Positions 1 to 64,000 of a stretch of 64,000 nt of DNA are shown here, piece by piece. A model generated the notes under the pieces. That model was not told the DNA's origin. It did no database searches and saw only the letters and a program-made list of their open reading frames with translations. How positions within the stretch are numbered: the stretch's first letter is position 1; every line of letters starts with the position of its first letter. Both the position numbers and the translations under genes were made by a program. The DNA is from Glaciihabitans sp. INWT7 (GTDB lineage: Bacteria; Actinomycetota; Actinomycetes; Actinomycetales; Microbacteriaceae), in NCBI RefSeq assembly GCF_014217685.1, contig NZ_CP043653.1, forward strand, positions 1,554,419 through 1,618,418, read 5' to 3'.

Positions 1-1022
1 GCACTGTTCTTCTCCGCGCGTTTCCGCTCGGCGCGCTTCTTCCTGCTCGGAGCGACATCCGCCGCCTCCACAGTGGCGGAGTGGCCGGTGAGTCGAAGGA
101 AGACGTCGTCGAGGGTCGGCCGTCGCATGCCGGCATCGAACAGGCGGATGTCACGACTTCCGAGCTCAGCGAGGATCGCCTGGAGCGCGACCGGTGCGTC
201 CGACGCGTTGACCGTGAGTTCGCGGCCCTCCGCTGCCGTCGCCGGCTCGGAATCGCCGAAGCGGCGAAGCACCTCGACGGTCGCCGCGCTGTCGGCCGGA
301 TCGACGAGAGTGATCTCGACCCGTTGACCGCCGATGGACGCCTTCAACTCGTCTGAGGTGCCCTCAGCGATGACCTTGCCGTCGTCGATGACCGAAATGC
401 TGTCTGCCAGCTGGTCGGCCTCTTCCAGGTACTGGGTCGTGAGGAGCACCGTCGTGCCCTGCCCGACCAGGCTGTTGATGATGTCCCACATACCCAGGCG
501 ACTTCGTGGATCGAGTCCTGTCGTCGGTTCGTCGAGGAACAACACCTTCGGTCGGGTGACCAGCGCTCCGGCGAGGTCGATCCGTCGACGCATGCCTCCC
601 GAGAAGCCCTTCACCGGTCGATTCTTCGCCTCGTCGAGATCGAACAGGGTGATGAGCTCCTGGGCACGGACCCGTGACTGGGTGGCTCCGAGGTGATAGA
701 GCCGGCCGACCATATCGAGATTCTCGAACCCCGTGAGGTTCTCATCGACGGCGGCGTACTGGCCGGAGACACCGATGATCGGACGGATGCGCTCTGGCTG
801 GGTGAGCACGTCGATGCCGTCGATATGGGCGCTGCCCGCCGTGGGGCGGGTCAGCGTGGTGAGCACCTTCACCGTGGTGGTCTTGCCCGCGCCGTTCGGC
901 CCGAGAAGGGCGGTGACGGTGCCCTGAGGCACCGCGAGATCCAGGCCGTCGAGCGCGTGCACGGGACCGGCCCCCTTGGGGGTGTAGGTCTTGGTCAGGC
1001 CCGTCGCTTCGATGAACGCCAT
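1..1022 (-). CDS. ABC transporter ATP-binding protein, DrrA-like (3' end outside window)
   Basis: ATPase subunit of a two-component ABC exporter of the daunorubicin-resistance (DrrA) type, expected to energise export of a drug or lipid with a separate DrrB-like permease that probably lies beyond the left edge. Visible in order: Walker A GPNGAGKT at residues 41-48, Q-loop Gln88, signature SGGMR at 141-145, Walker B VLFLDEP at 160-166, then the C-terminal extension usual for this family (DUF4162-like). The reading frame is still open at base 1, in a lysine/arginine-rich tail, so the gene is cut by the window. The start ATG (1022-1020) has no Shine-Dalgarno but has a -10-like TACCCT just upstream. 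The substrate cannot be told from sequence. Confidence 0.93.
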   Translation of the reverse strand, partial: MAFIEATGLTKTYTPKGAGPVHALDGLDLAVPQGTVTALLGPNGAGKTTTVKVLTTLTRPTAGSAHIDGIDVLTQPERIRPIIGVSGQYAAVDENLTGFENLDMVGRLYHLGATQSRVRAQELITLFDLDEAKNRPVKGFSGGMRRRIDLAGALVTRPKVLFLDEPTTGLDPRSRLGMWDIINSLVGQGTTVLLTTQYLEEADQLADSISVIDDGKVIAEGTSDELKASIGGQRVEITLVDPADSAATVEVLRRFGDSEPATAAEGRELTVNASDAPVALQAILAELGSRDIRLFDAGMRRPTLDDVFLRLTGHSATVEAADVAPSRKKRAERKRAEKNS

Positions 1023-1028
1023 GGCCCG

Positions 1029-1034
1029 AGGGTA
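1029..1034 (-). promoter_or_regulatory. -10 element, probable leaderless promoter of the DrrA-like gene
   Basis: TACCCT on the minus strand ends 6 nt before the ATG at 1022, which places the expected transcription start on or next to the start codon. No Shine-Dalgarno is present. This is inferred by eye; the -35 is not convincing. Confidence 0.45.
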
Positions 1035-1086
1035 GCGAAGGCCGGTGACACCGGGCAATGATCCGCGCCCTGAGGCTGCACCAAGC

Positions 1087-2328
1087 TCAGTGGGGCGAGC
1101 GTTTCTTCTTCGTCACGTCGACCTGCAGTTGCTGCTGCACCTTCAGCGCGAGATCGCGGAGCAGGGCGGCATCCGCACGGGAGAATTTGCGCGGCTTCGA
1201 GTCGATGAGGCACAGCGCACCGACCCGCTGGCCACCCGCCTCGAGCGCCACCCCCGCGTAGAAGCGGATGCCCGCTTCTCCCGTGACGAAGGGATGCCTC
1301 TTGAAGTTCGGGTCGACCGCCGTGTCCTCGATCGTGAACTGGTCTGTGCGGGTGATCGTGGTGTTGCAGAACGCGAGCTCCCGCGGCACATCGGCCCGCT
1401 CCACGCCCACGGCCGACTTCATCCACTGGCGATCGTGGTCGATGAGGGTGATGGCGACGATGTCGGTGCCGAACGCGGCCTTGGCCTGCGCGACTATCGA
1501 ATCGAAGCCTTCCTCCGTCTCGGTGTCGAGGATGCCGAGTGCGTCGAGCGCGGCCTGCCGCGCCGCCTCGTTACGCCGGATGAATCGGGTGGCGCTCACG
1601 GTCGGCACGAAGCTCGAGACGATCGGCGGAGCGATCATGGCCGCCCATTGCCCGTAGGTCTCGCTCGTCGGATATGCCGCTGAATCCGCGAGAGCGGCGA
1701 TCCCGTCATGCTCGGGGAGATCCGGTGTGAAGGGGATGAACGTGACTCGGGGATGCCGGGCCACGACCCGCTGTGATGCCACGTTCAGCAGAGCCACCCT
1801 GCGCACGGCCGCCCGCAGCACGAACTCGGGCAGTCGAGTGATCAGACCCGCATTCGGCACGGCGACGACGAATACGAGCAGGCTCGCTGCAGCGTTCGTC
1901 TCGAGGTAGCGGAACAGCCTTTCGAGCCTCCGGGACCAGACGACAACGGACGAGAGCCGCAGTGCTTCGTTGACGCCGATGGTCATCACTATCGCGTCCT
2001 GTGCGCCGAGATCGCGGCCGGTGAGCTCACGGAGACAGGTCGCGGCGGTGAGATCCGCATCGGCGATGATCTCGATCACCGTGCCGTGGTCGGTGCTGTC
2101 GGAGATCGTCCGCGCGAGATGTCCCGCGATCGACCGATCGTAGGAGGAGACCCCGTAGCCGACAGAGAGGGCATTGCCGATGAGGATCAGGCGATCGGGA
2201 TCGACACCGAGTGTCTGAACCTGCGGTTGATCGAGCGGTCTCGGGAGGTCATTCCACCGTTCGCGCCTGGAGAACAGCCAGCCCAGAATGACGGGTCGCA
2301 AGAAGAAATCAGAAATGTTCCACGCCAT
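1087..2328 (-). CDS. SGNH-fold (catalytically degenerate) and GAF domain fusion protein
   Basis: A 413-residue two-domain protein. Residues about 45-240 follow the SGNH/GDSL hydrolase pattern: a block I-like GNALSVGYG at 51-59, a block III-like GVNE at 118-121, and YPTSETYGQW at 219-228 where block V (DxxHP) is expected. The nucleophile Ser is Ala53, the block-V His is Tyr219 and its Asp is Ser216, so esterase activity is unlikely; only Asn120 survives. Residues about 255-400 are a GAF domain of the kind found in cytosolic sensor proteins (VAITLIDHDRQW, FYAGVALEAGGQRVGALCLID). The ATG at 2328 is chosen because upstream codons read as an arginine-rich shadow of the neighbouring protease gene. 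Ligand and role are unknown; the SGNH fold may act as a binding module. Confidence 0.82.
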   Translation of the reverse strand: MAWNISDFFLRPVILGWLFSRRERWNDLPRPLDQPQVQTLGVDPDRLILIGNALSVGYGVSSYDRSIAGHLARTISDSTDHGTVIEIIADADLTAATCLRELTGRDLGAQDAIVMTIGVNEALRLSSVVVWSRRLERLFRYLETNAAASLLVFVVAVPNAGLITRLPEFVLRAAVRRVALLNVASQRVVARHPRVTFIPFTPDLPEHDGIAALADSAAYPTSETYGQWAAMIAPPIVSSFVPTVSATRFIRRNEAARQAALDALGILDTETEEGFDSIVAQAKAAFGTDIVAITLIDHDRQWMKSAVGVERADVPRELAFCNTTITRTDQFTIEDTAVDPNFKRHPFVTGEAGIRFYAGVALEAGGQRVGALCLIDSKPRKFSRADAALLRDLALKVQQQLQVDVTKKKRSPH

Positions 2329-2426
2329 GGTGGCCCCCAGAACTGCACAGATCCCACTGTATGAAGCTGCCGGACGAGCGGGTCTCCGCTCACGAGTGCT
2401 TCTCGTGCAGCCTACGCCGCTCGGCG

Positions 2427-4022
2427 TCAGGCGCCGGAGGCGACCCGGGGCGGTGTCAGGGCGGCCAGCAGTGCGACGCCGTCGGGCACACCGAGACCCG
2501 TGCACGCATCCCACCCCGGACCGGCAGCGAAAGCGCCGTTGTTCCCCGCGGTGATGTCGCGGAATCCGTTTCGCTGCGTCGCGCCGGAGGCGAAACCGTA
2601 GAGTCGCGGATGCAGCAGTCCGAACGGCGATCCGGCGGCCTGTGCGAGGCGGGCGACCAGCGCCGCCCACAGCGGGGCTACCGCACTAGTGCCGCCGTAG
2701 ACCTTCTTCTCGCCATCCACCAGCACCTCGTAGCCGGTGGTGGGGTCGGCGACTGCCGCGACATCCGGCACGCCCCGGCCGGCGGTGCCGCGGGACGATG
2801 CCGGCACGCCCGCACCTTTCTGCCAGCTCGGGAGCGCAAACACGTCACTCACCCCTCCCCCGGTCGCTCCGGCGCCCACGCCGTTATTCCAGACGGTCTC
2901 AGAGGTCACCCGCCCGGACGAGGCCCGTAGGCTCGTGCCGCCACAGGCGAGCACGTGGGGACTGGATGCCGGGAAGTCGGCGTGGTTTCTGCCGTCGGCC
3001 GCCCCGTCAGAGCTGCCGTTGTCGCCCGCCGCCGCGGTCACGGTGATACCGAGGGCGGCCGCGTCGACGAAGGCCTGATCGAGGGCATGCCGCGCCTGGG
3101 CCGTCCAGGCGTCCTCGTTCTGGCCCCAGCTGATGCTGATCGCGGTGGGTGTGATTGCGGCGTGAGTCGCCTCGCTCACGGCGTCGACGAAACCGGCGTC
3201 GGTGTTGGGGGCGAAGTAGACGACGATGTCGGCGCCGGAACTCAACGCTCCAGCCACCTCGATGTCGAGAAGCACCTCACCATCCGCTCCGGACGCGTCG
3301 GCCCCCGCCACGTTACGCGCCCCGTCGACGCCGACCGCGGTCACTCTCGGCCCGGTGATACCGAGGCTGCCGAAGTAGGCATCGAGTTCGGACTGAGCGA
3401 AGCCGCCGCCCAATTCGATGATGGCGATCGTCTGGCCGGTGCCGTCGAACTGCGGCGGGAAGTTGTAGATCTCGGCGAGATCGAGGGGCGTGTAGCTCAC
3501 CGCCACCGCACGGGCCTCTGCGACTCGGAACTCGGTGCGCGCCTGGGGGCGGTCGTCAAGTCCGAGCACGGCGGTGATGATTCCATCGAGCGCCGCCGGC
3601 ACCATCAGCATCCCGCTGCGGTTGCGGTGCTGCACCTCGGTGCCATCGCTCGCCCGGCTGGTGACCGCCTCGAGTTGGGTGCCGAATACGTGGCCGAGGG
3701 TGTTCGCGGAGCCGGAGATCCGAATCCGGCGCGAGGCGGGGTCTGTCGAAACGACGTGGATCCCGAGGCCCTCCAGGGTCGTCGTGACGGTCTCGATGTC
3801 CGCCGCATCCGCACCCATGCTTGCTTCGAATTCGTTGCGACTGAGCCGAACGGATGGGTCGAAGCTCGCCCCGGCCCGCCGCCGAAGCACCACCGTCGCC
3901 TCGATATCCGCACCCGCTGCCGAGGGCACGGCAGCGGGCGCGATGACTTCAGCGGAGTGGCGGTTGCTTCCCGGGAGCGGAACCAGGCGCAGGTCGGGGG
4001 GAGTCTCTTCGTATTCGGACAT
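2427..4022 (-). CDS. S53 family serine-carboxyl peptidase (sedolisin/kumamolisin type)
   Basis: Acid-active subtilisin-fold endopeptidase of 531 residues. An activation pro-domain (about 35-165) is followed by the catalytic domain with Glu249 and Asp253 in the ExxxD pattern, oxyanion Asp334 in AGDNG and nucleophile Ser446 in GGTSAVAP. The C-terminal calcium site is visible as FRDI (Asp489) and GPGWD (Asp505), so all active-site groups are intact. There is no classical N-terminal signal peptide, as in kumamolisins, so how it leaves the cell is unclear. It is transcribed alone, convergent with nothing and followed on the same strand by the SGNH-GAF gene 98 nt downstream. Confidence 0.93.
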   Translation of the reverse strand: MSEYEETPPDLRLVPLPGSNRHSAEVIAPAAVPSAAGADIEATVVLRRRAGASFDPSVRLSRNEFEASMGADAADIETVTTTLEGLGIHVVSTDPASRRIRISGSANTLGHVFGTQLEAVTSRASDGTEVQHRNRSGMLMVPAALDGIITAVLGLDDRPQARTEFRVAEARAVAVSYTPLDLAEIYNFPPQFDGTGQTIAIIELGGGFAQSELDAYFGSLGITGPRVTAVGVDGARNVAGADASGADGEVLLDIEVAGALSSGADIVVYFAPNTDAGFVDAVSEATHAAITPTAISISWGQNEDAWTAQARHALDQAFVDAAALGITVTAAAGDNGSSDGAADGRNHADFPASSPHVLACGGTSLRASSGRVTSETVWNNGVGAGATGGGVSDVFALPSWQKGAGVPASSRGTAGRGVPDVAAVADPTTGYEVLVDGEKKVYGGTSAVAPLWAALVARLAQAAGSPFGLLHPRLYGFASGATQRNGFRDITAGNNGAFAAGPGWDACTGLGVPDGVALLAALTPPRVASGA

Positions 4023-4029
4023 GGTTACG

Positions 4030-4049
4030 GTCTACCGGTACGTCTACCG
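4030..4049. repeat. 12-bp-spaced direct repeat upstream of the S53 peptidase
   Basis: The octamer GTCTACCG occurs at 4030-4037 and 4042-4049, one helical turn apart, 8 nt before the peptidase start codon. It could be an operator or chance; the minus-strand TAGACC inside it may serve as a weak -10. Confidence 0.3.
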
Positions 4050-4085
4050 AGAATCAAGATGCGGCAGCACGCTCGCAGTCGCGGC

Positions 4086-4541
4086 TCAGTTGCTCACGTC
4101 ACCGCGCCAGGCACCCTGCTCGCTGCCCTGCTCCTCGATGAACTTCTTGAAGTTCTTCAGGTCGCCCTTGACGCTCGCATCGTCGATGCCCAGCGCGGCG
4201 CCGGCCTTCTCGACCAGCCCCTCCGGCTCCCAGTCCAGCTGCACGGTCACGCGACTCGTGCTGTCGCTGAGCTTGTGGAAGGTGACAACACCGGCCTGCG
4301 TGACGTCTCCCCCGGTGCTCTTCCAGGCCACCCTCTCGTCGGGGTGCTGCTCCGTGATCTCGGCGTCGAACTCGCGCTCCACGCCTCCGACCTTGACGAC
4401 CCAGTGGTTGTGGGTGTCGTCGATCTGGGCGATGGACTCCACGAAGCTGAGGAAGTGCGGGAAGGATTCGAACTGCGTCCACTGGTTGTACGCGGTGGTG
4501 ACGGGAACATCCACGTCGATGGTTTGGATGACCTGGGACAT
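4086..4541 (-). CDS. SRPBCC family (cyclase/dehydrase-like) protein
   Basis: A 151-residue START/Bet v1-like protein of the polyketide cyclase/dehydrase family, a helix-grip fold with a hydrophobic cavity. Family signs are the N-terminal strand VIQTIDVDVPVTTAYNQW, the FPHFLSFVES segment, and the central WVVKVGGVEREFDAEI strand pair followed by a gap-like DERVAWKS motif. Such proteins are common in actinobacteria as stress- or membrane-associated proteins with no assigned reaction. The ATG at 4541 is preferred because AAGGAG lies 8 nt upstream; longer frames upstream give low-complexity peptide. It is divergent from the response regulator gene with 220 nt between them. Ligand unknown. Confidence 0.85.
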   Translation of the reverse strand: MSQVIQTIDVDVPVTTAYNQWTQFESFPHFLSFVESIAQIDDTHNHWVVKVGGVEREFDAEITEQHPDERVAWKSTGGDVTQAGVVTFHKLSDSTSRVTVQLDWEPEGLVEKAGAALGIDDASVKGDLKNFKKFIEEQGSEQGAWRGDVSN

Positions 4542-4761
4542 TGTTTTCTCCTTGTGTTCGGTCAGGCTGGTGATCGGTGAGGCTGGTGATCGGTGACGCA
4601 TCGAACGGTACGGACTCCCGCCGGGCCAGGGCTCAGCCCCCAGCAGAGTTCCAGCCTTGGGGCGCGAGGGTTGACCCGGTGTGCGAGGGAGGGTACCGCC
4701 GCACAAAAGGTGCGAGCATTGCAGCATTCGCTCGTGAGGCGGATCGAAGGAGACGGAACCG

Positions 4762-5433
4762 GTGAAGATCCTGGTGGTGGAGGACGATCCGCAGATGGGC
4801 GCGCTCATCGAGCGCGGACTCGCCGCGGAGGGCTACGACATCCGGGTGGTCGACAACGGGGTCGATGCCCTGATCGCGGTCTCCACAGAGGAGTTCGCGC
4901 TCGCAGCGATCGACGTGATGCTCCCGCAGATGTCCGGGTTCGAGATCTGCCGGCGCATCCGCCAGTCGGGGAGTTCGATGCCGTTGCTCCTCCTCACCGC
5001 GCGCAATGCCGTGGAGGATCGCGTGTTCGGCCTCGACGCGGGAGCAGACGACTACCTGACCAAGCCCTTCGCCTTCGCCGAGCTGAGCGCGCGGGTGAGG
5101 GCGCTGCTGCGCCGGGATGCGAACGCCGACAAGCTCGTACTCACCGTCGGTGGTCTCCGCATCGATTCGCTCGCCGTCTCGGTGAGTGTTGCCGGGCACC
5201 CGCTCTCGATGAGTCCGAAGGAATTCGCGCTTCTTCGACTGCTCGCCGGAGACGCCGGCACTGTGGTGAGTCGCACTCGGATCCTCGAGGAGGTGTGGGG
5301 GTCGACCCAGAACATCGATCCCAACATCGTCGACCAGTACGTGAGCTACCTGCGCCGCAAGCTCGAACCCGTCGCCTCCGAGGTGCGGATCGTCACCAAG
5401 CGCGGCTCCGGCTACCTGCTCGAGACGCTGTGA
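4762..5433 (+). CDS. OmpR/PhoB family two-component response regulator
   Basis: A 223-residue DNA-binding regulator. The receiver domain (1-115) has the acidic pocket EDD at 7-9, phospho-acceptor Asp51 in IDVMLPQMSG, Thr79 and Lys101 (LTKPF). The C-terminal winged helix (about 127-223) has the MSPKEFALLRLL helix and a DQYVSYLRRKLE recognition-helix region. Translation starts at GTG 4762 with GAAGGAGA 8 nt upstream. The sensor kinase gene follows 13 nt after the stop, so the two form an operon and a cognate pair. The signal and regulon are not evident; the divergent SRPBCC gene is a possible target. Confidence 0.95.
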   Translation: MKILVVEDDPQMGALIERGLAAEGYDIRVVDNGVDALIAVSTEEFALAAIDVMLPQMSGFEICRRIRQSGSSMPLLLLTARNAVEDRVFGLDAGADDYLTKPFAFAELSARVRALLRRDANADKLVLTVGGLRIDSLAVSVSVAGHPLSMSPKEFALLRLLAGDAGTVVSRTRILEEVWGSTQNIDPNIVDQYVSYLRRKLEPVASEVRIVTKRGSGYLLETL

Positions 5434-5446
5434 CACGGGGGCGCCG

Positions 5447-6820
5447 GTGAGAATGCTCCGCCACGTCACGATCAGGTGGCGCATCACCATCGGCACACTC
5501 GTCATCGCGATCGTGCTCGCCACCGCCGCTGTCGTCGTCTTCCGTGCGCAGGTGGAACACATCCTCAGCACCACGACGACGACGCTGTTGCGCCACGACG
5601 CCGCGCCCTACGTCACCGACATCACGGATACCGGGACACCGAGCATCGAACGGGCGGGAACCGGGCAGCTGGTGGCGGTGGTCGATCCGGCCGGCACAGT
5701 GGTGGAATCGAGCCTTCCACGGGCCCTCGAGGGCCGGATCGCGGAGATCGTGAAGCTGCCGGGCGATACGAACACCGTCGTCAACGCGGACGACTCCTAT
5801 CGCGTCTACAACGCGTCGGTGATAACGAACGAGGGCGCCTGGACGATCATCACCGCCCGTAATGAAGACTCGTCGATCCTCTCCCTCGACCGCATCACCC
5901 AGGCGCTCATGATCGGTGCCCTCGTCATCGTGATCGGGTTCGGCGTGGCCTCCTGGCTTCTCACCGGTGCGGCACTGCGGCCGGTCGACCGCATGCGCAA
6001 ACAAGCGGAGGCGCTCGTCGCCCAAGGATCGACGGAGCCTCTGCCGATCGGCTCCGCAACGGACGAGCTCTCCGAGCTCGCGACGACGCTCAACCTGTTC
6101 ATCAGCGATGTCCGGCAGTCCGTCGACCGGGAACGCCAACTGGTGTCTGATGCGAGCCACGAGTTGCGTACCCCGCTCGCCATCCTCATGGCACAACTCG
6201 AACTCGCGCATCTCTCGCACGGAGACGCCGACGCCCTCGAGGCCCAGATCGTGAGCGCCCAGCACTCCGTCGCTCGCCTGTCCGGGCTCGCAACGGGTCT
6301 TCTCGAACTGTCGCAGCTCGAGGCAAGGGCCCCGGACATCCGGAGCAGCTGGGCGCAGCTGGCGGATGAGCTCGCCGCGTCCGTCGACCGTGCCCGCATG
6401 GTCGCGGTGGCCAGCACGGTGACCATCGACTTCGACGTCGCCGGCGAGCCGACGGACTCCAGCTATCTCATCGCCGTGGAGAACTTCGGACGCATCGTCA
6501 ACAACCTCACCAGCAATGCGATCGCCGCTCAGCCGCACGGGGGTTCGGTGCGGATCGCGCTCCGCCACTCCGACACCGAGCTCTTGCTCACCGTCGTCGA
6601 TTCCGGACCGGGGATGCCGGAGAGCTTCCTCCCGGTGGCTTTCGACCGGTTCAGCAGACCGGATGCCGCCCGCGCGGCCCAGAACGGCGGAAGCGGTCTC
6701 GGGCTGGCCATCGTTCAGGCCATCGTGCAGGCCGCAAACGGCTCTGTCACCCTGTCGAACGCCGCCGGATTCACCGTGACAGTCTCCCTCCCTGCACTGG
6801 CTGCGAATGGGGCGCGCTAG
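5447..6820 (+). CDS. Sensor histidine kinase (HAMP, HisKA, HATPase)
   Basis: A 457-residue membrane sensor that should phosphorylate the regulator encoded just upstream. Transmembrane helix 1 spans about 14-32, a periplasm-facing sensor segment 35-150, transmembrane helix 2 about 154-173, and HAMP 174-228. The dimerisation helix carries the phospho-acceptor His238 in SDASHELRTP. The ATPase domain shows the N box NFGRIVNNLTSNAI (about 342-355), G1 DSGPGMP (about 391) and G2 GGSGLGLAI. The start is GTG 5447. The extracellular domain has no recognisable ligand motif. No other gene is in the operon; 120 nt of apparently non-coding DNA follow. Confidence 0.95.
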   Translation: MRMLRHVTIRWRITIGTLVIAIVLATAAVVVFRAQVEHILSTTTTTLLRHDAAPYVTDITDTGTPSIERAGTGQLVAVVDPAGTVVESSLPRALEGRIAEIVKLPGDTNTVVNADDSYRVYNASVITNEGAWTIITARNEDSSILSLDRITQALMIGALVIVIGFGVASWLLTGAALRPVDRMRKQAEALVAQGSTEPLPIGSATDELSELATTLNLFISDVRQSVDRERQLVSDASHELRTPLAILMAQLELAHLSHGDADALEAQIVSAQHSVARLSGLATGLLELSQLEARAPDIRSSWAQLADELAASVDRARMVAVASTVTIDFDVAGEPTDSSYLIAVENFGRIVNNLTSNAIAAQPHGGSVRIALRHSDTELLLTVVDSGPGMPESFLPVAFDRFSRPDAARAAQNGGSGLGLAIVQAIVQAANGSVTLSNAAGFTVTVSLPALAANGAR

Positions 6821-6940
6821 TCCAACCTGTATGGATTCTCACGCCGACGGGAACGGATCCGCACAGAACACCAAGTCCCGCTGTCGAGGATGAAGTCATA
6901 CCGGTAGTCGCCGGTGCACATCATCCGAGGGGGACGGCGC

Positions 6941-8557
6941 GTGAGCACCACCGAAATCGGCACCGGCGCAGCAGACACCGGTGCGATCGAGATCGATGCG
7001 GATGACCGCGCCGGGGTAGTTCGCCGTTCCGGGCGACCGCACGGCACGCGATTCGGCGGTCTCCAGCCGTCTCGGTGGTTCGACGCGGACGCGGGCATCG
7101 GCCCCGTCGCTGCCCTTCTCGGCGTTGCCGGTTGGCTGCTCACCTTCATCGGGTCCTGGATCCCGGCGTTCTGGGGAGACGAAGCGGCGAGCGTCATGTC
7201 GGCGGAGCGACCGCTGGCCACGATCTGGCGGGAATTGGGACGGGTCGATGCCGTACACGGCGCGTACTACGTGTTCCTGCACTTCTGGATCGAGGCCTTC
7301 GGCGCATCCGAGCTCTCGGTGCGGCTGCCGAGCACCATCGCCGCCGGTGTCGCGGTCGCGGGCACCGTGGTGCTCGCCCACCGACTGTTCGCCCGTTCCG
7401 CATCCCCCCGGGCGATCGCCGTCACCGCGGGCCTCGTCATGATCCTGCTCCCCCGGGTGAGCTACATGGCCGCGGAGGGGCGTTCCTACGCGATCGGGAC
7501 GGCGGTCGCCACCTGGCTCACGGTGCTCTTCGTCACTCTGCTGCAACGCCGAGTCACCCGTCGGGCTCCGTGGATCGGCTTCGCGCTCCTCTTCGCCGCC
7601 TCGATCTACGTCTTCCTCTACCTCATGCTGCTCGCCGTGGTCTTCGCGGTGGCGCTCCTCGCCGCCCGCCCCGGCCGCGCCATCCTTCGACGCTGGTTCT
7701 CGGCGGTCACGGTGGGCGTGCTTCTGGCGGCGCCCGTCATCGTCTACGCCCTCGGCGAGCACGGCCAGATCTCCTTCCTCGCGCACCGCAACTACGTCAC
7801 CTTCACCCGCATGTTCGTGATCCAGTGGTTCGGCAACCCGTGGCTGGCACTCGCCTGTTGGGCTCTGATCGTCGTCGCCGTCGTCGCGCTCATCCGCTCG
7901 CGAGACCGGGCGGTCGCCCTCCTGCTCGGCTGGGTGGTGCTGCCGATGGGGCTCCTCATCTTCGGCAACGCGTTCATCGCTCCGATGTACACGATCCGGT
8001 ACCTGTCGTTCTGCACGCCGGCGGTCGCTATCCTCGTGGCTTTTGGAGTGTGTGCGCTCTTCAGCCGTGGAGCCGCCGCCGGCTGGATCCGCGCCGCGGC
8101 GGTACTCGCCCTTGTGGCCCTCGCCCTTCCGACGGATGTCTTCCAGCGCACCGAATTCGCCAAGGACGGCGGAAGCGACCTCCGCCAGGCCGCCCAGGTG
8201 ATCGGAACCAACGCGAAAGCGGGCGACGCCGTCGTCTTCGACGAGACGGCGAAACCCTCCCGCAAGCCGCGACTGGCCCTCCGTCTCTACCCGCAGTACT
8301 TCAGCGGACTCTCCGATGTCACGCTGCGCACCCCGTACACGCAACGCTCGGGCATCTGGGACTCGGTCTGGCCGATCGCGGCTGTCGCCCCGTCCCTCCA
8401 GACGACATCCACAGTCTGGGACCTCGAGCTCGTCACCCCGGGATCGACCGCGATCCCGGCCAACATCGTCGCTCTCGAACGACTGGGTTACTCGATCTCG
8501 CGCCAGATACCCGTCCATCGAACCGTCGTCTACGAACTCACCCGGGAGACATCATGA
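6941..8557 (+). CDS. GT39/ArnT-type membrane glycosyltransferase
   Basis: A polytopic 538-residue GT-C fold protein with about 9-11 hydrophobic helices. The acidic loop motif FWGDEAASV follows the first helix, where protein mannosyltransferases and ArnT-like enzymes have their catalytic Asp/Glu. Enzymes of this kind transfer a sugar from polyprenyl-phosphate to protein or cell-wall glycan on the outer face of the membrane. GTG 6941 is chosen because GAGGGGG lies 7 nt upstream; an alternative GTG at 6914 lacks one. The stop overlaps the ATG of the next gene (ATGA), which encodes a polyprenol-phosphate-mannose synthase, the natural donor supplier. The acceptor is unknown. Confidence 0.88.
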   Translation: MSTTEIGTGAADTGAIEIDADDRAGVVRRSGRPHGTRFGGLQPSRWFDADAGIGPVAALLGVAGWLLTFIGSWIPAFWGDEAASVMSAERPLATIWRELGRVDAVHGAYYVFLHFWIEAFGASELSVRLPSTIAAGVAVAGTVVLAHRLFARSASPRAIAVTAGLVMILLPRVSYMAAEGRSYAIGTAVATWLTVLFVTLLQRRVTRRAPWIGFALLFAASIYVFLYLMLLAVVFAVALLAARPGRAILRRWFSAVTVGVLLAAPVIVYALGEHGQISFLAHRNYVTFTRMFVIQWFGNPWLALACWALIVVAVVALIRSRDRAVALLLGWVVLPMGLLIFGNAFIAPMYTIRYLSFCTPAVAILVAFGVCALFSRGAAAGWIRAAAVLALVALALPTDVFQRTEFAKDGGSDLRQAAQVIGTNAKAGDAVVFDETAKPSRKPRLALRLYPQYFSGLSDVTLRTPYTQRSGIWDSVWPIAAVAPSLQTTSTVWDLELVTPGSTAIPANIVALERLGYSISRQIPVHRTVVYELTRETS

Positions 8558-9408
8558 ACCAGACCGACAACCGCACCCTCGTGGTCGTGCCGACCTACAA
8601 CGAGCGGGAGAACATCGCCGAGATCATCGCGCGCGTGCTTCGGAGTGCTCCCGGTGTCGACGTGCTCGTCGTCGACGACAACTCCCCCGACGGGACCGGC
8701 GCGATGGCATCGGCGCTCGCCTCCGGCCATGACCGGATCAACGTCTTGCATCGGGCCGGCAAAGAAGGGCTCGGCGCAGCGTACCGTGCCGGGTTCGCCT
8801 GGGGTCTCGAGCGTGGCTATGAGCGCCTGGTCGAGATGGATGCCGACGGCTCCCACCAACCGGAGCAGCTCGAACGTCTCCTCTCCGCGCTCGACGAGGC
8901 TGACGTCGTGCTCGGATCCCGCTGGGTTCGCGGCGGCTCCGTCGTCAACTGGCCGCTCAAGCGCATGGTGCTCTCCCAGGGAGGCAGCCTGTACGCACGG
9001 ATCGCCCTCGGCCTCCCGGTGCGGGACATCACCGGCGGCTTCCGCGCCTTCACCGCGGACGCGCTGCGCGAGATCGGCTACCAGGATGTGCTGAGCCAGG
9101 GCTACTGCTTCCAGATCGACATGCTCTGGAAGGCCTACAGTGCGGGCTTGCGCATCTCCGAGGTGCCCATCACCTTCGTTGAGCGGATCCACGGCGAGTC
9201 GAAGATGAGTTCCGGCATCGTCAAGGAAGCCATCCTGAGGGTCACTCTCTGGGGACTCCAGGGCCTCCCCGCGCGGCTGAGAGGCGATCACCGGGCGGCC
9301 GTGGCCGCGGCATCCGCTCTGCGACTCGCTCGCGAGCGGGCCGATTCGCGGGCCGCAGACGTGCGGGTGCTTCGCACGAGTTTCGGGGAGCGCAATCGTG
9401 TCGCGTGA
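8554..9408 (+). CDS. Polyprenol monophosphomannose synthase (GT2, Dpm1-like)
   Basis: Cytosolic or membrane-associated GT2 enzyme that moves mannose from GDP-mannose to polyprenyl phosphate. The nucleotide-binding VVPTYNERENI is at residues 10-20, DDNSPDGTG at 41-49, and the metal-binding acidic run EMDADGSHQP near 93-102, followed by the DITGGFRAF and QIDMLWKAY motifs of Dpm1 enzymes. There is no C-terminal membrane domain; the tail is charged. It overlaps the upstream GT39 gene by 4 nt and the downstream GtrA gene by 11 nt, implying translational coupling. Mannose is the family default, not proven here. Confidence 0.92.
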   Translation: MNQTDNRTLVVVPTYNERENIAEIIARVLRSAPGVDVLVVDDNSPDGTGAMASALASGHDRINVLHRAGKEGLGAAYRAGFAWGLERGYERLVEMDADGSHQPEQLERLLSALDEADVVLGSRWVRGGSVVNWPLKRMVLSQGGSLYARIALGLPVRDITGGFRAFTADALREIGYQDVLSQGYCFQIDMLWKAYSAGLRISEVPITFVERIHGESKMSSGIVKEAILRVTLWGLQGLPARLRGDHRAAVAAASALRLARERADSRAADVRVLRTSFGERNRVA

Positions 9409-9907
9409 CTCCCGCAGGGCGCTCGTACGGCAGCTGCTGAGCTTCGGGCTCGTCGGGGGCGTTGGCCTTGTCGTCGACATCGTGGTGTTCAACGCGCTGC
9501 GTACGACGGTGTTCGAGCCACACCTCGTCCACGGTGGCCCGATCATCGCCAAGGTGATCTCCACGTCGATCGCGATCGTGGTCAACTGGATCGGCAACCG
9601 GTACTGGACCTTCCGCACCGAGCGTCGAACGACGAGTCGCGCGGCCGTGTTGCGTGAGGGGGTCGAGTTCGCCGTGGTCAGCCTGATCGGGGCGGCAATC
9701 GCCCTCGGCTGTCTCTGGATCTCGCACTATGCGCTGGGTTTCACCTCCGTTCTCGACGACAACCTCGCGACCAACGTGGTCGGGCTGGCGCTCGGTACTG
9801 CCTTCCGTTTCGCCCTGTACCGGTTCTGGGTGTTCTCCGGACGCCGTCGCGGCGCTTCGGTTGCGGTCGCTCCCCTGGAGTCGCGCAGTGAGGTACTCGC
9901 GCCGTAG
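9398..9907 (+). CDS. GtrA family membrane protein
   Basis: A 169-residue protein with four predicted transmembrane helices (about 11-31, 45-65, 85-107, 116-138), the GtrA/DPMS layout. Family hallmarks are the N-terminal LLSFGLVGGVGLVVD and the NWIGNRYWTFR turn, repeated in spirit near the C-terminus as RFALYRFWVFSG. GtrA proteins are proposed to flip or stabilise polyprenyl-phosphate-linked sugars, or to assist Dpm synthases, which fits this three-gene operon. The start is GTG 9398 inside the end of the upstream gene. A small inverted repeat at 9914-9938 downstream may be an attenuator or terminator, but it lacks a T tract. Confidence 0.9.
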   Translation: MSRDSRRALVRQLLSFGLVGGVGLVVDIVVFNALRTTVFEPHLVHGGPIIAKVISTSIAIVVNWIGNRYWTFRTERRTTSRAAVLREGVEFAVVSLIGAAIALGCLWISHYALGFTSVLDDNLATNVVGLALGTAFRFALYRFWVFSGRRRGASVAVAPLESRSEVLAP

Positions 9908-10058
9908 CGTTCCGAGGTCGCGGCGGGTATATGACCTCGCGGCGGGAGTCGTATTTCCCTCCGCGATGCGTTTCGGCCGCTGTGAATCGGCGGATCCCCC
10001 GCCGCACTCCAGGCTCGCAGTCCGTTCCCGCGACACGCCGGACGGATGTCGGTGGCAA

Positions 10059-10087
10059 TTGACATATTCGAATGTATGTTCGAATAT
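10059..10087 (+). promoter_or_regulatory. Promoter of imuA'-imuB-dnaE2
   Basis: A perfect -35 TTGACA at 10059-10064 and a -10-like GAATAT at 10082-10087 are separated by 17 bp. Transcription should begin at about 10094, the A of the imuA' ATG, which would make the mRNA leaderless. Confidence 0.7.
10068..10083. promoter_or_regulatory. LexA-binding SOS box
   Basis: TCGAATGTATGTTCGA matches the actinobacterial/Bacillus-type SOS box TCGAAC-N4-GTTCGA at all but one of the twelve specified positions. It sits exactly in the spacer between the -35 and -10, so LexA would block RNA polymerase and DNA damage would induce the operon. Confidence 0.85.
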
Positions 10088-10093
10088 GAGGGA

Positions 10094-10858
10094 ATGGCCT
10101 CCGCAGCAGCAGTTCTCGACGACTCGCCCACGCGAGCAACCGTCGAAGAGCTTCAGGCGCGCATCCGCTCGATGCAGGCGACCACTCTCGATACTCGCAC
10201 GATCCCCACCCACCCGGCGATCGCCGGGCTGTTGCCCGGTGGCGGGCTCAAAGAGGGTGCGACCTATTCGGTGGACAATTCCGCGACGCTGCTCATGGCG
10301 CTGCTCGCCGGTCCCTCTGCGGCGGGTTCGTGGTGCGGCGTCATCGGCGTGCCCGAGTTCGGGGTGGAGGCCGCCCAGCATTTCGGCATCGATCTTGAGC
10401 GGCTCGTGCTCGTGCCGCATCCCGGCGAGCAGTGGCTCGGCGTCACCGCGGCGATCGCCGATGTGCTCGGGGTGGTCGTCACCCGGCCGCCCAAGCGAGC
10501 GAGCGACTCGAGCGTCGCGCGCCTGAGCGCCCGGCTGCGGCAGCGCGGGGCGACCCTCATCGTGCTGGGGCCATGGCCGCAGAGCGAGGCGATGCTGAGC
10601 CTCTCCGACAGCCGTTGGAGCGGCATCGGCCAGGGCAACGGCCATCTCAGCGCCCGGCAGGCCACGGTCACGGTCTCCAGTCGCGCGGGCCGGCCGCGCA
10701 GTGCGCGCCTGTGGCTGCCCGATCTCAACGAGCAGTTCACCGAGGTCGACAGGTTCACCCAGCCAGAGGCGACCAGCCGGCACCAGACATACCCGCACGA
10801 GGCGCATCGGTACGAAGCACATCTGCACGAGGCGCATCTGCACGAGGCGACGGCCTGA
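10094..10858 (+). CDS. imuA': ImuA' (SOS mutasome accessory protein)
   Basis: A RecA-like accessory protein that works with ImuB and DnaE2 in error-prone translesion synthesis. It is 254 residues from ATG 10094, with the ImuA-type core: a HPAIAGLLPGGGLKEGATYSV region where RecA has its P loop but without a proper Walker A, then GVIGVPEFGVEAAQHFGIDLERLVLV. The start is inferred from the promoter; ATGs at 10046 and 10076 lie upstream of the expected transcription start. The C-terminus ends in a His/Glu/Ala pentapeptide repeat, unusual for the family. The gene overlaps imuB by 1 nt (TGATG). SOS control is shown by the LexA box. Confidence 0.85.
   Translation: MASAAAVLDDSPTRATVEELQARIRSMQATTLDTRTIPTHPAIAGLLPGGGLKEGATYSVDNSATLLMALLAGPSAAGSWCGVIGVPEFGVEAAQHFGIDLERLVLVPHPGEQWLGVTAAIADVLGVVVTRPPKRASDSSVARLSARLRQRGATLIVLGPWPQSEAMLSLSDSRWSGIGQGNGHLSARQATVTVSSRAGRPRSARLWLPDLNEQFTEVDRFTQPEATSRHQTYPHEAHRYEAHLHEAHLHEATA
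10793..10852 (+). repeat. 15-bp minisatellite encoding a His-rich tail in ImuA'
   Basis: Four tandem 15-nt units (10793-10807, 10808-10822, 10823-10837, 10838-10852) encode PHEAH, RYEAH, LHEAH and LHEAT. Units 3 and 4 differ by only two bases. Being a multiple of three, changes in copy number would lengthen or shorten the ImuA' tail without a frameshift. Confidence 0.85.
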
Positions 10859-12465
10859 TGCGTCGCACCACCACGCTCTCCCCGCCCGCTGCTCCCCTGC
10901 GCACCATCGTGCTGTGGTGCCCCGACTGGCCCATCACCGCTGCGCTGCGCCTTCTGGGCACAGGCACCGGCGGCAACCCGACCGCACCGGATGCCCCGCT
11001 CGCCCTCATCGACGCCGGCCAGGTCTTCGCCTGCTCGGCATCGGCGCGCGGCGAGGGGGTGCGGCGCGGACTCCGGCTGCGCGAAGCCCAAGCCCGCTGT
11101 CCGGAACTCCGGGTGCTCGACTACGATCCCGCGCTCGACATCCGCGCCTTCGAGCCGGTGCTCGAGGCGATCGAGGAGACGATGCCCGGAGCCCAGGTGC
11201 TGCGCCCGGGCACCTGTGCGGTGCGGGCCCGCGGACCCGCCCGCTATTACGGCGGCGAGGAGGAGGCGGCGCTGTGGCTGCTCGATGCGCTCGATGCGCT
11301 CGGCATCCACGGTTCCCGGGTCGGTATCGCCGATGGACCCTTCACCGCGGAGCATGCGGCCCGCAGCCCTCAGCGGCAACGCATCCGCATCGTGCCGGAG
11401 GGGGGATCCGCCGAGTTCCTCTCCGGCATGCCGGTCGGGTTGCTCGGCGAAGAGGCCCTCGCCACCCTCCTGCGACGGCTGGGCATCCGCACTCTTGGCG
11501 AGTTCGCCCTGCTCGAACCACGGGATGTCGAGCAGCGTTTCGGAGACACCGGCACCCGGGTGCATGCGCTCGCTCGTGGTCTCGACAGTCGTCCCGTCGT
11601 GCCCCGGATCGTGCCGGAGGAGCTCGACAGCGCGGTGGGGTTCGAACCGCCACTCGACCGCATCGACCAGGTGACCTTCGGCTTCCGCGCATCCGCAGAT
11701 CGCTTCATCGAGCAGTTGGTGCAGGCGCGGCTGGTCTGCACTTCGATCCGCATCGAGGTGGACTCGGAGTCGGGAGAGTCGTCGGAGCGCACCTGGCTGC
11801 ATCCGCGTTCTTTCACGGCGGCGGATGTCGTCGACCGAGTGCGCTGGCAGCTGCAGGGCAGCGGCACCATCGCCGGAAACCCATTCGGCAGTGGTCTCAG
11901 CTCCGGGATCATCCGGGTGCGGGTCGTGCCAGAGAGTGTCGACGCCATCGGCAACCTCGAGCAGGGGCTGTGGGGCACCGGGCATGACGAACGGATCCAC
12001 CACGGGCTCTCGCGGGTGCAGAGCATGCTCGGACATGGCGCCGTGCTCACCGCTGCGATCGGAGGCGGGCGCACCCTGCTCGACCGCCAGAGTCTGGTGG
12101 CGTGGGGGGACCGCATCGAGACGGCGAAGCCCGACGGTCTTCCCTGGCCGGGACAATTGCCCACCCCGACGCCCGGCACGGTGTTCGAGGCGCCCCAGCC
12201 GGCGATAGTGATCGACTCCGCGGGCAGTGCCGTCGACCTGGATGAGCGCGGAGTGCTCTCGGGTGTTCCCGCCAGGTTCTCCACCGATGGCCGCACCCTG
12301 CGTGCCGTTGCGGCCTGGGCCGGTCCCTGGATCATCGACGAGCGCTGGTGGGATGCCGACACCTTCCGCCGGGCGAGCCGGTTCCAGGTGGTGGACGATG
12401 CCGGGGTGGCCTGGCTGCTCGTGCTCGACAATCGCGTGTGGTGGGCCGAAGCGAGGTACGACTGA
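10858..12465 (+). CDS. imuB: ImuB, Y-family DNA polymerase-like mutasome scaffold
   Basis: A catalytically inactive Y-family polymerase homologue of 535 residues that links DnaE2 to the beta clamp and to ImuA'. The N-terminal strand reads LWCPDWPITAAL where active Y polymerases have the metal-binding DxD.FFA.VE, so the first carboxylates are absent, as is typical of ImuB. A palm/fingers region (RGEGVRRGLRLREAQARCPEL) and a helix-hairpin-helix-like thumb (LRRLGIRTLGEFALL) are visible, then a little-finger region and a C-terminal extension. The start overlaps the imuA' stop by one base, and the stop overlaps the dnaE2 start by one base. Confidence 0.92.
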   Translation: MRRTTTLSPPAAPLRTIVLWCPDWPITAALRLLGTGTGGNPTAPDAPLALIDAGQVFACSASARGEGVRRGLRLREAQARCPELRVLDYDPALDIRAFEPVLEAIEETMPGAQVLRPGTCAVRARGPARYYGGEEEAALWLLDALDALGIHGSRVGIADGPFTAEHAARSPQRQRIRIVPEGGSAEFLSGMPVGLLGEEALATLLRRLGIRTLGEFALLEPRDVEQRFGDTGTRVHALARGLDSRPVVPRIVPEELDSAVGFEPPLDRIDQVTFGFRASADRFIEQLVQARLVCTSIRIEVDSESGESSERTWLHPRSFTAADVVDRVRWQLQGSGTIAGNPFGSGLSSGIIRVRVVPESVDAIGNLEQGLWGTGHDERIHHGLSRVQSMLGHGAVLTAAIGGGRTLLDRQSLVAWGDRIETAKPDGLPWPGQLPTPTPGTVFEAPQPAIVIDSAGSAVDLDERGVLSGVPARFSTDGRTLRAVAAWAGPWIIDERWWDADTFRRASRFQVVDDAGVAWLLVLDNRVWWAEARYD

Positions 12466-15400
12466 TGGGGTGGAACAACCCGCCGATCCCCTGGTCCGAG
12501 TTCGAGAAGGCGCTATCCGACGTTCGGCGACCCCGGGAGGTGCCGGTGGGGGCGGATGGCGGCGACAGCCCCGGTTGGTCGCACAAGCGCGGCGCCTATG
12601 AGGCGCCGCCCGAGACCGTGCAGCCACCGGCGGGTGACCTGGTGCCGTACGCCGAATTGCACGCCCACTCGAGTTTCAGCTTCCTCGACGGGGCATCCTC
12701 TCCCGAGCAGTTGCTCGAGGAGTCCTCCCGGCTCGGGCTGCACGCCCTGGCGATGACGGATCACGATGGCTTCTACGGGGTGGTTCGCCTGGCTGAGGCG
12801 GCGGAGCAGCATCCGCAGATCGACACGGTCTTCGGTGCCGAACTCTCTCTCGGCCTCAGCCGGCCCCAGAACGGCGCCGCCGATCCGGAGGGCAGCCACC
12901 TGCTCGTGCTCGCCCGCCGCGAGGAGGGCTACCACCGGCTGGCCGGCGCGCTCACCGCGGCCCAACTCGCCGGGCTGGAGAAGGGGCGCCCGGTCTACGA
13001 CCTCGACGAGCTCGCCACCCGGGCGGAGGGGCACTGGGCGATCCTCACCGGGTGCCGCAAGGGTGCCGTGCGGCAGGCTCTCGAGGAATCCCCCGCTGCC
13101 GCCACCCGGCAGATCGACCGGCTCGTCGACCTGTTCGGCCACGCCAACGTGATCGTCGAGCTCTTCGATCACGGCACCCCGCTCGCCAGCGACCACAACG
13201 ATGCGCTCTTCGAGATCGCGGGGAGGCGCGGTCTCCAGGTGGTCGCCACCGGCAACGTGCACTACGCCAGGCCTGAGCAGTACCGGCTGGCATCGGCCCT
13301 TGCGGCAGTTCGTGCCCGTCGCAGCCTCGACGACATGGACGGCTGGCTGCCGGCATCCGGAGCGGCCCATCTGCGCTCCGGCGCCGAGATGGCTGCGCGA
13401 TTCGCCCGCTATCCCGGGGCCGTCGAGCACACCGTCGTGCTCGCCGACGAGCTCTCATTCCAGTTGCGGCGGGCACGGCCCAAGCTGCCGAAACAGCAGG
13501 TTCCCGAGGGCCACACCCCGATGAGCTATCTCCGCCAGTTGGTCTGGGATGCCGTGCCGGTGCGCTACCCGCAGCTCGCCCCCTCGGAGCGCGACCGCAT
13601 CGCCCACGAACTCGACGTGATCGAGGCGAAGGATTTCCCCGGCTACTTCCTCATCGTCTGGGACATCGTGAAGTTCGCGCGGGATCGCGGCATCCTCTGC
13701 CAGGGCCGCGGATCGGCCGCGAACTCCGCGGTCTGCTACCTGCTCAACATCACCGCCGTCGACCCGATCGGCTACAAGCTGCCCTTCGAGCGCTTCCTCT
13801 CGAGCATGCGGGAGGAGGAGCCCGACATCGATGTCGACTTCGACTCCAACCGGCGTGAGGAGGCGATCCAGTACGTCTACGAGAAATACGGTCGGCAGAA
13901 CGCGGCACAGGTGGCCAACGTGATCCAGTACCGGCCCAAATTCGCGGTGCGGGATATGGCGAAGGCGCTCGGCGCGAGCCCGGGGCAGCAGGATGCGTGG
14001 TCGAAGCAGGTCGAGCGCCACGGCGCGCTGCTCTCGAGCGTCGACCACGACATCCCGGATGCGGTGACCAGCCTCGCCCTCGAGGCGTTGAAGCTCCCGA
14101 GACACCTCGGCATCCACTCCGGCGGCATGGTGCTCACCGATCGTCCCGTCGGCGAGGTATGCCCGATCGAGCACGGTCGCATGGACGGCCGGACGGTATT
14201 GCAGTGGGACAAGGACGACTGCGCCTGGATGGGGCTGGTCAAGTTCGATCTGCTCGGACTCGGCATGCTCAACGCCATCCAGCACACGTTCGATCTCGTG
14301 CGGGAGCACCTGGGCGAAGAGTGGGAGCTCGCCACGCTCCCCAAAGAGGAGCAGGGCGTCTACGACCAGCTCTGCCGCGCTGACTCGATCGGAGTGTTCC
14401 AGGTGGAGAGTCGGGCCCAGATGGGCCTGCTCCCCCGCTTGCAGCCGCGTAAGTTCTACGACCTCGTGGTGCAGATCGCGATGGTGCGGCCGGGTCCCAT
14501 CCAGGGCGGGGCCGTGCATCCCTTCGTGCGGCGCAAGCTCGGCGAGGAGGCGATCACCTACCAGCATCCGAAGCTGAAGGAGCCGCTGGAGCGCACTCTC
14601 GGCATACCGGTGTTCCAGGAACAGCTGATGCAGATGGCCATGGCCGTGGGAGGCTGCAGCGCGGATGACGCTGACCTGCTGCGCCGCGCGATGGGATCCA
14701 AGCGCGGGCAGGAGAAGATCGCCTCGCTGAAAGTCACTCTCTACAAGGGCATGGCGAGCAACGGCATCGTGGGAGAGGTCGCCGACGACATCTACGCCAG
14801 GATCGAGGCCTTCGCCAACTTCGGTTTCGCCGAGAGCCACAGCCTCAGCTTCGGGTTGCTCGTCTACGCGAGCTCCTGGCTGAGACTGCACTATCCCGGG
14901 GCATTTCTGGCGTCGCTGTTGCGCGCCCAGCCCATGGGCTTCTATTCGCCGCTCTCCCTGGTGGCGGATGCCCGCAGGCACGGTGTCGAGGTGCGGCGTC
15001 CCGACATCCTGCGGTCGGGGTGGCAGCCGGGGCTCGAGGGGCTCGATACGGGCGCGGGGCGCCCTACTCGACCAACCGCCGCCGGCCGAGCAGCGAGCGC
15101 CAGCGAGCGTATCGAGACCACCTCACCACCGGCCGCGCCCACCGGCAGCGATTCCTGCCTCGACCCCGACCAGCCCCCGGTCGGCAGCTACGACCGCCAC
15201 GCCCACTTCGACACCGACGACCACCGTCGTGACGGAGCCCTCGCGGTGCGACTCGGCCTCGCGGAGGTCACCGGTATCGGGGAGACCCTCGCGAAGAAGA
15301 TCGTCACGGATCGAGAGGAGGGCGGAGACTTCACCGACCTCTCGAACCTCGTGCGCCGCGTGGGGCTCACCACCCCCCAGCTCGAGGCCCTTGCCGCGGC

Positions 15401-15944
15401 CGGCGCCTTCGAATCCCTCGGTCTCAGCATGCGGGAAGCGCTCTGGGCCGCGGGCGATGCCGCGCGGGATCGGGAGGAGTTTCTCGCCGGCAGCATGGTC
15501 TCCGTTCAACCGCCGCTGTTCTCCATGCCCAGCACCTCTGAGGTGCTCGCGTCCGACCTCTGGGCCACCGGCATCTCCCCCGACGATCATCCGCTCCGCT
15601 ACCTGCGTGACTCGCTCCGGCAGCGCGGGGCTCTCCGCTCCGATGACCTGAAGACGGCGGAATCCGGCCGTCGCATCGAGGTGGGCGGCGTCGTGACCCA
15701 CCGGCAACGACCCGCCACCGCGAGCGGCATCACCTTCATGAATCTCGAGGATGAGAGTGGGCTCGTCAACGTGATCTGCAGCGTCGGGGTGTGGAACCGC
15801 TACCGCCGTGTCGCCCGGGACTCCCCCGCGCTCATCGTGCGCGGCATTCTCGAGCGCTCGCCAGAGGGCGTCACGAACCTGCTTGCCGACCGTCTCGAAG
15901 CGTTGCCGATGTCGACCCGCACGGCCTCCCGCGACTTCCGCTGA
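12465..15944 (+). CDS. dnaE2: Error-prone DNA polymerase DnaE2
   Basis: C-family polymerase that performs the mutagenic bypass step of the ImuA'/ImuB/DnaE2 system. It is 1159 residues from ATG 12465. The PHP domain (YAELHAHSSFSFLDGA) lies near 61-76, the catalytic palm Asp motif PDIDVDFDSNRR near residue 455, a helix-hairpin-helix (VTGIGETLAKKIV) near 940, and a C-terminal OB fold (VGGVVTHRQRPA). Residues about 859-886, between VRRPDI and the VRLGLAEV segment, are encoded by a palindromic genomic repeat, with about 35 more low-complexity residues beyond it; both look foreign to the family. The frame is maintained throughout, so the gene should be functional. It is the last gene of the SOS operon. 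Confidence 0.94.
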   Translation: MGWNNPPIPWSEFEKALSDVRRPREVPVGADGGDSPGWSHKRGAYEAPPETVQPPAGDLVPYAELHAHSSFSFLDGASSPEQLLEESSRLGLHALAMTDHDGFYGVVRLAEAAEQHPQIDTVFGAELSLGLSRPQNGAADPEGSHLLVLARREEGYHRLAGALTAAQLAGLEKGRPVYDLDELATRAEGHWAILTGCRKGAVRQALEESPAAATRQIDRLVDLFGHANVIVELFDHGTPLASDHNDALFEIAGRRGLQVVATGNVHYARPEQYRLASALAAVRARRSLDDMDGWLPASGAAHLRSGAEMAARFARYPGAVEHTVVLADELSFQLRRARPKLPKQQVPEGHTPMSYLRQLVWDAVPVRYPQLAPSERDRIAHELDVIEAKDFPGYFLIVWDIVKFARDRGILCQGRGSAANSAVCYLLNITAVDPIGYKLPFERFLSSMREEEPDIDVDFDSNRREEAIQYVYEKYGRQNAAQVANVIQYRPKFAVRDMAKALGASPGQQDAWSKQVERHGALLSSVDHDIPDAVTSLALEALKLPRHLGIHSGGMVLTDRPVGEVCPIEHGRMDGRTVLQWDKDDCAWMGLVKFDLLGLGMLNAIQHTFDLVREHLGEEWELATLPKEEQGVYDQLCRADSIGVFQVESRAQMGLLPRLQPRKFYDLVVQIAMVRPGPIQGGAVHPFVRRKLGEEAITYQHPKLKEPLERTLGIPVFQEQLMQMAMAVGGCSADDADLLRRAMGSKRGQEKIASLKVTLYKGMASNGIVGEVADDIYARIEAFANFGFAESHSLSFGLLVYASSWLRLHYPGAFLASLLRAQPMGFYSPLSLVADARRHGVEVRRPDILRSGWQPGLEGLDTGAGRPTRPTAAGRAASASERIETTSPPAAPTGSDSCLDPDQPPVGSYDRHAHFDTDDHRRDGALAVRLGLAEVTGIGETLAKKIVTDREEGGDFTDLSNLVRRVGLTTPQLEALAAAGAFESLGLSMREALWAAGDAARDREEFLAGSMVSVQPPLFSMPSTSEVLASDLWATGISPDDHPLRYLRDSLRQRGALRSDDLKTAESGRRIEVGGVVTHRQRPATASGITFMNLEDESGLVNVICSVGVWNRYRRVARDSPALIVRGILERSPEGVTNLLADRLEALPMSTRTASRDFR
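15042..15121. repeat. Palindromic family repeat (paired inverted copies) inside dnaE2
   Basis: CTCGATACG at 15042-15050 is mirrored by CGTATCGAG at 15108-15116. The left half (through TACTCGACCAAC, 15064-15075) and the right half (GCCGAGCAGCGAGC to CGAGACC) look like two inverted copies of the same element, which I know as a common intergenic repeat of Microbacteriaceae. It is read through in frame as about 27 codons of dnaE2. Confidence 0.75.
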
Positions 15945-15994
15945 ACCTCGAGCGACCGAGAAACTCCGCGCCGCCGAAGACCTGCGCCGACGCC

Positions 15995-17029
15995 CTAGCG
16001 AGCACCCCGATTTCTCCCAAGCGAGAGGGCGGATGACTCGAACCAGACGCCTGCGGCAGGACCACCGTTGCACGACCCATCGCTCACGCCCGGGTTCTTC
16101 ACCCAGAGCAGGGCATCGAGCGCCGTGGTTCCGGCGCTCACATGCGGGTTCTGGCCGAGGGCAGCGCCGGGCGGATTGCACCAGGCGCCCTGCCAACCGG
16201 CACCATTGCGCGAGACATCGATCACGAAATGAGTACCGCCGAGCAGCGCGCTCACCGAATCCGCGTAGCTTCGTTCGACGTCGACCCGTGAGAAATTGGC
16301 CACATTGGTGAAGAACCCGCGGGCGTACCGCACTCCCGCCGTCGACAGGCGCGATGCCATGACGGCGGGGGCAACCCAGTGGCTGTTCCCCCCATCGAGG
16401 TAGACGGGCACCCCGGCGTCGAAATAAATCTGTGCGACCTGGGCCAGCAGCTGAAGCCGTGCCCCGGCGACGGCGGCACAGCGCGGGTCGGCAAGCATCG
16501 CGATCGAATCGGGTTCCATCAACACGACCGCCGGATGCCCGCGGAGGATCGCGGCTATCGTCTGGTTCCACTGCACATAGGCGGCGTCGCCGAACCCACC
16601 CGCGGAATACCCACCGCAGTCGCGATCCGGAATGGCGTAGGTGACGAAGACCGGGGTGCTGCCGACGGCCGCCGATGCTGCGAGCATCCCGCGCAGTTTG
16701 GAACTGAGAAGGCTGGGGCTCCACCAGTCACCGAGCCAGGTCGCACTCGGCTGGGACGAGATCTGGCGCACGAGTGCGGCATCGGCGGTGCGACCGGATG
16801 CGGTGAGCTGAGCGGTCGCGGCTGACGCGAGAGTCTGCGGATTGGTCCAGAGTCCGCCGGGGAAGATCTCGGTGTTGGACGCCGAGCCCGGCCAGGTAGG
16901 GGGCGTCGTGGCTGCCGTAGCGGCCGGGCCGAGCCCGAGGAACCCGCTGACTGCGGTGCACGCCGCGACGATGAGCAGGACACTGCGAGGAGACCGCCCT
17001 CGACCGAACCTCGTAATGACCCTCGACAT
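15995..17029 (-). CDS. Glycoside hydrolase family 6 (endoglucanase/cellobiohydrolase)
   Basis: Secreted inverting beta-1,4-glucanase, 344 residues from ATG 17029. An N-terminal signal peptide (basic SRVITRFGRGRSPR, hydrophobic core about 17-33, cleavage near 40) is followed directly by the GH6 domain. Catalytic residues are in place: Asp137 in IPDRDCGGYSAGG and general acid Asp174 in VVLMEPDSIA. The substrate-tunnel motifs NPPGAALGQNP and WVKNPGVSDGSC are also present. There is no carbohydrate-binding module or linker, so it is a bare catalytic domain. GGGGG lies 8 nt before this ATG; a GTG at 17044 is an alternative start. It converges with dnaE2 over a 50-nt gap. Confidence 0.93.
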   Translation of the reverse strand: MSRVITRFGRGRSPRSVLLIVAACTAVSGFLGLGPAATAATTPPTWPGSASNTEIFPGGLWTNPQTLASAATAQLTASGRTADAALVRQISSQPSATWLGDWWSPSLLSSKLRGMLAASAAVGSTPVFVTYAIPDRDCGGYSAGGFGDAAYVQWNQTIAAILRGHPAVVLMEPDSIAMLADPRCAAVAGARLQLLAQVAQIYFDAGVPVYLDGGNSHWVAPAVMASRLSTAGVRYARGFFTNVANFSRVDVERSYADSVSALLGGTHFVIDVSRNGAGWQGAWCNPPGAALGQNPHVSAGTTALDALLWVKNPGVSDGSCNGGPAAGVWFESSALSLGRNRGAR

Positions 17030-17201
17030 GCCGTGCCCCCGCACTCACGCCCGGCTTCGGACCCGATTCCCAAGCACGCTGGCGGCTCCATTCTGCGCGA
17101 CTGTACCGCGGCAGGATCGCCCCAGTTCGGGGACGCGATCCTTCCCGGCGGATGGGCTGGGAGACTCGGCAGCCGGGCATGAGACGTCGGGAGAGCAGGG
17201 T

Positions 17202-17207
17202 TAACAT
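17202..17207 (+). promoter_or_regulatory. -10 element, probable leaderless promoter of the SDR gene
   Basis: TAACAT ends 6 nt before the ATG at 17214, with no Shine-Dalgarno between them. The geometry is the same as for glgC and imuA'. Confidence 0.5.
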
Positions 17208-17213
17208 GACCTG

Positions 17214-18188
17214 ATGAACACTGCACAGAATCCCCTTTCCTCCGGGTTCGGAGCCAGAACGACAGCGGCGGAAGCCGTGGCCGGTATCGATCTGACGGGA
17301 AAGCTGGCCATCGTCACGGGCGGGTACTCCGGGCTCGGCATCGAGACGGTCGCCGCCCTCGTCGGGGCCGGAGCCACCGTGATCGTGCCGGCTCGCCGCC
17401 CGGAGGTGGCGCGCGACGCACTCGACGCACGCGGCCTTGCTGCGGTGGAAGTCGCTGCGCTGGATCTCGCCGACCTCGACAGCGTGCGGTCTTTCGCCGA
17501 AGACTTCCTCGCAACCGATCGCAGTATCGACATCCTGATCGACAACGCGGCGATCATGGCCTCCCCTGAGTTGCGGGTCGGCCCCGGTTGGGAGTCGCAG
17601 TTCGCCACGAACCACCTCGGACACTACGTGCTCGCGAACCTGCTCTGGTCCGCGCTGAAGCGGGACGGCGGCGCACGGGTGATCGCGCTCTCCTCCACCG
17701 GGCACAAGCTCTCAGCAATCCGTTTCGACGACCCACAGTTCGAGACCGGCTACGACAAGTGGCTCGCCTACGGGCAGGCGAAGACGGCGGACAGTCTCTT
17801 CGCCATACGACTCGATGCGCTCGGCGCCCCGTTCGGCGTGCGGGCCTTCGCGGTGCATCCCGGCGGCATCATGACGGAGCTGCAACGCCACCTCCCTCGC
17901 GAGGAGATGATCGCCTCCGGATGGATGACAGAGGACGGTACGGTGAACGATCGGTTCAAGACTCCCGAGCAGGGAGCAGCCACCTCGGTCTGGGCCGCGA
18001 CATCGCCGCAGCTGGAGGGCAAGGGCGGGGTGTACCTGGAGGACTGCGACATCGCCGAGCCGACCGCTGCTGGCACCCCAGAGGCCCGGGTTCGCGGGGT
18101 CGATGCTCACGCGATCGATCCGGCGGACGCCGCGCGGCCGTGGGCCCTCTCCGCCGAGCTCACCGGCGTCGACGCGTTCGCCGGCTAG
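17214..18188 (+). CDS. Short-chain dehydrogenase/reductase
   Basis: A 324-residue NAD(P)-dependent SDR of the larger WWOX/retinol-dehydrogenase-like subgroup. The cofactor motif TGGYSGLG is at 35-42, NAAIM (NNAG variant) near 109-113, catalytic Ser in ALSSTGHK, and the Tyr186/Lys190 pair in YGQAK. The C-terminal 40 residues beyond the fold are rich in acidic residues. The Arg-Arg after strand 2 (PARRPE) suggests a preference for NADPH. The substrate is unknown. It is divergent from the GH6 gene (185 nt apart from its ATG) and ends 9 nt from the convergent helicase gene. Confidence 0.88.
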   Translation: MNTAQNPLSSGFGARTTAAEAVAGIDLTGKLAIVTGGYSGLGIETVAALVGAGATVIVPARRPEVARDALDARGLAAVEVAALDLADLDSVRSFAEDFLATDRSIDILIDNAAIMASPELRVGPGWESQFATNHLGHYVLANLLWSALKRDGGARVIALSSTGHKLSAIRFDDPQFETGYDKWLAYGQAKTADSLFAIRLDALGAPFGVRAFAVHPGGIMTELQRHLPREEMIASGWMTEDGTVNDRFKTPEQGAATSVWAATSPQLEGKGGVYLEDCDIAEPTAAGTPEARVRGVDAHAIDPADAARPWALSAELTGVDAFAG

Positions 18189-18197
18189 CGACAGAGC

Positions 18198-19997
18198 TCA
18201 GCTGCGCAGGCCTCGTCGCAACAGATCGATGCGGGCCTGCAGCTGCGAGACGCTCGCCTGCGGCACCGCCGGCCCACCGGCCATCCGGCGCAACTCGGCG
18301 TGGATGATGCCATGCGGCTCCCCGGTTCCCTTCGCCCGCATCCCGACGAGGCTGTTGAGCAGCGCCCGCTGCTCCTTCAGGTTGCGGTAGAGAGGCACGA
18401 TCTCGGCATCCGCCCCGGCCTCGTCCGTCTGGCGCTGGCGGTCGCCGATCCGCCGGGCCTGACGCTGCTGACGGTGACGAAGGAGTTCCTTCACCTGATC
18501 GGGCTCCAGAAGCCCGGGAATGCCGATGAAATCGAGCTCCTCGAGGCTGTCCGGCACGGCGCCGGCGCCGAATTCGTCTCCGTCGAACAGCACCCGGTCG
18601 AAGGCGGCCTCGGAGCCGAGGGCCTTGAAGTCGAACAGCAGCGCGTCCCCGGAGGCCGATTCGACCCGGTTCGCCTCATCGGCAGCGTCATCGTCGAGCA
18701 GGATCTCCTCCAGGCCCTCGCCCGCATCCCGGTCGAGGGCGTGGTCACGCTGCAGCTCCATCGCGGAGGCGAGCCCGAGCAGTGATGGCACGCTCGGCAG
18801 GAAGATCGACGCTGTCTCACCTCTGCGCCGGGTTCGCACGAAACGACCGATTGCCTGGGCGAAGAAGAGCGGCGTCGAGGCGGAGGTCGCGTAGACGCCG
18901 ACACCGAGGCGAGGGATGTCGACCCCTTCCGACACCATGCGCACCGCCACCATCCAGCGCGAGTCGGATGCCGCGAACTGGGCGATCCGGTCGCTCGCCG
19001 CCTTCTCGTCGGAGAGCACGATCGTCGGCGCCTCCCCGGTCACCTTCTCGAGGATGTCGGCATAGGCCCGTGCGGCGTAATGGTCAGTGGCGATGACGAG
19101 GCCGCCGGCATCCGGAATGCCGTGACGCACTTCGGTGAGGCGGCGGTTCGCCGCCTTCAGCACTGCGGGCACCCACTCGCCCTCCGGATCGAGCGCTGTT
19201 CGCCAGGCCTGGGCGGTGATGTCCTTGGTGTCGCCCTCCCCGAGTCGGGCCTCCATCTCGTCCCCGGTGCGGGTGCGCCAGCGCATCCGGCCCGCGTAAG
19301 CGAGGAAGATCACCGGGCGCACGACGCCGTCGGCCAACGCCCGTCCGTAGCCGTAGGCGTAGTCGGCCTGAGACGTGCGGATGCCATGCTCGTCCGGGTA
19401 GTAGGTCACGAACGGGATCGGCGAGGTGTCCGACCGGAAGGGCGTGCCGGTGAGGGAGAGGCGTCGAGTCGCCGGCTCGAACGCCTCCCGGATGGCGTCT
19501 CCCCAGCTGAGCGCATCCCCGCCGTGGTGCACCTCGTCGAGGATCACCAGCGTGCGTCCACCCTCGGTCATCGACCGATGGAGAGCCGCACGGGTCGCCA
19601 CCTGGGCGTAGGTGACCGCCACCCCATGGAAGTGTTTTCCGGCCCATCCCTGGGCATTCTTGAAGCCCGGATCGAGGCGCACTCCCACGCGGTGCGCCGC
19701 ATCCGCCCACTGGCGCTTCAGGTGTTCCGTCGGGGCCACGACGGTCACGCGATCGATCTTGCGCTGCGCGAGCAGCTCGGTGACGAGCCGGAGCGCGAAG
19801 GTGGTCTTACCGGCGCCAGGGGTCGCGGCGACGAGAAAGTCCTTCGGCTCGCGCAGGAAGTACTCGGCGATCGCCTCCTGCTGCCAGGCGCGGAGCTTGT
19901 CCGCGGTGCCGCGCGCGGCCCGTTCGGGGAATGACGGGGAGAGGTGCTCCGCTGCCGAGGTGCCCACCTGGGGTCCGAAGGGCTGCGGGTTGGTCAT
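18198..19997 (-). CDS. DEAD/DEAH-box (SF2) helicase
   Basis: ATP-dependent SF2 helicase or translocase of 599 residues. The Q-like segment LRAWQQEAI is followed by Walker A ATPGAGKTT (Lys64), motif Ia VVAPTEHLKRQW, Walker B ILDEVHHG (154-157 DEVH), motif III SLTGTPFRSD, and the second RecA domain with MVSEGVDIPRLGVGV and motif VI QAIGRFVRTRR. The C-terminal 150 residues are charged and carry RHRQQRQARRIGDRQRQT, a likely nucleic-acid-binding helix. It resembles the helicases of restriction or repair systems but stands alone, with no nuclease or methylase neighbour. The ATG at 19997 has no Shine-Dalgarno; see the -10 immediately upstream. Confidence 0.92.
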   Translation of the reverse strand: MTNPQPFGPQVGTSAAEHLSPSFPERAARGTADKLRAWQQEAIAEYFLREPKDFLVAATPGAGKTTFALRLVTELLAQRKIDRVTVVAPTEHLKRQWADAAHRVGVRLDPGFKNAQGWAGKHFHGVAVTYAQVATRAALHRSMTEGGRTLVILDEVHHGGDALSWGDAIREAFEPATRRLSLTGTPFRSDTSPIPFVTYYPDEHGIRTSQADYAYGYGRALADGVVRPVIFLAYAGRMRWRTRTGDEMEARLGEGDTKDITAQAWRTALDPEGEWVPAVLKAANRRLTEVRHGIPDAGGLVIATDHYAARAYADILEKVTGEAPTIVLSDEKAASDRIAQFAASDSRWMVAVRMVSEGVDIPRLGVGVYATSASTPLFFAQAIGRFVRTRRRGETASIFLPSVPSLLGLASAMELQRDHALDRDAGEGLEEILLDDDAADEANRVESASGDALLFDFKALGSEAAFDRVLFDGDEFGAGAVPDSLEELDFIGIPGLLEPDQVKELLRHRQQRQARRIGDRQRQTDEAGADAEIVPLYRNLKEQRALLNSLVGMRAKGTGEPHGIIHAELRRMAGGPAVPQASVSQLQARIDLLRRGLRS

Positions 19998-20003
19998 CAG
20001 TCG

Positions 20004-20009
20004 AGCTTA
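20004..20009 (-). promoter_or_regulatory. -10 element, probable leaderless promoter of the helicase gene
   Basis: TAAGCT on the minus strand ends 6 nt before the helicase ATG at 19997. No ribosome-binding site is visible. Confidence 0.5.
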
Positions 20010-20050
20010 ACCGCGACGGGCGACCTCGCTGTGCCCGCGCGCCACGAAAA

Positions 20051-20078
20051 GGTCCCCCCGCCAGAAGGCGAGGGGACC
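20051..20078 (-). terminator. Rho-independent terminator of the GlsB-like gene
   Basis: Stem GGTCCCC plus CGCC pairs with GGCG plus GGGGACC (one mismatch, AGAA loop on the plus strand). Read on the minus strand it is followed by TTTT, 20 nt after the stop at 20098. It also separates this gene from the helicase promoter. Confidence 0.8.
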
Positions 20079-20097
20079 GGTGTTTCTCAGCGCAGGA

Positions 20098-20367
20098 TTA
20101 CGCGCGGCTCCGCGACCCGCGGGTGACGAGGCCGTAGATGAGCAGTACGACGATCGAACCGAGGATCGCGATGACCCAGGTACGGATGTCGAAGAATCCA
20201 CCCATTGCGACGCCGAAGATGGCGCTGGCGAGGAAGCCGCCGAGCAGTGCGCCCACGACGCCGAGGACCAGGGTGATGATCCAGCCGCCACCCTGCCTAC
20301 CCGGGAGGATTGCCTTGGCGATGGCCCCGGCGATGAGTCCCAGAATGATCCAACCGATGATTCCCAT
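20098..20367 (-). CDS. GlsB/YeaQ/YmgE family stress-response membrane protein
   Basis: An 89-residue, very hydrophobic protein with three predicted transmembrane helices (about 3-22, 29-50, 60-80) and the glycine-zipper pattern of transglycosylase-associated/YeaQ proteins (GLIAGAIAK, GGWIITLVLGVVGALLGGFLA). The family is stress-inducible and its molecular job is not established. A basic tail RGSRSRA follows the last helix. The ATG at 20367 has GGAGAG 7 nt upstream. It is a single-gene unit, divergent from the SGNH hydrolase gene with 160 nt between, and closed by a clear terminator. Confidence 0.88.
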   Translation of the reverse strand: MGIIGWIILGLIAGAIAKAILPGRQGGGWIITLVLGVVGALLGGFLASAIFGVAMGGFFDIRTWVIAILGSIVVLLIYGLVTRGSRSRA

Positions 20368-20527
20368 GGTTTTCTCTCCAAAAAGTCGTGATGTGGTCAT
20401 TCGGATCTCGAATGCCGTTGGATACTCTGCCATTCCCCCTTTTGGGGGACAAGGGCCTTGACTCTCAGCACATTCCCTGTATTGGTGCGGTTTGGCGTGC
20501 CGGGCGCACCTGATGCAGGGTAGAACC

Positions 20528-21319
20528 ATGACTCAGCAGCATCCCTGGTCCCGCTACGTCGCGCTCGGCGATTCCTTCACCGAAGGCTCAGGGGATCCGG
20601 AACCGCGCAGTCCCGGGGGTAACCGCGGGTGGGCCGACCGGGTGGCCGAAGTGCTCAGCGAGCAGACCGAGGACTTCGCGTATGCCAATCTGGCGATTCG
20701 CGGTCGGCTCCTGCGCCAGATCCTCGACGAGCAGGTGGACGTCGCGCTCGCACTCCGCCCCGACCTCATCTCCATCTCAGCCGGGGGCAACGACATCATC
20801 CGCCCCAACACCGACCCCGATCGGCTCGCGACCATCCTCGAGGCCGGGGTCGCTCGACTCCGGGCGGATGGCGCGACTGTTGTGCTCTTCGACGGCCCGG
20901 ACATCGGCATGACCCCGGTGCTCAATCGCTCCCGGGGAAAGGTCGCTATCTACAACGAGAACCTGCGAGCGATCGCGCTTCGGCACGACCTCGTCGTCGC
21001 AGACATGTGGGCGCTGAGAGAATTGAAGGATCCGCGCATGTGGGCGCCGGATCGGCTGCATTTCTCCCCCGTGGGACATACCGCCATTGCGCGGATGGTG
21101 CTGGAGGCACTCAATGTTCAGAACGACCTCCAGCCCTACCACCCCGAGCCCTTGGTGCGGGCTCCGTGGCGCCAAGCCCGCGTCGAGGACATGGGCTGGG
21201 CGCGGGAGTACCTCGTGCCGTGGGTGTTGCGGCGCATCCGCCACCAGTCATCGGGAGACGGCATCACACCAAAGCGACCGGATGCCGGTCCCTACCGCAG
21301 CAGAACGACGACCGACTAG
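20528..21319 (+). CDS. SGNH/GDSL hydrolase
   Basis: Cytosolic esterase-type SGNH hydrolase of 263 residues with an intact active site. Nucleophile Ser16 lies in ALGDSFTEG, the oxyanion Gly/Asn in SAGGNDII, and the catalytic Asp/His in DRLHFSPVGH. There is no signal peptide. The start ATG 20528 is preferred over an in-frame GTG at 20492 because the residues before it are not conserved-looking. The substrate is unknown; relatives act on acetylated sugars or lipids. It contrasts with the degenerate SGNH domain encoded at 1087-2328. The stop overlaps the stop of the convergent desaturase gene by 4 nt. Confidence 0.9.
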   Translation: MTQQHPWSRYVALGDSFTEGSGDPEPRSPGGNRGWADRVAEVLSEQTEDFAYANLAIRGRLLRQILDEQVDVALALRPDLISISAGGNDIIRPNTDPDRLATILEAGVARLRADGATVVLFDGPDIGMTPVLNRSRGKVAIYNENLRAIALRHDLVVADMWALRELKDPRMWAPDRLHFSPVGHTAIARMVLEALNVQNDLQPYHPEPLVRAPWRQARVEDMGWAREYLVPWVLRRIRHQSSGDGITPKRPDAGPYRSRTTTD

Positions 21320-22413
21320 CGTCCGAACTGGGTGGCCGCCGGGCAGTCGAACGGGTCGCCGCCGGCCGAGAGGCCCACGCGGTTGAGGTAGGCGATGACG
21401 ATGCCGTAAGACTCGGTCAGGCTGGTCTCGGTGTAGAGGATGTTGTGCGAGTCGCAGTATTCCTTCGCGATCTCCCGGGCCTTGGCGAGATGCGGTCGCG
21501 GCATATTCGGAAACAGGTGGTGCTCGATCTGGTAGTTGAGGCCGCCCATGAAGGTGGTGGTTCCGAGCCCCGTGATGTTGCGCGAGGTGAGCACCTGGCG
21601 GCGAAGGAAGTCGACCTTGCTGTCGTGGGGCAGGATCGGCATTCCCTTGTGGTTGGGGGCGAAGGACGCTCCCATGTAGAGGCCGAAGACCCCGACCTGC
21701 ACGCCGATGAAGGCGAAGGCCATTCCGAGCGGAAGGAAGGCGAAGATCACGGCGAGATAGAGGGCGATTCGCGGAACGAGCATGCTGATCTCGGTCCACC
21801 GACGGTCGACCTTCTCGCGCCCGAACACGGTCTTGAATCCGAGGATATGCAGGTTGATCCCCTCAAGCAGCAGTGCGGGGAAGAAGAGGTAGCCCTGGCG
21901 GCGGGTGGCCCAGGCATAGAGACCCTTGGCACGCGCGGCATCCTCGGGGATGAAGGAGACGAAATCCCGCTCGATGTCGGTGTCCTTGCCGATCACGTTC
22001 GGGTTCGCGTGGTGGCGGCTGTGCTTGGTCATCCACCAGGAGTAGCTGATGCCGACGAAGAGGTTGGCCAGCGCGCGGCCGGCGATGTCGTTGGCCTTGC
22101 CGGATTCGAAGACCTGGCGGTGTGCGGCCTCGTGGGCGAGGAAGGCGTACTGGGTGAGGATGATGCCGAGCGCTCCGGCGATGAGCAGTTGGTACCAGCT
22201 GTCGCCCAGCAGGATGAACCCGGTGATCGCTCCACCGAGTGCGACGGTGATGAGGGAGAACATCATCACGTAGAAACCCGTGCGGCGGCGAAGGAGGCCG
22301 GCATCGCGAACGGTGCGAAGGAGCGAGGAGTACTCGGTGGTCGGATTGGAGCGGGAGCCGCCGGGCTTCGTCTTCGTGAAAGACACCACCGGTGCCACGG
22401 ATGCATCGCTCAC
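21316..22413 (-). CDS. Membrane fatty-acid (acyl-CoA) desaturase
   Basis: Integral membrane di-iron desaturase, 365 residues, which introduces a double bond into acyl chains. The three histidine boxes are complete: HEAAH at 94-98, HSRHH at 131-135 and QIEHH near 296-300. Hydrophobic pairs of helices lie at about 47-90 and 215-260. The QxxHH third box and sequence style match the DesA3/linoleoyl-type acyl-CoA desaturases of actinobacteria rather than acyl-ACP desaturases. No electron-donor reductase is adjacent. Such genes often respond to cold or membrane fluidity; a possible operator lies upstream. ATG 22413 is used. Confidence 0.93.
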   Translation of the reverse strand: MSDASVAPVVSFTKTKPGGSRSNPTTEYSSLLRTVRDAGLLRRRTGFYVMMFSLITVALGGAITGFILLGDSWYQLLIAGALGIILTQYAFLAHEAAHRQVFESGKANDIAGRALANLFVGISYSWWMTKHSRHHANPNVIGKDTDIERDFVSFIPEDAARAKGLYAWATRRQGYLFFPALLLEGINLHILGFKTVFGREKVDRRWTEISMLVPRIALYLAVIFAFLPLGMAFAFIGVQVGVFGLYMGASFAPNHKGMPILPHDSKVDFLRRQVLTSRNITGLGTTTFMGGLNYQIEHHLFPNMPRPHLAKAREIAKEYCDSHNILYTETSLTESYGIVIAYLNRVGLSAGGDPFDCPAATQFGR

Positions 22414-22479
22414 GATACCTCGATTCGAAATGACTTCCCAGTCGGGGTAGAACGAGCGGGTGCTCCAAAGGATGGTTTT

Positions 22480-22531
22480 ACCCTAAGGGCAAAGCCTGTG
22501 AGAGGCGTGCATTTATGCCCGAATGAGCATA
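22480..22531 (-). promoter_or_regulatory. Possible promoter and operator of the desaturase gene
   Basis: A minus-strand TAGGGT (22485-22480) could be a -10 about 65 nt before the ATG. An inverted repeat TATGC-N8-GCATA at 22514-22531 lies some 40-60 bp upstream of the implied start and has the size of a TetR-type operator. No regulator gene is nearby; this is inference. Confidence 0.3.
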
Positions 22532-22562
22532 CACGGCGCGTCTCGAGGATCCCTCCGATCGG

Positions 22563-23822
22563 TTACGGCAGAAGCAGTGTCGGGTTGCCCAGCCGCCACA
22601 ACGGCCCTGGATCCACGAGGCGGCGGTCGAGCGTGAGCGGAACCCGCACGGACTGGCGGCCCGCCGTGAAGGTCACCGTGCCCGCCGATCCAGCGCGTTG
22701 CCCCACTGTCGCCGGGAACGCGGCTATCACTGCAGTCACCGGGGTGTTGCTCCAGACGAGTACCGAGGCGGTCTTCGTCGAGACCGCCCGCACCTTCTGC
22801 GACCAGGCCGTCGTGAAGTTCGCAAAGGGCTGCCCCTTCTTGGCGAGGGTGATCACGTGGAATCCGGCCTTCACCCCGGCGAGGAGAGTGGTGACCGTGG
22901 CGTCCACCGTCTTGTGATCGGTCGCCCCCACGACTGCACCCACCACCGTGACGCTGTGGCCGGCATACTCATACCGGGCGGCGAAGAGGAGATTGGACGA
23001 TCCGTTGAGCGTGCCCGTCTTGATGCCGTCGACCCCGAGTCGGCCGAGCAGCGTGTTCGTGTTGGCGAAGGTCCCCACTCCGGCCTGGGTCATCGAGGGG
23101 GTCGAGACGATCTGGGAGATCACCGGATTGGCGAGGGCGAGCTTGCCGATCTCGACCAGGTCGGCGGCAGTGCTCACGTTGCCCGGGTTGATGCCCGTCG
23201 GCTCGACGATCGTCGTGTGGTCGAGACCGTGCGAGCCGAGCCAGGCCGTCACCGCTATCTGGAACGCGCCCCGCGAGCCGAAGGCCCAGCCGGTGAGGGC
23301 ATCCGCATAGTTGTTCGCCGAGGCGACGAGCGTGACCCGCATCAGATCGAGCTGGCTGATCGTGGAACCGGCCGCCAGCGGTTTGGTCTCGCCGTTGAGT
23401 GCCACGTATTTGGCGCGGAGAGCGGCGTCCGCCGCCGTGAAGGTGATGGTGGGGCCCGAATCCCCGGGTGACAGCGGCTTCGCCTCGAGCACCACGAGGC
23501 TGGTGACGATCTTGCTGATGCTGGCGATCGGCAGCGGCGACGTGCTGCCGGCGGAGGCGGATGCCTCCGGGTAGCCGATCACCCCGACAGCACTGGCTCC
23601 ATAACTGGGCAGCTCAGGAGACGCGGCGATGCGATCGGGAGCGCTGTATGGGAGCACCCGGGGGGCGGTGGATCCGAGCGGAGCAAGCAGAGTCAGCGGC
23701 AGATAGATGCCAAGGGCGATGACGAGCGCTGATGTAGAGAAGAGCACGGCTCGGCGACGCAGGATCACCCGGCGGCTGGGACGGCGACGAACCGGTGGCG
23801 CGGGGGGCTCATTCACCGACAT
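22563..23822 (-). CDS. D-alanyl-D-alanine carboxypeptidase (peptidase S11, PBP5-like)
   Basis: Low-molecular-weight penicillin-binding protein that trims the terminal D-Ala of peptidoglycan stem peptides. It is 419 residues. A basic N-terminus (VRRRPSRRVILRRR) and a single helix at about 27-46 anchor it to the membrane with the catalytic domain outside. Active-site motifs are Ser101-I-S-Lys104, Ser168-A-Asn170 and Lys268-T-G. After the domain a C-terminal beta-rich segment (about 330-419) resembles the stalk of PBP5 but has no terminal amphipathic helix. A -10-like element lies directly before the ATG at 23822. The TrmH-type gene upstream ends 37 nt away on the same strand. Confidence 0.93.
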   Translation of the reverse strand: MSVNEPPAPPVRRRPSRRVILRRRAVLFSTSALVIALGIYLPLTLLAPLGSTAPRVLPYSAPDRIAASPELPSYGASAVGVIGYPEASASAGSTSPLPIASISKIVTSLVVLEAKPLSPGDSGPTITFTAADAALRAKYVALNGETKPLAAGSTISQLDLMRVTLVASANNYADALTGWAFGSRGAFQIAVTAWLGSHGLDHTTIVEPTGINPGNVSTAADLVEIGKLALANPVISQIVSTPSMTQAGVGTFANTNTLLGRLGVDGIKTGTLNGSSNLLFAARYEYAGHSVTVVGAVVGATDHKTVDATVTTLLAGVKAGFHVITLAKKGQPFANFTTAWSQKVRAVSTKTASVLVWSNTPVTAVIAAFPATVGQRAGSAGTVTFTAGRQSVRVPLTLDRRLVDPGPLWRLGNPTLLLP

Positions 23823-23828
23823 ACAGCC

Positions 23829-23834
23829 ATGCTA
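23829..23834 (-). promoter_or_regulatory. -10 element, probable leaderless promoter of the carboxypeptidase gene
   Basis: TAGCAT on the minus strand ends 6 nt before the ATG at 23822, and no Shine-Dalgarno is present. It lies in the 37-nt gap after the TrmH gene, so the carboxypeptidase can be transcribed on its own. Confidence 0.5.
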
Positions 23835-23859
23835 CTTTTCGCCGCACGCATAGTCCCGA

Positions 23860-24663
23860 TCACCGCACCCGAAGCGCCCACAGCGCGACCGCACTCGCTG
23901 ACGCGACGTTCAGCGAATCGACTCCGTGGAGCATCGGGATGGTGACGACGGTATCGGCGTGAGAGACGGCATCCCTGCTCAGTCCGTCCCCTTCCGTGCC
24001 GAGGAGCAGCGCGAGCTTCTCTGGAGGGTTCTCGGCGAGCACATCGAGACCGACCGCGGTGTCGGAGAGGGCGAGGGCCGCCAGGTGGAATCCCGCTTCT
24101 TTGAGCACCTCTGCCGCTTCCGGCCACTCGGGAAGCCGTGTCCAGGGCACCTGCAAGACGGTCCCCATGCTCACCCGAACGCTGCGGCGATACAGTGGAT
24201 CGGCGCAGCGCGGCGTCACCAGTACGGCATCCGCTCCGAGGCCCGCTGCCGCCCGGAAGATCGCTCCGACGTTCGTGTGATCAACGACATCCTCGATCAC
24301 GACGACTCGCCGGGCACCGTCGATCACCTCGAGCACCGGCCTCAGGGGCGGGCGATGCATTGCGGCGAGGGCACCACGATGCAGGTTGAACCCGGTGAGC
24401 TTCTCGAGCAACCCGGGAGCGCCGACGAAGATCGGCACGTCGAAGGGGGCGAGCAGTGCCTCCATCTCTGGCAGCCACTGCTCCTGCACGAGAATGGATC
24501 TCGGCCGATGGCCCGCCGCTATCGCCCGCGTGATCACCTTCGATGATTCGGCGATGTAGAGCCCGCCCGCCGGTTCGCTCAGGCGCCGAAGCGCCACATC
24601 GGTCAGTCCCGAATAGTCGGAGAGGCCGGGGTGCTCGAGGTCGTCGATGCGAACGATGTGCAT
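23860..24663 (-). CDS. TrmH/SpoU family RNA 2'-O-methyltransferase
   Basis: SAM-dependent ribose methyltransferase with a trefoil-knot (SPOUT) fold, 267 residues. An N-terminal RNA-binding substrate domain (1-105, LYIAESSKVITRAI) precedes the three SpoU motifs: VVIEDVVDHTNVGAIFRAAAGLGADAV (motif 1, with its Asn/Arg), LLLGTEGDGLS (motif 2) and IPMLHGVDSLNVASASAVALW (motif 3). Target (tRNA or 23S rRNA) cannot be assigned. ATG 24663 has CAGGAG 7 nt upstream. The gene is divergent from the sirtuin gene with 169 nt between. Confidence 0.92.
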   Translation of the reverse strand: MHIVRIDDLEHPGLSDYSGLTDVALRRLSEPAGGLYIAESSKVITRAIAAGHRPRSILVQEQWLPEMEALLAPFDVPIFVGAPGLLEKLTGFNLHRGALAAMHRPPLRPVLEVIDGARRVVVIEDVVDHTNVGAIFRAAAGLGADAVLVTPRCADPLYRRSVRVSMGTVLQVPWTRLPEWPEAAEVLKEAGFHLAALALSDTAVGLDVLAENPPEKLALLLGTEGDGLSRDAVSHADTVVTIPMLHGVDSLNVASASAVALWALRVR

Positions 24664-24832
24664 GGAACTCCTGCCGCCGTATCCGGCGTCGTGATGGGGA
24701 TGGGGGAAGAGGGGCGGCAAACACTGCCAGCAATCGGAAACATATCCGAAAACTCGATTGTTTACTCTGAAGTAGGAGCGTGTGCGCCACCCGGGTGAAA
24801 CACGGCGAAACGAAACGAAAGAGGTGCTGCTG

Positions 24833-25684
24833 ATGACCGGTGCCGCCCTTCGCGATTGGCCGTTGGCCACCTCCGCCGAGCTGGACACCGCCGCCGATGC
24901 CCTGCGCGGACGAACGATCGCCGTGCTCACCGGCGCAGGAATGAGCACCGATTCCGGGATTCCGGACTACCGCGGTGACGGCGCTCCCCCGCGCAACCCG
25001 ATGACCTTCCAGCAGTTCCTGAAGGATGCGGAATATCGCAAACGGTATTGGGCGGGAAGCCACCTCGGGTGGAAGCGATTCGATGGTGCGCTGCCGAACG
25101 ACGGTCACCGCACTCTGGCCGAGCTGGAGACCGCCGGAATCGTCAATGGCATCATCACCCAGAACGTCGACGGGCTGCACTTGAGAGCCGGGTCGCAGCG
25201 GGTCGTCGACCTTCACGGCACCATGGATCGCGTGCGGTGCCTCACCTGCGGCCAGACCTTCGCCCGGTCGGATGTCTCGGAGCGCATCACCCGCGCGAAC
25301 GAGTGGCTCGATGCACCAGACTCCTTCGAACTCGGTCCCGACGGTGACGTGGAGTTCACCCAGATCGCGGACTTCGTCACCCCGGACTGCACGGTCTGCG
25401 GCGGAGTCCTCAAGCCGGACATCGTCTTCTTCGGTGAGTTCATCCCCACCGAGAAGTTCTCGGAGGCGAGCGCGCTCCTGCAGTCGGCCGGCGCGCTTCT
25501 GATCGCCGGATCATCCCTCGTCGTCAATTCGGGCATCCGGTTGCTCGACCAGGCATCCAAGCGCCGGCTTCCCGTGGTCATCGTGAACCGCGGGGTCACC
25601 AAGGGCGATCCGCGCGCGACCGTTAAGATTGACGCGGGCACCTCGGAGACCCTCGCCGAACTCGCGCTCCGCCTCACCGCCTGA
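24833..25684 (+). CDS. Sir2 family NAD-dependent protein deacylase
   Basis: Sirtuin of 283 residues that removes acyl groups from lysines using NAD. The Rossmann loop GAGMSTDSGIPDYRG is at 34-48, TQNVDGLH at 109-116, catalytic His128 in DLHGT, and the zinc ribbon uses Cys136, Cys139, Cys186 and Cys189. Cofactor-binding GSSLVVNSG and VNRGVTKGD follow. The ATG at 24833 has GAGGT 7 nt upstream; 17 extra in-frame codons upstream look non-coding. A TACTCT at 24763-24768 may be the -10. The phosphatase gene follows 64 nt downstream on the same strand. Deacetylase versus other deacylase activity is not decided by sequence. Confidence 0.93.
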   Translation: MTGAALRDWPLATSAELDTAADALRGRTIAVLTGAGMSTDSGIPDYRGDGAPPRNPMTFQQFLKDAEYRKRYWAGSHLGWKRFDGALPNDGHRTLAELETAGIVNGIITQNVDGLHLRAGSQRVVDLHGTMDRVRCLTCGQTFARSDVSERITRANEWLDAPDSFELGPDGDVEFTQIADFVTPDCTVCGGVLKPDIVFFGEFIPTEKFSEASALLQSAGALLIAGSSLVVNSGIRLLDQASKRRLPVVIVNRGVTKGDPRATVKIDAGTSETLAELALRLTA

Positions 25685-25748
25685 CCGCCGTCGGTCGGGC
25701 AGACGGGCCGGGCACCCGGGCCCACCGACCGCCGAAGGACCTGCGCGC

Positions 25749-26435
25749 ATGACACTGATCTACCTCGTGCGGCACGGCGAAACCGATTGGAACCGCGCTC
25801 GTCGCATCCAGGGCAGCACCGACATCCCCCTCAATGACACGGGGCGTGCGCAGGCGGCGCGATCCGGGCACCTGCTCGCCCGGCGGACCTGGGACGGGAT
25901 CGCCTCCAGTCCACTCTCCCGTGCCTTCGAAACCGGAGCGATCATCGCGAGGGAGGTGGGCATCGCGGCGGAGGAGATCGAGGTGCTCGAAGACCTGGTC
26001 GAACGCCGCTACGGCGAAGCAGAGGGGCTCGACGACCGAGAGCTCGTGCAGCTGTTCCCCGGAGACTCCCCCGTTCCCGGGCGGGAGCGTCGGGAGGATG
26101 TCGCCGCCCGCGTCATCCCCGCGCTCGTCGCCCTCGCCGAACGGCACGAGCGTGATCGTCCCGAGGGGTCGCCGGATGCCCGGCTCATCGTCACGACCCA
26201 CGGTGGGGTCATCCGCACCGTGCTGAACCATGTCTCACCGCAGGCGAAGTACCACCGTGGCATCCCGATCACCAATGGATCGGTGCACAGCTTCCGTCAT
26301 GTGAACGGCACGATCGAACTCGTGCTGTTCAACGATCCGATCGACGTCGAGTCGATCGCCGACGATTGCGTGGACTTCGACGAACAGAATGCCGTGGAGT
26401 ATCGGGAACTGGGCTCGGAGCCGCGCGTTCAGTGA
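25749..26435 (+). CDS. Histidine phosphatase family (phosphoglycerate mutase-like) protein
   Basis: A 228-residue cytosolic phosphatase of the histidine acid/PGM superfamily. The phospho-acceptor is His9 in LVRHGETDWN. The second Arg is in SSPLSRAFETG, the acid Glu in ERRYGEAEG, and the second His in VTTHGGVIRTVL. The size and the RRIQGSTDIPLND substrate loop fit broad-specificity phosphatases such as GpgP-like or CobC-like enzymes rather than a glycolytic mutase. ATG 25749 has GAAGGA 9 nt upstream. The 3' end overlaps the convergent glycosyltransferase gene by 7 nt. The true substrate is unknown. Confidence 0.88.
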   Translation: MTLIYLVRHGETDWNRARRIQGSTDIPLNDTGRAQAARSGHLLARRTWDGIASSPLSRAFETGAIIAREVGIAAEEIEVLEDLVERRYGEAEGLDDRELVQLFPGDSPVPGRERREDVAARVIPALVALAERHERDRPEGSPDARLIVTTHGGVIRTVLNHVSPQAKYHRGIPITNGSVHSFRHVNGTIELVLFNDPIDVESIADDCVDFDEQNAVEYRELGSEPRVQ

Positions 26436-27511
26436 TCGGCCGCGGTGCGGGCCGGGACCATCTCGCTGAGCAGCGCGAGTAGACGTCTCGCCGATTCGTC
26501 CCAGCTGAAATCCGCCACCCGCGCCCGGGATGCCTCGCTGCGGCGTCGCCACTCCCCCGGCTCCTCGAGCGAGCGCACCGCGGCGGCGAAGGCTGCCGGG
26601 TCGGAGTGCTCGAAGTAGACCGCGGCCTCGCCACCCACCTCGTGGAACAACGGAATATCGCTGAGTACGAGCGGCACGCCAGCGGCCTCGCCCTCGATCA
26701 GGGGGATCCCGAACCCCTCGTCCCAGCAGGCCGTGACCATCGCCGCGGCATCCACGAGCGCATCGAGGTATTCCTCATCGGTCACTCCGTCGTCGAAGCG
26801 GATCGAGCCCTCTGGCGCGAGGGAAGCGATGCGCTCCCGATCCTCGGGGCTGATCCTCGACAGCAGACGAAGGGTGTAGCCCGGAAGATGATGCATGCCG
26901 CGGGCGAGGGTCTCCACGTTCTTGTTCGGCTGGAAGGTGCCCATGTAGACGAGCGTCTTCGAGCGGGGTTCCGCCAGTTGAGGCACGCCGGAATCGTCGA
27001 CCCCCGGCCTGATCACGGTGAGGGGACGTTTCGTGAGGCGGGCCTCGATCATCTCGCGCTCGCAGTTGTAGGAACCGGTGACCACCGCATCCGCACGGCT
27101 GAGTACCGCACGCTGCGGCCAATACGTCAGATAGAAGGCCCGCCAGATGGCGCGCACGTACCAGCTGTATCCGGCGGGAATCTGGGTGATTCGATAGAAG
27201 ACCATGTCATGCACGGTGAGGACGAGCTTGTAACGCCGTCCGGTCGCACCCATCGTCTGCATCGGACTGAAGACGACATCCGGCTTCCATCTATTGAGGG
27301 AGAGCATGCCGATGAATGGCTCGAGTGCGCTGGTTCCCGGCCGACCCTTCACCCACGGCAGATCCGGGAGCAGTGCGAGCTGGCGTTCGTCGCTGATCAG
27401 CATGGTGACCGGGTGCAGCCGGGAGAAGGCTTCGACCAGGCCCGCTGTGTACCGGCTGATGCCATCGTGGCGCACGAACCGGGTGTAGCGGCAGTCGAAG
27501 ATCACCTTCAC
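26429..27511 (-). CDS. GT4 family glycosyltransferase
   Basis: A 360-residue GT-B transferase with the GT4 pattern: the N-terminal DGISRYTAGLVEA glycine loop, LTVHDMVFYR in the acceptor domain, then the donor domain VYMGTFQPNKNVETLARG and the E-x7-E signature EGFGIPLIEGEAAGVPLVLSD. The DEGFGIPLIEGEA motif is typical of mannosyl- or glucosyl-transferases that use nucleotide sugars to build glycolipid or polysaccharide. It overlaps the upstream alpha/beta hydrolase gene by 4 nt, so the two are cotranscribed. No other polysaccharide genes are adjacent; the acceptor is unknown. Confidence 0.9.
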   Translation of the reverse strand: MKVIFDCRYTRFVRHDGISRYTAGLVEAFSRLHPVTMLISDERQLALLPDLPWVKGRPGTSALEPFIGMLSLNRWKPDVVFSPMQTMGATGRRYKLVLTVHDMVFYRITQIPAGYSWYVRAIWRAFYLTYWPQRAVLSRADAVVTGSYNCEREMIEARLTKRPLTVIRPGVDDSGVPQLAEPRSKTLVYMGTFQPNKNVETLARGMHHLPGYTLRLLSRISPEDRERIASLAPEGSIRFDDGVTDEEYLDALVDAAAMVTACWDEGFGIPLIEGEAAGVPLVLSDIPLFHEVGGEAAVYFEHSDPAAFAAAVRSLEEPGEWRRRSEASRARVADFSWDESARRLLALLSEMVPARTAADH

Positions 27512-28476
27512 GGTGCGCTGGGTTCCGCGCCGGACTCGATGTTGCTCTGCACGGTAGTCGCCTCGGGCGGAAGGTCGCCGAACAGGCCCTGTTCGACGAG
27601 GAAGCTGTGGATGGCGGCGGCGGCGAGCCCGGGCACCTCGTAGTGGATGAGGTGACCGACACCCATGAGCAGCTCGAGGCGGGCATCCGTCATGCTCTCC
27701 ACGAGGTCGCGGTGCGCCTGCACGGGAGTGATGTCGTCCAGTTCGGCGGCCACAAGAAGCGTCGGCACCGTGATGCCGTCAGAATAGGTGCTGACGTCAG
27801 AGGCCACCGAGGCCTCGAATGCTTCGACGACCGAGTCACGACTGGCGAAATTGTTGAAGTAGGTGTGGTGCTGGTAGTGGATCCAGCGGCGCAGCTCTCG
27901 ATCTTTCGTCTTGGCGAGCACCGAGCTCATGAACTGGACGACGATCCATCGCTTGAGCAGGAACTCACCGACGCGGTCGGGCAGCAGGCCGGCGAGGCGG
28001 TAGAAGGCGACAGTGAGTTTCGTCGCCGTCTTGCTCGGGCCCTCGAGCCCGGAGGTGGAGATCGGATTCACGAGGATGAGGGCGGGCGTCTTCAGACCGT
28101 CCGCCACCGCCTTCGACGAGATGATCGTGCCGAACGAGTGCCCGAGGGTCACGGCGGTGCCGGTCAAGCCGAGGGCGTCCACGAAGGCGGTGAGCCACTT
28201 GGCGAAGCCGTCGATCGAATGAGGCACCTCGGTGAGGGGGGTGGACTCGCCGAAACCGGGCATGTCCGGGCCGATCCAGCGGATGCTGGGCAACTGGGCG
28301 ATCACCGGCTCGAGCCCGTGATGCTCGCCGCGGTAGCCGTGTGCGATGACGATCGTGAGGGCTGCATCGACCGGTCCGTATACCCAATAGCGGGTCGTGC
28401 TGCCGAGGATCACTATCTCATGGCGCTCGATCGGCATCCGGGCGAGCAATTCGGCGTAAGGGGAGTGAACAGACAT
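27508..28476 (-). CDS. Alpha/beta hydrolase
   Basis: A 322-residue alpha/beta-fold hydrolase. The oxyanion region IAHGYRGEHHG lies at 45-55, the nucleophile elbow LGHSFGT contains Ser114, the acid is probably in AAELDDITPV, and the catalytic His is in GVGHLIHYEVP. An inserted helical cap (about 140-220) is hydrophobic and basic, suggesting a lipid-like or membrane-near substrate. Being coupled to a GT4 transferase gene (4-nt overlap), it may act on the glycolipid product or a precursor, but this is only context. A -10-like TAGAAT ends 7 nt before the ATG at 28476. Confidence 0.88.
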   Translation of the reverse strand: MSVHSPYAELLARMPIERHEIVILGSTTRYWVYGPVDAALTIVIAHGYRGEHHGLEPVIAQLPSIRWIGPDMPGFGESTPLTEVPHSIDGFAKWLTAFVDALGLTGTAVTLGHSFGTIISSKAVADGLKTPALILVNPISTSGLEGPSKTATKLTVAFYRLAGLLPDRVGEFLLKRWIVVQFMSSVLAKTKDRELRRWIHYQHHTYFNNFASRDSVVEAFEASVASDVSTYSDGITVPTLLVAAELDDITPVQAHRDLVESMTDARLELLMGVGHLIHYEVPGLAAAAIHSFLVEQGLFGDLPPEATTVQSNIESGAEPSAP

Positions 28477-28483
28477 TGTCTCG

Positions 28484-28489
28484 ATTCTA
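28484..28489 (-). promoter_or_regulatory. -10 element, probable leaderless promoter of the hydrolase-GT4 operon
   Basis: TAGAAT on the minus strand ends 7 nt before the ATG at 28476. No Shine-Dalgarno sequence is seen. Confidence 0.45.
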
Positions 28490-28594
28490 CGGATACGAAG
28501 TTACGCGGGCGTTTCACACACGCGCCTAGACTTGACGGGCTCGATAAAACTCCACGTCGATTCCGATGCCTACCCTGCTCTCGAGAGGAGCACT

Positions 28595-30319
<1,725 letters not shown>

Positions 30320-31057
30320 GTGCGACTGGTGGATGCCGCACATGACACTGCAGCGGGTGACCCCGGCAATCGCACCGAGGCATGGTTCGACCGCCTCGGC
30401 GTGTTCGACCTCGAGACCACGGGGATAGACACCGAAACCAGTCGTATCGTCTCCGCCTATGTCGGAGTGGTGGATGCCCAGGGAATGCCCAAGGGCGTGT
30501 CCTGGCTCGCCGATCCCGGCGTCGAGATCCCCGCGCAGGCTGCGGCGGTTCACGGCATCACCACAGAGCGGGCGCGAGCCGAGGGTCGGGATGCCGCTGA
30601 GGTCGTCGCAGAGATCGTGGCGGTGCTGCGCGCGCTCCTGGCCCAGGGGGTGCCGATAGTGATCTACAACGCCGCCTACGATCTGACGCTGCTCAACCGG
30701 GAATGCCTCCGCTACGGCATCGAACCGCTCGACGATCCGCTGCCCATCATCGATCCCCTCGTGATCGACCGCGCGATGGACCGCTACCGCAAGGGCAAAC
30801 GAACCCTCGAGGTGGCGGCGGAGTACTACGGCGTCGAGCTCATGGACGCCCACGATGCGCAAGCGGATGCCGTTGCGGCCGGACGGGTCGCCCAGGCCAT
30901 CGCCCGCAAGTATTCGGACACGCTGGGGCAGGATGCGACGCTCGTGCATACCAACCAGGTGACCTGGGCGGCCGACAGCGCCACGAGTTTCCAGGACTAC
31001 ATGCGCCGCACCAAAGACCCGGCCTTCGTCGCGGACGGGGCCTGGCCGCAGCGCTGA
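30320..31057 (+). CDS. DEDDh 3'-5' exonuclease (DnaQ/epsilon-like)
   Basis: A 245-residue RNase H-fold exonuclease. Exo I has Asp30 and Glu32 in FDLETTG, Exo II is in IVIYNAAYDLTLLNREC, and Exo III has the His and Asp of DAHDAQADA. This is the proofreading-type fold, but the protein is free-standing and lacks polymerase-contact motifs, like the many epsilon-like exonucleases of actinobacteria. The GTG start (30320) directly follows the treS stop, so translation is probably coupled although the functions seem unrelated. The first 24 residues precede the fold; an internal start cannot be excluded. It is closed by repeats and a hairpin terminator. Confidence 0.88.
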   Translation: MRLVDAAHDTAAGDPGNRTEAWFDRLGVFDLETTGIDTETSRIVSAYVGVVDAQGMPKGVSWLADPGVEIPAQAAAVHGITTERARAEGRDAAEVVAEIVAVLRALLAQGVPIVIYNAAYDLTLLNRECLRYGIEPLDDPLPIIDPLVIDRAMDRYRKGKRTLEVAAEYYGVELMDAHDAQADAVAAGRVAQAIARKYSDTLGQDATLVHTNQVTWAADSATSFQDYMRRTKDPAFVADGAWPQR

Positions 31058-31066
31058 GGCCACGCT

Positions 31067-31108
31067 GCTGAAGCCGCAGTGCTGAAGCCGCAGTACTGAA
31101 GCCGCAGT
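31067..31108. repeat. Three tandem 14-bp repeats
   Basis: Three consecutive units of (G/A)CTGAAGCCGCAGT at 31067-31080, 31081-31094 and 31095-31108, identical except for the first base. They lie in the short gap after the exonuclease gene, before the terminator. Confidence 0.95.
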
Positions 31109-31121
31109 GGGGCCAAGCACG

Positions 31122-31157
31122 ACAGAGGGCGACCGGCCGAAGCCGATCGCCCTCTGT
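31122..31157. terminator. Bidirectional hairpin terminator between exonuclease and rpmE2
   Basis: A perfect 11-bp stem, ACAGAGGGCGA (31122-31132) with TCGCCCTCTGT (31147-31157), and a 14-nt loop. It lies between two convergent genes and has no long T tract. Confidence 0.8.
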
Positions 31158-31175
31158 GATGAGTGTTGGTGCTCG

Positions 31176-31424
31176 CTACGCGCCGAAGCCCTTGTAACGC
31201 GAGTTGAACTTCTCGACGCGCCCTGCGCTGTCCAGGATGCGCTGCTTGCCCGTGTAGAACGGGTGCGAGGCCGAGGAGATCTCCACGTCGATGACGGGGT
31301 AGGTCACGCCGTCGAGGTCGATCGTCTTGTCGCTCTTGACGGTCGAGCGGGTGAGGAAGGTCTCGCCGCTCGCGAGATCGCGGAAGACAACCGCGCTGTA
31401 GTCGGGGTGGATGTCAGTCTTCAT
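31176..31424 (-). CDS. rpmE2: 50S ribosomal protein L31 type B
   Basis: An 82-residue large-subunit protein. It is the type B form: no CxxC zinc-binding cysteines, and the typical [16 protein letters not shown] start, [30 protein letters not shown] and a C-terminal [10 protein letters not shown]. In bacteria carrying both forms, type B is usually made under zinc shortage under Zur control, but no convincing Zur box was found here. The gene stands alone. A minus-strand TAATGT in the 82-nt upstream gap is a possible -10. AGGAA before the ATG is the likely ribosome-binding site. Confidence 0.96.
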
Positions 31425-31506
31425 CGTAGATTCCTAGGTGTTGGGAAGGGTGAGGGAAAAAGTCGGCACGAGGGCCAAGGGATTACATTACCAGAAGTGG
31501 TGCGGG

Positions 31507-32298
31507 CTAGGCGGACTGCGCGGCGCGGGCCGTGAATCGACCGTCGCGCTCTTCTACCTCGAGCGCGAGTCCGAAAGCCTCGGTCAACTTCTCCGAGGTG
31601 ATCACCTCGCCGATCGGGCCGGCCGAAGTGATGCGACCGTGGGACAGCAACAGAGCGTGACCGAAGCCAAGAGGGATCTCTTCCACGTGATGAGTGACCA
31701 TCACGATCGCCGGAGCCTGCTCGGCTCGCGCATAGCCGCCGAGCAACTCGAGAAGCTCCTCCCGGGCGCCGAGGTCGAGGCTCGCGGCCGGTTCGTCGAG
31801 CAGCAGGAGTTCCGGATCGGTCATCACCGCACGGGCGATCTGCACCCGCTTCTGCTCCCCATCGCTCAGCTGCCCGAACCGACGATCCTCGAGGTGGTCG
31901 AGCTTCCATTCGGCGAGCACCCGCTGGGCACGGCGGGTGTCGATGTCTTCGTAGTCCTCGTTCCAGCGACCCGCGACGGCATAGGCGGCGGTGAGCACCA
32001 CATCCAGCACCCGCTCCGTGGCGGGGATGCGCCGAGCCATCGCCGTGGAGGCGAAGCCGATGCGCGGCCTCAGGTCGAACACGTCGGTGCGACCGAGCGT
32101 GGTATCCAGGATCTTCACGACTCCGGAGCTGGGATGGATCATCGCCGACGCAAGCTGCAGCAGAGTGGTCTTGCCCGCGCCGTTGGGTCCGAGGATGACC
32201 CAGCGCTGGTCGTCCTCCACTGTCCAATTGACGGAATCGAGGATGTGGTTGCCTTCTCGGACGACGGAGACGTCGGAAAGCTGGAGAACGCTGGCCAT
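31507..32298 (-). CDS. ABC transporter ATP-binding protein (orphan)
   Basis: A 263-residue single ABC domain. Walker A GPNGAGKTT is near 38-46, signature LSDGEQKR (variant of LSGGQ, about 150-157), Walker B ELLLLDEPAASLD and the H-switch VTHHVEEI. No permease or binding-protein gene is adjacent, so partner and substrate are unknown. The variant signature with Asp-Gly-Glu, and the ending, resemble ModF/YhcH-like cytosolic ATPases seen next to metabolic genes in actinobacteria. A -10-like element directly precedes the ATG. The glgM gene ends 78 nt upstream on the same strand. Confidence 0.88.
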   Translation of the reverse strand: MASVLQLSDVSVVREGNHILDSVNWTVEDDQRWVILGPNGAGKTTLLQLASAMIHPSSGVVKILDTTLGRTDVFDLRPRIGFASTAMARRIPATERVLDVVLTAAYAVAGRWNEDYEDIDTRRAQRVLAEWKLDHLEDRRFGQLSDGEQKRVQIARAVMTDPELLLLDEPAASLDLGAREELLELLGGYARAEQAPAIVMVTHHVEEIPLGFGHALLLSHGRITSAGPIGEVITSEKLTEAFGLALEVEERDGRFTARAAQSA

Positions 32299-32304
32299 GC
32301 CTCA

Positions 32305-32310
32305 ACCCTA
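32305..32310 (-). promoter_or_regulatory. -10 element, probable leaderless promoter of the orphan ABC ATPase
   Basis: TAGGGT on the minus strand ends 6 nt before the ATG at 32298. A GAGG within those 6 nt is too close to the start to act as a ribosome-binding site. Confidence 0.5.
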
Positions 32311-32376
32311 CCTTCGCCGCCGCAGCATTCTCGGCAGCGCCACAGCGCGGGCGGCCGTGCTGCGCGGCGTCGAGTA

Positions 32377-33558
32377 TCAGAGCAGTGAGCGGTAGATCTC
32401 CTGGGTCCGCTGGGAAATGCGGTCCCAGCCGAAGTCCCGCTCGGCCCGGAGCCGGCCGGCCTCGCCCATCTGCCGGGCGGATTCGGGATCGGTCACGACT
32501 TCGGTCAGCGCCCGCGCGAGATCGGCGACGAACTGCTCAGGATCGAGCGGCGTTCCCGTGCCATCCTCCGCCTGGGCTATCGGCACCAGACGACCGGTGA
32601 CCCCGTCGTCGATGACCTCGGGGATGCCCCCGGTGGCCGTGCCGACGACGGCGGCGCCGCAGGCCATGGCTTCGAGATTGACGATGCCGAGTGGCTCGTA
32701 GATGGAGGGGCAGACGAACGTCGTCGCGGCGGTGAGCACTGCCGAGAGGTCGTGCCGGCTCAGCATCTCCTCGATCCAGACGACCCCGGTGCGGGTCTGC
32801 TGCAGTTCGGCGACTCCGGCTCGAACCTCGGCCATGATCTCCGCGGTATCGGGGGCGCCGGCGCACAGCACGAGCTGCACGTCCGAAGGAAGCAAAGCTG
32901 CCGCCCGAAGGAGGTATGGCAGACCCTTCTGGCGGGTGATGCGACCGACGAACACCACGGAGGGACGGTCGGGATCTATTCCGAGCGAACGAACCAGCTC
33001 CTCGTCCCGCACCGGATGCCACGACTCGAGGTCGATGCCGTTGTGCACCACGGAGACCTTCGCCTCGTCGAGCATGGGATAGGACCGCAGGATGTCTCGG
33101 CGCATCCCGTGGCTCACCGCGATGACGGCATCCGCGGAGGTGAACGCGTCGCGCTCGATCCAACTCGAGACGCGATACCCGCCGCCGAGCTGCTCGGCCT
33201 TCCAAGGGCGAAGCGGCTCGAGGCTGTGGGCGGTGACCACGTGGGGGATTCCGTGGAGCAATTGCGCGATATGACCGGCACCGTTGGCGTACCAGGTGTG
33301 CGAGTGCACGAGGTCTGCCCCGGCGACGTCCTGGGCGATCTCGAGATCGACCCCCAGGGTGGCGAGCGTCGGGTTCGCATGGGCAAGCCCCGGGGGCACG
33401 TCGTAGGAGTAGACGTCTGGCTCTTCCCTCGGCTTGCCGAACGCGCGCACCACGACATCGATGTCGAGACGAAGCGCTTTCACGAGCTCGGTGACGTGCA
33501 CGCCGGCACCGCCGTAGATCTCTGGCGGGTATTCCCTGGTAATCAGATCGACTCTCAC
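32377..33558 (-). CDS. glgM: GT4 alpha-glucan synthase (GlgM/actinobacterial GlgA)
   Basis: A 393-residue GT4 enzyme that uses ADP-glucose. The N-terminal TREYPPEIYGGAGVHVTELVKAL is the signature of the group that includes mycobacterial GlgM (Rv1212c, maltose-1-phosphate synthase), often annotated as glycogen synthase. The donor domain reads VVFVGRITRQKGLPYLLRAA and the E-x7-E region CPSIYEPLGIVNLEAMACGAAVVGTATGG. It is far shorter than GT5 GlgA (about 480). The divergent neighbour is glgC, which makes the ADP-glucose donor, the same arrangement as in Mycobacterium. The start is GTG 33558. Whether the acceptor is glucose-1-phosphate or glycogen is not decided by sequence. Confidence 0.85.
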   Translation of the reverse strand: MRVDLITREYPPEIYGGAGVHVTELVKALRLDIDVVVRAFGKPREEPDVYSYDVPPGLAHANPTLATLGVDLEIAQDVAGADLVHSHTWYANGAGHIAQLLHGIPHVVTAHSLEPLRPWKAEQLGGGYRVSSWIERDAFTSADAVIAVSHGMRRDILRSYPMLDEAKVSVVHNGIDLESWHPVRDEELVRSLGIDPDRPSVVFVGRITRQKGLPYLLRAAALLPSDVQLVLCAGAPDTAEIMAEVRAGVAELQQTRTGVVWIEEMLSRHDLSAVLTAATTFVCPSIYEPLGIVNLEAMACGAAVVGTATGGIPEVIDDGVTGRLVPIAQAEDGTGTPLDPEQFVADLARALTEVVTDPESARQMGEAGRLRAERDFGWDRISQRTQEIYRSLL

Positions 33559-33565
33559 AGGGGAA

Positions 33566-33614
33566 ACGCTAGCGCGGTTCGCGCACCGACGCACCGCGAT
33601 CGGTCCTCTACTGT
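33566..33614. promoter_or_regulatory. Divergent leaderless promoters of glgM and glgC
   Basis: Within the 62-nt gap, minus-strand TAGCGT (33571-33566) ends 7 nt before the glgM GTG, and plus-strand TACTGT (33609-33614) ends 6 nt before the glgC ATG. Neither gene has a Shine-Dalgarno. The two -10 elements are 37 bp apart, so the polymerase sites overlap and may compete. Confidence 0.55.
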
Positions 33615-33620
33615 TGTCAC

Positions 33621-34859
33621 ATGGCATCGAAGAAGATCTTTGGCATTGTTCTCGCCGGCGGAGAGGGCAAGCGCCTCATGCCGCTCACCGCCGACCGCGC
33701 AAAGCCGGCAGTCCCGTTCGGCGGCAATTACCGGTTGATCGACTTCGCCCTGTCGAATCTCATCAATTCCGGTCTTCGGCAGATCGTCGTTCTCACCCAG
33801 TACAAGTCGCACAGTCTCGACCGTCATGTGTCGCAGACCTGGCGCCTCGACGGGATCACCGCCTCGTATGTGGCATCCGTTCCCGCGCAGCAGCGACTGG
33901 GCAAGAGATGGTTCGCGGGATCCGCCGACGCCATCCTGCAGAGCCTCAACCTGCTGCGCGACGAGAAGCCAGACATCGTGGTCGTCGTCGGCGCAGACCA
34001 CGTCTATCGCATGGACTTCAGCCAGATGATCGAGGCGCACATCGCCTCGGGCGCCGGGGTCACCGTCGCGGCCATCCGCCAGCCGATCTCCCTCGCTGAC
34101 CAGTTCGGTGTGATCGAGCTCGACCCGGAGGATCCGACCCGCATCGCGCAGTTCCTCGAGAAGCCGAAGAACGCGGTCGGGCTCGCGGACTCCCCCAACG
34201 AGGTGCTCGCCTCGATGGGCAACTACATCTTCGACGCCGACATCCTCATCGACGCGGTGCTGCGCGATGGTGAGCTCACCACCTCCAATCACGACATGGG
34301 CGGCGACATCGTGCCCGACTTCGTCTCGCGGGGCGATGCGGCCGTCTACGACCTGAATCGGAATGAAGTGCCTGGCGCGACCGACCGTGACCGCTACTAC
34401 TGGCGTGACGTCGGAACGATCGAGTCTTTCTTCGACGCACACCAGGACCTGATCTCTGCGCTGCCGATCTTCAACCTCTACAACAGCGAATGGCCGATCT
34501 TCAGCCAGCAACTCAATTCGCCGCCGGCCAAGTTCGTGCGCGACTCCAAGGGCAACCTCGGAACCACCATCGATTCGATAGTCTCTCTCGGCTCACTGCT
34601 CTCCGGGGCGCACATCGAGCGCAGCGTGCTCGGTCCCTGGGCGATCATCGAGTCCGGCGCGCAGGTGATCGATTCGATCGTCTTCGACAGGGTGCGGATC
34701 GGCCCGGATGCCGTGGTGCGCCGCGCTATCCTCGACAAGGAAGTCGTCGTTCACGCCGGTGCGACCGTCGGGGTGGATGCCGAGGCTGACCGGGCCCGCG
34801 GATTCACCGTTACCGATTCCGGAATCACCGTCGTCGGCAAGGGCGTCACCGTCAACTGA
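33621..34859 (+). CDS. glgC: Glucose-1-phosphate adenylyltransferase
   Basis: Makes ADP-glucose from ATP and glucose-1-phosphate, the committed step of alpha-glucan synthesis. It is 412 residues. The nucleotide-binding [25 protein letters not shown] is at 11-35, WFAGSADAI near 98-106, [17 protein letters not shown] near 116-131, and IAQFLEKPK is the glucose-1-phosphate loop. The C-terminal left-handed beta-helix repeats (from about 290) contain the [20 protein letters not shown] ladder. Allosteric control by glycolytic intermediates is the family norm. It is divergent from glgM; serB follows 49 nt downstream. Confidence 0.97.
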
Positions 34860-34908
34860 CCGGCACGGGCTCGACGGTTCCCTTCCCCCAAACGAACGGT
34901 AGATCCCG

Positions 34909-35547
34909 ATGCCCCGCTTTCTCGTCGTTCTCGATGTCGATTCCACCCTCATCGAAAACGAGGTGATCGAGCTCCTGGCCGACGCAGCGGGATCCGGCAG
35001 GGCTGTCGCGGAGATCACGGCGCGCGCGATGAACGGCGAAGTCGACTTCGAAGAGAGCCTCCGCGCCAGGGTCGCAACTCTCGCCGGCCTGTCGGAGTCG
35101 GTTTTCGGCGAGGTCGGCCGACTCGTGCGCATCACACCGGGAGTACCGGAGATGATCGCCGGTGTGCGCGATGCGGGCGGTCGTGTCGCGGTGGTCTCGG
35201 GGGGATTCCACGAGATCATCGATCCGATCGCGGCCCAGCTCGGTCTGGACTACTGGAGGGCGAACCGTCTCGAGGTCGTCGACGGAGTCCTCACCGGCGA
35301 ATTGGTCGGAGCCGTCATCGATGGCACGGCGAAAGCAGACACCCTCATCGAGTGGGCGGCGGACTTCGGAGTGCCGGTAGCCCACACGGTCGCCGTCGGC
35401 GACGGCGCCAACGACCTGCAGATGATGGCGATCACGGGGCTCGCGGTCGGCTTCGACGCAAAGGCACCGGTTCGGGATGAGGCCGACGTGCTGATGGATG
35501 TGCGGGATCTCAGCCAGCTGCTTCCGCTCCTCGGATTGCGGGGCTGA
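34909..35547 (+). CDS. serB: Phosphoserine phosphatase
   Basis: HAD-superfamily enzyme releasing L-serine from phosphoserine, the last step of serine synthesis. It is 212 residues, the compact catalytic form without the N-terminal ACT domains of mycobacterial SerB2. The nucleophile and acid are Asp9 and Asp11 in VVLDVDSTLIENE, motif II Ser is in VVSGGFHEII, motif III Lys is in GTAKADTL and motif IV is GDGANDLQMM. Glu15 in the IENEVIE cap region is the expected substrate-binding residue. It shares direction with glgC but the pathway link is weak. Confidence 0.93.
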   Translation: MPRFLVVLDVDSTLIENEVIELLADAAGSGRAVAEITARAMNGEVDFEESLRARVATLAGLSESVFGEVGRLVRITPGVPEMIAGVRDAGGRVAVVSGGFHEIIDPIAAQLGLDYWRANRLEVVDGVLTGELVGAVIDGTAKADTLIEWAADFGVPVAHTVAVGDGANDLQMMAITGLAVGFDAKAPVRDEADVLMDVRDLSQLLPLLGLRG

Positions 35548-35576
35548 ACTCCCCGCTGAGCGGGGATTCGAAGCGG

Positions 35577-36299
35577 TCAGTGCCCCATGCCGAGGCCACC
35601 GTCGACGGGGATGACGGCGCCGGAGATGTAGCCGGCATCCTCTCCCGAGATCCAGGCCACCACTCTCGCGACCTCCGCTGCGCTGGCGAACCGGCCAGCC
35701 GGGATCGACTTCTTGTATGAGTCCTGTTGCGCTTCCGGCAGCTCCGCCGTCATGTCGGTCTCGATGAAACCGGGGGCGATCACGTTGGCGGTGATCCCCC
35801 GGGCGCCCAGCTCGCGGGTGACGGACCGCGCCAAGCCGATCAGACCGCTCTTGGATGCCGAGTAGTTGACCTGCCCGGCAGAACCGAGGAGCCCGACGAC
35901 GCTCGAGACGAGGACGATGCGCCCGTAGCGGGCCTTGAGCATGCCCTTCGAGGCCCGCTTGACGACGCGGAAGGCACCGGAGAGGTTCGTATCGATCACC
36001 GACGTGAAATCGTCCTCCGTCATGCGAAGCAGCAGGGTGTCTCTGGTGATCCCGGCATTGGCGACGAGGATCTCCACCGCGCCGAGGGCCGATTCGATCT
36101 CGCTGAACGCCTCATCGACAGAGGCGGAGTCCGTGACATCCGCGCGCACCGTGAGTGCGCCGGCGGGGCCCTCACCGGATCGGGCGGTGACCGCGACACG
36201 ATGTCCGAGGGATACGAACTCGGCGGCGATGGCGAAGCCGATGCCCCGGTTCCCACCGGTCACGAGCACGGTACGGGGGACGAATTCGGAGCTGGTCAT
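35577..36299 (-). CDS. fabG: 3-oxoacyl-ACP reductase (SDR)
   Basis: A 240-residue SDR that reduces 3-ketoacyl-ACP in fatty-acid elongation, using NADPH. The motif GGNRGIGFAIA follows strand 1, NAGIT is the NNAG variant, Ser lies in VLVSSVVGLLGSAGQ, and the catalytic pair is in NYSASKSGLIG. VIAPGFIETDM and the C-terminal YISGAVIPVDGG complete the FabG pattern. The start ATG 36299 follows GAGAGA; longer frames add non-conserved residues. In actinobacteria this FabG1-like gene often sits beside DUF3099 and SURF1 genes, as here. Another SDR role is possible since no other fab gene is near. Confidence 0.87.
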   Translation of the reverse strand: MTSSEFVPRTVLVTGGNRGIGFAIAAEFVSLGHRVAVTARSGEGPAGALTVRADVTDSASVDEAFSEIESALGAVEILVANAGITRDTLLLRMTEDDFTSVIDTNLSGAFRVVKRASKGMLKARYGRIVLVSSVVGLLGSAGQVNYSASKSGLIGLARSVTRELGARGITANVIAPGFIETDMTAELPEAQQDSYKKSIPAGRFASAAEVARVVAWISGEDAGYISGAVIPVDGGLGMGH

Positions 36300-36386
36300 C
36301 GCTCTCTCACTCTCGCTGTTTCTACCTGGTGTGACGCCAGCCTCAACGCCCCCTGAGCGTATGCCGGGCGCAGGCAAACTCCCGCA

Positions 36387-36402
36387 ATCTTAGCCGTAGG
36401 CT
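36387..36402. promoter_or_regulatory. Back-to-back -10 elements of fabG and the DUF3099 operon
   Basis: Minus-strand TAAGAT (36392-36387) points to fabG with a leader of about 80 nt. Plus-strand TAGGCT (36397-36402) points to the DUF3099 gene and would give a leader of only about 5 nt before ATG 36414. Confidence 0.4.
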
Positions 36403-36413
36403 TGTCTCACACC

Positions 36414-36707
36414 ATGGCAAAACAGCAGCAGCAGTCGATCACTTCACTCCCCCGGTCTCCTCAGGACGATCGGCGCAGCCGCATGATCCAGTACACGGTC
36501 GCGATGAGCATCCGCACCGTGTGCATCCTGCTCTGCCTCGTCGTGCCGGGCTGGTGGCGGCTCCTTCCGGCTATCGGCGCCATCGTCTTGCCCTACATCG
36601 CGGTGGTGCTCGCCAACGCGAGCATCTCGAAGCCTGCCGCCGAGGTACTGCGACCGGGCGGGCTGGTGCGACGCGCACCCGACGTTCCCGGGCCAGATCC
36701 CCGGTGA
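36414..36707 (+). CDS. DUF3099 family small membrane protein
   Basis: A 97-residue actinobacteria-specific protein. A polar, glutamine-rich N-terminus with QQQQSITSLPRSPQDDRRSRM (the ITS-LP-SP-DDR core is the DUF3099 signature) is followed by two predicted transmembrane helices at about 34-50 and 53-71, then a basic, proline-rich tail. No biochemical function is known for the family. GTGA overlap with the next gene, and its overlap in turn with the SURF1 gene, make a three-gene operon, suggesting a membrane or respiratory-complex role by association only. Confidence 0.83.
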   Translation: MAKQQQQSITSLPRSPQDDRRSRMIQYTVAMSIRTVCILLCLVVPGWWRLLPAIGAIVLPYIAVVLANASISKPAAEVLRPGGLVRRAPDVPGPDPR

Positions 36708-37018
36708 GCGCTGCGCCGATGATCGGTTTCGGGGGAGGATTCGACGGAGAGCTCGAAGGGCAGACCTGCTCGCGAGCCAATTGTTCGAACCCGGCCGGGT
36801 GGAACGTCAACTGGCGCAATCCGAGGATCCATGGGCCGGAGCGGGTCAAGATCTGGCTGGCCTGCGCTGAGCACCTTGACTTTCTTCACGACTATCTCGA
36901 CGCCCGCGACTTCCCGGTCGTCGTCACCCCGCTCTCCGAGCCGCTCGAGCGGCTCCCCGAAATCGTCCACGGCGTGGCAAGCCCTTCGGCGACCGAGACC
37001 GAGACCGTCCTGCCATGA
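36704..37018 (+). CDS. Conserved small protein with a Cys/His cluster, between DUF3099 and SURF1
   Basis: A 104-residue soluble protein not assigned to a characterised family. It has an acidic glycine-rich start (MIGFGGGFDGELEG), then CSRANCSNP (Cys-x4-Cys), WNVNWRNPRIHGPERVK and WLACAEHLDFLHDYL (Cys-x2-His), a layout that could bind one zinc ion. The tail is acidic and contains SEPLERLP. The start GTG 36704 overlaps the DUF3099 stop (GTGA) and the stop overlaps the SURF1 ATG (ATGA). Homologues in actinobacteria are, as I recall, sometimes labelled acetone carboxylase without basis. A role in oxidase assembly is a guess from the operon. Confidence 0.8.
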   Translation: MSAAPMIGFGGGFDGELEGQTCSRANCSNPAGWNVNWRNPRIHGPERVKIWLACAEHLDFLHDYLDARDFPVVVTPLSEPLERLPEIVHGVASPSATETETVLP

Positions 37019-37872
37019 ACCGCTGGAGATTCGCGATCAGCCGGCGATGGTTCGGCTATCTCGCTCTCGCTGTGGTCTTCGCCGCGGTCTGCGTCGGGCT
37101 CTCACAATGGCAGGTCGCCCGGCTCAACGAGACGCGCAGCGCCAATGAACTGGTCGATCGCAACTACCACAGCACTCCGGTGCCCCTCGAAGCTGTCCTT
37201 CCCACTCGCGGCTCCTATTCGCCGAAGCAGCAGTGGAAGCAGGTGACGATCACCGGAAGCTATCTCGCGGACTCCCAGGTGCTCGTGCGCAATCGTCCGC
37301 TGAACGGCCAGCCCGGATTCGAGGTGCTCGATCCCCTGCTGCTCGCGGACGGCACCGTCTTCGTGGTGGACCGCGGCTACGTGCCGATCGGCAACATGCA
37401 GGACCGGCCCGACAGCATCCCCTCCCCGAGAAGCGGCACCGTCACCGTGATCGTGAGGCTGCAGGCGGGAGAGCCGACCCTGAGTGGCCGTTCGGACACG
37501 CGCGGCGAGCTGGCGACGATCCACCTGCCTGACGTGCAGAAGCTCGTGGGCAAGCCCACCTACACGGGTGCCTACGGGCTGATGGTGTCGGAGAGTCCCG
37601 CAGCGGCGACCCGGCCGACCGCGATGCCGCGCCCCGAGCTCGACGAGGGTCTGCACATCTCCTACGCCATCCAGTGGATCATCTTCGGTGTCATGGCGTT
37701 CTTCGGTCTCTGGTACGCGATCCGCCAGGAATACCGCATGAGGAACGCCGACGATCCGGAGGAGCAGGAGCGCGCAGAGGTGCGCGAGCGCAAGAAGCTC
37801 ACCAAGCCGCGCAGCGACAGCGAGGTCGAGGACGAGATCCTCGAGACGACCGGGTCTCGATACGGTCGCTGA
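37015..37872 (+). CDS. SURF1 family cytochrome oxidase assembly protein
   Basis: A 285-residue membrane protein that assists insertion of heme a into cytochrome c oxidase subunit I. It has the SURF1 topology: one helix near the N-terminus (about 11-29), a large external domain with QWQVARL, RPLNGQPGFEVLDPL and VDRGYVP, and a second helix near 217-238 (HISYAIQWIIFGVMAFFGLWYAI), followed by a charged cytosolic tail. It matches the heme A genes ctaA and ctaB found 8 kb away. The last codons (GSRYGR and stop) are formed by a palindromic genomic repeat, so the tail end is probably not conserved. Confidence 0.92.
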   Translation: MNRWRFAISRRWFGYLALAVVFAAVCVGLSQWQVARLNETRSANELVDRNYHSTPVPLEAVLPTRGSYSPKQQWKQVTITGSYLADSQVLVRNRPLNGQPGFEVLDPLLLADGTVFVVDRGYVPIGNMQDRPDSIPSPRSGTVTVIVRLQAGEPTLSGRSDTRGELATIHLPDVQKLVGKPTYTGAYGLMVSESPAAATRPTAMPRPELDEGLHISYAIQWIIFGVMAFFGLWYAIRQEYRMRNADDPEEQERAEVRERKKLTKPRSDSEVEDEILETTGSRYGR

Positions 37873-37890
37873 GCGACCCACTCGACCAGA
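37852..37890. repeat. Palindromic family repeat overlapping the SURF1 stop codon
   Basis: GGTCTCGATACG (from 37853) ... CTCGACCAGA (to 37890) is a copy of the element also seen at 15042-15121. Its centre forms the hairpin GGTCGC-TGA-GCGACC (37864-37878), and the TGA loop is the SURF1 stop codon. Lying between convergent genes, it may act as a terminator. Confidence 0.75.
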
Positions 37891-37893
37891 GAG

Positions 37894-39498
37894 TCAGGCC
37901 AGTGCCACCAGGTCGGCGTAGTCGCGGTTCCAGAGATCCTCGGTACCGTCGGGCAGGATGAGCACGCGTTCTGGATTGAGGGCCTCGACGGCTCCCTCAT
38001 CATGGCTCACGAGCACCACGGCGCCAGAGTAGTTCGCCAAGGCATCGAGGATCTCGAGCCGGCTTGCCGGGTCGAGGTTGTTCGTCGGCTCATCGAGAAG
38101 CAGCACGTTGGCTCCGGAGACCACGATCATCGCGAGGGCGAGACGGGTCTTCTCGCCACCGGACAGCACGCCGGCGAGCTTGGTGGCGTCATCCCCCGAG
38201 AAGAGGAAGGAGCCGAGAACGCGGCGGGCCTCGGTCTCGGTGATGTTCGGCGAGGAGGACACCATGTTCTGCAACACCGTGCGCTTCACGTCGATGGTCT
38301 CGTGCTCCTGGGCGTAATACCCGATCCGCAGACCGTGACCGGGCTCGAGCTGACCGGTGTCGGGCTGGTCCACACTCGCGAGGATACGCAAAAGAGTGGT
38401 CTTCCCGGCACCGTTGAAGCCCAGGATCACTACCTTCGAGCCCCGGTCGATGGCCAGGTCGACCGCGGTGAAGATCTCGAGTGAGCCGTAGCTCTTGGAG
38501 AGATTGGATGCCATGAGCGGCGTGCGTCCACAGGGCGCGGGATCGGGGAAACGCAGTTTGGCGACCCGGTCGACGGCGCGAACCTCGTCGAGGCCCGACA
38601 GCATCTTCTCCGCGCGGCGCACCATCTGGTGGGCGGCGGCGGCCTTCGAGGCCTTCGCTCCGAACTTGGCCGCCTGCATCTGCAGAACCCCGGCCTTCTT
38701 CTCCACGTTGACGCGTTCCTTCTTGCGACGTTCCTCGTCGGCGGCACGCTGGCGCTGGTAGTTCTTCCAGTTCATGTTGTAGATGTCGATGACCTGGCGG
38801 TTCGCGTCGAGGTAGAACACGCGGTTGACCGTGTCTTCCACAAGCTCGACATCGTGGCTGATCACGATCAGTCCGCCCTGGAAGTTCTTGAGGAACTCGC
38901 GAAGCCACGTGACCGAGTCGGCGTCGAGGTGGTTCGTCGGCTCGTCGAGAAGCATGGTGTCTGCCCCGGAGAACAGAATGCGGGCGAGTTCGATGCGGCG
39001 ACGCTGCCCACCGGAGAGCGTCGACAGCGGCTGATCGAGGATGCGGTCGGGCAGGCTGAGGTTGCTCGCGATGGAGGCGGCCTCCGCTTCGGCCGCGTAT
39101 CCGCCGAGCGCCATGAAACGGTCCTGGAGCTCGCCGTACTGCTTCATCGCCTTCGCGGCGACTTTCTCGTCTGAATCGCCCATGTCGAGCGCGGTCTTCT
39201 CCATGCCGATCACCAGCTGGCCGAGGCCGCGGGCGTCGAGGATGCGCGTGCGGGCGAGATCCTCCGGGTTGCCGGATCGCGGATCCTGCGGAAGGTAGCC
39301 GATCTCGCCGGTCGAATCGATGGTGCCTCCGGTGGCGAGTTCCTCGCCGGCGAGCACCTTCGTCAGCGTCGTCTTGCCCGCTCCGTTTCGGCCGACCAGG
39401 CCGATCTTGTCTCCGCGTTCGACTCTGAAGGTGACGTCCTCCATGAGCATGCGTGCGCCAACACGCAGTTCGAGGTCGTGCACGCTGAGCACAGGCAA
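37894..39498 (-). CDS. ABC-F family ATPase (ribosome-associated)
   Basis: A 534-residue soluble protein with two ABC domains joined by the charged ABC-F linker, which acts on the ribosome (EttA/Uup/antibiotic-resistance type) rather than in transport. Domain 1: Walker A GRNGAGKTT (about 36-44), LSGGQRRRIELAR, LLDEPTNHLD. The linker (about 240-300) is rich in Lys/Arg/Glu/Gln (RQRAADEERRKKERV). Domain 2: GFNGAGKTT, LSGGEKTRLALA, LLLDEPTNNLD. There is no C-terminal coiled coil as in Uup. The start is read as TTG 39498; a GTG 6 nt further in is possible. It is convergent with SURF1 and divergent from bioY. Confidence 0.92.
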   Translation of the reverse strand: MPVLSVHDLELRVGARMLMEDVTFRVERGDKIGLVGRNGAGKTTLTKVLAGEELATGGTIDSTGEIGYLPQDPRSGNPEDLARTRILDARGLGQLVIGMEKTALDMGDSDEKVAAKAMKQYGELQDRFMALGGYAAEAEAASIASNLSLPDRILDQPLSTLSGGQRRRIELARILFSGADTMLLDEPTNHLDADSVTWLREFLKNFQGGLIVISHDVELVEDTVNRVFYLDANRQVIDIYNMNWKNYQRQRAADEERRKKERVNVEKKAGVLQMQAAKFGAKASKAAAAHQMVRRAEKMLSGLDEVRAVDRVAKLRFPDPAPCGRTPLMASNLSKSYGSLEIFTAVDLAIDRGSKVVILGFNGAGKTTLLRILASVDQPDTGQLEPGHGLRIGYYAQEHETIDVKRTVLQNMVSSSPNITETEARRVLGSFLFSGDDATKLAGVLSGGEKTRLALAMIVVSGANVLLLDEPTNNLDPASRLEILDALANYSGAVVLVSHDEGAVEALNPERVLILPDGTEDLWNRDYADLVALA

Positions 39499-39549
39499 AG
39501 TCCAATTGTTTGAGTCATCTCGCGACGACGTGAGGGAGGGGGTGGCCTC

Positions 39550-39558
39550 TAGTATAAA
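39550..39558. promoter_or_regulatory. Overlapping divergent -10 elements of the ABC-F gene and bioY
   Basis: The segment TAGTATAAA reads on the plus strand as TAGTAT/TATAAA (for bioY) and on the minus strand as TATACT (for the ABC-F gene). Leaders would be about 40 nt each. Shared -10 DNA means the two genes cannot be transcribed from here at the same moment. No biotin-repressor site is recognised. Confidence 0.55.
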
Positions 39559-39602
39559 TCGTGGGCCTGTCGGTCTATTCCCCCTGCATTCAAGGAGAAC
39601 AT

Positions 39603-40214
39603 ATGAGCACCCTCACGTTGGCGCCCGGACGGCCCACTCTCGCGGACCGCATCTTCACCCACAGCCTCGCAACGGATGTCGTTCTCGTCGCCGCCGGAGC
39701 TGCCCTCACCGCGGTCGCCGCCCAGCTGACAGTGCCGCTCTGGCCGGTTCCGATCACCGGGCAGACTCTTGCCGTGCTCATCGTCGGAAGCACCCTCGGT
39801 GCTGTGCGCGGATCACTGTCCATGGCCCTCTACGCCGTTCTCGGAATCGTCGGGCTGCCCGTGTTCAGCGACGCGAGCCACGGATTCGGTGTCATCGCAG
39901 GGCCGACCGGCGGCTACATCGTCGGGTTCATCTTCGCGGCGGCTCTCACCGGGTGGCTCGCCCAGCGCTCGTGGGACCACAAGATCCTCGGGGCGATCGC
40001 CTCGTTCTCCGCGGGCACCGTCGTCACCTTCGCCTTCGGGCTGCCCTGGCTGTCGGCATCCCTCGGGCTGAACCTCGAGCAGACGCTTGCGGCGGGTCTG
40101 TACCCGTTCATCGTCGGCGGGATCATCAAGGCGTTGCTTGCGGCCGGCTTCATCCGTCTCGCCTGGTTCGGCATCAACCGCAAGGACGACCGGCGCTCGC
40201 TGCCCTCCCAGTAG
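39603..40214 (+). CDS. bioY: Biotin transporter, BioY (ECF S component)
   Basis: A 203-residue integral membrane substrate-binding subunit with six hydrophobic helices, which takes up biotin. Family motifs are VPLWPVPITGQTLAVLIVGSTLGAVRG, YAVLGIVGLPVFSDASHGFGVIAGPTGGYIVGFI and the C-terminal PFIVGGIIKALLAAG. ECF energising partners (BioM, BioN) are not adjacent, so it must work alone or with a shared ECF module elsewhere. CAAGGAG lies 7 nt before ATG 39603. A strong hairpin terminator follows 42 nt after the stop. Confidence 0.95.
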   Translation: MSTLTLAPGRPTLADRIFTHSLATDVVLVAAGAALTAVAAQLTVPLWPVPITGQTLAVLIVGSTLGAVRGSLSMALYAVLGIVGLPVFSDASHGFGVIAGPTGGYIVGFIFAAALTGWLAQRSWDHKILGAIASFSAGTVVTFAFGLPWLSASLGLNLEQTLAAGLYPFIVGGIIKALLAAGFIRLAWFGINRKDDRRSLPSQ

Positions 40215-40256
40215 GCGCACCATTCAGTAGGCGCCGCGCGAGAGGGTGATCTTGCG

Positions 40257-40289
40257 CGGCACACCCGGTCGGCGCGACCGGGTGTGCCG
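40257..40289. terminator. Strong hairpin terminator after bioY
   Basis: A perfect 15-bp stem (CGGCACACCCGGTCG with its complement) closes a 3-nt loop GCG. It lies between convergent bioY and sufT and can serve both; no T tract is present on the plus strand. Confidence 0.85.
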
Positions 40290-40333
40290 GCTAGCGTCGA
40301 TCGGGATCCGCGCTGCGCTGCCGAGGCAGCGCC

Positions 40334-40663
40334 CTACATCGAGAAGCCGAGCGCCCTCATCATGTCGCGGCCATCGTCCGTGATCTTCTCCGGACCCCAC
40401 GGCGGCATCCAGATCCAGTTGATGCGGAACTGCTCGACCACACCGTCCAGGGACTGGGCGGTCTGCTCCTCGATCACGTCGGTGAGAGGACAGCCGGCCG
40501 AGGTGAGGGTCATGCTGATGATCAGTGCGTCGTTCTCGTCGTCCCAGGTGAGATCGTAGATGAGTCCGAGATCGACGATGTTGACCCCGAGTTCGGGGTC
40601 CATGACATCCTTGAGCGCCTCTTCCACCTGGTCGAAGAGAGCGGGAGCGAGTGCGACAGCCAT
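40334..40663 (-). CDS. sufT: Metal-sulfur cluster assembly factor (SufT/DUF59)
   Basis: A 109-residue DUF59/MIP18-like protein that helps mature Fe-S proteins. The conserved core is DVMDPELGVNIVDLGLIYDL (about 19-38), the SAGCPLTDVIEEQT loop with the conserved cysteine, and the C-terminal WMPPWGPEKITDDGRDMMRALGF typical of SufT. It is the last gene of the suf cluster, starting 4 nt after the sufC stop. A -10-like TAGGCT right before the ATG, overlapping the end of sufC, suggests an extra promoter of its own. Confidence 0.93.
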   Translation of the reverse strand: MAVALAPALFDQVEEALKDVMDPELGVNIVDLGLIYDLTWDDENDALIISMTLTSAGCPLTDVIEEQTAQSLDGVVEQFRINWIWMPPWGPEKITDDGRDMMRALGFSM

Positions 40664-40667
40664 GGCT

Positions 40668-41432
<765 letters not shown>

Positions 41433-41451
41433 GGTGTGAATTCCTTGGGAG

Positions 41452-41790
41452 TTAGGAGGCGACCACGGGGGTCGGATCGATGAAGACGTCGCCGTCCACG
41501 ATGGAGACCGCGAAGACGGGTACCGCTTCGTAGGCCGGGAGAGTGATCGGCTTGCCGGTGATCAGCGAGAACTTGGAACCGTGCGCCCAGCACTCGAGGG
41601 TGTCGTCCTCGACGAAACCCTCGGCGAGGGAGATGTCGCCGTGGGTACAGGTGTCACCGATGGCGTGCACCGCGCCGGCGGAGTCGCGAACGACGGCGAT
41701 GGGGGTGCCGTCGATGACGACACGCACCGCGGAGCCGAGTTCGATGTCGCTTTCGGCACAGATCTTGATGGTCACTACAGGCTCTTCCAT
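41452..41790 (-). CDS. Rieske [2Fe-2S] ferredoxin in the suf operon
   Basis: A 112-residue soluble Rieske protein of the dioxygenase-ferredoxin type. The cluster ligands are Cys48/His50 (CTH) and Cys67/His70 (CWAH), 16 residues apart as usual, with the GDISLAEG and GSKFSLITGKPI loops. There is no membrane helix. No oxygenase gene is present; its fixed place between sufD and sufC, found in many actinobacteria, points to a role as an electron donor or accessory protein for Fe-S assembly, which is not proven. Starts 7 nt after the sufD stop. Confidence 0.93.
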   Translation of the reverse strand: MEEPVVTIKICAESDIELGSAVRVVIDGTPIAVVRDSAGAVHAIGDTCTHGDISLAEGFVEDDTLECWAHGSKFSLITGKPITLPAYEAVPVFAVSIVDGDVFIDPTPVVAS

Positions 41791-41796
41791 TCGGGG

Positions 41797-43023
41797 TCAG
41801 GCTTCGTTTACGGTGAGTTCGGCTTCGATAGCGGTCTGGAGTCGTTCTTCGAGTCCCGGCGAACCGATCTTCTGCACGATCTCCGAGAGAAAGCCGCGCA
41901 CGACGAGTCGCCGCGCTTCGTCTTCGCGGATTCCGCGTGCCTGGAGGTAGAAGAGCTGCTCATCGTCGAATCGTCCGGAGGCGCTCGCATGGCCAGCGCC
42001 CGCGATGTCGCCGGTCTCGATCTCGAGGTTCGGGATGCTGTCTGCCCGCGCACCATCCGTCAGCAGCAGGTTGCGGTTCTGCTCGTAGCTGTCGGTTCCG
42101 GCGGCCGTCGGGCGGATGAGCACGTCGCCGATCCATACCGTGTGGGCGCCCGCACCCTGCAGCGCGCCCTTGTAGCTGACTCGTGACTTGGTGTTTGGCG
42201 CATCGTGGTTGACGAAGACCTGCTGCTCGAGGTGCTGGCCGGTGTCGGCGAAGTAGACCCCGTAGAGCTCGACATCCCCGCCCTCGCTCGAGAGATGGGT
42301 CGACGGATTGATCCGCACCACTGATCCACCGAGCGAGACGACGACGTGCTTGAGCCTGGCGTCGCGACCGATCTCCGAGAAGTGGCTCGCCAGGTGGATC
42401 GCGGTGGGATCCCACTGCTGCACGGTGACGACCGTCAACTGGGCGCCCTCGTCGAGGACGATCTCGACATTCTCGCTGAGGAGTGCGTCACCGCTGTTCT
42501 GCAACACGACTGTGCCGACACTGTGGCGTGTGGCGTGGATCACGGTATGGGCGGCCCGGGCGGTGGCGCCGAGGGCGGTCCGGGTCACGGTCACTTCAGA
42601 GGAGTGCTCCCCCGTGATGGTGACGACCAGTGCCTTCTCGAATGCGCTCCAGGCGTTGGCGGATGCCCGTTCCTCCGGCTTTCCGGCGCGGCCGAGGCGG
42701 GAATCGTCGCGCGAGACCCATTCGATCAGTGCTGCATCGCCGGAGACGGTGACGCCCGTGAGGGGCTCGATGTCTCCCTCGAGGGTCCCATCGATCAGGG
42801 GCTGCACCCGGGCGATCGGAGTGTGCTTCCACTCGGCCTCCTGGCCGGTGACTGTCTCGAAGTCGGTGACGTCGAAGGATGCGAAGCGCGCGGAACGCAC
42901 CTGAACGGGCACGAGCCCCCAGCCGCCGTCGCTGTGTTGCTTGGAGCCGAGCCGGGAGTGATCGGGCGCTGACGCAGGACCCGTGGTGACCGTTTCGGGC
43001 ACGGTTTGAGTAGGAACAGACAC
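41797..43023 (-). CDS. sufD: Fe-S cluster assembly protein SufD
   Basis: A 408-residue component of the SufBCD scaffold, built of right-handed beta-helix strands between helical ends. The conserved parts are VVLQNSGDALLSENVEIVLDEGAQL and VSYKGALQGAGAHTVWIGDVLIRPTAAGTDSYEQNRNLLL, and the C-terminal ARGIREDEARRLVVRGFL helix. The N-terminal 30 residues are variable. The GTG start at 43023 immediately abuts the sufB stop at 43024-43026. Expressed with sufB, the Rieske gene, sufC and sufT. Confidence 0.95.
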   Translation of the reverse strand: MSVPTQTVPETVTTGPASAPDHSRLGSKQHSDGGWGLVPVQVRSARFASFDVTDFETVTGQEAEWKHTPIARVQPLIDGTLEGDIEPLTGVTVSGDAALIEWVSRDDSRLGRAGKPEERASANAWSAFEKALVVTITGEHSSEVTVTRTALGATARAAHTVIHATRHSVGTVVLQNSGDALLSENVEIVLDEGAQLTVVTVQQWDPTAIHLASHFSEIGRDARLKHVVVSLGGSVVRINPSTHLSSEGGDVELYGVYFADTGQHLEQQVFVNHDAPNTKSRVSYKGALQGAGAHTVWIGDVLIRPTAAGTDSYEQNRNLLLTDGARADSIPNLEIETGDIAGAGHASASGRFDDEQLFYLQARGIREDEARRLVVRGFLSEIVQKIGSPGLEERLQTAIEAELTVNEA

Positions 43024-44442
43024 CTAGCCGACGCTGCCTTCCATGCCCATTTCGATGAGCTTGTTGAGTTCGAGGGCGTACTCCATGGGGAGTTCGCGTG
43101 CGATCGGTTCGATGAATCCACGAACGATCATCGCCATGGCCTCGTCTTCCGGCATCCCGCGCGACTGGAGGTAGAAGAGCTGCTCTGCGCTCACTCGCGA
43201 GACCGTCGCCTCATGTCCCATCTGCACGTCGTCCTCGCGGACATCCGTGGTGGGGTAGGTGTCGGAACGCGAGATGGCGTCGACGAGCAGAGCGTCACAT
43301 CGCACCGTATTGGCGGAGTGGTGGGCGCCCTCGGCGATGCGCACCTCTCCGCGATAGCCGGTGCGGCCACCGCCCCGGGCGATCGACTTGGAGACGATGG
43401 ACGATTGGGTGTACGGAGCCATGTGGATCATCTTGGCGCCGGCATCCTGATGCTGTCCCGGTCCCGCAAAGGCGACGGAGAGCGTCTCGCCCTTCGCGTG
43501 CTCCCCGACGAGATAGATCGACGGGTACTTCATGGTGACCTTCGAACCGATGTTGCCGTCGATCCACTCCATGGTCGCGCCCTCGTGGGCGATCGCCCGC
43601 TTGGTGACGAGGTTGTAGACGTTGTTCGACCAGTTCTGGATCGTCGTGTAGCGAACGCGGGCGTTCTTCTTCACGATGATCTCGACGACGGCGGAGTGCA
43701 GGGAGTCCGACTTGTAGATCGGAGCGGTGCAGCCCTCGATGTAGTGCACGTAGGAACCCTCGTCGGCGATGATGAGCGTGCGCTCGAACTGGCCCATGTT
43801 CTCCGTGTTGATGCGGAAGTAGGCCTGGAGCGGGATCTGCACGTGCACGCCCTTCGGCACGTAGACGAACGAGCCGCCAGACCACACCGAGGTGTTCAGC
43901 GCCGCGAACTTGTTGTCGCCGGCGGGGATGACGGTGCCGAAGTACTCCTTGAAGAGTTCCGGGTACTCCTTGAGCGCGGTGTCGGTGTCCATGAAGATGA
44001 CGCCCTGCTCTTCGAGGTCCTTGTTGATCGTGTGGTAGACCACCTCGGACTCGTACTGGGCGGCGACACCGGAGACGAGGCGCTGTCGCTCGGCCTCTGG
44101 AATTCCGAGCTTCTCGTAGGTGCTCTTGATGTCATCGGGCAGATCGTCCCAGGTCTGGGCCTGCTTCTCGGTGGAGCGGACGAAGTACTTGATGTTGTCG
44201 AAGTCGATGCCGGAGAGGTCAGCACCCCAGGCGGGCATGGGCTTCTTATAGAAGAGAGCCAGCGCCTTCAGGCGGTTCTTCAGCATCCATTCCGGTTCGC
44301 TCTTGAGGCCCGAGATGTCGGCCACCACTTCGGGAGAGATGCCACGCTTGGCGGATGCTCCGGCAACGTCGGAGTCGGACCAGCCGAACTCGTAGATACC
44401 GAGGCTCTCCAGTTCGGGACGGTCGATCAGGATGTCCGACAT
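43024..44442 (-). CDS. sufB: Fe-S cluster assembly protein SufB
   Basis: A 472-residue scaffold subunit on which the nascent [Fe-S] cluster is built. Typical SufB blocks are [17 protein letters not shown] near the N-terminus, [61 protein letters not shown] with the conserved cysteine, and the C-terminal [22 protein letters not shown] 44442 has AAGGAAG 10 nt upstream. It leads the operon. No sufR repressor and no sufS/sufU gene lie on either side, unlike the mycobacterial cluster. Confidence 0.96.
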
Positions 44443-44547
44443 AGTTTCCCACTTCCTTTGACAAAACCTCTGGTGCAAGAACCCTTGCTACTGCACCTGC
44501 CCCTAAGACAACCGGAGGAGGAGCGAAGGCATTCCCCCGCACATCCA

Positions 44548-44567
44548 CCGGCGGCGGATCCCGCCGG
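44548..44567 (-). terminator. GC-rich hairpin downstream of ctaA
   Basis: CCGGCGG-(6 nt)-CCGCCGG lies about 100 nt after the ctaA stop and upstream of sufB. It may end ctaA transcription; there is no T tract. Confidence 0.35.
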
Positions 44568-44665
44568 CACGCGATCTGCCGGGCGGAGACGCCTCGCGTA
44601 TCGACGCCGACACGGTGGCCCAAGTGCTTACTGCGCTGTCGATTCTACAGGCAGCGGGTTGCGAA

Positions 44666-45637
44666 TCACCGGAGAGTCGCGGCCATCGGCGTCGCGAGCA
44701 CGTGCGGCCGTACCGTGCGGAACAAAGAAGGGTTCACATCCAGCAGCACCCGCAACGCCCCCACCCACACCAGCGCGGAACCGAGGACGTGGATGGCGAC
44801 GAGCGCGGCGGGGACTCCGATATTCGCCTGCACCAGTCCGAGTGCGGCCTGCGCCACCGTCACCACGATGAACGCGATCACCCGACCCCGTGCCAGGGAG
44901 GTGCCCGACCGGGCCCGCAGTGAGACGTAGAGCGCGAGAGCGAGAGCGATGACCGCTGTTCCGAGCACCCCGTGCACGATGGCGACCTGCTGCCAGACGA
45001 AGCCCATGCGCGGCACAGCCGCGGAATCGCCCGAGTGTTGTCCGGAGCCGGTCACGAGGGTACCGACCACGATGAGCACGAAGGTGACCGCGACGAGCAG
45101 CACACTGAGAATGGCGGATGCGCGCGCCGTCGTTGCGGTGGAAACGTCGCTGGGGGCGATCGCCTGCCTGGCGCGATGCCAGGTGAGTGCTGTCGTCGTG
45201 AGGAGGGCGATCGCCAGGACGAAGTGCATCGCCACGACGTAGGGGTTGAGTCCGGTGAGCACCGAGATGCCGCCGGCGATCGAATTGGCGATGACGAGCC
45301 AGAATTGCGACCAGGCAAGGCGGGTGAGCGTGCGGTTGCGCTGTTTCTGCAGTCGTGCGGCCACGATGGCCCACCCGACCGCGATGATCAGGATTCCGGT
45401 GAGCGCCCGATTCGCGAACTCGATGAAGCCGTGGATGCCGAGTTCAGGCGTGGTCGTGAAAGAACCGGATTCACAGGCGGGCCAGGTCGGGCAGCCGAGA
45501 CCGGATCCGGTGACGCGCACGACTCCCCCGGTGAGCACGATGAATATGCTCACCACGAGCGCGGCCGTCGTGCCCCAACGCAGTGCGCGGGGACCGAGGC
45601 TGTAGCGGCTGGCCAGCCAGGTGAATGGGGTGACGAT
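44666..45637 (-). CDS. ctaA: Heme A synthase CtaA (apparent AUC start)
   Basis: Membrane enzyme that oxidises the C8 methyl of heme O to make heme A. About 323 residues with eight hydrophobic helices; conserved segments include TGGVVRVTGSGLGCPTWPAC (with the paired cysteines), IEFANRALTG, MHFVLAIALL and VHGVLGTAVIALA, whose Glu and His residues ligate heme. No ATG, GTG or TTG occurs in frame before the first helix. GGAGG (45650-45646) stands 8 nt before an ATC at 45637-45635, so AUC is the best start. Downstream of ctaB by 26 nt, so cotranscribed with it. Confidence 0.82.
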   Translation of the reverse strand: MVTPFTWLASRYSLGPRALRWGTTAALVVSIFIVLTGGVVRVTGSGLGCPTWPACESGSFTTTPELGIHGFIEFANRALTGILIIAVGWAIVAARLQKQRNRTLTRLAWSQFWLVIANSIAGGISVLTGLNPYVVAMHFVLAIALLTTTALTWHRARQAIAPSDVSTATTARASAILSVLLVAVTFVLIVVGTLVTGSGQHSGDSAAVPRMGFVWQQVAIVHGVLGTAVIALALALYVSLRARSGTSLARGRVIAFIVVTVAQAALGLVQANIGVPAALVAIHVLGSALVWVGALRVLLDVNPSLFRTVRPHVLATPMAATLR

Positions 45638-45663
45638 GGGTCTGTCCTCCGGAGGATGGCGGG

Positions 45664-46590
45664 TCAGCGCACGAGAGCGAGCAGAGGGTCGATCCCGACA
45701 GCGAGGAAGAGCAGCGTGAGATAGCTGATCGAGCTGTGGAAGACCCGCATCGGCTTCACGGTGTCGTGGCGGATCGCCATGGCGTACAGGCGATGTGACT
45801 CGAACACGAACCATCCGCCTGCCAGGACGGCGACGACGGAATACAGGATCCCCATCTGGGCGACCGGGATGAGCAGGAGCGAGCAGGCCACCGTCGCCCA
45901 GGCGTAGAGCACAACCTGCAGGCCCACGACCGTGCGGCCGCGCACGACGGCGAGCATCGGCACGTTCACCGAGGCGTAATCGGCCCGATACCGCATCGAC
46001 AGTGGCCAGTAGTGGGGAGGCGTCCAGAGGAAGACGATTCCAAAGAGGATCACCGGAGTCCAGCTGAGCGAACCGGTGACGGCGGCCCAGCCGATGAGCA
46101 CGGGCATGCAGCCCGCGGCACCGCCCCAGACGATGTTCTGCGGGGTGCGGCGTTTGAGCACGAGGGTGTAGACGAGCACGTAGAACAGGATGGCGACGAG
46201 CGACAGCGCCGCGGCGAGCCAGTTGACGAGCAGCCCGAGCACCGCGATCGACGCAGCCCCGATGACCCACGCAAAGACGAAGGCCTCGCGGTCGGTAAGC
46301 TCCCCGGTGACCAGGGGACGCTTGCTCGTGCGCTTCATCACGCGATCCATGTCGCGGTCGATGTAGCAGTTGAATGCGCCGGCGGATCCGGCGCTCAGGG
46401 CACCACCGACCAGCGTCCAGAGCACGAGCCAGAGGTTGGGGATGCCGCCCTGCGCCAGGATCATGACCGGCGCGGTAGTCACAAGGAGTAGCTCGATCAC
46501 ACGCGGCTTGGTGAGGGCGAAATACGCCTTCGACTTGCGGGCAAGACCGATGTGCTCGGCCGGTTCCCGAGTCTCTACCGCTACGTCCAT
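45664..46590 (-). CDS. ctaB: Protoheme IX farnesyltransferase (heme O synthase)
   Basis: A 308-residue UbiA-family prenyltransferase that adds farnesyl to heme B, giving heme O for ctaA. The first Asp-rich motif [20 protein letters not shown] lies near 74-93, and the second Asp region near [18 protein letters not shown]; eight or nine hydrophobic helices are visible. ATG 46590 has GAGGAG 3-8 nt upstream. A -10-like TACACT (minus, 46629-46624) lies 34 nt upstream. Its product feeds the downstream ctaA, and both serve the aa3 oxidase together with SURF1. Confidence 0.96.
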
Positions 46591-46623
46591 TGCTCCTCTA
46601 ACACCCGATCATCTTCGCTGATC

Positions 46624-46629
46624 AGTGTA
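46624..46629 (-). promoter_or_regulatory. -10 element of ctaB
   Basis: TACACT on the minus strand, 34 nt before the ctaB ATG, gives a short leader with a good ribosome-binding site. A clear -35 was not seen. Confidence 0.45.
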
Positions 46630-46705
46630 AGCGTCCCGGCTGGGAGCTCCTGTCAACCCCCCAGCCCCGCTGGGACGCATTCGAACGCTCGCTCACGGCT
46701 TTCTC

Positions 46706-46711
46706 TATACT
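46706..46711 (+). promoter_or_regulatory. -10 element of the tkt operon
   Basis: TATACT near the middle of the 283-nt ctaB-tkt gap, in the most AT-rich stretch there. Transcription would start near 46718, leaving a leader of about 155 nt before the tkt GTG. No known riboswitch pattern was recognised in that leader. Confidence 0.5.
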
Positions 46712-46873
46712 TAATAATGCCCGCACGCCGTGCCAACAGCCCCCGCCGACCTCATTCGTCGCTTCGGTCTGCCCACAGCCCTGCCGATGTCGTCAGGCGA
46801 GCATGTGTAATTACCTCAGGCGGTGTGACCCACCCGGGACAGACATCGTACGCAACAGAAGGGTCGAATTCTC

Positions 46874-48970
46874 GTGGCAGCTCTCCAATGGGATCCCATT
46901 GACAACACCGCCGTAGACACCGCTCGAATTCTCGCGGCGGATGCCGTCGAGAAAGTCGGGAACGGGCACCCCGGCACCGCGATGAGCCTCGCCCCCGCCG
47001 CGTACCTCCTGTTCCAAAAGGTCATGCGCCGCGACCCGAGCGACAGCACCTGGATCGGGCGCGACCGTTTCATTCTCTCGGTCGGTCACTCCTCGCTCAC
47101 CCAGTACGTGCAGTTCTATTTCGGCGGCTACGGCCTCGAACTCGACGACCTGAAGGCGCTCCGCACCTGGGGTTCCAAGACGCCCGGCCACCCGGAGTAC
47201 GGCCACACCGACGGCGTGGAGATCACTACCGGCCCGCTCGGCCAGGGCCTCTCCTCTGCCGTCGGGTTCGCTTACGCCTCCCGCTTCGAGCGCGGCCTGT
47301 TCGACCCGGACGCCGCGGAGGGCACCAGCCCATTCGACCACTACATCTACGCCATCGCCGGTGACGGGGACATGCAGGAGGGCGTCACGAGCGAGGCATC
47401 CTCCCTCGCCGGACACCAGGAGCTCGGCAACCTGATCGCGATCTACGACAGCAACCAGATCTCGATCGAGGACGACACCAATATCGCCTTCACCGAGGAC
47501 GTCAAGGCCCGCTATGAGGCGTACCACTGGCACGTCCAGATCGTCGACTGGAAGAAGAAGACGGGCCAGTACATCGAAGATGTGCAGGCGCTGAACGACG
47601 CCATCGAGGCCGCCAAGGGCGAGACCTCCAAGCCCTCCCTCATCATCCTGAAGACGATCATCGGCTGGCCGAGCCCGAAGAAGCAGAACTCGGGCAAGAT
47701 CCACGGATCGGCGCTCGGTGCCGAGGAGCTCGCCGCGGTCAAAGAGGTGCTCGGCTTCGACCCCGAGAAGACCTTCGAGGTCGCCCCCGAAGTCCTGGCC
47801 CACACCCGCAAGGCCGTCGACCGCGGCAAGGCCGCTCATGCCGAGTGGGACGCCCGGTTCGACGCCTGGGCCGTGGCAAACCCCGACCGCAAGGTGCTTC
47901 TCGACCGCATCCTCTCCGGTGACCTGCCCGAGGGCGTCGAAGAGGCTCTGCCCGTGTTCGAGGCGGGCAAGGAGGTCTCGACTCGTGCGGCCTCAGGCAA
48001 GGTGCTTAATGCACTAGGCCCGGTGATCCCGGAACTCTGGGGCGGCTCCGCCGACCTCGCAGAGTCGAACAACACCACGATCGAGGGCGCACAGTCGTTC
48101 GTGCCCGCCGAGCACTCGACCCACGAGTGGACCGGCAACAAGTACGGCCGCGTCCTGCACTTCGGCATCCGCGAGCACGCCATGGGGGCCATCCTCAACG
48201 GCATCGTCCTGCACGGGAACACCCGCCCCTTCGGCGGCACCTTCCTGATCTTCAGCGACTACATGCGTCCGGCCGTGCGCCTCGCCGCACTGATGAAGGC
48301 CCCGACGATCTACGTCTGGACCCACGACTCTGTCGCCCTGGGTGAAGATGGACCCACCCATCAGCCCATCGAGCAGCTTGCGGCCCTCCGCGCCATCCCG
48401 GATCTCGACATCGTGCGACCCGGAGACGCCAATGAGACCGCGTGGGCATGGAAGACGATCCTCGAACGCCGCAAGGGACCCGCGGGAATCGCGCTCACCC
48501 GGCAGAACATCCCCGTCTTCGAACGGGGAGACGACGTCGCCGAAGGCGAGACCTTCGCTGCGGCGAAGCATGTGGCGAAGGGGGCATACGTGCTCGCGGA
48601 GGCTCCGAACGGCACTCCCGACGTGATCTTCATCGCGACCGGCTCAGAGGTGCAGATCGCCATCGACGCCCGCGAACAGTTGAAGGCCGAGGGCATCAAT
48701 GCCCGGGTGGTGTCGGCTCCGTGCCTCGAGTGGTTCGAGGAACAGTCCGACGAATACCGCGAGTCCGTGCTCCCGAAGAGCGTGAAGGCGCGGGTTTCGA
48801 TCGAGGCGGGACGTGACCTCACCTGGCGTTCGTACGTCGGCGACGCCGGCCGCAGTGTCTCGATCGAGCACTTCGGGGCATCCGCCGACTACAAGACGCT
48901 GTTCCGCGAGTTCGGGATGACCACCGAACACGCCATCTCCGCCGCCAAGGACTCGATCGCCGCCGTCTAA
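46874..48970 (+). CDS. tkt: Transketolase
   Basis: A 698-residue thiamine-diphosphate enzyme of the non-oxidative pentose phosphate pathway. The N-terminal [16 protein letters not shown] loop, the ThDP/Mg motif [33 protein letters not shown] (GDG...N), and the central PYR domain with [16 protein letters not shown] are conserved, as is [19 protein letters not shown]. The start is GTG 46874. It opens a six-gene operon tkt-tal-pgi-zwf-opcA-pgl on the plus strand, 26 to 0 nt apart or overlapping except for two short gaps. Confidence 0.97.
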
Positions 48971-48995
48971 GCGTCGAAAGAAAAGGAAAACGATC

Positions 48996-50123
48996 ATGAC
49001 TGAGAACACCCCCACCGCCGCCCTTTCCGCCCTCGGTACGAGCATCTGGCTCGATGACCTCTCCCGCGAGAGGATCAACTCCGGTGGCCTGCAGAAGCTG
49101 ATCGCCGAGCGCAACGTCGTCGGCGTGACCACGAACCCGACGATCTTCGCCAGTGCTCTCGCCAAGGGCGAGGCCTACGACGCACAGGTCGCCGAACTGG
49201 CGGCCGCCGGCAAGACCGTTACCGAAGCGGTCTTCGAGATCACTACCGACGACGTGGCGAGTGCGAGCGACATCTTCCGCTCGGTCTACGACTCGACCGA
49301 GGGCCGCGACGGACGCGTCTCCATCGAGGTGGAGCCAGGCTTCGCCCACGATGCGGCTGCGACTTCCGATCAGGCCAAGCAGTTGTGGGCCAAGGTCGCC
49401 CGACCGAACGCGATGATCAAGATCCCCGCGACGATCGAGGGCCTCGAGGCGATCACCGAGACCATCGGATCGGGAATCAGCGTGAACGTCACGCTGATCT
49501 TCAGCCTCGAGCGCCACCGAGAGGTCATCAACGCCTACCTGACGGGCCTCGAGAACGCCAAGGCGGCGGGCCACGACCTGTCGACGATCCACTCGGTCGC
49601 GTCGTTCTTCGTCTCCCGCGTCGACACCGAGATCAACAACAGACTCGACGCCATCGGCACTCCGGACGCCATCGCGCTGAAGAGCAAGGCAGGCATCGCA
49701 AACGCCCGCCTCGCGTACCAGGTCTTCGAGCAGGCCTTCGACAGCGAGCGGGCCAAGGGCCTCATCGCTGCGGGCGCGAACGTGCAGCGGCCGCTCTGGG
49801 CCTCCACCGGTGTGAAGGACCCGACGCTTCCCGACACCCTCTATGTCACCGAGCTGGCCGTCGCGAACGTCGTGAACACCATGCCCGAGAAGACCCTCGA
49901 GGCCACCTTCGACCACGGAGTGATCGACGGAGACCAGGTCACCGACAACTACGACGACGCGAATGCCGTGCTCGACTCGCTCGACGCCTTGGGCATCTCC
50001 TACGAAGAGGTGACTGCCCTGCTCGAGAAGGAAGGCGTGGAGAAATTCATCGTCTCCTGGAACGAGCTCCTCGACACGGTGACCGCGGCTCTCGAGTCGG
50101 CGAATGCCGAGGTGGCGAAGTGA
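48996..50123 (+). CDS. tal: Transaldolase
   Basis: A 375-residue class I aldolase of the longer actinobacterial transaldolase type, moving a dihydroxyacetone unit between sugar phosphates. The Schiff-base Lys142 lies in [30 protein letters not shown] and [10 protein letters not shown] are the N-terminal hallmarks, and [15 protein letters not shown] follows the active-site strand. AAAGGAAAA precedes ATG 48996. It overlaps pgi by 4 nt (GTGA). Confidence 0.97.
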
Positions 50124-51718
50124 GCTTCGACATCGCGGTGAGCGGTGCCGCAGCAGAAGCCGTCGACCGCATCGTTCCACAACTCGTCAGTGACCTCGTC
50201 GCGTCCCGCATCGCCGACCAGGACCCCACGCTGTGGGGGACGGATGCCGAGGCGGAAGCCGGCAAGCGGCTCGGTTGGACCGAGGCTGTCGTCATCTCCG
50301 AGCCGTTGATCGACGACATCATCGCGCTCCGTGACAAGCTCCACGCCTCGGGCGTCAACCACATCGTGCTCGGCGGGATGGGCGGATCCTCGCTCGCGCC
50401 CGAGGTCATCACCCGGACCGCCGGGGTCGAACTCACCATCCTCGACTCCACGGACCCCGGACAGATCCTGGCAGCGCTTTCCGATCGCCTCGATACGACC
50501 GCGGTCGTCATCTCGTCGAAGTCCGGCTCGACGCTCGAGACGGCCAGCCAGCGCAAGTCCTACGAAGAGGCCTTCCACGGCATCGGCATCGACCCGGCCG
50601 AGAGGATCGTCGTCGTCACCGACCCGGGTTCACCGCTGGATGCCTCCGCCCGCGCGGCCGGATACCGCGTGTTCAACGCCGACCCGAACGTCGGGGGCCG
50701 CTACTCGGCGCTCACCGCCTTCGGTCTCGTGCCGTCCGGCCTCGCCGGAGTGGACATCCGTGCGCTCCTGGCCGAAGCATCCGCCGTCACCGGCCAACTG
50801 ATGGTCGACCAGGTCGACAACCCGGGTCTTATCCTCGGCGCCGCCATCGCAGGGACCGTGCCGCTCAAGGACAAGGTCGGGATCGTCGCAGACGGCACCT
50901 ACATCGTCGGGTTCGGCGACTGGGTCGAGCAGTTGATTGCGGAATCCACCGGCAAGAGCGGCAAGGGCCTGCTCCCCGTCGTGCTCGACCTGCACTCCCC
51001 CGAGCTCACCGAGAACCTCGCCGACGTGCAGATCGTGCGCCTGGTCGAGAGCGCCAGAGCCACCAAAGAGGTGCGCGACGGCGAGATTGAGATCAGTGGA
51101 ACCCTCGGCGCGCAGATGCTCGTCTGGGAATATGCGGTCGCCGTGGCCGGCCGACTCCTCGGCATCGATCCCTTCGACCAGCCGGACGTCGAATCAGCCA
51201 AGATCGCGACCCGCGCCCTTCTGGACTCGCGCCCCGAACCCATCGCGCCCGCGTTCACCGCAGACGGCATCGAGGTGCGGGGATCGACCGAGCTCCTCGG
51301 CGGCGCGGATTCCGTGTCCGCCGCGATCGACGCGCTCCTCGCGCAGATCGGTGCCGATGGGTACCTTGCGGTTCAGGCCTACGTCGACCGCCACGCGAAC
51401 CACGGGCTCGCGAAGCTGCGCGACTTGCTCGCCGAGAAGACCGGTCGCCCGGTGACCTTCGGTTGGGGTCCGCGATTCCTGCACTCGACCGGCCAGTACC
51501 ACAAGGGTGGACCGGCGACCGGAGTCTTCCTGCAGATCACCGCGACGGCTCCGGCCGACCTGGAGATCCCGGACAGCCCGTTCTCCTACGGCTATCTCAT
51601 CCAGGCGCAGGCGGCCGGTGATGCCAGCGTGCTCGCCGACCACGGTCGACCGGTACTCACCCTGACCCTCACAGACCCGGCACAGGATCTCGCGACGCTC
51701 TTCAGCGCCATCGCCTGA
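50120..51718 (+). CDS. pgi: Glucose-6-phosphate isomerase
   Basis: A 532-residue cytosolic isomerase joining glycolysis with the pentose phosphate route. It belongs to the actinobacterial type: [23 protein letters not shown] in the sugar-phosphate site, [19 protein letters not shown] and the C-terminal [29 protein letters not shown]. The GTG start at 50120 overlaps the tal stop. Having pgi inside the tkt-tal-zwf-opcA-pgl operon differs from Corynebacterium and Mycobacterium, where it lies elsewhere, and lets glucose-6-phosphate be partitioned by one transcript. Confidence 0.94.
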
Positions 51719-51730
51719 GTCCCCGCCGAA

Positions 51731-51756
51731 TCTCGATACGAACTCGCTAGGAGTCG
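51731..51756. repeat. Possible remnant of the palindromic family repeat in the zwf leader
   Basis: TCTCGATACG at 51731-51740, then CTCGCTAGGAGTCGA at 51743-51757, resemble the two ends of the element at 15042 and 37852 with the middle deleted. The AGGAG within it is the ribosome-binding site of zwf. The match is short and may be chance. Confidence 0.4.
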
Positions 51757-51757
51757 A

Positions 51758-53299
51758 ATGTCCCCGGTGGAAATCACGCCGGAGTTCAACCCGCTGAGGT
51801 TGCCCTCCGACCGCCGTCTCAACAGGATCGCCGGGCCGAGCGCCCTGATCATCTTCGGAGTGACGGGTGACCTCGCCCGCAAGAAGCTGATGCCGGCGGT
51901 CTATGACCTCGCAAACCGCGGCCTGCTCCCGCCGGGATTCGCGCTGGTCGGGTTCGCGCGAAGGGACTGGGTCGATCAGGACTTCGCCCAAGTCGTGCAC
52001 GACGCGGTCGAGCAGTATGCCCGCACCCCTTTCGACGAGGACGTGTGGAAGCAGCTGGCCGAGGGCATCCGTTTCGTCCAGGGCGAATTCGATGACGACA
52101 AGGCCTTCGCCGAGCTCAAGAACACTCTCGAAGAGCTCGACGAGACCCGCGGCACGATGGGCAACCACGCCTTCTACCTCTCGATTCCGCCCAAGTCGTT
52201 CCCGCAGGTAACCGAGCAGCTTCGGCGCTCCGGACTGGCCGACGAGGTGGATGGCGCGTGGCGTCGAGTCGTGATCGAGAAGCCCTTCGGCAGCGACCTC
52301 AAGACCGCCCGCGAACTCAACGACGTAGTCGAATCGGTGTTCCCCGCGGACTCCGTGTTCCGCATCGACCACTACCTCGGCAAGGAGACGGTCCAGAACA
52401 TTCTGGCCCTCCGTTTCGCCAACCAGCTCTACGAGCCCATCTGGAATGCCAACTACGTCGACCACGTGCAAATCACCATGGCCGAGGACATCGGCGTCGG
52501 CGGCCGGGCGGGATATTACGACGGTATCGGCGCCGCGCGCGACGTCATCCAGAACCACCTCCTCCAGCTCCTGGCCCTCACGGCGATGGAAGAGCCCGTC
52601 TCTTTCGCGGCGAAGGACCTCCGTGCCGAGAAGGAGAAGGTGCTCTCGGCCATCCGACTGCCGAAGGACCTCTCGAACTCGACAGCTCGCGGCCAGTACG
52701 CCAGCGGCTGGCAGGGCGGCGAGAAAGTGGTCGGATTCCTTGAGGAAGACGGCATGAATCCGCAGTCCCTCACCGAGACCTTCGCGGCCATCCGCCTCGA
52801 CATCGGCACGCGCCGCTGGGCGGGAGTGCCCTTCTATCTTCGCGCGGGAAAGCGCCTCGGGCGTCGGGTCACCGAGATCGCGGTGGTGTTCAAGCGGGCG
52901 CCGCAGTATCTGTTCGCCGAGAGCCAGACCTCTGCACTCGGCCAGAACGCCCTCGTCATCCGTGTGCAGCCGGACGAAGGGGTGACGATCCGGTTCGGAT
53001 CGAAGGTGCCCGGGGCCGGAATGCAGGTGCGCGACGTGACCATGGACTTCGGCTACGGCCACGCCTTCACCGAGGCGAGCCCGGAGGCCTACGAGCGCCT
53101 CATCCTCGACGTCTTGCTCGGCGACCCACCGCTGTTCCCCCGCCACCAGGAGGTGGAACTCAGTTGGATGATCCTCGACCCGATCGAGGAGTTCTGGGCC
53201 ACCCAGGGTCAGCCGGAGCAGTACCGCCCCGGCACCTGGGGTCCGAAGTCCGCCGACGACCTTCTCGCCCGCGACGGCCGCGTCTGGCGACGCCCGTGA
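51758..53299 (+). CDS. zwf: Glucose-6-phosphate 1-dehydrogenase
   Basis: A 513-residue NADP-dependent enzyme starting the oxidative pentose phosphate pathway and the main source of NADPH. The cofactor loop is IFGVTGDLARKKLMPAVYDL, the catalytic substrate motif RIDHYLGKETVQNI holds the active-site His and Lys, and VVIEKPFGSDLKTA is conserved. ATG 51758 has AGGAG 5 nt upstream. It works with the OpcA protein encoded next, which in actinobacteria is needed for full activity. Confidence 0.97.
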   Translation: MSPVEITPEFNPLRLPSDRRLNRIAGPSALIIFGVTGDLARKKLMPAVYDLANRGLLPPGFALVGFARRDWVDQDFAQVVHDAVEQYARTPFDEDVWKQLAEGIRFVQGEFDDDKAFAELKNTLEELDETRGTMGNHAFYLSIPPKSFPQVTEQLRRSGLADEVDGAWRRVVIEKPFGSDLKTARELNDVVESVFPADSVFRIDHYLGKETVQNILALRFANQLYEPIWNANYVDHVQITMAEDIGVGGRAGYYDGIGAARDVIQNHLLQLLALTAMEEPVSFAAKDLRAEKEKVLSAIRLPKDLSNSTARGQYASGWQGGEKVVGFLEEDGMNPQSLTETFAAIRLDIGTRRWAGVPFYLRAGKRLGRRVTEIAVVFKRAPQYLFAESQTSALGQNALVIRVQPDEGVTIRFGSKVPGAGMQVRDVTMDFGYGHAFTEASPEAYERLILDVLLGDPPLFPRHQEVELSWMILDPIEEFWATQGQPEQYRPGTWGPKSADDLLARDGRVWRRP

Positions 53300-53321
53300 T
53301 CATCACAGTCTGGAGTCGTTC

Positions 53322-54296
53322 ATGATCGTCGACCTTCCCAACACCACCACGAGCCAGATCTCGAAGACTCTCGTCAAGATCCGAGAGGAAGGCGGCGCCG
53401 TCGCGCTCGGGCGCGTTCTCACCCTGGTGATCTCCACGAATCTCGGACACGAGGAGGAGGCGATCGAGGCCGCGAATGACGCGTCCCGCGAGCATCCGAT
53501 GCGCGTGATCGTCATCTCTACCGGTCCCGACGGAGCCGCGGTAGCGGACACGGCACGGCTCGACGCCCAGATCCGTGTCGGCGGAGACGCTGGCGCCAGC
53601 GAAGTGGTCGTGCTCAAGGCCTACGGCGACACCGCCTCGGACGAGGAGGGGCTCGTCACGGGACTCCTGCTTCCCGACGCACCCGTCGTCGCCTGGTGGC
53701 CGGGAGAGGCCCCGGAGATCGTCTCCAAATCCCCCCTGGGGCGCATCGCCCAGCGTCGGATCACGGATGCCGCGGCACAGAGCGATCCGCGAGGATTTCT
53801 GAACCACCTCTCGCGCACCTACAGCCCGGGCGACACCGACTTCTCCTGGACGCGCCTCACACTCTGGCGCGCACAGCTCGCCGCCGTGCTCGACCAGCCG
53901 CCCTATGAACCCATCACCGGTGTCGAGGTGCACGGCGCCCCGGACTCCCCATCGACCGGGTTGCTTGCGGCCTGGTTGCAGATGCAGCTCGAGGTTCCGG
54001 CACGTCACGAGCTCGTGACGCCCTCTCACGGTTCGAGCGGAATCCAGGGGGTGCGGCTCCACCGGGCCTCCGGAGTGATCGAGCTCGAACGCACGCACAC
54101 GAATATCGTCACGCTCGTTCAGCCCAACCAGCCCGTGCATGACATCTCTCTCATCCGTCGCAGTCTGCGTGACTGCCTGGCCGAGGAGCTGCGTCGCCTC
54201 GACCCCGACGACCTGTTCGGGGCGGTGATCCAGCACGGTCTGGCGGAGCTGGATGCGCCGACAGTCACCGGATCCATCACGGTGCCCGAAGCATGA
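53322..54296 (+). CDS. opcA: Glucose-6-phosphate dehydrogenase assembly protein OpcA
   Basis: A 324-residue actinobacterial/cyanobacterial protein that binds and activates glucose-6-phosphate dehydrogenase; redox-active in cyanobacteria, but no conserved cysteine pair is visible here. Family traits are the start MIVDLPNTTTSQISKTLVKIREEGGAVALGRVLTLVI, the LLPDAPVVAWWPGEAPE motif, and DFSWTRLTLWRAQLAAVLDQPP. It lies 22 nt after zwf and overlaps pgl by 4 nt, the usual order. Confidence 0.95.
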   Translation: MIVDLPNTTTSQISKTLVKIREEGGAVALGRVLTLVISTNLGHEEEAIEAANDASREHPMRVIVISTGPDGAAVADTARLDAQIRVGGDAGASEVVVLKAYGDTASDEEGLVTGLLLPDAPVVAWWPGEAPEIVSKSPLGRIAQRRITDAAAQSDPRGFLNHLSRTYSPGDTDFSWTRLTLWRAQLAAVLDQPPYEPITGVEVHGAPDSPSTGLLAAWLQMQLEVPARHELVTPSHGSSGIQGVRLHRASGVIELERTHTNIVTLVQPNQPVHDISLIRRSLRDCLAEELRRLDPDDLFGAVIQHGLAELDAPTVTGSITVPEA

Positions 54297-55063
54297 GCAA
54301 CGCCCGACGCGTGCTCGTGCACGCGGACAAGAAGGCTCTCGCCGGCTCGGTCGCGGCTCGCTTCATCACCAAGGTGGTCGATCTGCTCGACCAGCAGCCG
54401 CGCGTGAACATCGCGCTCACGGGCGGTACCGTCGGCAGCGCGGTTCTCCAGGCGATCAGCGAATCTCCCGCACGGGACAGCATCGACTGGTCACGGGTGG
54501 TGCTCTGGTGGAGCGACGAGCGCTGGCTGCCGAAGGGCGACGCCGAACGCAACGACACCCAGGCGCGAGCGGCTCTCCTCGACCACGTCGCGCTCCGCCC
54601 GGAGAACATCCACTGGTGTGCCGCGTCGGATTCGGGCCTCAGCCTCGATGATGCCGCGACCGCCTACGCCGAGGAGCTCGCGGATGCCGCGGAAGAGGGC
54701 CGTGACACGCCTCGATTCGACATCCTGTTCCTCGGGGTCGGGCCGGACGGGCACGTGGCGTCGCTGTTCCCGGATGCCCCGGGCATCCGTGTCACCGAAG
54801 GTTCGGTCATCGCTGTGCGCAACTCCCCCAAGCCGCCACCCGAGCGCCTCAGCCTCACACTGCCGGTGATCAACAGTGCGGACCGTATCTGGCTTGCGCT
54901 GTCCGGCCCGGACAAGGCCTCCGCCCTTGGACTCGCCCTCGCCGGAGCGAGCACCTGGGAGGTGCCGGTCGCCGGTGTCGAAGGACGCTTGCGCACGGTC
55001 TTCTTCGTCGACCAAGAGGCGGCAGCCGAGGTTCCGGAAGACCTCATCGCTGCGGAGTACTGA
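54293..55063 (+). CDS. pgl: 6-phosphogluconolactonase
   Basis: A 256-residue DevB/Pgl-type lactonase hydrolysing the product of zwf. Signature segments are NIALTGGTVGSAVLQAI, VVLWWSDERWLPKGDAERN, LFLGVGPDGHVASLFPDAP and VNSADRIWLALSGPDKA. It overlaps opcA (ATGA) and is the last gene of the pentose phosphate operon. A 6-phosphogluconate dehydrogenase gene is not in the window. The stop is followed at once by an inverted repeat and then the 94-bp repeat array. Confidence 0.96.
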   Translation: MSNARRVLVHADKKALAGSVAARFITKVVDLLDQQPRVNIALTGGTVGSAVLQAISESPARDSIDWSRVVLWWSDERWLPKGDAERNDTQARAALLDHVALRPENIHWCAASDSGLSLDDAATAYAEELADAAEEGRDTPRFDILFLGVGPDGHVASLFPDAPGIRVTEGSVIAVRNSPKPPPERLSLTLPVINSADRIWLALSGPDKASALGLALAGASTWEVPVAGVEGRLRTVFFVDQEAAAEVPEDLIAAEY

Positions 55064-55066
55064 CGG

Positions 55067-55140
55067 CGGCGTTGGCCTAGCGCTCGCTTCGCAGGCTGTC
55101 TCGCTGAGGTCGTCCCGGATGGGGTATTCCGCCAACGCCG
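55067..55140. repeat. Long inverted repeat directly after pgl
   Basis: CGGCGTTGGC (55067-55076) and GCCAACGCCG (55131-55140) form a perfect 10-bp stem around 54 nt that can fold further. It is probably the pgl terminator or a REP-like element; it borders the tandem array. Confidence 0.7.
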
Positions 55141-55149
55141 GATCGGGCG

Positions 55150-55990
55150 CCATCCGTCACTGACTGTCCTCGGGGAAGGGCGCCGCGGCGATTCGTGACG
55201 GCTCGGCCACACTCGGTCGCTGGGCGGGGTCACCGCGCGGGCCGACGGCTCGACCACGCTCGGCCGCCAGCGGGTCACCGTGCGGGCGTCATCCGCTAGA
55301 AACTGTTCTCCGGTGGGCCCTTCGCCGCATTCGGTGACGGGTGGGTCACTCGCGGTCACTGGCGAGGGTCACCGCGGCGGAGTCATCCGTCACAAACTGT
55401 TCGCCGGTGGGCTCCACGCCGCATTCGGTGACGGGTCGGTCGGGCCCGGTCTCCGGTAGGCGCATCATGCGGGAGTCATCCGTCACAGACTACCCTCTGG
55501 GTTGCCCTTCGCGACGATTGGCGACGGGTCTGTCGCGGGGTCAGCGCTCACCCTACGCGGGCGACAACCGTGAAAGGGTCCGTCGCGGAGCCCGTTCCCC
55601 GCCACGCCTGTCGGATGGGCCGAGGTTCGCTCCCGTATCCCAGGCCCGCCCGTGCAGAGTGATTCGTTACTGGCTGGATCGCGGCAGGTCCCCTCGCGCG
55701 GTGCCCGAGATTCCCAGCTGCAGCGACGCCCTCAAACCCATCCGTCGGCAAAGGTCTTTAGAGCATGGTTTTCCCGCGCAAAGTGACGGACGAGCCGAGC
55801 GGTCAGCTGCGGCGAGATAAGCGAAGACGCGCAATTCGTCGGGAAAAGTCCTCTGAGTAGGGCTATCCCGCGTAAATTGACGGACGAGCCTCGCGGTGCG
55901 CTGCGGCTGGGTGCGCGAGAACCCCTGATCCGTCGCAACCTGCACCGAAGCCGGCTTTTCGCGTCCATTTTTGACGGGCGGTGAGCGGTG
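55150..55990. repeat. Tandem array of about 94-bp hairpin units, non-coding
   Basis: The 1.08-kb gap between convergent pgl and rbpA holds diverged tandem repeats. Seven units show the motif ATCCGTC (55152, 55291, 55385, 55478, 55740, 55834 as ATTCGTC, 55928; the second reads ATCCGCT) followed exactly 44 nt later by its inverse TGACGG (55196, 55335, 55429, 55522 as CGACGG, 55784, 55878, 55972). Unit spacing is 94, 93, 94 and 94 nt between neighbours; the 139- and 262-nt jumps hide further decayed units, and a 47-nt half period is seen near 55196-55290. Each unit can form a hairpin with a CCGTC/GACGG stem. Stops occur in all frames I checked and no gene is supported. Bases 55991-56145 hold nothing I recognise. 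Confidence 0.85.
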
Positions 55991-56145
55991 AGGGGATGCG
56001 GCCGGGTGCTCTCGCCACCCCGGCGGCATCCGTGGCTCACAGGTTTCGTACGCAACCGGCGGGCGGGAGTCGACACAAAGCGGCGACCGTTAGACAGCAA
56101 CGGGATCTCGTCGATCCCCACCACCTGCGGGACCCCGCGCGAATG

Positions 56146-56511
56146 CTACTGGGGCGTGAGGCGACCGCGACGCGCGCGGAGCTGCTCGAGCGCCTCGTCG
56201 AGGAGCGTTGCCGCTTCCTCTTCGGTGCGGCGCTCTTTCACGTAGGCGAGATGAGTCTTGTAGGGCTCGACCTTGACCACCGACGGAGGATTCTCCTTGT
56301 CACGACCCGCGGGAAGGCCGCAGTTCGGGCAATCGAGAGTGTTGGGGATCTCCTCTGGCTCGATCGTCGCCAAGAAGTGGGGGCTCAACTCGTGTCCATT
56401 TGCACACCAGTAGAAGACCTGGAGACGCTCCGCGTGGAATCCACGGTCCTGCTCGCCCATCGGACCTGCTCCCACGCGGGAACCACGAATAGCGCTGCCA
56501 CCTGAAGCCAT
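56146..56511 (-). CDS. rbpA: RNA polymerase-binding protein RbpA
   Basis: A 121-residue actinobacterial transcription factor that binds RNA polymerase and the principal sigma factor and helps open promoters. The order is an N-terminal tail with the RGSRVG basic motif, the core domain with CANGH (Cys36, His40) and CPNC (Cys61, Cys64), a zinc-binding form as in Streptomyces, the basic linker, and the sigma-interacting helix KTHLAYVKERRTEEEAATLLDEAL. AGGAGA precedes ATG 56511. It lies 11 nt after secG on the same strand. Confidence 0.95.
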   Translation of the reverse strand: MASGGSAIRGSRVGAGPMGEQDRGFHAERLQVFYWCANGHELSPHFLATIEPEEIPNTLDCPNCGLPAGRDKENPPSVVKVEPYKTHLAYVKERRTEEEAATLLDEALEQLRARRGRLTPQ

Positions 56512-56522
56512 GGGTACGTCTC

Positions 56523-56774
56523 CTAGCCAGTTACGTCGAACTTGGTGATCAGACCGAGCACGATGATCGATGCGACCCAGATCAGCGCGAGAATCAGCGT
56601 GATGCGGTTGAGGTTTCGTTCCGCGACTCCGGATGCTCCGAGGTTGCTGGTCACTCCGCCACCGAACATGTCGGACAACCCGCCGCCGCGACCGCGGTGC
56701 AGCAGGATGAGGAGGGTCAGCAGGAGGCTCGTGATGCCGAGCACCACCTGCAGGATGACCTGAAGAATTTCCAC
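56523..56774 (-). CDS. secG: Preprotein translocase subunit SecG
   Basis: An 83-residue inner-membrane subunit of SecYEG with two predicted helices (about 2-23 and 57-77) flanking the short cytosolic loop LLHRGRGGGLSDMFGGGV, the SecG signature. The start is GTG 56774 with AAAGG 9 nt upstream. It follows tpiA on the same strand as in many actinobacteria, but has its own -10 TATACT and is followed by rbpA. Confidence 0.94.
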   Translation of the reverse strand: MEILQVILQVVLGITSLLLTLLILLHRGRGGGLSDMFGGGVTSNLGASGVAERNLNRITLILALIWVASIIVLGLITKFDVTG

Positions 56775-56821
56775 GAACAGCCTTTCTGGGGCGCGCCGAT
56801 GAGGTCTATCGGGCGCGGTTT

Positions 56822-56827
56822 AGTATA
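56822..56827 (-). promoter_or_regulatory. -10 element of secG-rbpA
   Basis: TATACT on the minus strand (within AAGTTATACTAAACC), about 47 nt before the secG GTG, in the gap after tpiA. A good match to the housekeeping -10 consensus. Confidence 0.6.
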
Positions 56828-56872
56828 ACTTGCCGAAACGGTCGGCGACGAAACCGCCGAGCCGAGCCGAGC

Positions 56873-57658
56873 TCAGGTGCCGACGTGCTTCTGGAACTGC
56901 GCGATGCTCGAGAACTCGGCAAGATCGAGGCTCGCTCCCCCGACCAGCGCGCCATCCACATTCGGCTCTCGCATAAAACCCGCGATGTTCGAGGCCTTGA
57001 CGGACCCGCCATAGAGGATGCGAGTGGCGGATGCCGCCTCCTCGCCGATCAGCTCGGTCAGAGTCGCCCGCAGCTGGGCCGCTACCTGCTCCGCCTGCGC
57101 GGGAGTCGCCGCTTGACCCGAGCCGATCGCCCAGACCGGCTCGTACGCCACGACGATGTTCGCTCCGGTCTTCACCGACGCAAGAGCCGCGCGCAGCTGG
57201 GCGACAGGAACCGCGCTCGGCCCGTGCTTCTCGAGGTCTTCTGCGGTCTCGCCGACACACAGCACGGGAACGAGCCCGTGAGCGATCGCCGCAGCGACCT
57301 TCGCCGCGAGTTCTTCATCTGTCTCGTGATGCAGCGTGCGTCGCTCGGAATGCCCGACGATGACGTACTCGCAATCCAGCGCCTTCAGGAAGGCGCCCGA
57401 GATCTCGCCGGTGTAGGCGCCGGAGTCGTGGGCCGATACATCCTGCCCACCGAACTTGAGGGATAGCTTGTCAGCCGAGATGAGGGTCTGCACCGAGCGG
57501 AGGTCGGTGAACGGCGGGAATATGGCAACCTCGACGGTGCCGTAGTCGAGCTTCGCGTCCTTGAGGCTCCAGGCGAGCTTCTGCACAAACGCGATGGACT
57601 GCAGGTGGTCGAGATTCATCTTCCAGTTGCCGGCGATGAAGGGGGTACGAGTGGTCAT
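56873..57658 (-). CDS. tpiA: Triose-phosphate isomerase
   Basis: A 261-residue TIM-barrel enzyme interconverting dihydroxyacetone phosphate and glyceraldehyde-3-phosphate. Active-site residues are Lys13 (AGNWKMN), His103 (IVGHSERR) and Glu173 (AYEPVWAIG), and the phosphate loop GGSVKASN is present. ATG 57658 overlaps the pgk stop by 4 nt (ATGA) with GGATGG upstream; an in-frame ATG at 57670 is an alternative. Third gene of the gap-pgk-tpiA operon. Confidence 0.97.
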   Translation of the reverse strand: MTTRTPFIAGNWKMNLDHLQSIAFVQKLAWSLKDAKLDYGTVEVAIFPPFTDLRSVQTLISADKLSLKFGGQDVSAHDSGAYTGEISGAFLKALDCEYVIVGHSERRTLHHETDEELAAKVAAAIAHGLVPVLCVGETAEDLEKHGPSAVPVAQLRAALASVKTGANIVVAYEPVWAIGSGQAATPAQAEQVAAQLRATLTELIGEEAASATRILYGGSVKASNIAGFMREPNVDGALVGGASLDLAEFSSIAQFQKHVGT

Positions 57659-58875
57659 GCTGCTGTCCATCCCAAAACTTCGAGGCCCGGAAGGCTCTTG
57701 CCCTCCAGGAATTCCAGGCTCGCGCCTCCGCCGGTGGAGATGTGCCCGAACTGGTCATCCGTGAACCCGAGAGCCCGCACCGCTGCGGCGGAGTCTCCCC
57801 CGCCCACGACTGACAGGCCGTCCACCTCGGTGAGCGCCTGTGCGACGGTCTTGGTACCCGCGGCGAACGGGGCGAGTTCGAACACGCCCATCGGACCGTT
57901 CCAGAAGACCGTCTTCGACTCGCGGATGACTTCCGCGAAGCGAGCAGCGGTCTCCGGACCGATGTCCAGCCCGAGGCCGGACTCTGCCCACGGGGAGCCT
58001 TCGATGTCGTCGGCCGGTCGCACCTGGTGTTCCGCGTCGGCGCCGAACTTCGATGCCACCACGACATCCGTCGGGAGCACGATCTCGACACCGAGTTCCT
58101 GGGCCTTCGCGAGGTAGCCCTGCACGACCTCGAGCTGATCGATCTCGAGTAGGCTCGCGCCGACCTTGTGCCCTTGGGCGGCGAGGAAAGTGAAGAGCAT
58201 GCCTCCGCCGATGAGGAGGGAGTCGACCCTCGGCAGCAGATGTGCGATCACACCGAGCTTGTCCGAGACCTTTGAGCCGCCGAGCACCACCGCGTAGGGC
58301 TTACTCGGGTTCTCGGTGAGGCGATCGAGCACGTCGAGCTCGGTCGCGATCAGGGTGCCCGCCGCGCTAGGAAGGAGCTCGGCGAGTTCGTAGACGCTCG
58401 CCTGCTTGCGGTGCACGACCCCGAAACCGTCCGAGACGAAGGCGTCGCCGAAGGCAGCGAGCCTGCTCGCGAACTCTCGACGCTCATCCGCGCTCTTGGC
58501 CGTCTCCCCCGCGTTGAAACGCAGGTTCTCGAGCAGCGCCACATCGCCGTCGGCCAGGCCGGCAACGGCCTCCGTTGCGGAACTGCCCACGGTGTCCGAG
58601 GCGAAGGTCACGGGCTTGCCGAGAAGCTCACTGAGCCGCTGGGCCACGGGAGCGAGGCTGTACTTCTCATCCGGGGCACCCTCGGGGCGGCCCAGATGGG
58701 ACACCACGACCACACGTGCACCGGCGTGGATGAGCAGGTTCAGTGTGGGCAGCGAGGCGCGGATACGGCCATCGTCCGTGATCTGGGTGCCCTTGAGGGG
58801 CACGTTCAGATCACAACGGACGATGACCGTCCTGCCCGCAAGCGAACCGAGTGAATCGATCGTGCGGAGGGTCAT
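57655..58875 (-). CDS. pgk: Phosphoglycerate kinase
   Basis: A 406-residue two-domain kinase making ATP from 1,3-bisphosphoglycerate. The N-domain has VIVRCDLNVPLKGTQITDDGRI and VVSHLGRPEGAPDEKYSL, the hinge region follows AVVLGGSKVSDKLGVI, and the nucleotide site has FWNGPMGVFE and VVGGGDSAAAV, with STGGGASLEFLEGKSLPG at the C-terminus. It starts 9 nt after gap and overlaps tpiA. Length is normal. Confidence 0.97.
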   Translation of the reverse strand: MTLRTIDSLGSLAGRTVIVRCDLNVPLKGTQITDDGRIRASLPTLNLLIHAGARVVVVSHLGRPEGAPDEKYSLAPVAQRLSELLGKPVTFASDTVGSSATEAVAGLADGDVALLENLRFNAGETAKSADERREFASRLAAFGDAFVSDGFGVVHRKQASVYELAELLPSAAGTLIATELDVLDRLTENPSKPYAVVLGGSKVSDKLGVIAHLLPRVDSLLIGGGMLFTFLAAQGHKVGASLLEIDQLEVVQGYLAKAQELGVEIVLPTDVVVASKFGADAEHQVRPADDIEGSPWAESGLGLDIGPETAARFAEVIRESKTVFWNGPMGVFELAPFAAGTKTVAQALTEVDGLSVVGGGDSAAAVRALGFTDDQFGHISTGGGASLEFLEGKSLPGLEVLGWTAA

Positions 58876-58884
58876 CCGTCAGCC

Positions 58885-60646
<1,762 letters not shown>

Positions 60647-60710
60647 AGTGTGATCTCCTTTTCTTAGTCCCGTCGGCGCTTCAGATTCGCGGCGATCCGG
60701 GTCTGTTTTC

Positions 60711-60716
60711 AGTCTA
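60711..60716 (-). promoter_or_regulatory. -10 element of sodA
   Basis: TAGACT on the minus strand, 64 nt before the sodA ATG in the 157-nt whiA-sodA gap. The implied leader is about 58 nt. Confidence 0.45.
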
Positions 60717-60803
60717 CCCGGCTGGGCGAGGGCACCCATCGGATGCTTGCCTCCCGGTCAGGTCGCGTTCAGAACCTGTTCAGGACACGACCGCGCCGAC
60801 CGC

Positions 60804-61784
60804 TCACGCGTCTTCGTAATCGGGGGGCAAGTTCGCGTCGGTGCCGGGGATCCCCAGGTCGACGGCACGCTTGTCGGCCATGGCCAGGAGCCGCCGGATG
60901 CGACCGGCGACGGCGTCCTTCGTCATCGGCGGATCAGCGTGGTGTCCGAGTTCGTCGAGGCTGGAATCACGGAAGCGCAACCGCAGGTCGCCTGCATACC
61001 GCAGATGCTCCGGCACGTTGCCGTCGAGGATCTCCAGGGCGCGCTCCACGCGGGCGCAGGCCGCAACCGCCGCCTGAGCGGATCGCCGCAGGTTCGCATC
61101 GTCGAAGTTGACGAGCCGGTTGGCGGTGGCACGCACCTCGCGGCGCTGTCGCAGCTCTTCCCAGTTGAGCACGGTCGAATGCGCGCCCATGTGCACCAGC
61201 ATCGCGCTGATGGCTTCGCCGTCGCGGATCACCACCCGATGGACCCCGCGCACCTCGCGTGCCTTCGCGGCGATCTTCAGTCGCCCCGCGGCTCCGACGA
61301 GAGCCATTGCGGACTCGTTCCCCGGGCAGGTGATCTCGAGGGCGGCCGAGCGACCCGGATCGGTGAGTGACCCGTGCGCGAGGAACGCGCCACGCCAGAC
61401 GGCCGCGAGTTCCTCACGACTGCCCGTGGTGAGCTTGTTGGGCAGTCCGCGGATCGGCCTGCGACGGGCATCCAACAGTCCGGTCTGGCGCGCGAGCGTC
61501 TCTCCCCCGTCGAGCACTCGCACGAGGTAGTGGCTCGTGCGGCGCAGTCCGGAGGCCGAGATCACGGAGATCTCGCTCTTCACGCCGTAGAGCTCGGCGA
61601 GGTCCTTGCGCACACGCCGGGCGAGCTGGGCTGTATCGAGTTCCGACTCGACCGCGATGCGTCCCGAGATCAGGTGCAGCCCTCCGGAGAACCGCAGGAT
61701 GGTCGCCAGTTCCGCGGCACGAACCGTGGTCTTGCTGACCTCGATGCGGGCGAGTTCGTCTTTAACGTCGGCGGTGAGAGCCAA
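60804..61784 (-). CDS. whiA: Sporulation-type regulator WhiA
   Basis: A 326-residue DNA-binding protein with an N-terminal degenerate LAGLIDADG homing-endonuclease-like domain (about 90-215) and a C-terminal helix-turn-helix (about 225-315, [18 protein letters not shown]...[12 protein letters not shown]). In Streptomyces it works with WhiB in sporulation septation; in non-sporulating actinobacteria it is linked to cell division. The start is TTG 61784 with AAAGGAAA upstream. Downstream of rapZ by 106 nt. The yvcK/glmR gene usually found between rapZ and whiA is absent here. Confidence 0.95.
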
Positions 61785-61890
61785 TCCGATTTCCTTTGCT
61801 TTCCGTTATTCGAGGATGGCGTGTTCGGTTCCCGCGGGATTCAGCCGGGACGGAGCCATCGAAGTCGTGATGCGAGCTTGAGCCCGAGGG

Positions 61891-62796
61891 CTACTCGCGT
61901 CCGAGGTCGCGATGCTTGATGCTGACGGCCACTCCCGGTTGTTCACGCAGCAGCGCGGCCAGGCGCTGAACGACGGCCACCGACCGGTGCTTTCCCCCCG
62001 TGCATCCAATGGCGATCGTAGCGTGTCTCTTGTTCTCGCGCTGGTAGCCGGCGAGCACCGGGGCGAGTGCGAGCACGTACTGATCGATGAATTGCTGCGC
62101 GCCCTCCCGCGAGAGCACATAGTCGCTCACCTGTGTGTCGAGCCCGCTGAGAGTACGAAGGGCCGGAACCCAGAACGGGTTCGGGAGGAACCGCATGTCG
62201 GCCACGAGATCGGCGTCTGTCGGCAACCCGTACTTGTAACCGAAGCTCAGCACTGTCAGCTGGAGTCCGGGAGTGTCGGCGCTCGAGAAAGTGTCCGAGA
62301 TCTTGGTCGCGAGCTGGTGGATGTTGAGATCGGAGGTGTCGACGATGATGTCGCTCGACTCGCGGAGCCCGAGCATCCGTTGGCGCTCGGCGCCGATTCC
62401 GTCGAGCAAGGTGCCATCGCCCTGCAGCGGATGCGGGCGCCGCACCTGCTCGAAGCGGCGCACGAGCGCGGCATCCGTCGCTTCGAGGAACAGGACTCGA
62501 ACGGGAGTCGCTTCGCGAAGTGCTTCTACGGTCTCTTCGAGGTCTGCGAAGAGCTTGCCTCCTCGCACGTCGACGATTGCAGCGACCTTGGGGAGATTGT
62601 TTCCCGCCTTGCCCGCGAGTTCCACGAGCGGACGCAACATCTGCGGCGGCAGATTGTCCACCACGTACCAGCCGAGGTCCTCGAGCGCGTTCCCCACAGT
62701 GGAGCGGCCCGCACCGGACATGCCGGTGACGATGAGCACCTCCTGGTGCTGTTCGGCTTGGCGGTAGCTGTCCCCGGTCATCGCGTGGTCACGCAT
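61891..62796 (-). CDS. rapZ: RNase adapter/nucleotide-binding protein RapZ (YvcJ)
   Basis: A 301-residue P-loop protein. Walker A GMSGAGRST is at 25-33, the DNLPP segment at about 48-52, the RRTHPL-like motif appears as RRPHPLQGDG, and the C-terminal domain has FGYKYGLPTDADLVADMRFLPNP and IGCTGGKHRSVAVVQRL. In E. coli it controls glmS through small RNAs; in Gram-positives (YvcJ) it binds nucleotides and its role is less clear. ATG 62796 has AGGAG 4 nt upstream; a second in-frame ATG lies at 62781. Part of the uvrC-rapZ-whiA group. Confidence 0.95.
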   Translation of the reverse strand: MRDHAMTGDSYRQAEQHQEVLIVTGMSGAGRSTVGNALEDLGWYVVDNLPPQMLRPLVELAGKAGNNLPKVAAIVDVRGGKLFADLEETVEALREATPVRVLFLEATDAALVRRFEQVRRPHPLQGDGTLLDGIGAERQRMLGLRESSDIIVDTSDLNIHQLATKISDTFSSADTPGLQLTVLSFGYKYGLPTDADLVADMRFLPNPFWVPALRTLSGLDTQVSDYVLSREGAQQFIDQYVLALAPVLAGYQRENKRHATIAIGCTGGKHRSVAVVQRLAALLREQPGVAVSIKHRDLGRE

Positions 62797-62839
62797 TCAC
62801 TCCTGTGCGGTTGCCTGAGCGTCAAGCCTACCGACCAAC

Positions 62840-64000
62840 TCACTCCCGGAGTTTTTCGAAGATCGTCTGGGCGATCACATTGCCGACTCCCTTGACCTCG
62901 GAGATCGCTTCCGGCTGGGCGGCGCGGAGCTGGGTCACGGAGCCGAAGTGGCGGAGCAGTTCCTTGACCCGGGCCGGACCGAGCCCGGGAATCTCAGACA
63001 GCACCGAGCCGACATCTCGCTTGCGCCGCTGGCGTTGATACGTGATCGCGAAGCGGTGAGCCTCGTCGCGGATGCGCTGGATCAGGAAGAGAGCGTCACT
63101 GTTGCGCGGAAGGATCACCGGGTAGTCGTTGCCCGGCAGCCAGATCTCCTCGAGTCGTTTGGCGATGCCGCACAGCGCGATCCCGGTGATGCCCGCGTCC
63201 TCAAGGGCACGGGCGGCGGCGGCGACCTGTGGTTGCCCGCCATCGACGATGAGCAGGTTGGGACGGTAGGCGAAACGCGGACGCGCCGGATTGGGGCCCG
63301 CCTCTGTACTCTCGGCGATCCCTGTTCCTTCGGCAGTCCCTGTTCCTTCGGCGATCCCTGTTCCTTCGGCGGTCCCTGTGCCCACGGCCTGACTCAGGGC
63401 CTCGGCCACGGCGGCCGCCGGATCGTCATCGAGGTGCGCGAGCCGACGGGACAGGGTCTGGTAGATCGATTCCGTGTCGTCGGTGGACTCCGGGATGCTG
63501 AAGCGGCGGTACTGGTCTTTGCGCGGCAGCCCGTCTTCGAAGACGACCATGGAGGCGACGATGTTGGTGCCGCTCAAGTGGGAGACGTCGTAGCATTCCA
63601 TGCGAAGCGGCGCATCATCCATCCCCAGCGCCTGCTGGATATCGGCCAGAGCCTGCGACCGGGCCACGAAGTCGCCGCTTCGACGCGTCTTGTAGAGGAT
63701 CAGGGCATTGCGGGCGTTGGTCGCGACGGTGAGGGCGAGTGCGGCGAGCTCGCCGCGCTGGGCGACACGGATGACCACTTTGCCGCTGCCCACACCGCGC
63801 TCCGACCGCAGTTCGGTGAGCCAGGTCTCGAGCTCCGCAGCATCATCAGGTAATTCCGGCACGACGACGAGCCGTGGCGGATCGAGTTCGTCGTAGGCGT
63901 TGTGCACGACGGTCTCGACGAGTTCGTCCAGCTCCAGATCCAGTTCCTTGTCGACGACCCAACTGCGCACACCACGGATGCGGCCACCACGCACCGTGAA
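62840..64000 (-). CDS. uvrC: UvrC, excision nuclease subunit (5' end outside window)
   Basis: C-terminal part (387 codons) of the nuclease that makes both incisions in nucleotide excision repair with UvrA and UvrB. Seen here: the stretch after the UVR motif, then the RNase H-like 5'-incision domain with Asp in [11 protein letters not shown] and [10 protein letters not shown] and the His/Asp region [10 protein letters not shown], and the C-terminal double helix-hairpin-helix ([33 protein letters not shown]). The GIY-YIG domain lies beyond the right edge. A minisatellite-coded loop of GTG(T/I)AE repeats interrupts the RNase H-like domain before VDGG. It ends 43 nt before rapZ. Confidence 0.96.
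63317..63388 (-). repeat. 18-bp minisatellite within uvrC
   Basis: Four tandem 18-nt units (63317-63334, 63335-63352, 63353-63370, 63371-63388); the first three are nearly identical and the fourth is diverged. They encode Gly-Thr-Gly-(Thr/Ile)-Ala-Glu hexapeptides in a surface loop of the UvrC RNase H-like domain. The unit length keeps the frame. Confidence 0.92.

Follow-up and report, generated by a model that had tools for sequence, protein, structure and literature searches.

Introduction

Bacterial interspersed palindromes are commonly interpreted as selfish REP elements or else as terminators. The GTAG REPs and REPINs are extragenic hairpins of 20-40 bp with the tetranucleotide GTAG at their foot, which go together with a RAYT (Y1_Tnp) gene and are found mainly downstream of genes. 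Inverted pairs near gene ends are also formed by the DNA-uptake sequences (DUS) of Neisseriaceae, which are written in species dialects, and the mycobacterial MIRU/VNTR loci consist of tandem intergenic units that range from some tens to about 100 bp. The CGTC-tagged REPs are characterized, in the parts of the source used here, by one unpaired CGTC tag, a stem of 8-9 bp, a loop of 4-5 nt and a CCA-like tail (Di Nocera 2013, PMC3733652); these parts do not contain the word Actinobacteria, and they refer, from an earlier source, to untagged REP-like repeats in M. tuberculosis. In the corresponding portions of the RepRanger paper, thousands of intergenic palindromes are predicted in the genomes of Arthrobacter and two other Actinomycetota (PMC12306157).

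The window, that is the whole stretch of 64,000 nt of the Glaciihabitans sp. INWT7 genome that was analysed, contains between pgl and rbpA an array which is very probably one locus, enlarged and in part worn, of a family of 48-50 bp inverted repeats dispersed in Microbacteriaceae. Like the CGTC-tagged REPs, as far as the consulted parts of their description go, these elements are short palindromes with CGTC at an end, located downstream of genes and between convergent or co-directional ones, and without a known dedicated transposase; unlike them, they carry CCGTC inside both arms, where it is paired in intact copies, they measure 48-50 bp, and they have a genome-specific spelling (PMC3733652). 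With the GTAG REPs, REPINs and BIMEs they share the character of dispersed intergenic palindromes at 3′ ends, some in regularly spaced arrays, but they have no GTAG foot (CCGTC...GACGG instead), are longer, and occur in a genus where none of 13 genomes has a Y1_Tnp match. They differ from Neisseriaceae DUS by the lack of a clear excess of single half-sites (in the comparison genome G229) and by their low copy number, and from MIRU/VNTR loci in that the 94-bp period is secondary, the dispersed unit being the 48-50 bp inverted repeat. The RepRanger counts are generic palindrome counts, with a default length of at most 32 nt, and the portions of the paper referred to above describe neither such a family nor Microbacteriaceae (PMC12306157). 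The family belongs among the interspersed palindromic repeats and is ordinary in its general kind; what is unusual is that near-constant length, placement at gene ends and a spelling peculiar to each genome come together in it. No description of such a family in Microbacteriaceae was found in the open-licence literature.

An interrupted array between pgl and rbpA

The array is flanked by two convergent genes, the 6-phosphogluconolactonase-family gene pgl (54293..55063, + strand; PF01182, 6-phosphogluconolactonase/glucosamine isomerase family) and rbpA (56146..56511, - strand; PF13397, RbpA), whose 3′ ends point toward it. According to gene calls by a home-made codon-usage script trained on the window, no intergenic stretch of the window is longer than the 1082 bp between them (55064-56145), and the runner-up measures 715 bp. 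Both the rank of this region and its position between convergent genes agree with an earlier description made from the letters of the window without database searches (the sequence-only reading), which had reported a tandem array of 94-bp hairpin units with ATCCGTC and TGACGG motifs held exactly 44 nt apart in seven units. When an ATCCGTC-like motif (up to two mismatches) followed by a TGACGG-like motif (up to one mismatch) is counted as a pair, seven pairs with this exact spacing are found, starting at 55152, 55291, 55385, 55478, 55740, 55834 and 55928. Both motifs are exact in four of them (55152, 55385, 55740 and 55928), and the remaining pairs have two mismatches (55291) or one (55478 and 55834). 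The spacing is real: 500 dinucleotide-preserving shuffles of 55064-56145 yielded at most two pairs at 44 nt and, for any spacing from 20 to 99, at most four. The periodicity near 94 (or 47) is equally borne out, as self-identity at lag 94 (0.374) lies above the maximum that 500 shuffles reach over all lags of 30-199 (0.341), and Tandem Repeats Finder returns a period of 94 at 55272-55451 and 55740-55935 and of 47 at 55197-55287. The distance of 93-94 nt claimed for neighbouring units applies to four of the six intervals; the other two measure 139 and 262, which makes the array an interrupted one. Successive units are 23-30 substitutions and 1-6 gap events apart, at net lengths of 93-94, and adjacent ones are roughly 60-80% alike.

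The inverted repeats within this array, none of which is assigned to a strand, all appear in the motif listing, and they were compared with a covariance model (R2) and a sequence profile (R3) that are defined below. Unit 1 is a 48-bp inverted repeat (CCGTC...GACGG) at 55154..55201, matched by R2 and by R3 (E 1e-6). At 55197..55287 the repeat finder places two copies of a 47-bp tandem duplication, likewise without strand, which may be the source of the 139-bp step from unit 1 to unit 2. The latter (55293..55340; R3 E 0.0025) has a worn left arm, reading CCGCT. Unit 3 (55387..55434; R2, R3 E 1.8e-9) is the best-preserved copy and is followed by unit 4 (55480..55527; R2, R3 E 1.1e-6). A very worn eighth unit of 47 bp is possible at about 55568..55614, where the motif listing is the only support and R3 gives no match. 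Units 7, 8 and 9 of our own numbering lie at 55742..55789 (R3 E 0.00028), 55836..55883 (R3 E 0.0061) and 55930..55977 (R2, R3 E 0.026).

In 11 relatives of the same genus whose pgl locus was read, the gap between pgl and rbpA measures only 28-291 bp and no element was reported in it; the array is therefore lineage-specific within this sample. Short unrelated hairpins were seen by eye between pgl and rbpA at four of the relatives' loci (L007, L008, L010 and L014). In the window itself, inspection by eye also revealed, past the stop codon of pgl and before the array, a perfect inverted repeat of 9 bp (GGCGTTGGC/GCCAACGCC, 55068-55076 and 55131-55139, with a loop of 54 nt), and the repeat finder located two tandem arrays unrelated to the present finding, at 63312-63379 and 31045-31109 (an 18-bp unit repeated 3.8 times and a 14-bp unit repeated 4.6 times).

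Anatomy of a dispersed inverted repeat

In what follows, G000 is the window's own genome, other G numbers denote comparison genomes and L numbers fetched loci. The element is an inverted repeat of 48-50 bp with the form CCGTC-N7-GC...GC-N7-GACGG, and the 94 bp that the sequence-only reading had taken for the unit correspond to one such element plus a spacer. A pattern search of G000 uncovered more clusters of motif pairs at about 343k, 400k, 713k, 720k, 1305k, 1487k and 3166k, and 26 units of these seven loci, which had been chosen with fixed-length patterns, align without gaps over 72 columns. R2, the covariance model built from these 26 units with the window units left out, recovers four window units and, elsewhere in G000, about 16 loci with E values up to 1, a few of which are weak matches. 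R3 is a sequence-only profile of 45 elements from 12 genomes, none of them from G000; its input was capped at seven 48-bp copies from each genome, which kept 45 of the 79 available, and 49-bp copies were left out. Applied to both strands of the window with E up to 10, R3 gives 16 rows, all within 55147-55981, and it matches 14 of the 15 other G000 loci, missing L064.

A strict detector run over 734 kb of fetched loci identified 164 elements, against zero for the reversed control. When lengths of 34-80 were allowed, only 48 (63 elements), 49 (54) and 50 (2) occurred, the reversed control giving two at 44. This constancy is partly a matter of construction, since detector and pattern require the boxes and the loci of G048, G273, G336, G342, G229 and G415 were fetched by a pattern fixed to those lengths; loci found via R2, where indels are allowed, also contain only lengths of 48-50 in the strict detector (47-51 allowed). 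Small indels are present in some worn G000 copies, with R2 rows of 69-73 nt for 72 positions. Conserved in both arms are CCGTC and, 7 nt inward of it, a GC box, which is again partly due to how the detector is built; the distance between these two boxes is about one helical turn. The half-sites (CCGTC-N7-GC) are inverted and 20-22 bp apart. In G229, all 20 half-sites with at most one mismatch are paired, and 14 of the 17 with two mismatches are single, vs 5 in the reversed-pattern control. No window unit is recovered by the strict detector, the copies there being too worn, and none of its elements lies in the fetched loci of G174, G012, G011, G006, G156, G218 and G200.

Distribution and spelling

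A search with the unit in the same genome and in other Microbacteriaceae, proposed in the sequence-only reading, reveals dispersed copies in both. R2 matches 17 of 199 genomes and 11 of 85 genera of the family, G000 included, and with the strict filters used these are lower bounds: the search misses members such as G048, which has 44 pattern matches and is absent from the 17. Within the genus, 5 of 13 genomes, again with G000, match at E 0.01. The palindromic pattern exceeds its reversed control by 23 to 1 in G000, 15 to 0 in G007, 19 to 0 in G023, 44 to 0 in G048, 16 to 0 in G229, 27 to 0 in G273, 25 to 1 in G342 and 12 to 1 in G336. At least one match is present in 228 of 398 genomes, most of them at control level. 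The listed matches of G400 and G339 were recognized by eye as chance matches in coding sequence, as were a minority of those in G048, G342 and G229 (about 4 of 16 in G229), and raw per-genome pattern counts are no proof of elements. Among 396 genomes of the phylum, G000 alone passes E 1e-5 with R3, G167, which has pattern palindromes, being missed; strict filters in the family and phylum searches miss members, and zero matches outside Microbacteriaceae are not evidence of absence. BLAST of the entire 1082-bp stretch against the genus gave, besides itself, short weak matches in 5 of 12 other genomes; with conservation limited to the 48-bp core, this search did not recover the family.

Between the boxes and just outside them, the letters are peculiar to each genome, and the distribution of the family among related species is patchy. 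In G048 two subfamilies often stand side by side (L126, L129, L130, L134, L139 and L144), spelled differently in the same 49-bp frame and with a spacing of 63-127 bp.

Placement at gene ends and spacing of neighbours

The strict detector's elements form 130 clusters (window excluded), of which 62 are located between convergent and 56 between tandem genes, 3 between divergent ones, 5 inside genes as called by the script described above and 4 at edges. A gene 3′ end adjoins 118 of the 121 intergenic clusters with both flanks called, the median distance being 39.5 nt to a 3′ end vs 122 nt to a start, and many elements lie 10-40 nt past a stop codon. For the same loci, the intergenic stretches of more than 60 nt, element-bearing ones included, number 86 between convergent, 144 between tandem and 65 between divergent genes. 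Of 77 model-defined loci counted earlier, 37 were convergent, 35 tandem and 2 divergent, with 2 inside genes and 1 at an edge. Two in-gene elements are found in an ABC-transporter gene of two genomes of one genus (L181:1535-1582 and L116:2593-2640), at amino acids 320 and 322, in the same frame and with different spelling; according to Pfam, the L181 site falls between the membrane and ATPase domains.

The 618 called proteins of these loci were clustered, and the 25 largest clusters consist only of DUF559-like proteins, ABC transporters and genes of shared synteny, which speaks against a cognate gene beside the elements; in these clusters there is no candidate for a binding protein and nothing recombinase- or regulator-like. 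More generally, neither the flanking-gene nor the Y1_Tnp searches found a reader or mover protein for the elements. The DUF559-like cluster has one gene each in the loci of seven genomes (L059, L074, L113, L103, L167, L097 and L089); three of these genes were run against Pfam, two passing the cut-off and one falling slightly below it, and their recurrence may reflect the mere commonness of such genes.

Steps near 93 between neighbouring elements recur in G000 loci with unrelated-looking spacers, in G007 and in G336, and steps near 104 in G000, G007 and G174; the distances in G048 are 63, 82, 83, 84, 94, 94, 104, 107, 127 and 165 bp. Seventeen gaps from G048, G273, G336 and G342 fit 10.5-bp steps through 45 (V-test, p 0.0019), in a test that is weakly held out, the G336 gap being known when the hypothesis was formed and the G048 and G273 spacings having been seen before the test was written. 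Over all periods from 6 to 20, the same gaps give p 0.52, with the best period at 11.4, and a wider test of all spacings of 80-160 has its best period at 9.5 and little signal at 10.5. Helical phasing of the elements is a lead, and suggestive only.

Arm covariation and orthologous sites

Between genomes, the two arms covary strongly (172 double-change cells vs 52 expected, sd 7). Within a genome or subfamily, arm pairing is no better than when arms are dealt among copies in 8 of 10 sets, with p values of 0.535 (G000), 0.29 (G007), 0.105 (G023), 0.36 (G273), 0.98 (G336), 0.57 (G229), and 0.32 and 0.33 for the two subfamilies of G048. Covariation is present within G342 (p 0.001) and G048 taken whole (p 0), probably because subfamilies are mixed there. 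The 26 G000 units with their outer flanks lie slightly above chance, the observed pairing being reached by 25 and the observed score by 18 of 500 shuffles. Half-sites for a single factor, or wear in copies of a palindromic founder, would lead one to expect such an arm pattern more than selection for a fold in every copy would.

Shared sites were judged by their flanking genes, for which 273 flanking proteins were compared. G000 has sites in common with G007 (L054/L079 and L067/L078), with both G007 and G012 (L059/L074/L083), and with G006 (L063/L085), where the G006 element is weak; the site shared by G007 L072 and G011 L084 has a different palindrome. Further shared sites are G072 L090/G196 L086, G023 L113/G229 L165 (two sites), G023 L114/G342 L174, G119 L115/G415 L184, G119 L116/G229 L181 and G229 L185/G342 L175. 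In 6 of the 10 ortholog pairs for which distances were computed, both copies are nearer to copies of their own genome (for example, 0.06 and 0.11 vs 0.20, or 0.10 and 0.20 vs 0.52); L059/L074 belongs here barely (0.41 vs 0.42), and L159/L183 rests on a single flanking gene of a large family. Two pairs are mixed (L114/L174, 0.09 and 0.36 vs 0.34; L116/L181, 0.20 and 0.06 vs 0.18), and in two the ortholog is nearer (L115/L184, 0.16 vs 0.20; L090/L086, 0.18 vs 0.20 and 0.22). Some genomes, though not all of them, show clear concerted change; independent insertion at preferred sites is an alternative. Near-perfect palindromes of other spelling were also noticed in G012 (L083:1178-1250 and 2232-2304) and G011 (L084:2307-2378), in gene-end regions that hold elements in G000 or G007.

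Folding of the array and of intact relatives

The sequence-only reading had supposed that a fold is kept in the array. The seven 55-nt window units have fold z scores of -2.8 to +0.3 on the + strand and -1.6 to +0.1 on the - strand, mostly near shuffled sequences, and the best folds of the two + strand outliers (-2.8 at 55289 and -2.5 at 55832) lack the CCGTC/GACGG stem. The entire array stretch folds no better than 20 shuffles for either strand, the arms of the seven units, whose covariation was to be checked, pair no better than shuffled arms, and the inner stem described near 55407-55420 is no consistent feature of the computed folds. An Rfam search of 54000-57000 returned four matches at E 5 or better, all below the gathering cut-off. 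A structured RNA in the window is accordingly rejected: folds are mostly near chance, there is no pairing beyond shuffles and no Rfam family. T-tract terminators number zero in 54950-56250 (shuffles, mean 0.9; other genomes were inspected by eye). Intact relatives form very stable hairpins (z -8 to -12 for four elements of other genomes), two G000 elements have z scores of -3.1 and -5.9, and intact elements outside the window may have an RNA role.

Discussion

What has to be explained is a family of near-constant length, placed at gene ends, spelled differently in each genome and occupying some of the same orthologous sites. The best explanation as a whole, which we would put slightly short of an even chance, is that the array is a locus of this dispersed family and that its paired half-sites are read by a candidate DNA-binding factor co-evolving with them. 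A sequence-specific protein would bind both half-sites of double-stranded DNA at gene ends, its specificity would drift along with the spelling of each genome, and bound arrays might form a barrier or boundary between converging transcription units. The combination of strong covariation between genomes with arm pairing no better than among dealt arms within 8 of 10 sets would be expected if one protein reads the half-sites. The arms that pair no better than shuffled ones could also represent neutral wear in copies of a palindromic founder, and the two G048 subfamilies would require, under protein reading, two proteins or a tolerant one. Among the options named in the sequence-only reading, protein binding is favoured; as a function of the elements it is a tentative proposal from sequence comparison, below an even chance, and our estimate was lowered a little after a recount, since the data of the spacing test were not as independent of the hypothesis as first taken and resemblance to the own genome's copies holds for 6 of 10 pairs, not for nearly all. 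Unlikely is a more far-reaching version, a Microbacteriaceae 3′-end boundary system in which a putative DNA-binding protein would evolve by species, tens of paired half-sites would change in concert at orthologous gene ends, and a phased array would insulate pgl from rbpA.

A mobile palindromic element of the REP/MITE kind, with a putative transposase preferring gene 3′ ends, with spelling set by the latest amplified founder and with local tandem duplication producing the array, is a somewhat unlikely alternative. It would account for copies that have a common unit of 48-60 bp in flanks unrelated by eye, for patchy presence among related species, for several subfamilies within one genome and for the independent wear of arms, and REPs, too, sit downstream of genes in the parts of the CGTC-REP study used here (PMC3733652). 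Against this, Y1_Tnp is matched in 0 of 13 genus genomes vs 5 of 14 control genomes, which speaks against a REP with RAYT for this genus only; no target duplication was noticed in the flanks on casual inspection, and several orthologous sites are occupied across species, unless insertion repeatedly picks them. The dispersal would suit a mobile, REP-like origin, which could hold alongside protein reading. RNA hairpins at mRNA 3′ ends, acting as bidirectional terminators or 3′ stabilizers, are an improbable explanation, even if the position of many elements shortly after a stop codon, the strong folds of intact copies in other genomes and the between-genome covariation of arms all speak for them: the window region is devoid of T-tract terminators, most of its units fold about like shuffles, within-genome covariation is lacking in most sets, and terminators need neither a genome-wide common sequence nor a constant length of 48-50. 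Intact copies may act as hairpin terminators; for the worn ones in the window this is less likely.

Two further explanations concern the array and the spelling, respectively. Limited similarity of adjacent window units, their interrupted spacing and their escape from the strict detector would suit a decaying satellite without function, but homologs throughout the family and shared positions make this very improbable, and given the R3 matches a satellite is unlikely as an account of the family. A DNA-uptake watermark with dialects, like the Neisseria DUS, would explain genome-specific spelling and inverted pairs after genes, but it is hardly probable at all: the copy number is in the tens, not thousands, and in the one genome considered, G229, the best half-sites are always paired, the single ones appearing among those with two mismatches in excess of the control.

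With its near-constant length, its gene-end placement, its spelling and some sites shared between species, the family allows one to ask directly what maintains such repeats: a reader protein, a mover or RNA structure. Clean bait sequences for finding the factor are at hand, for example in the near-perfect copies from the Herbiconiux group (G229).
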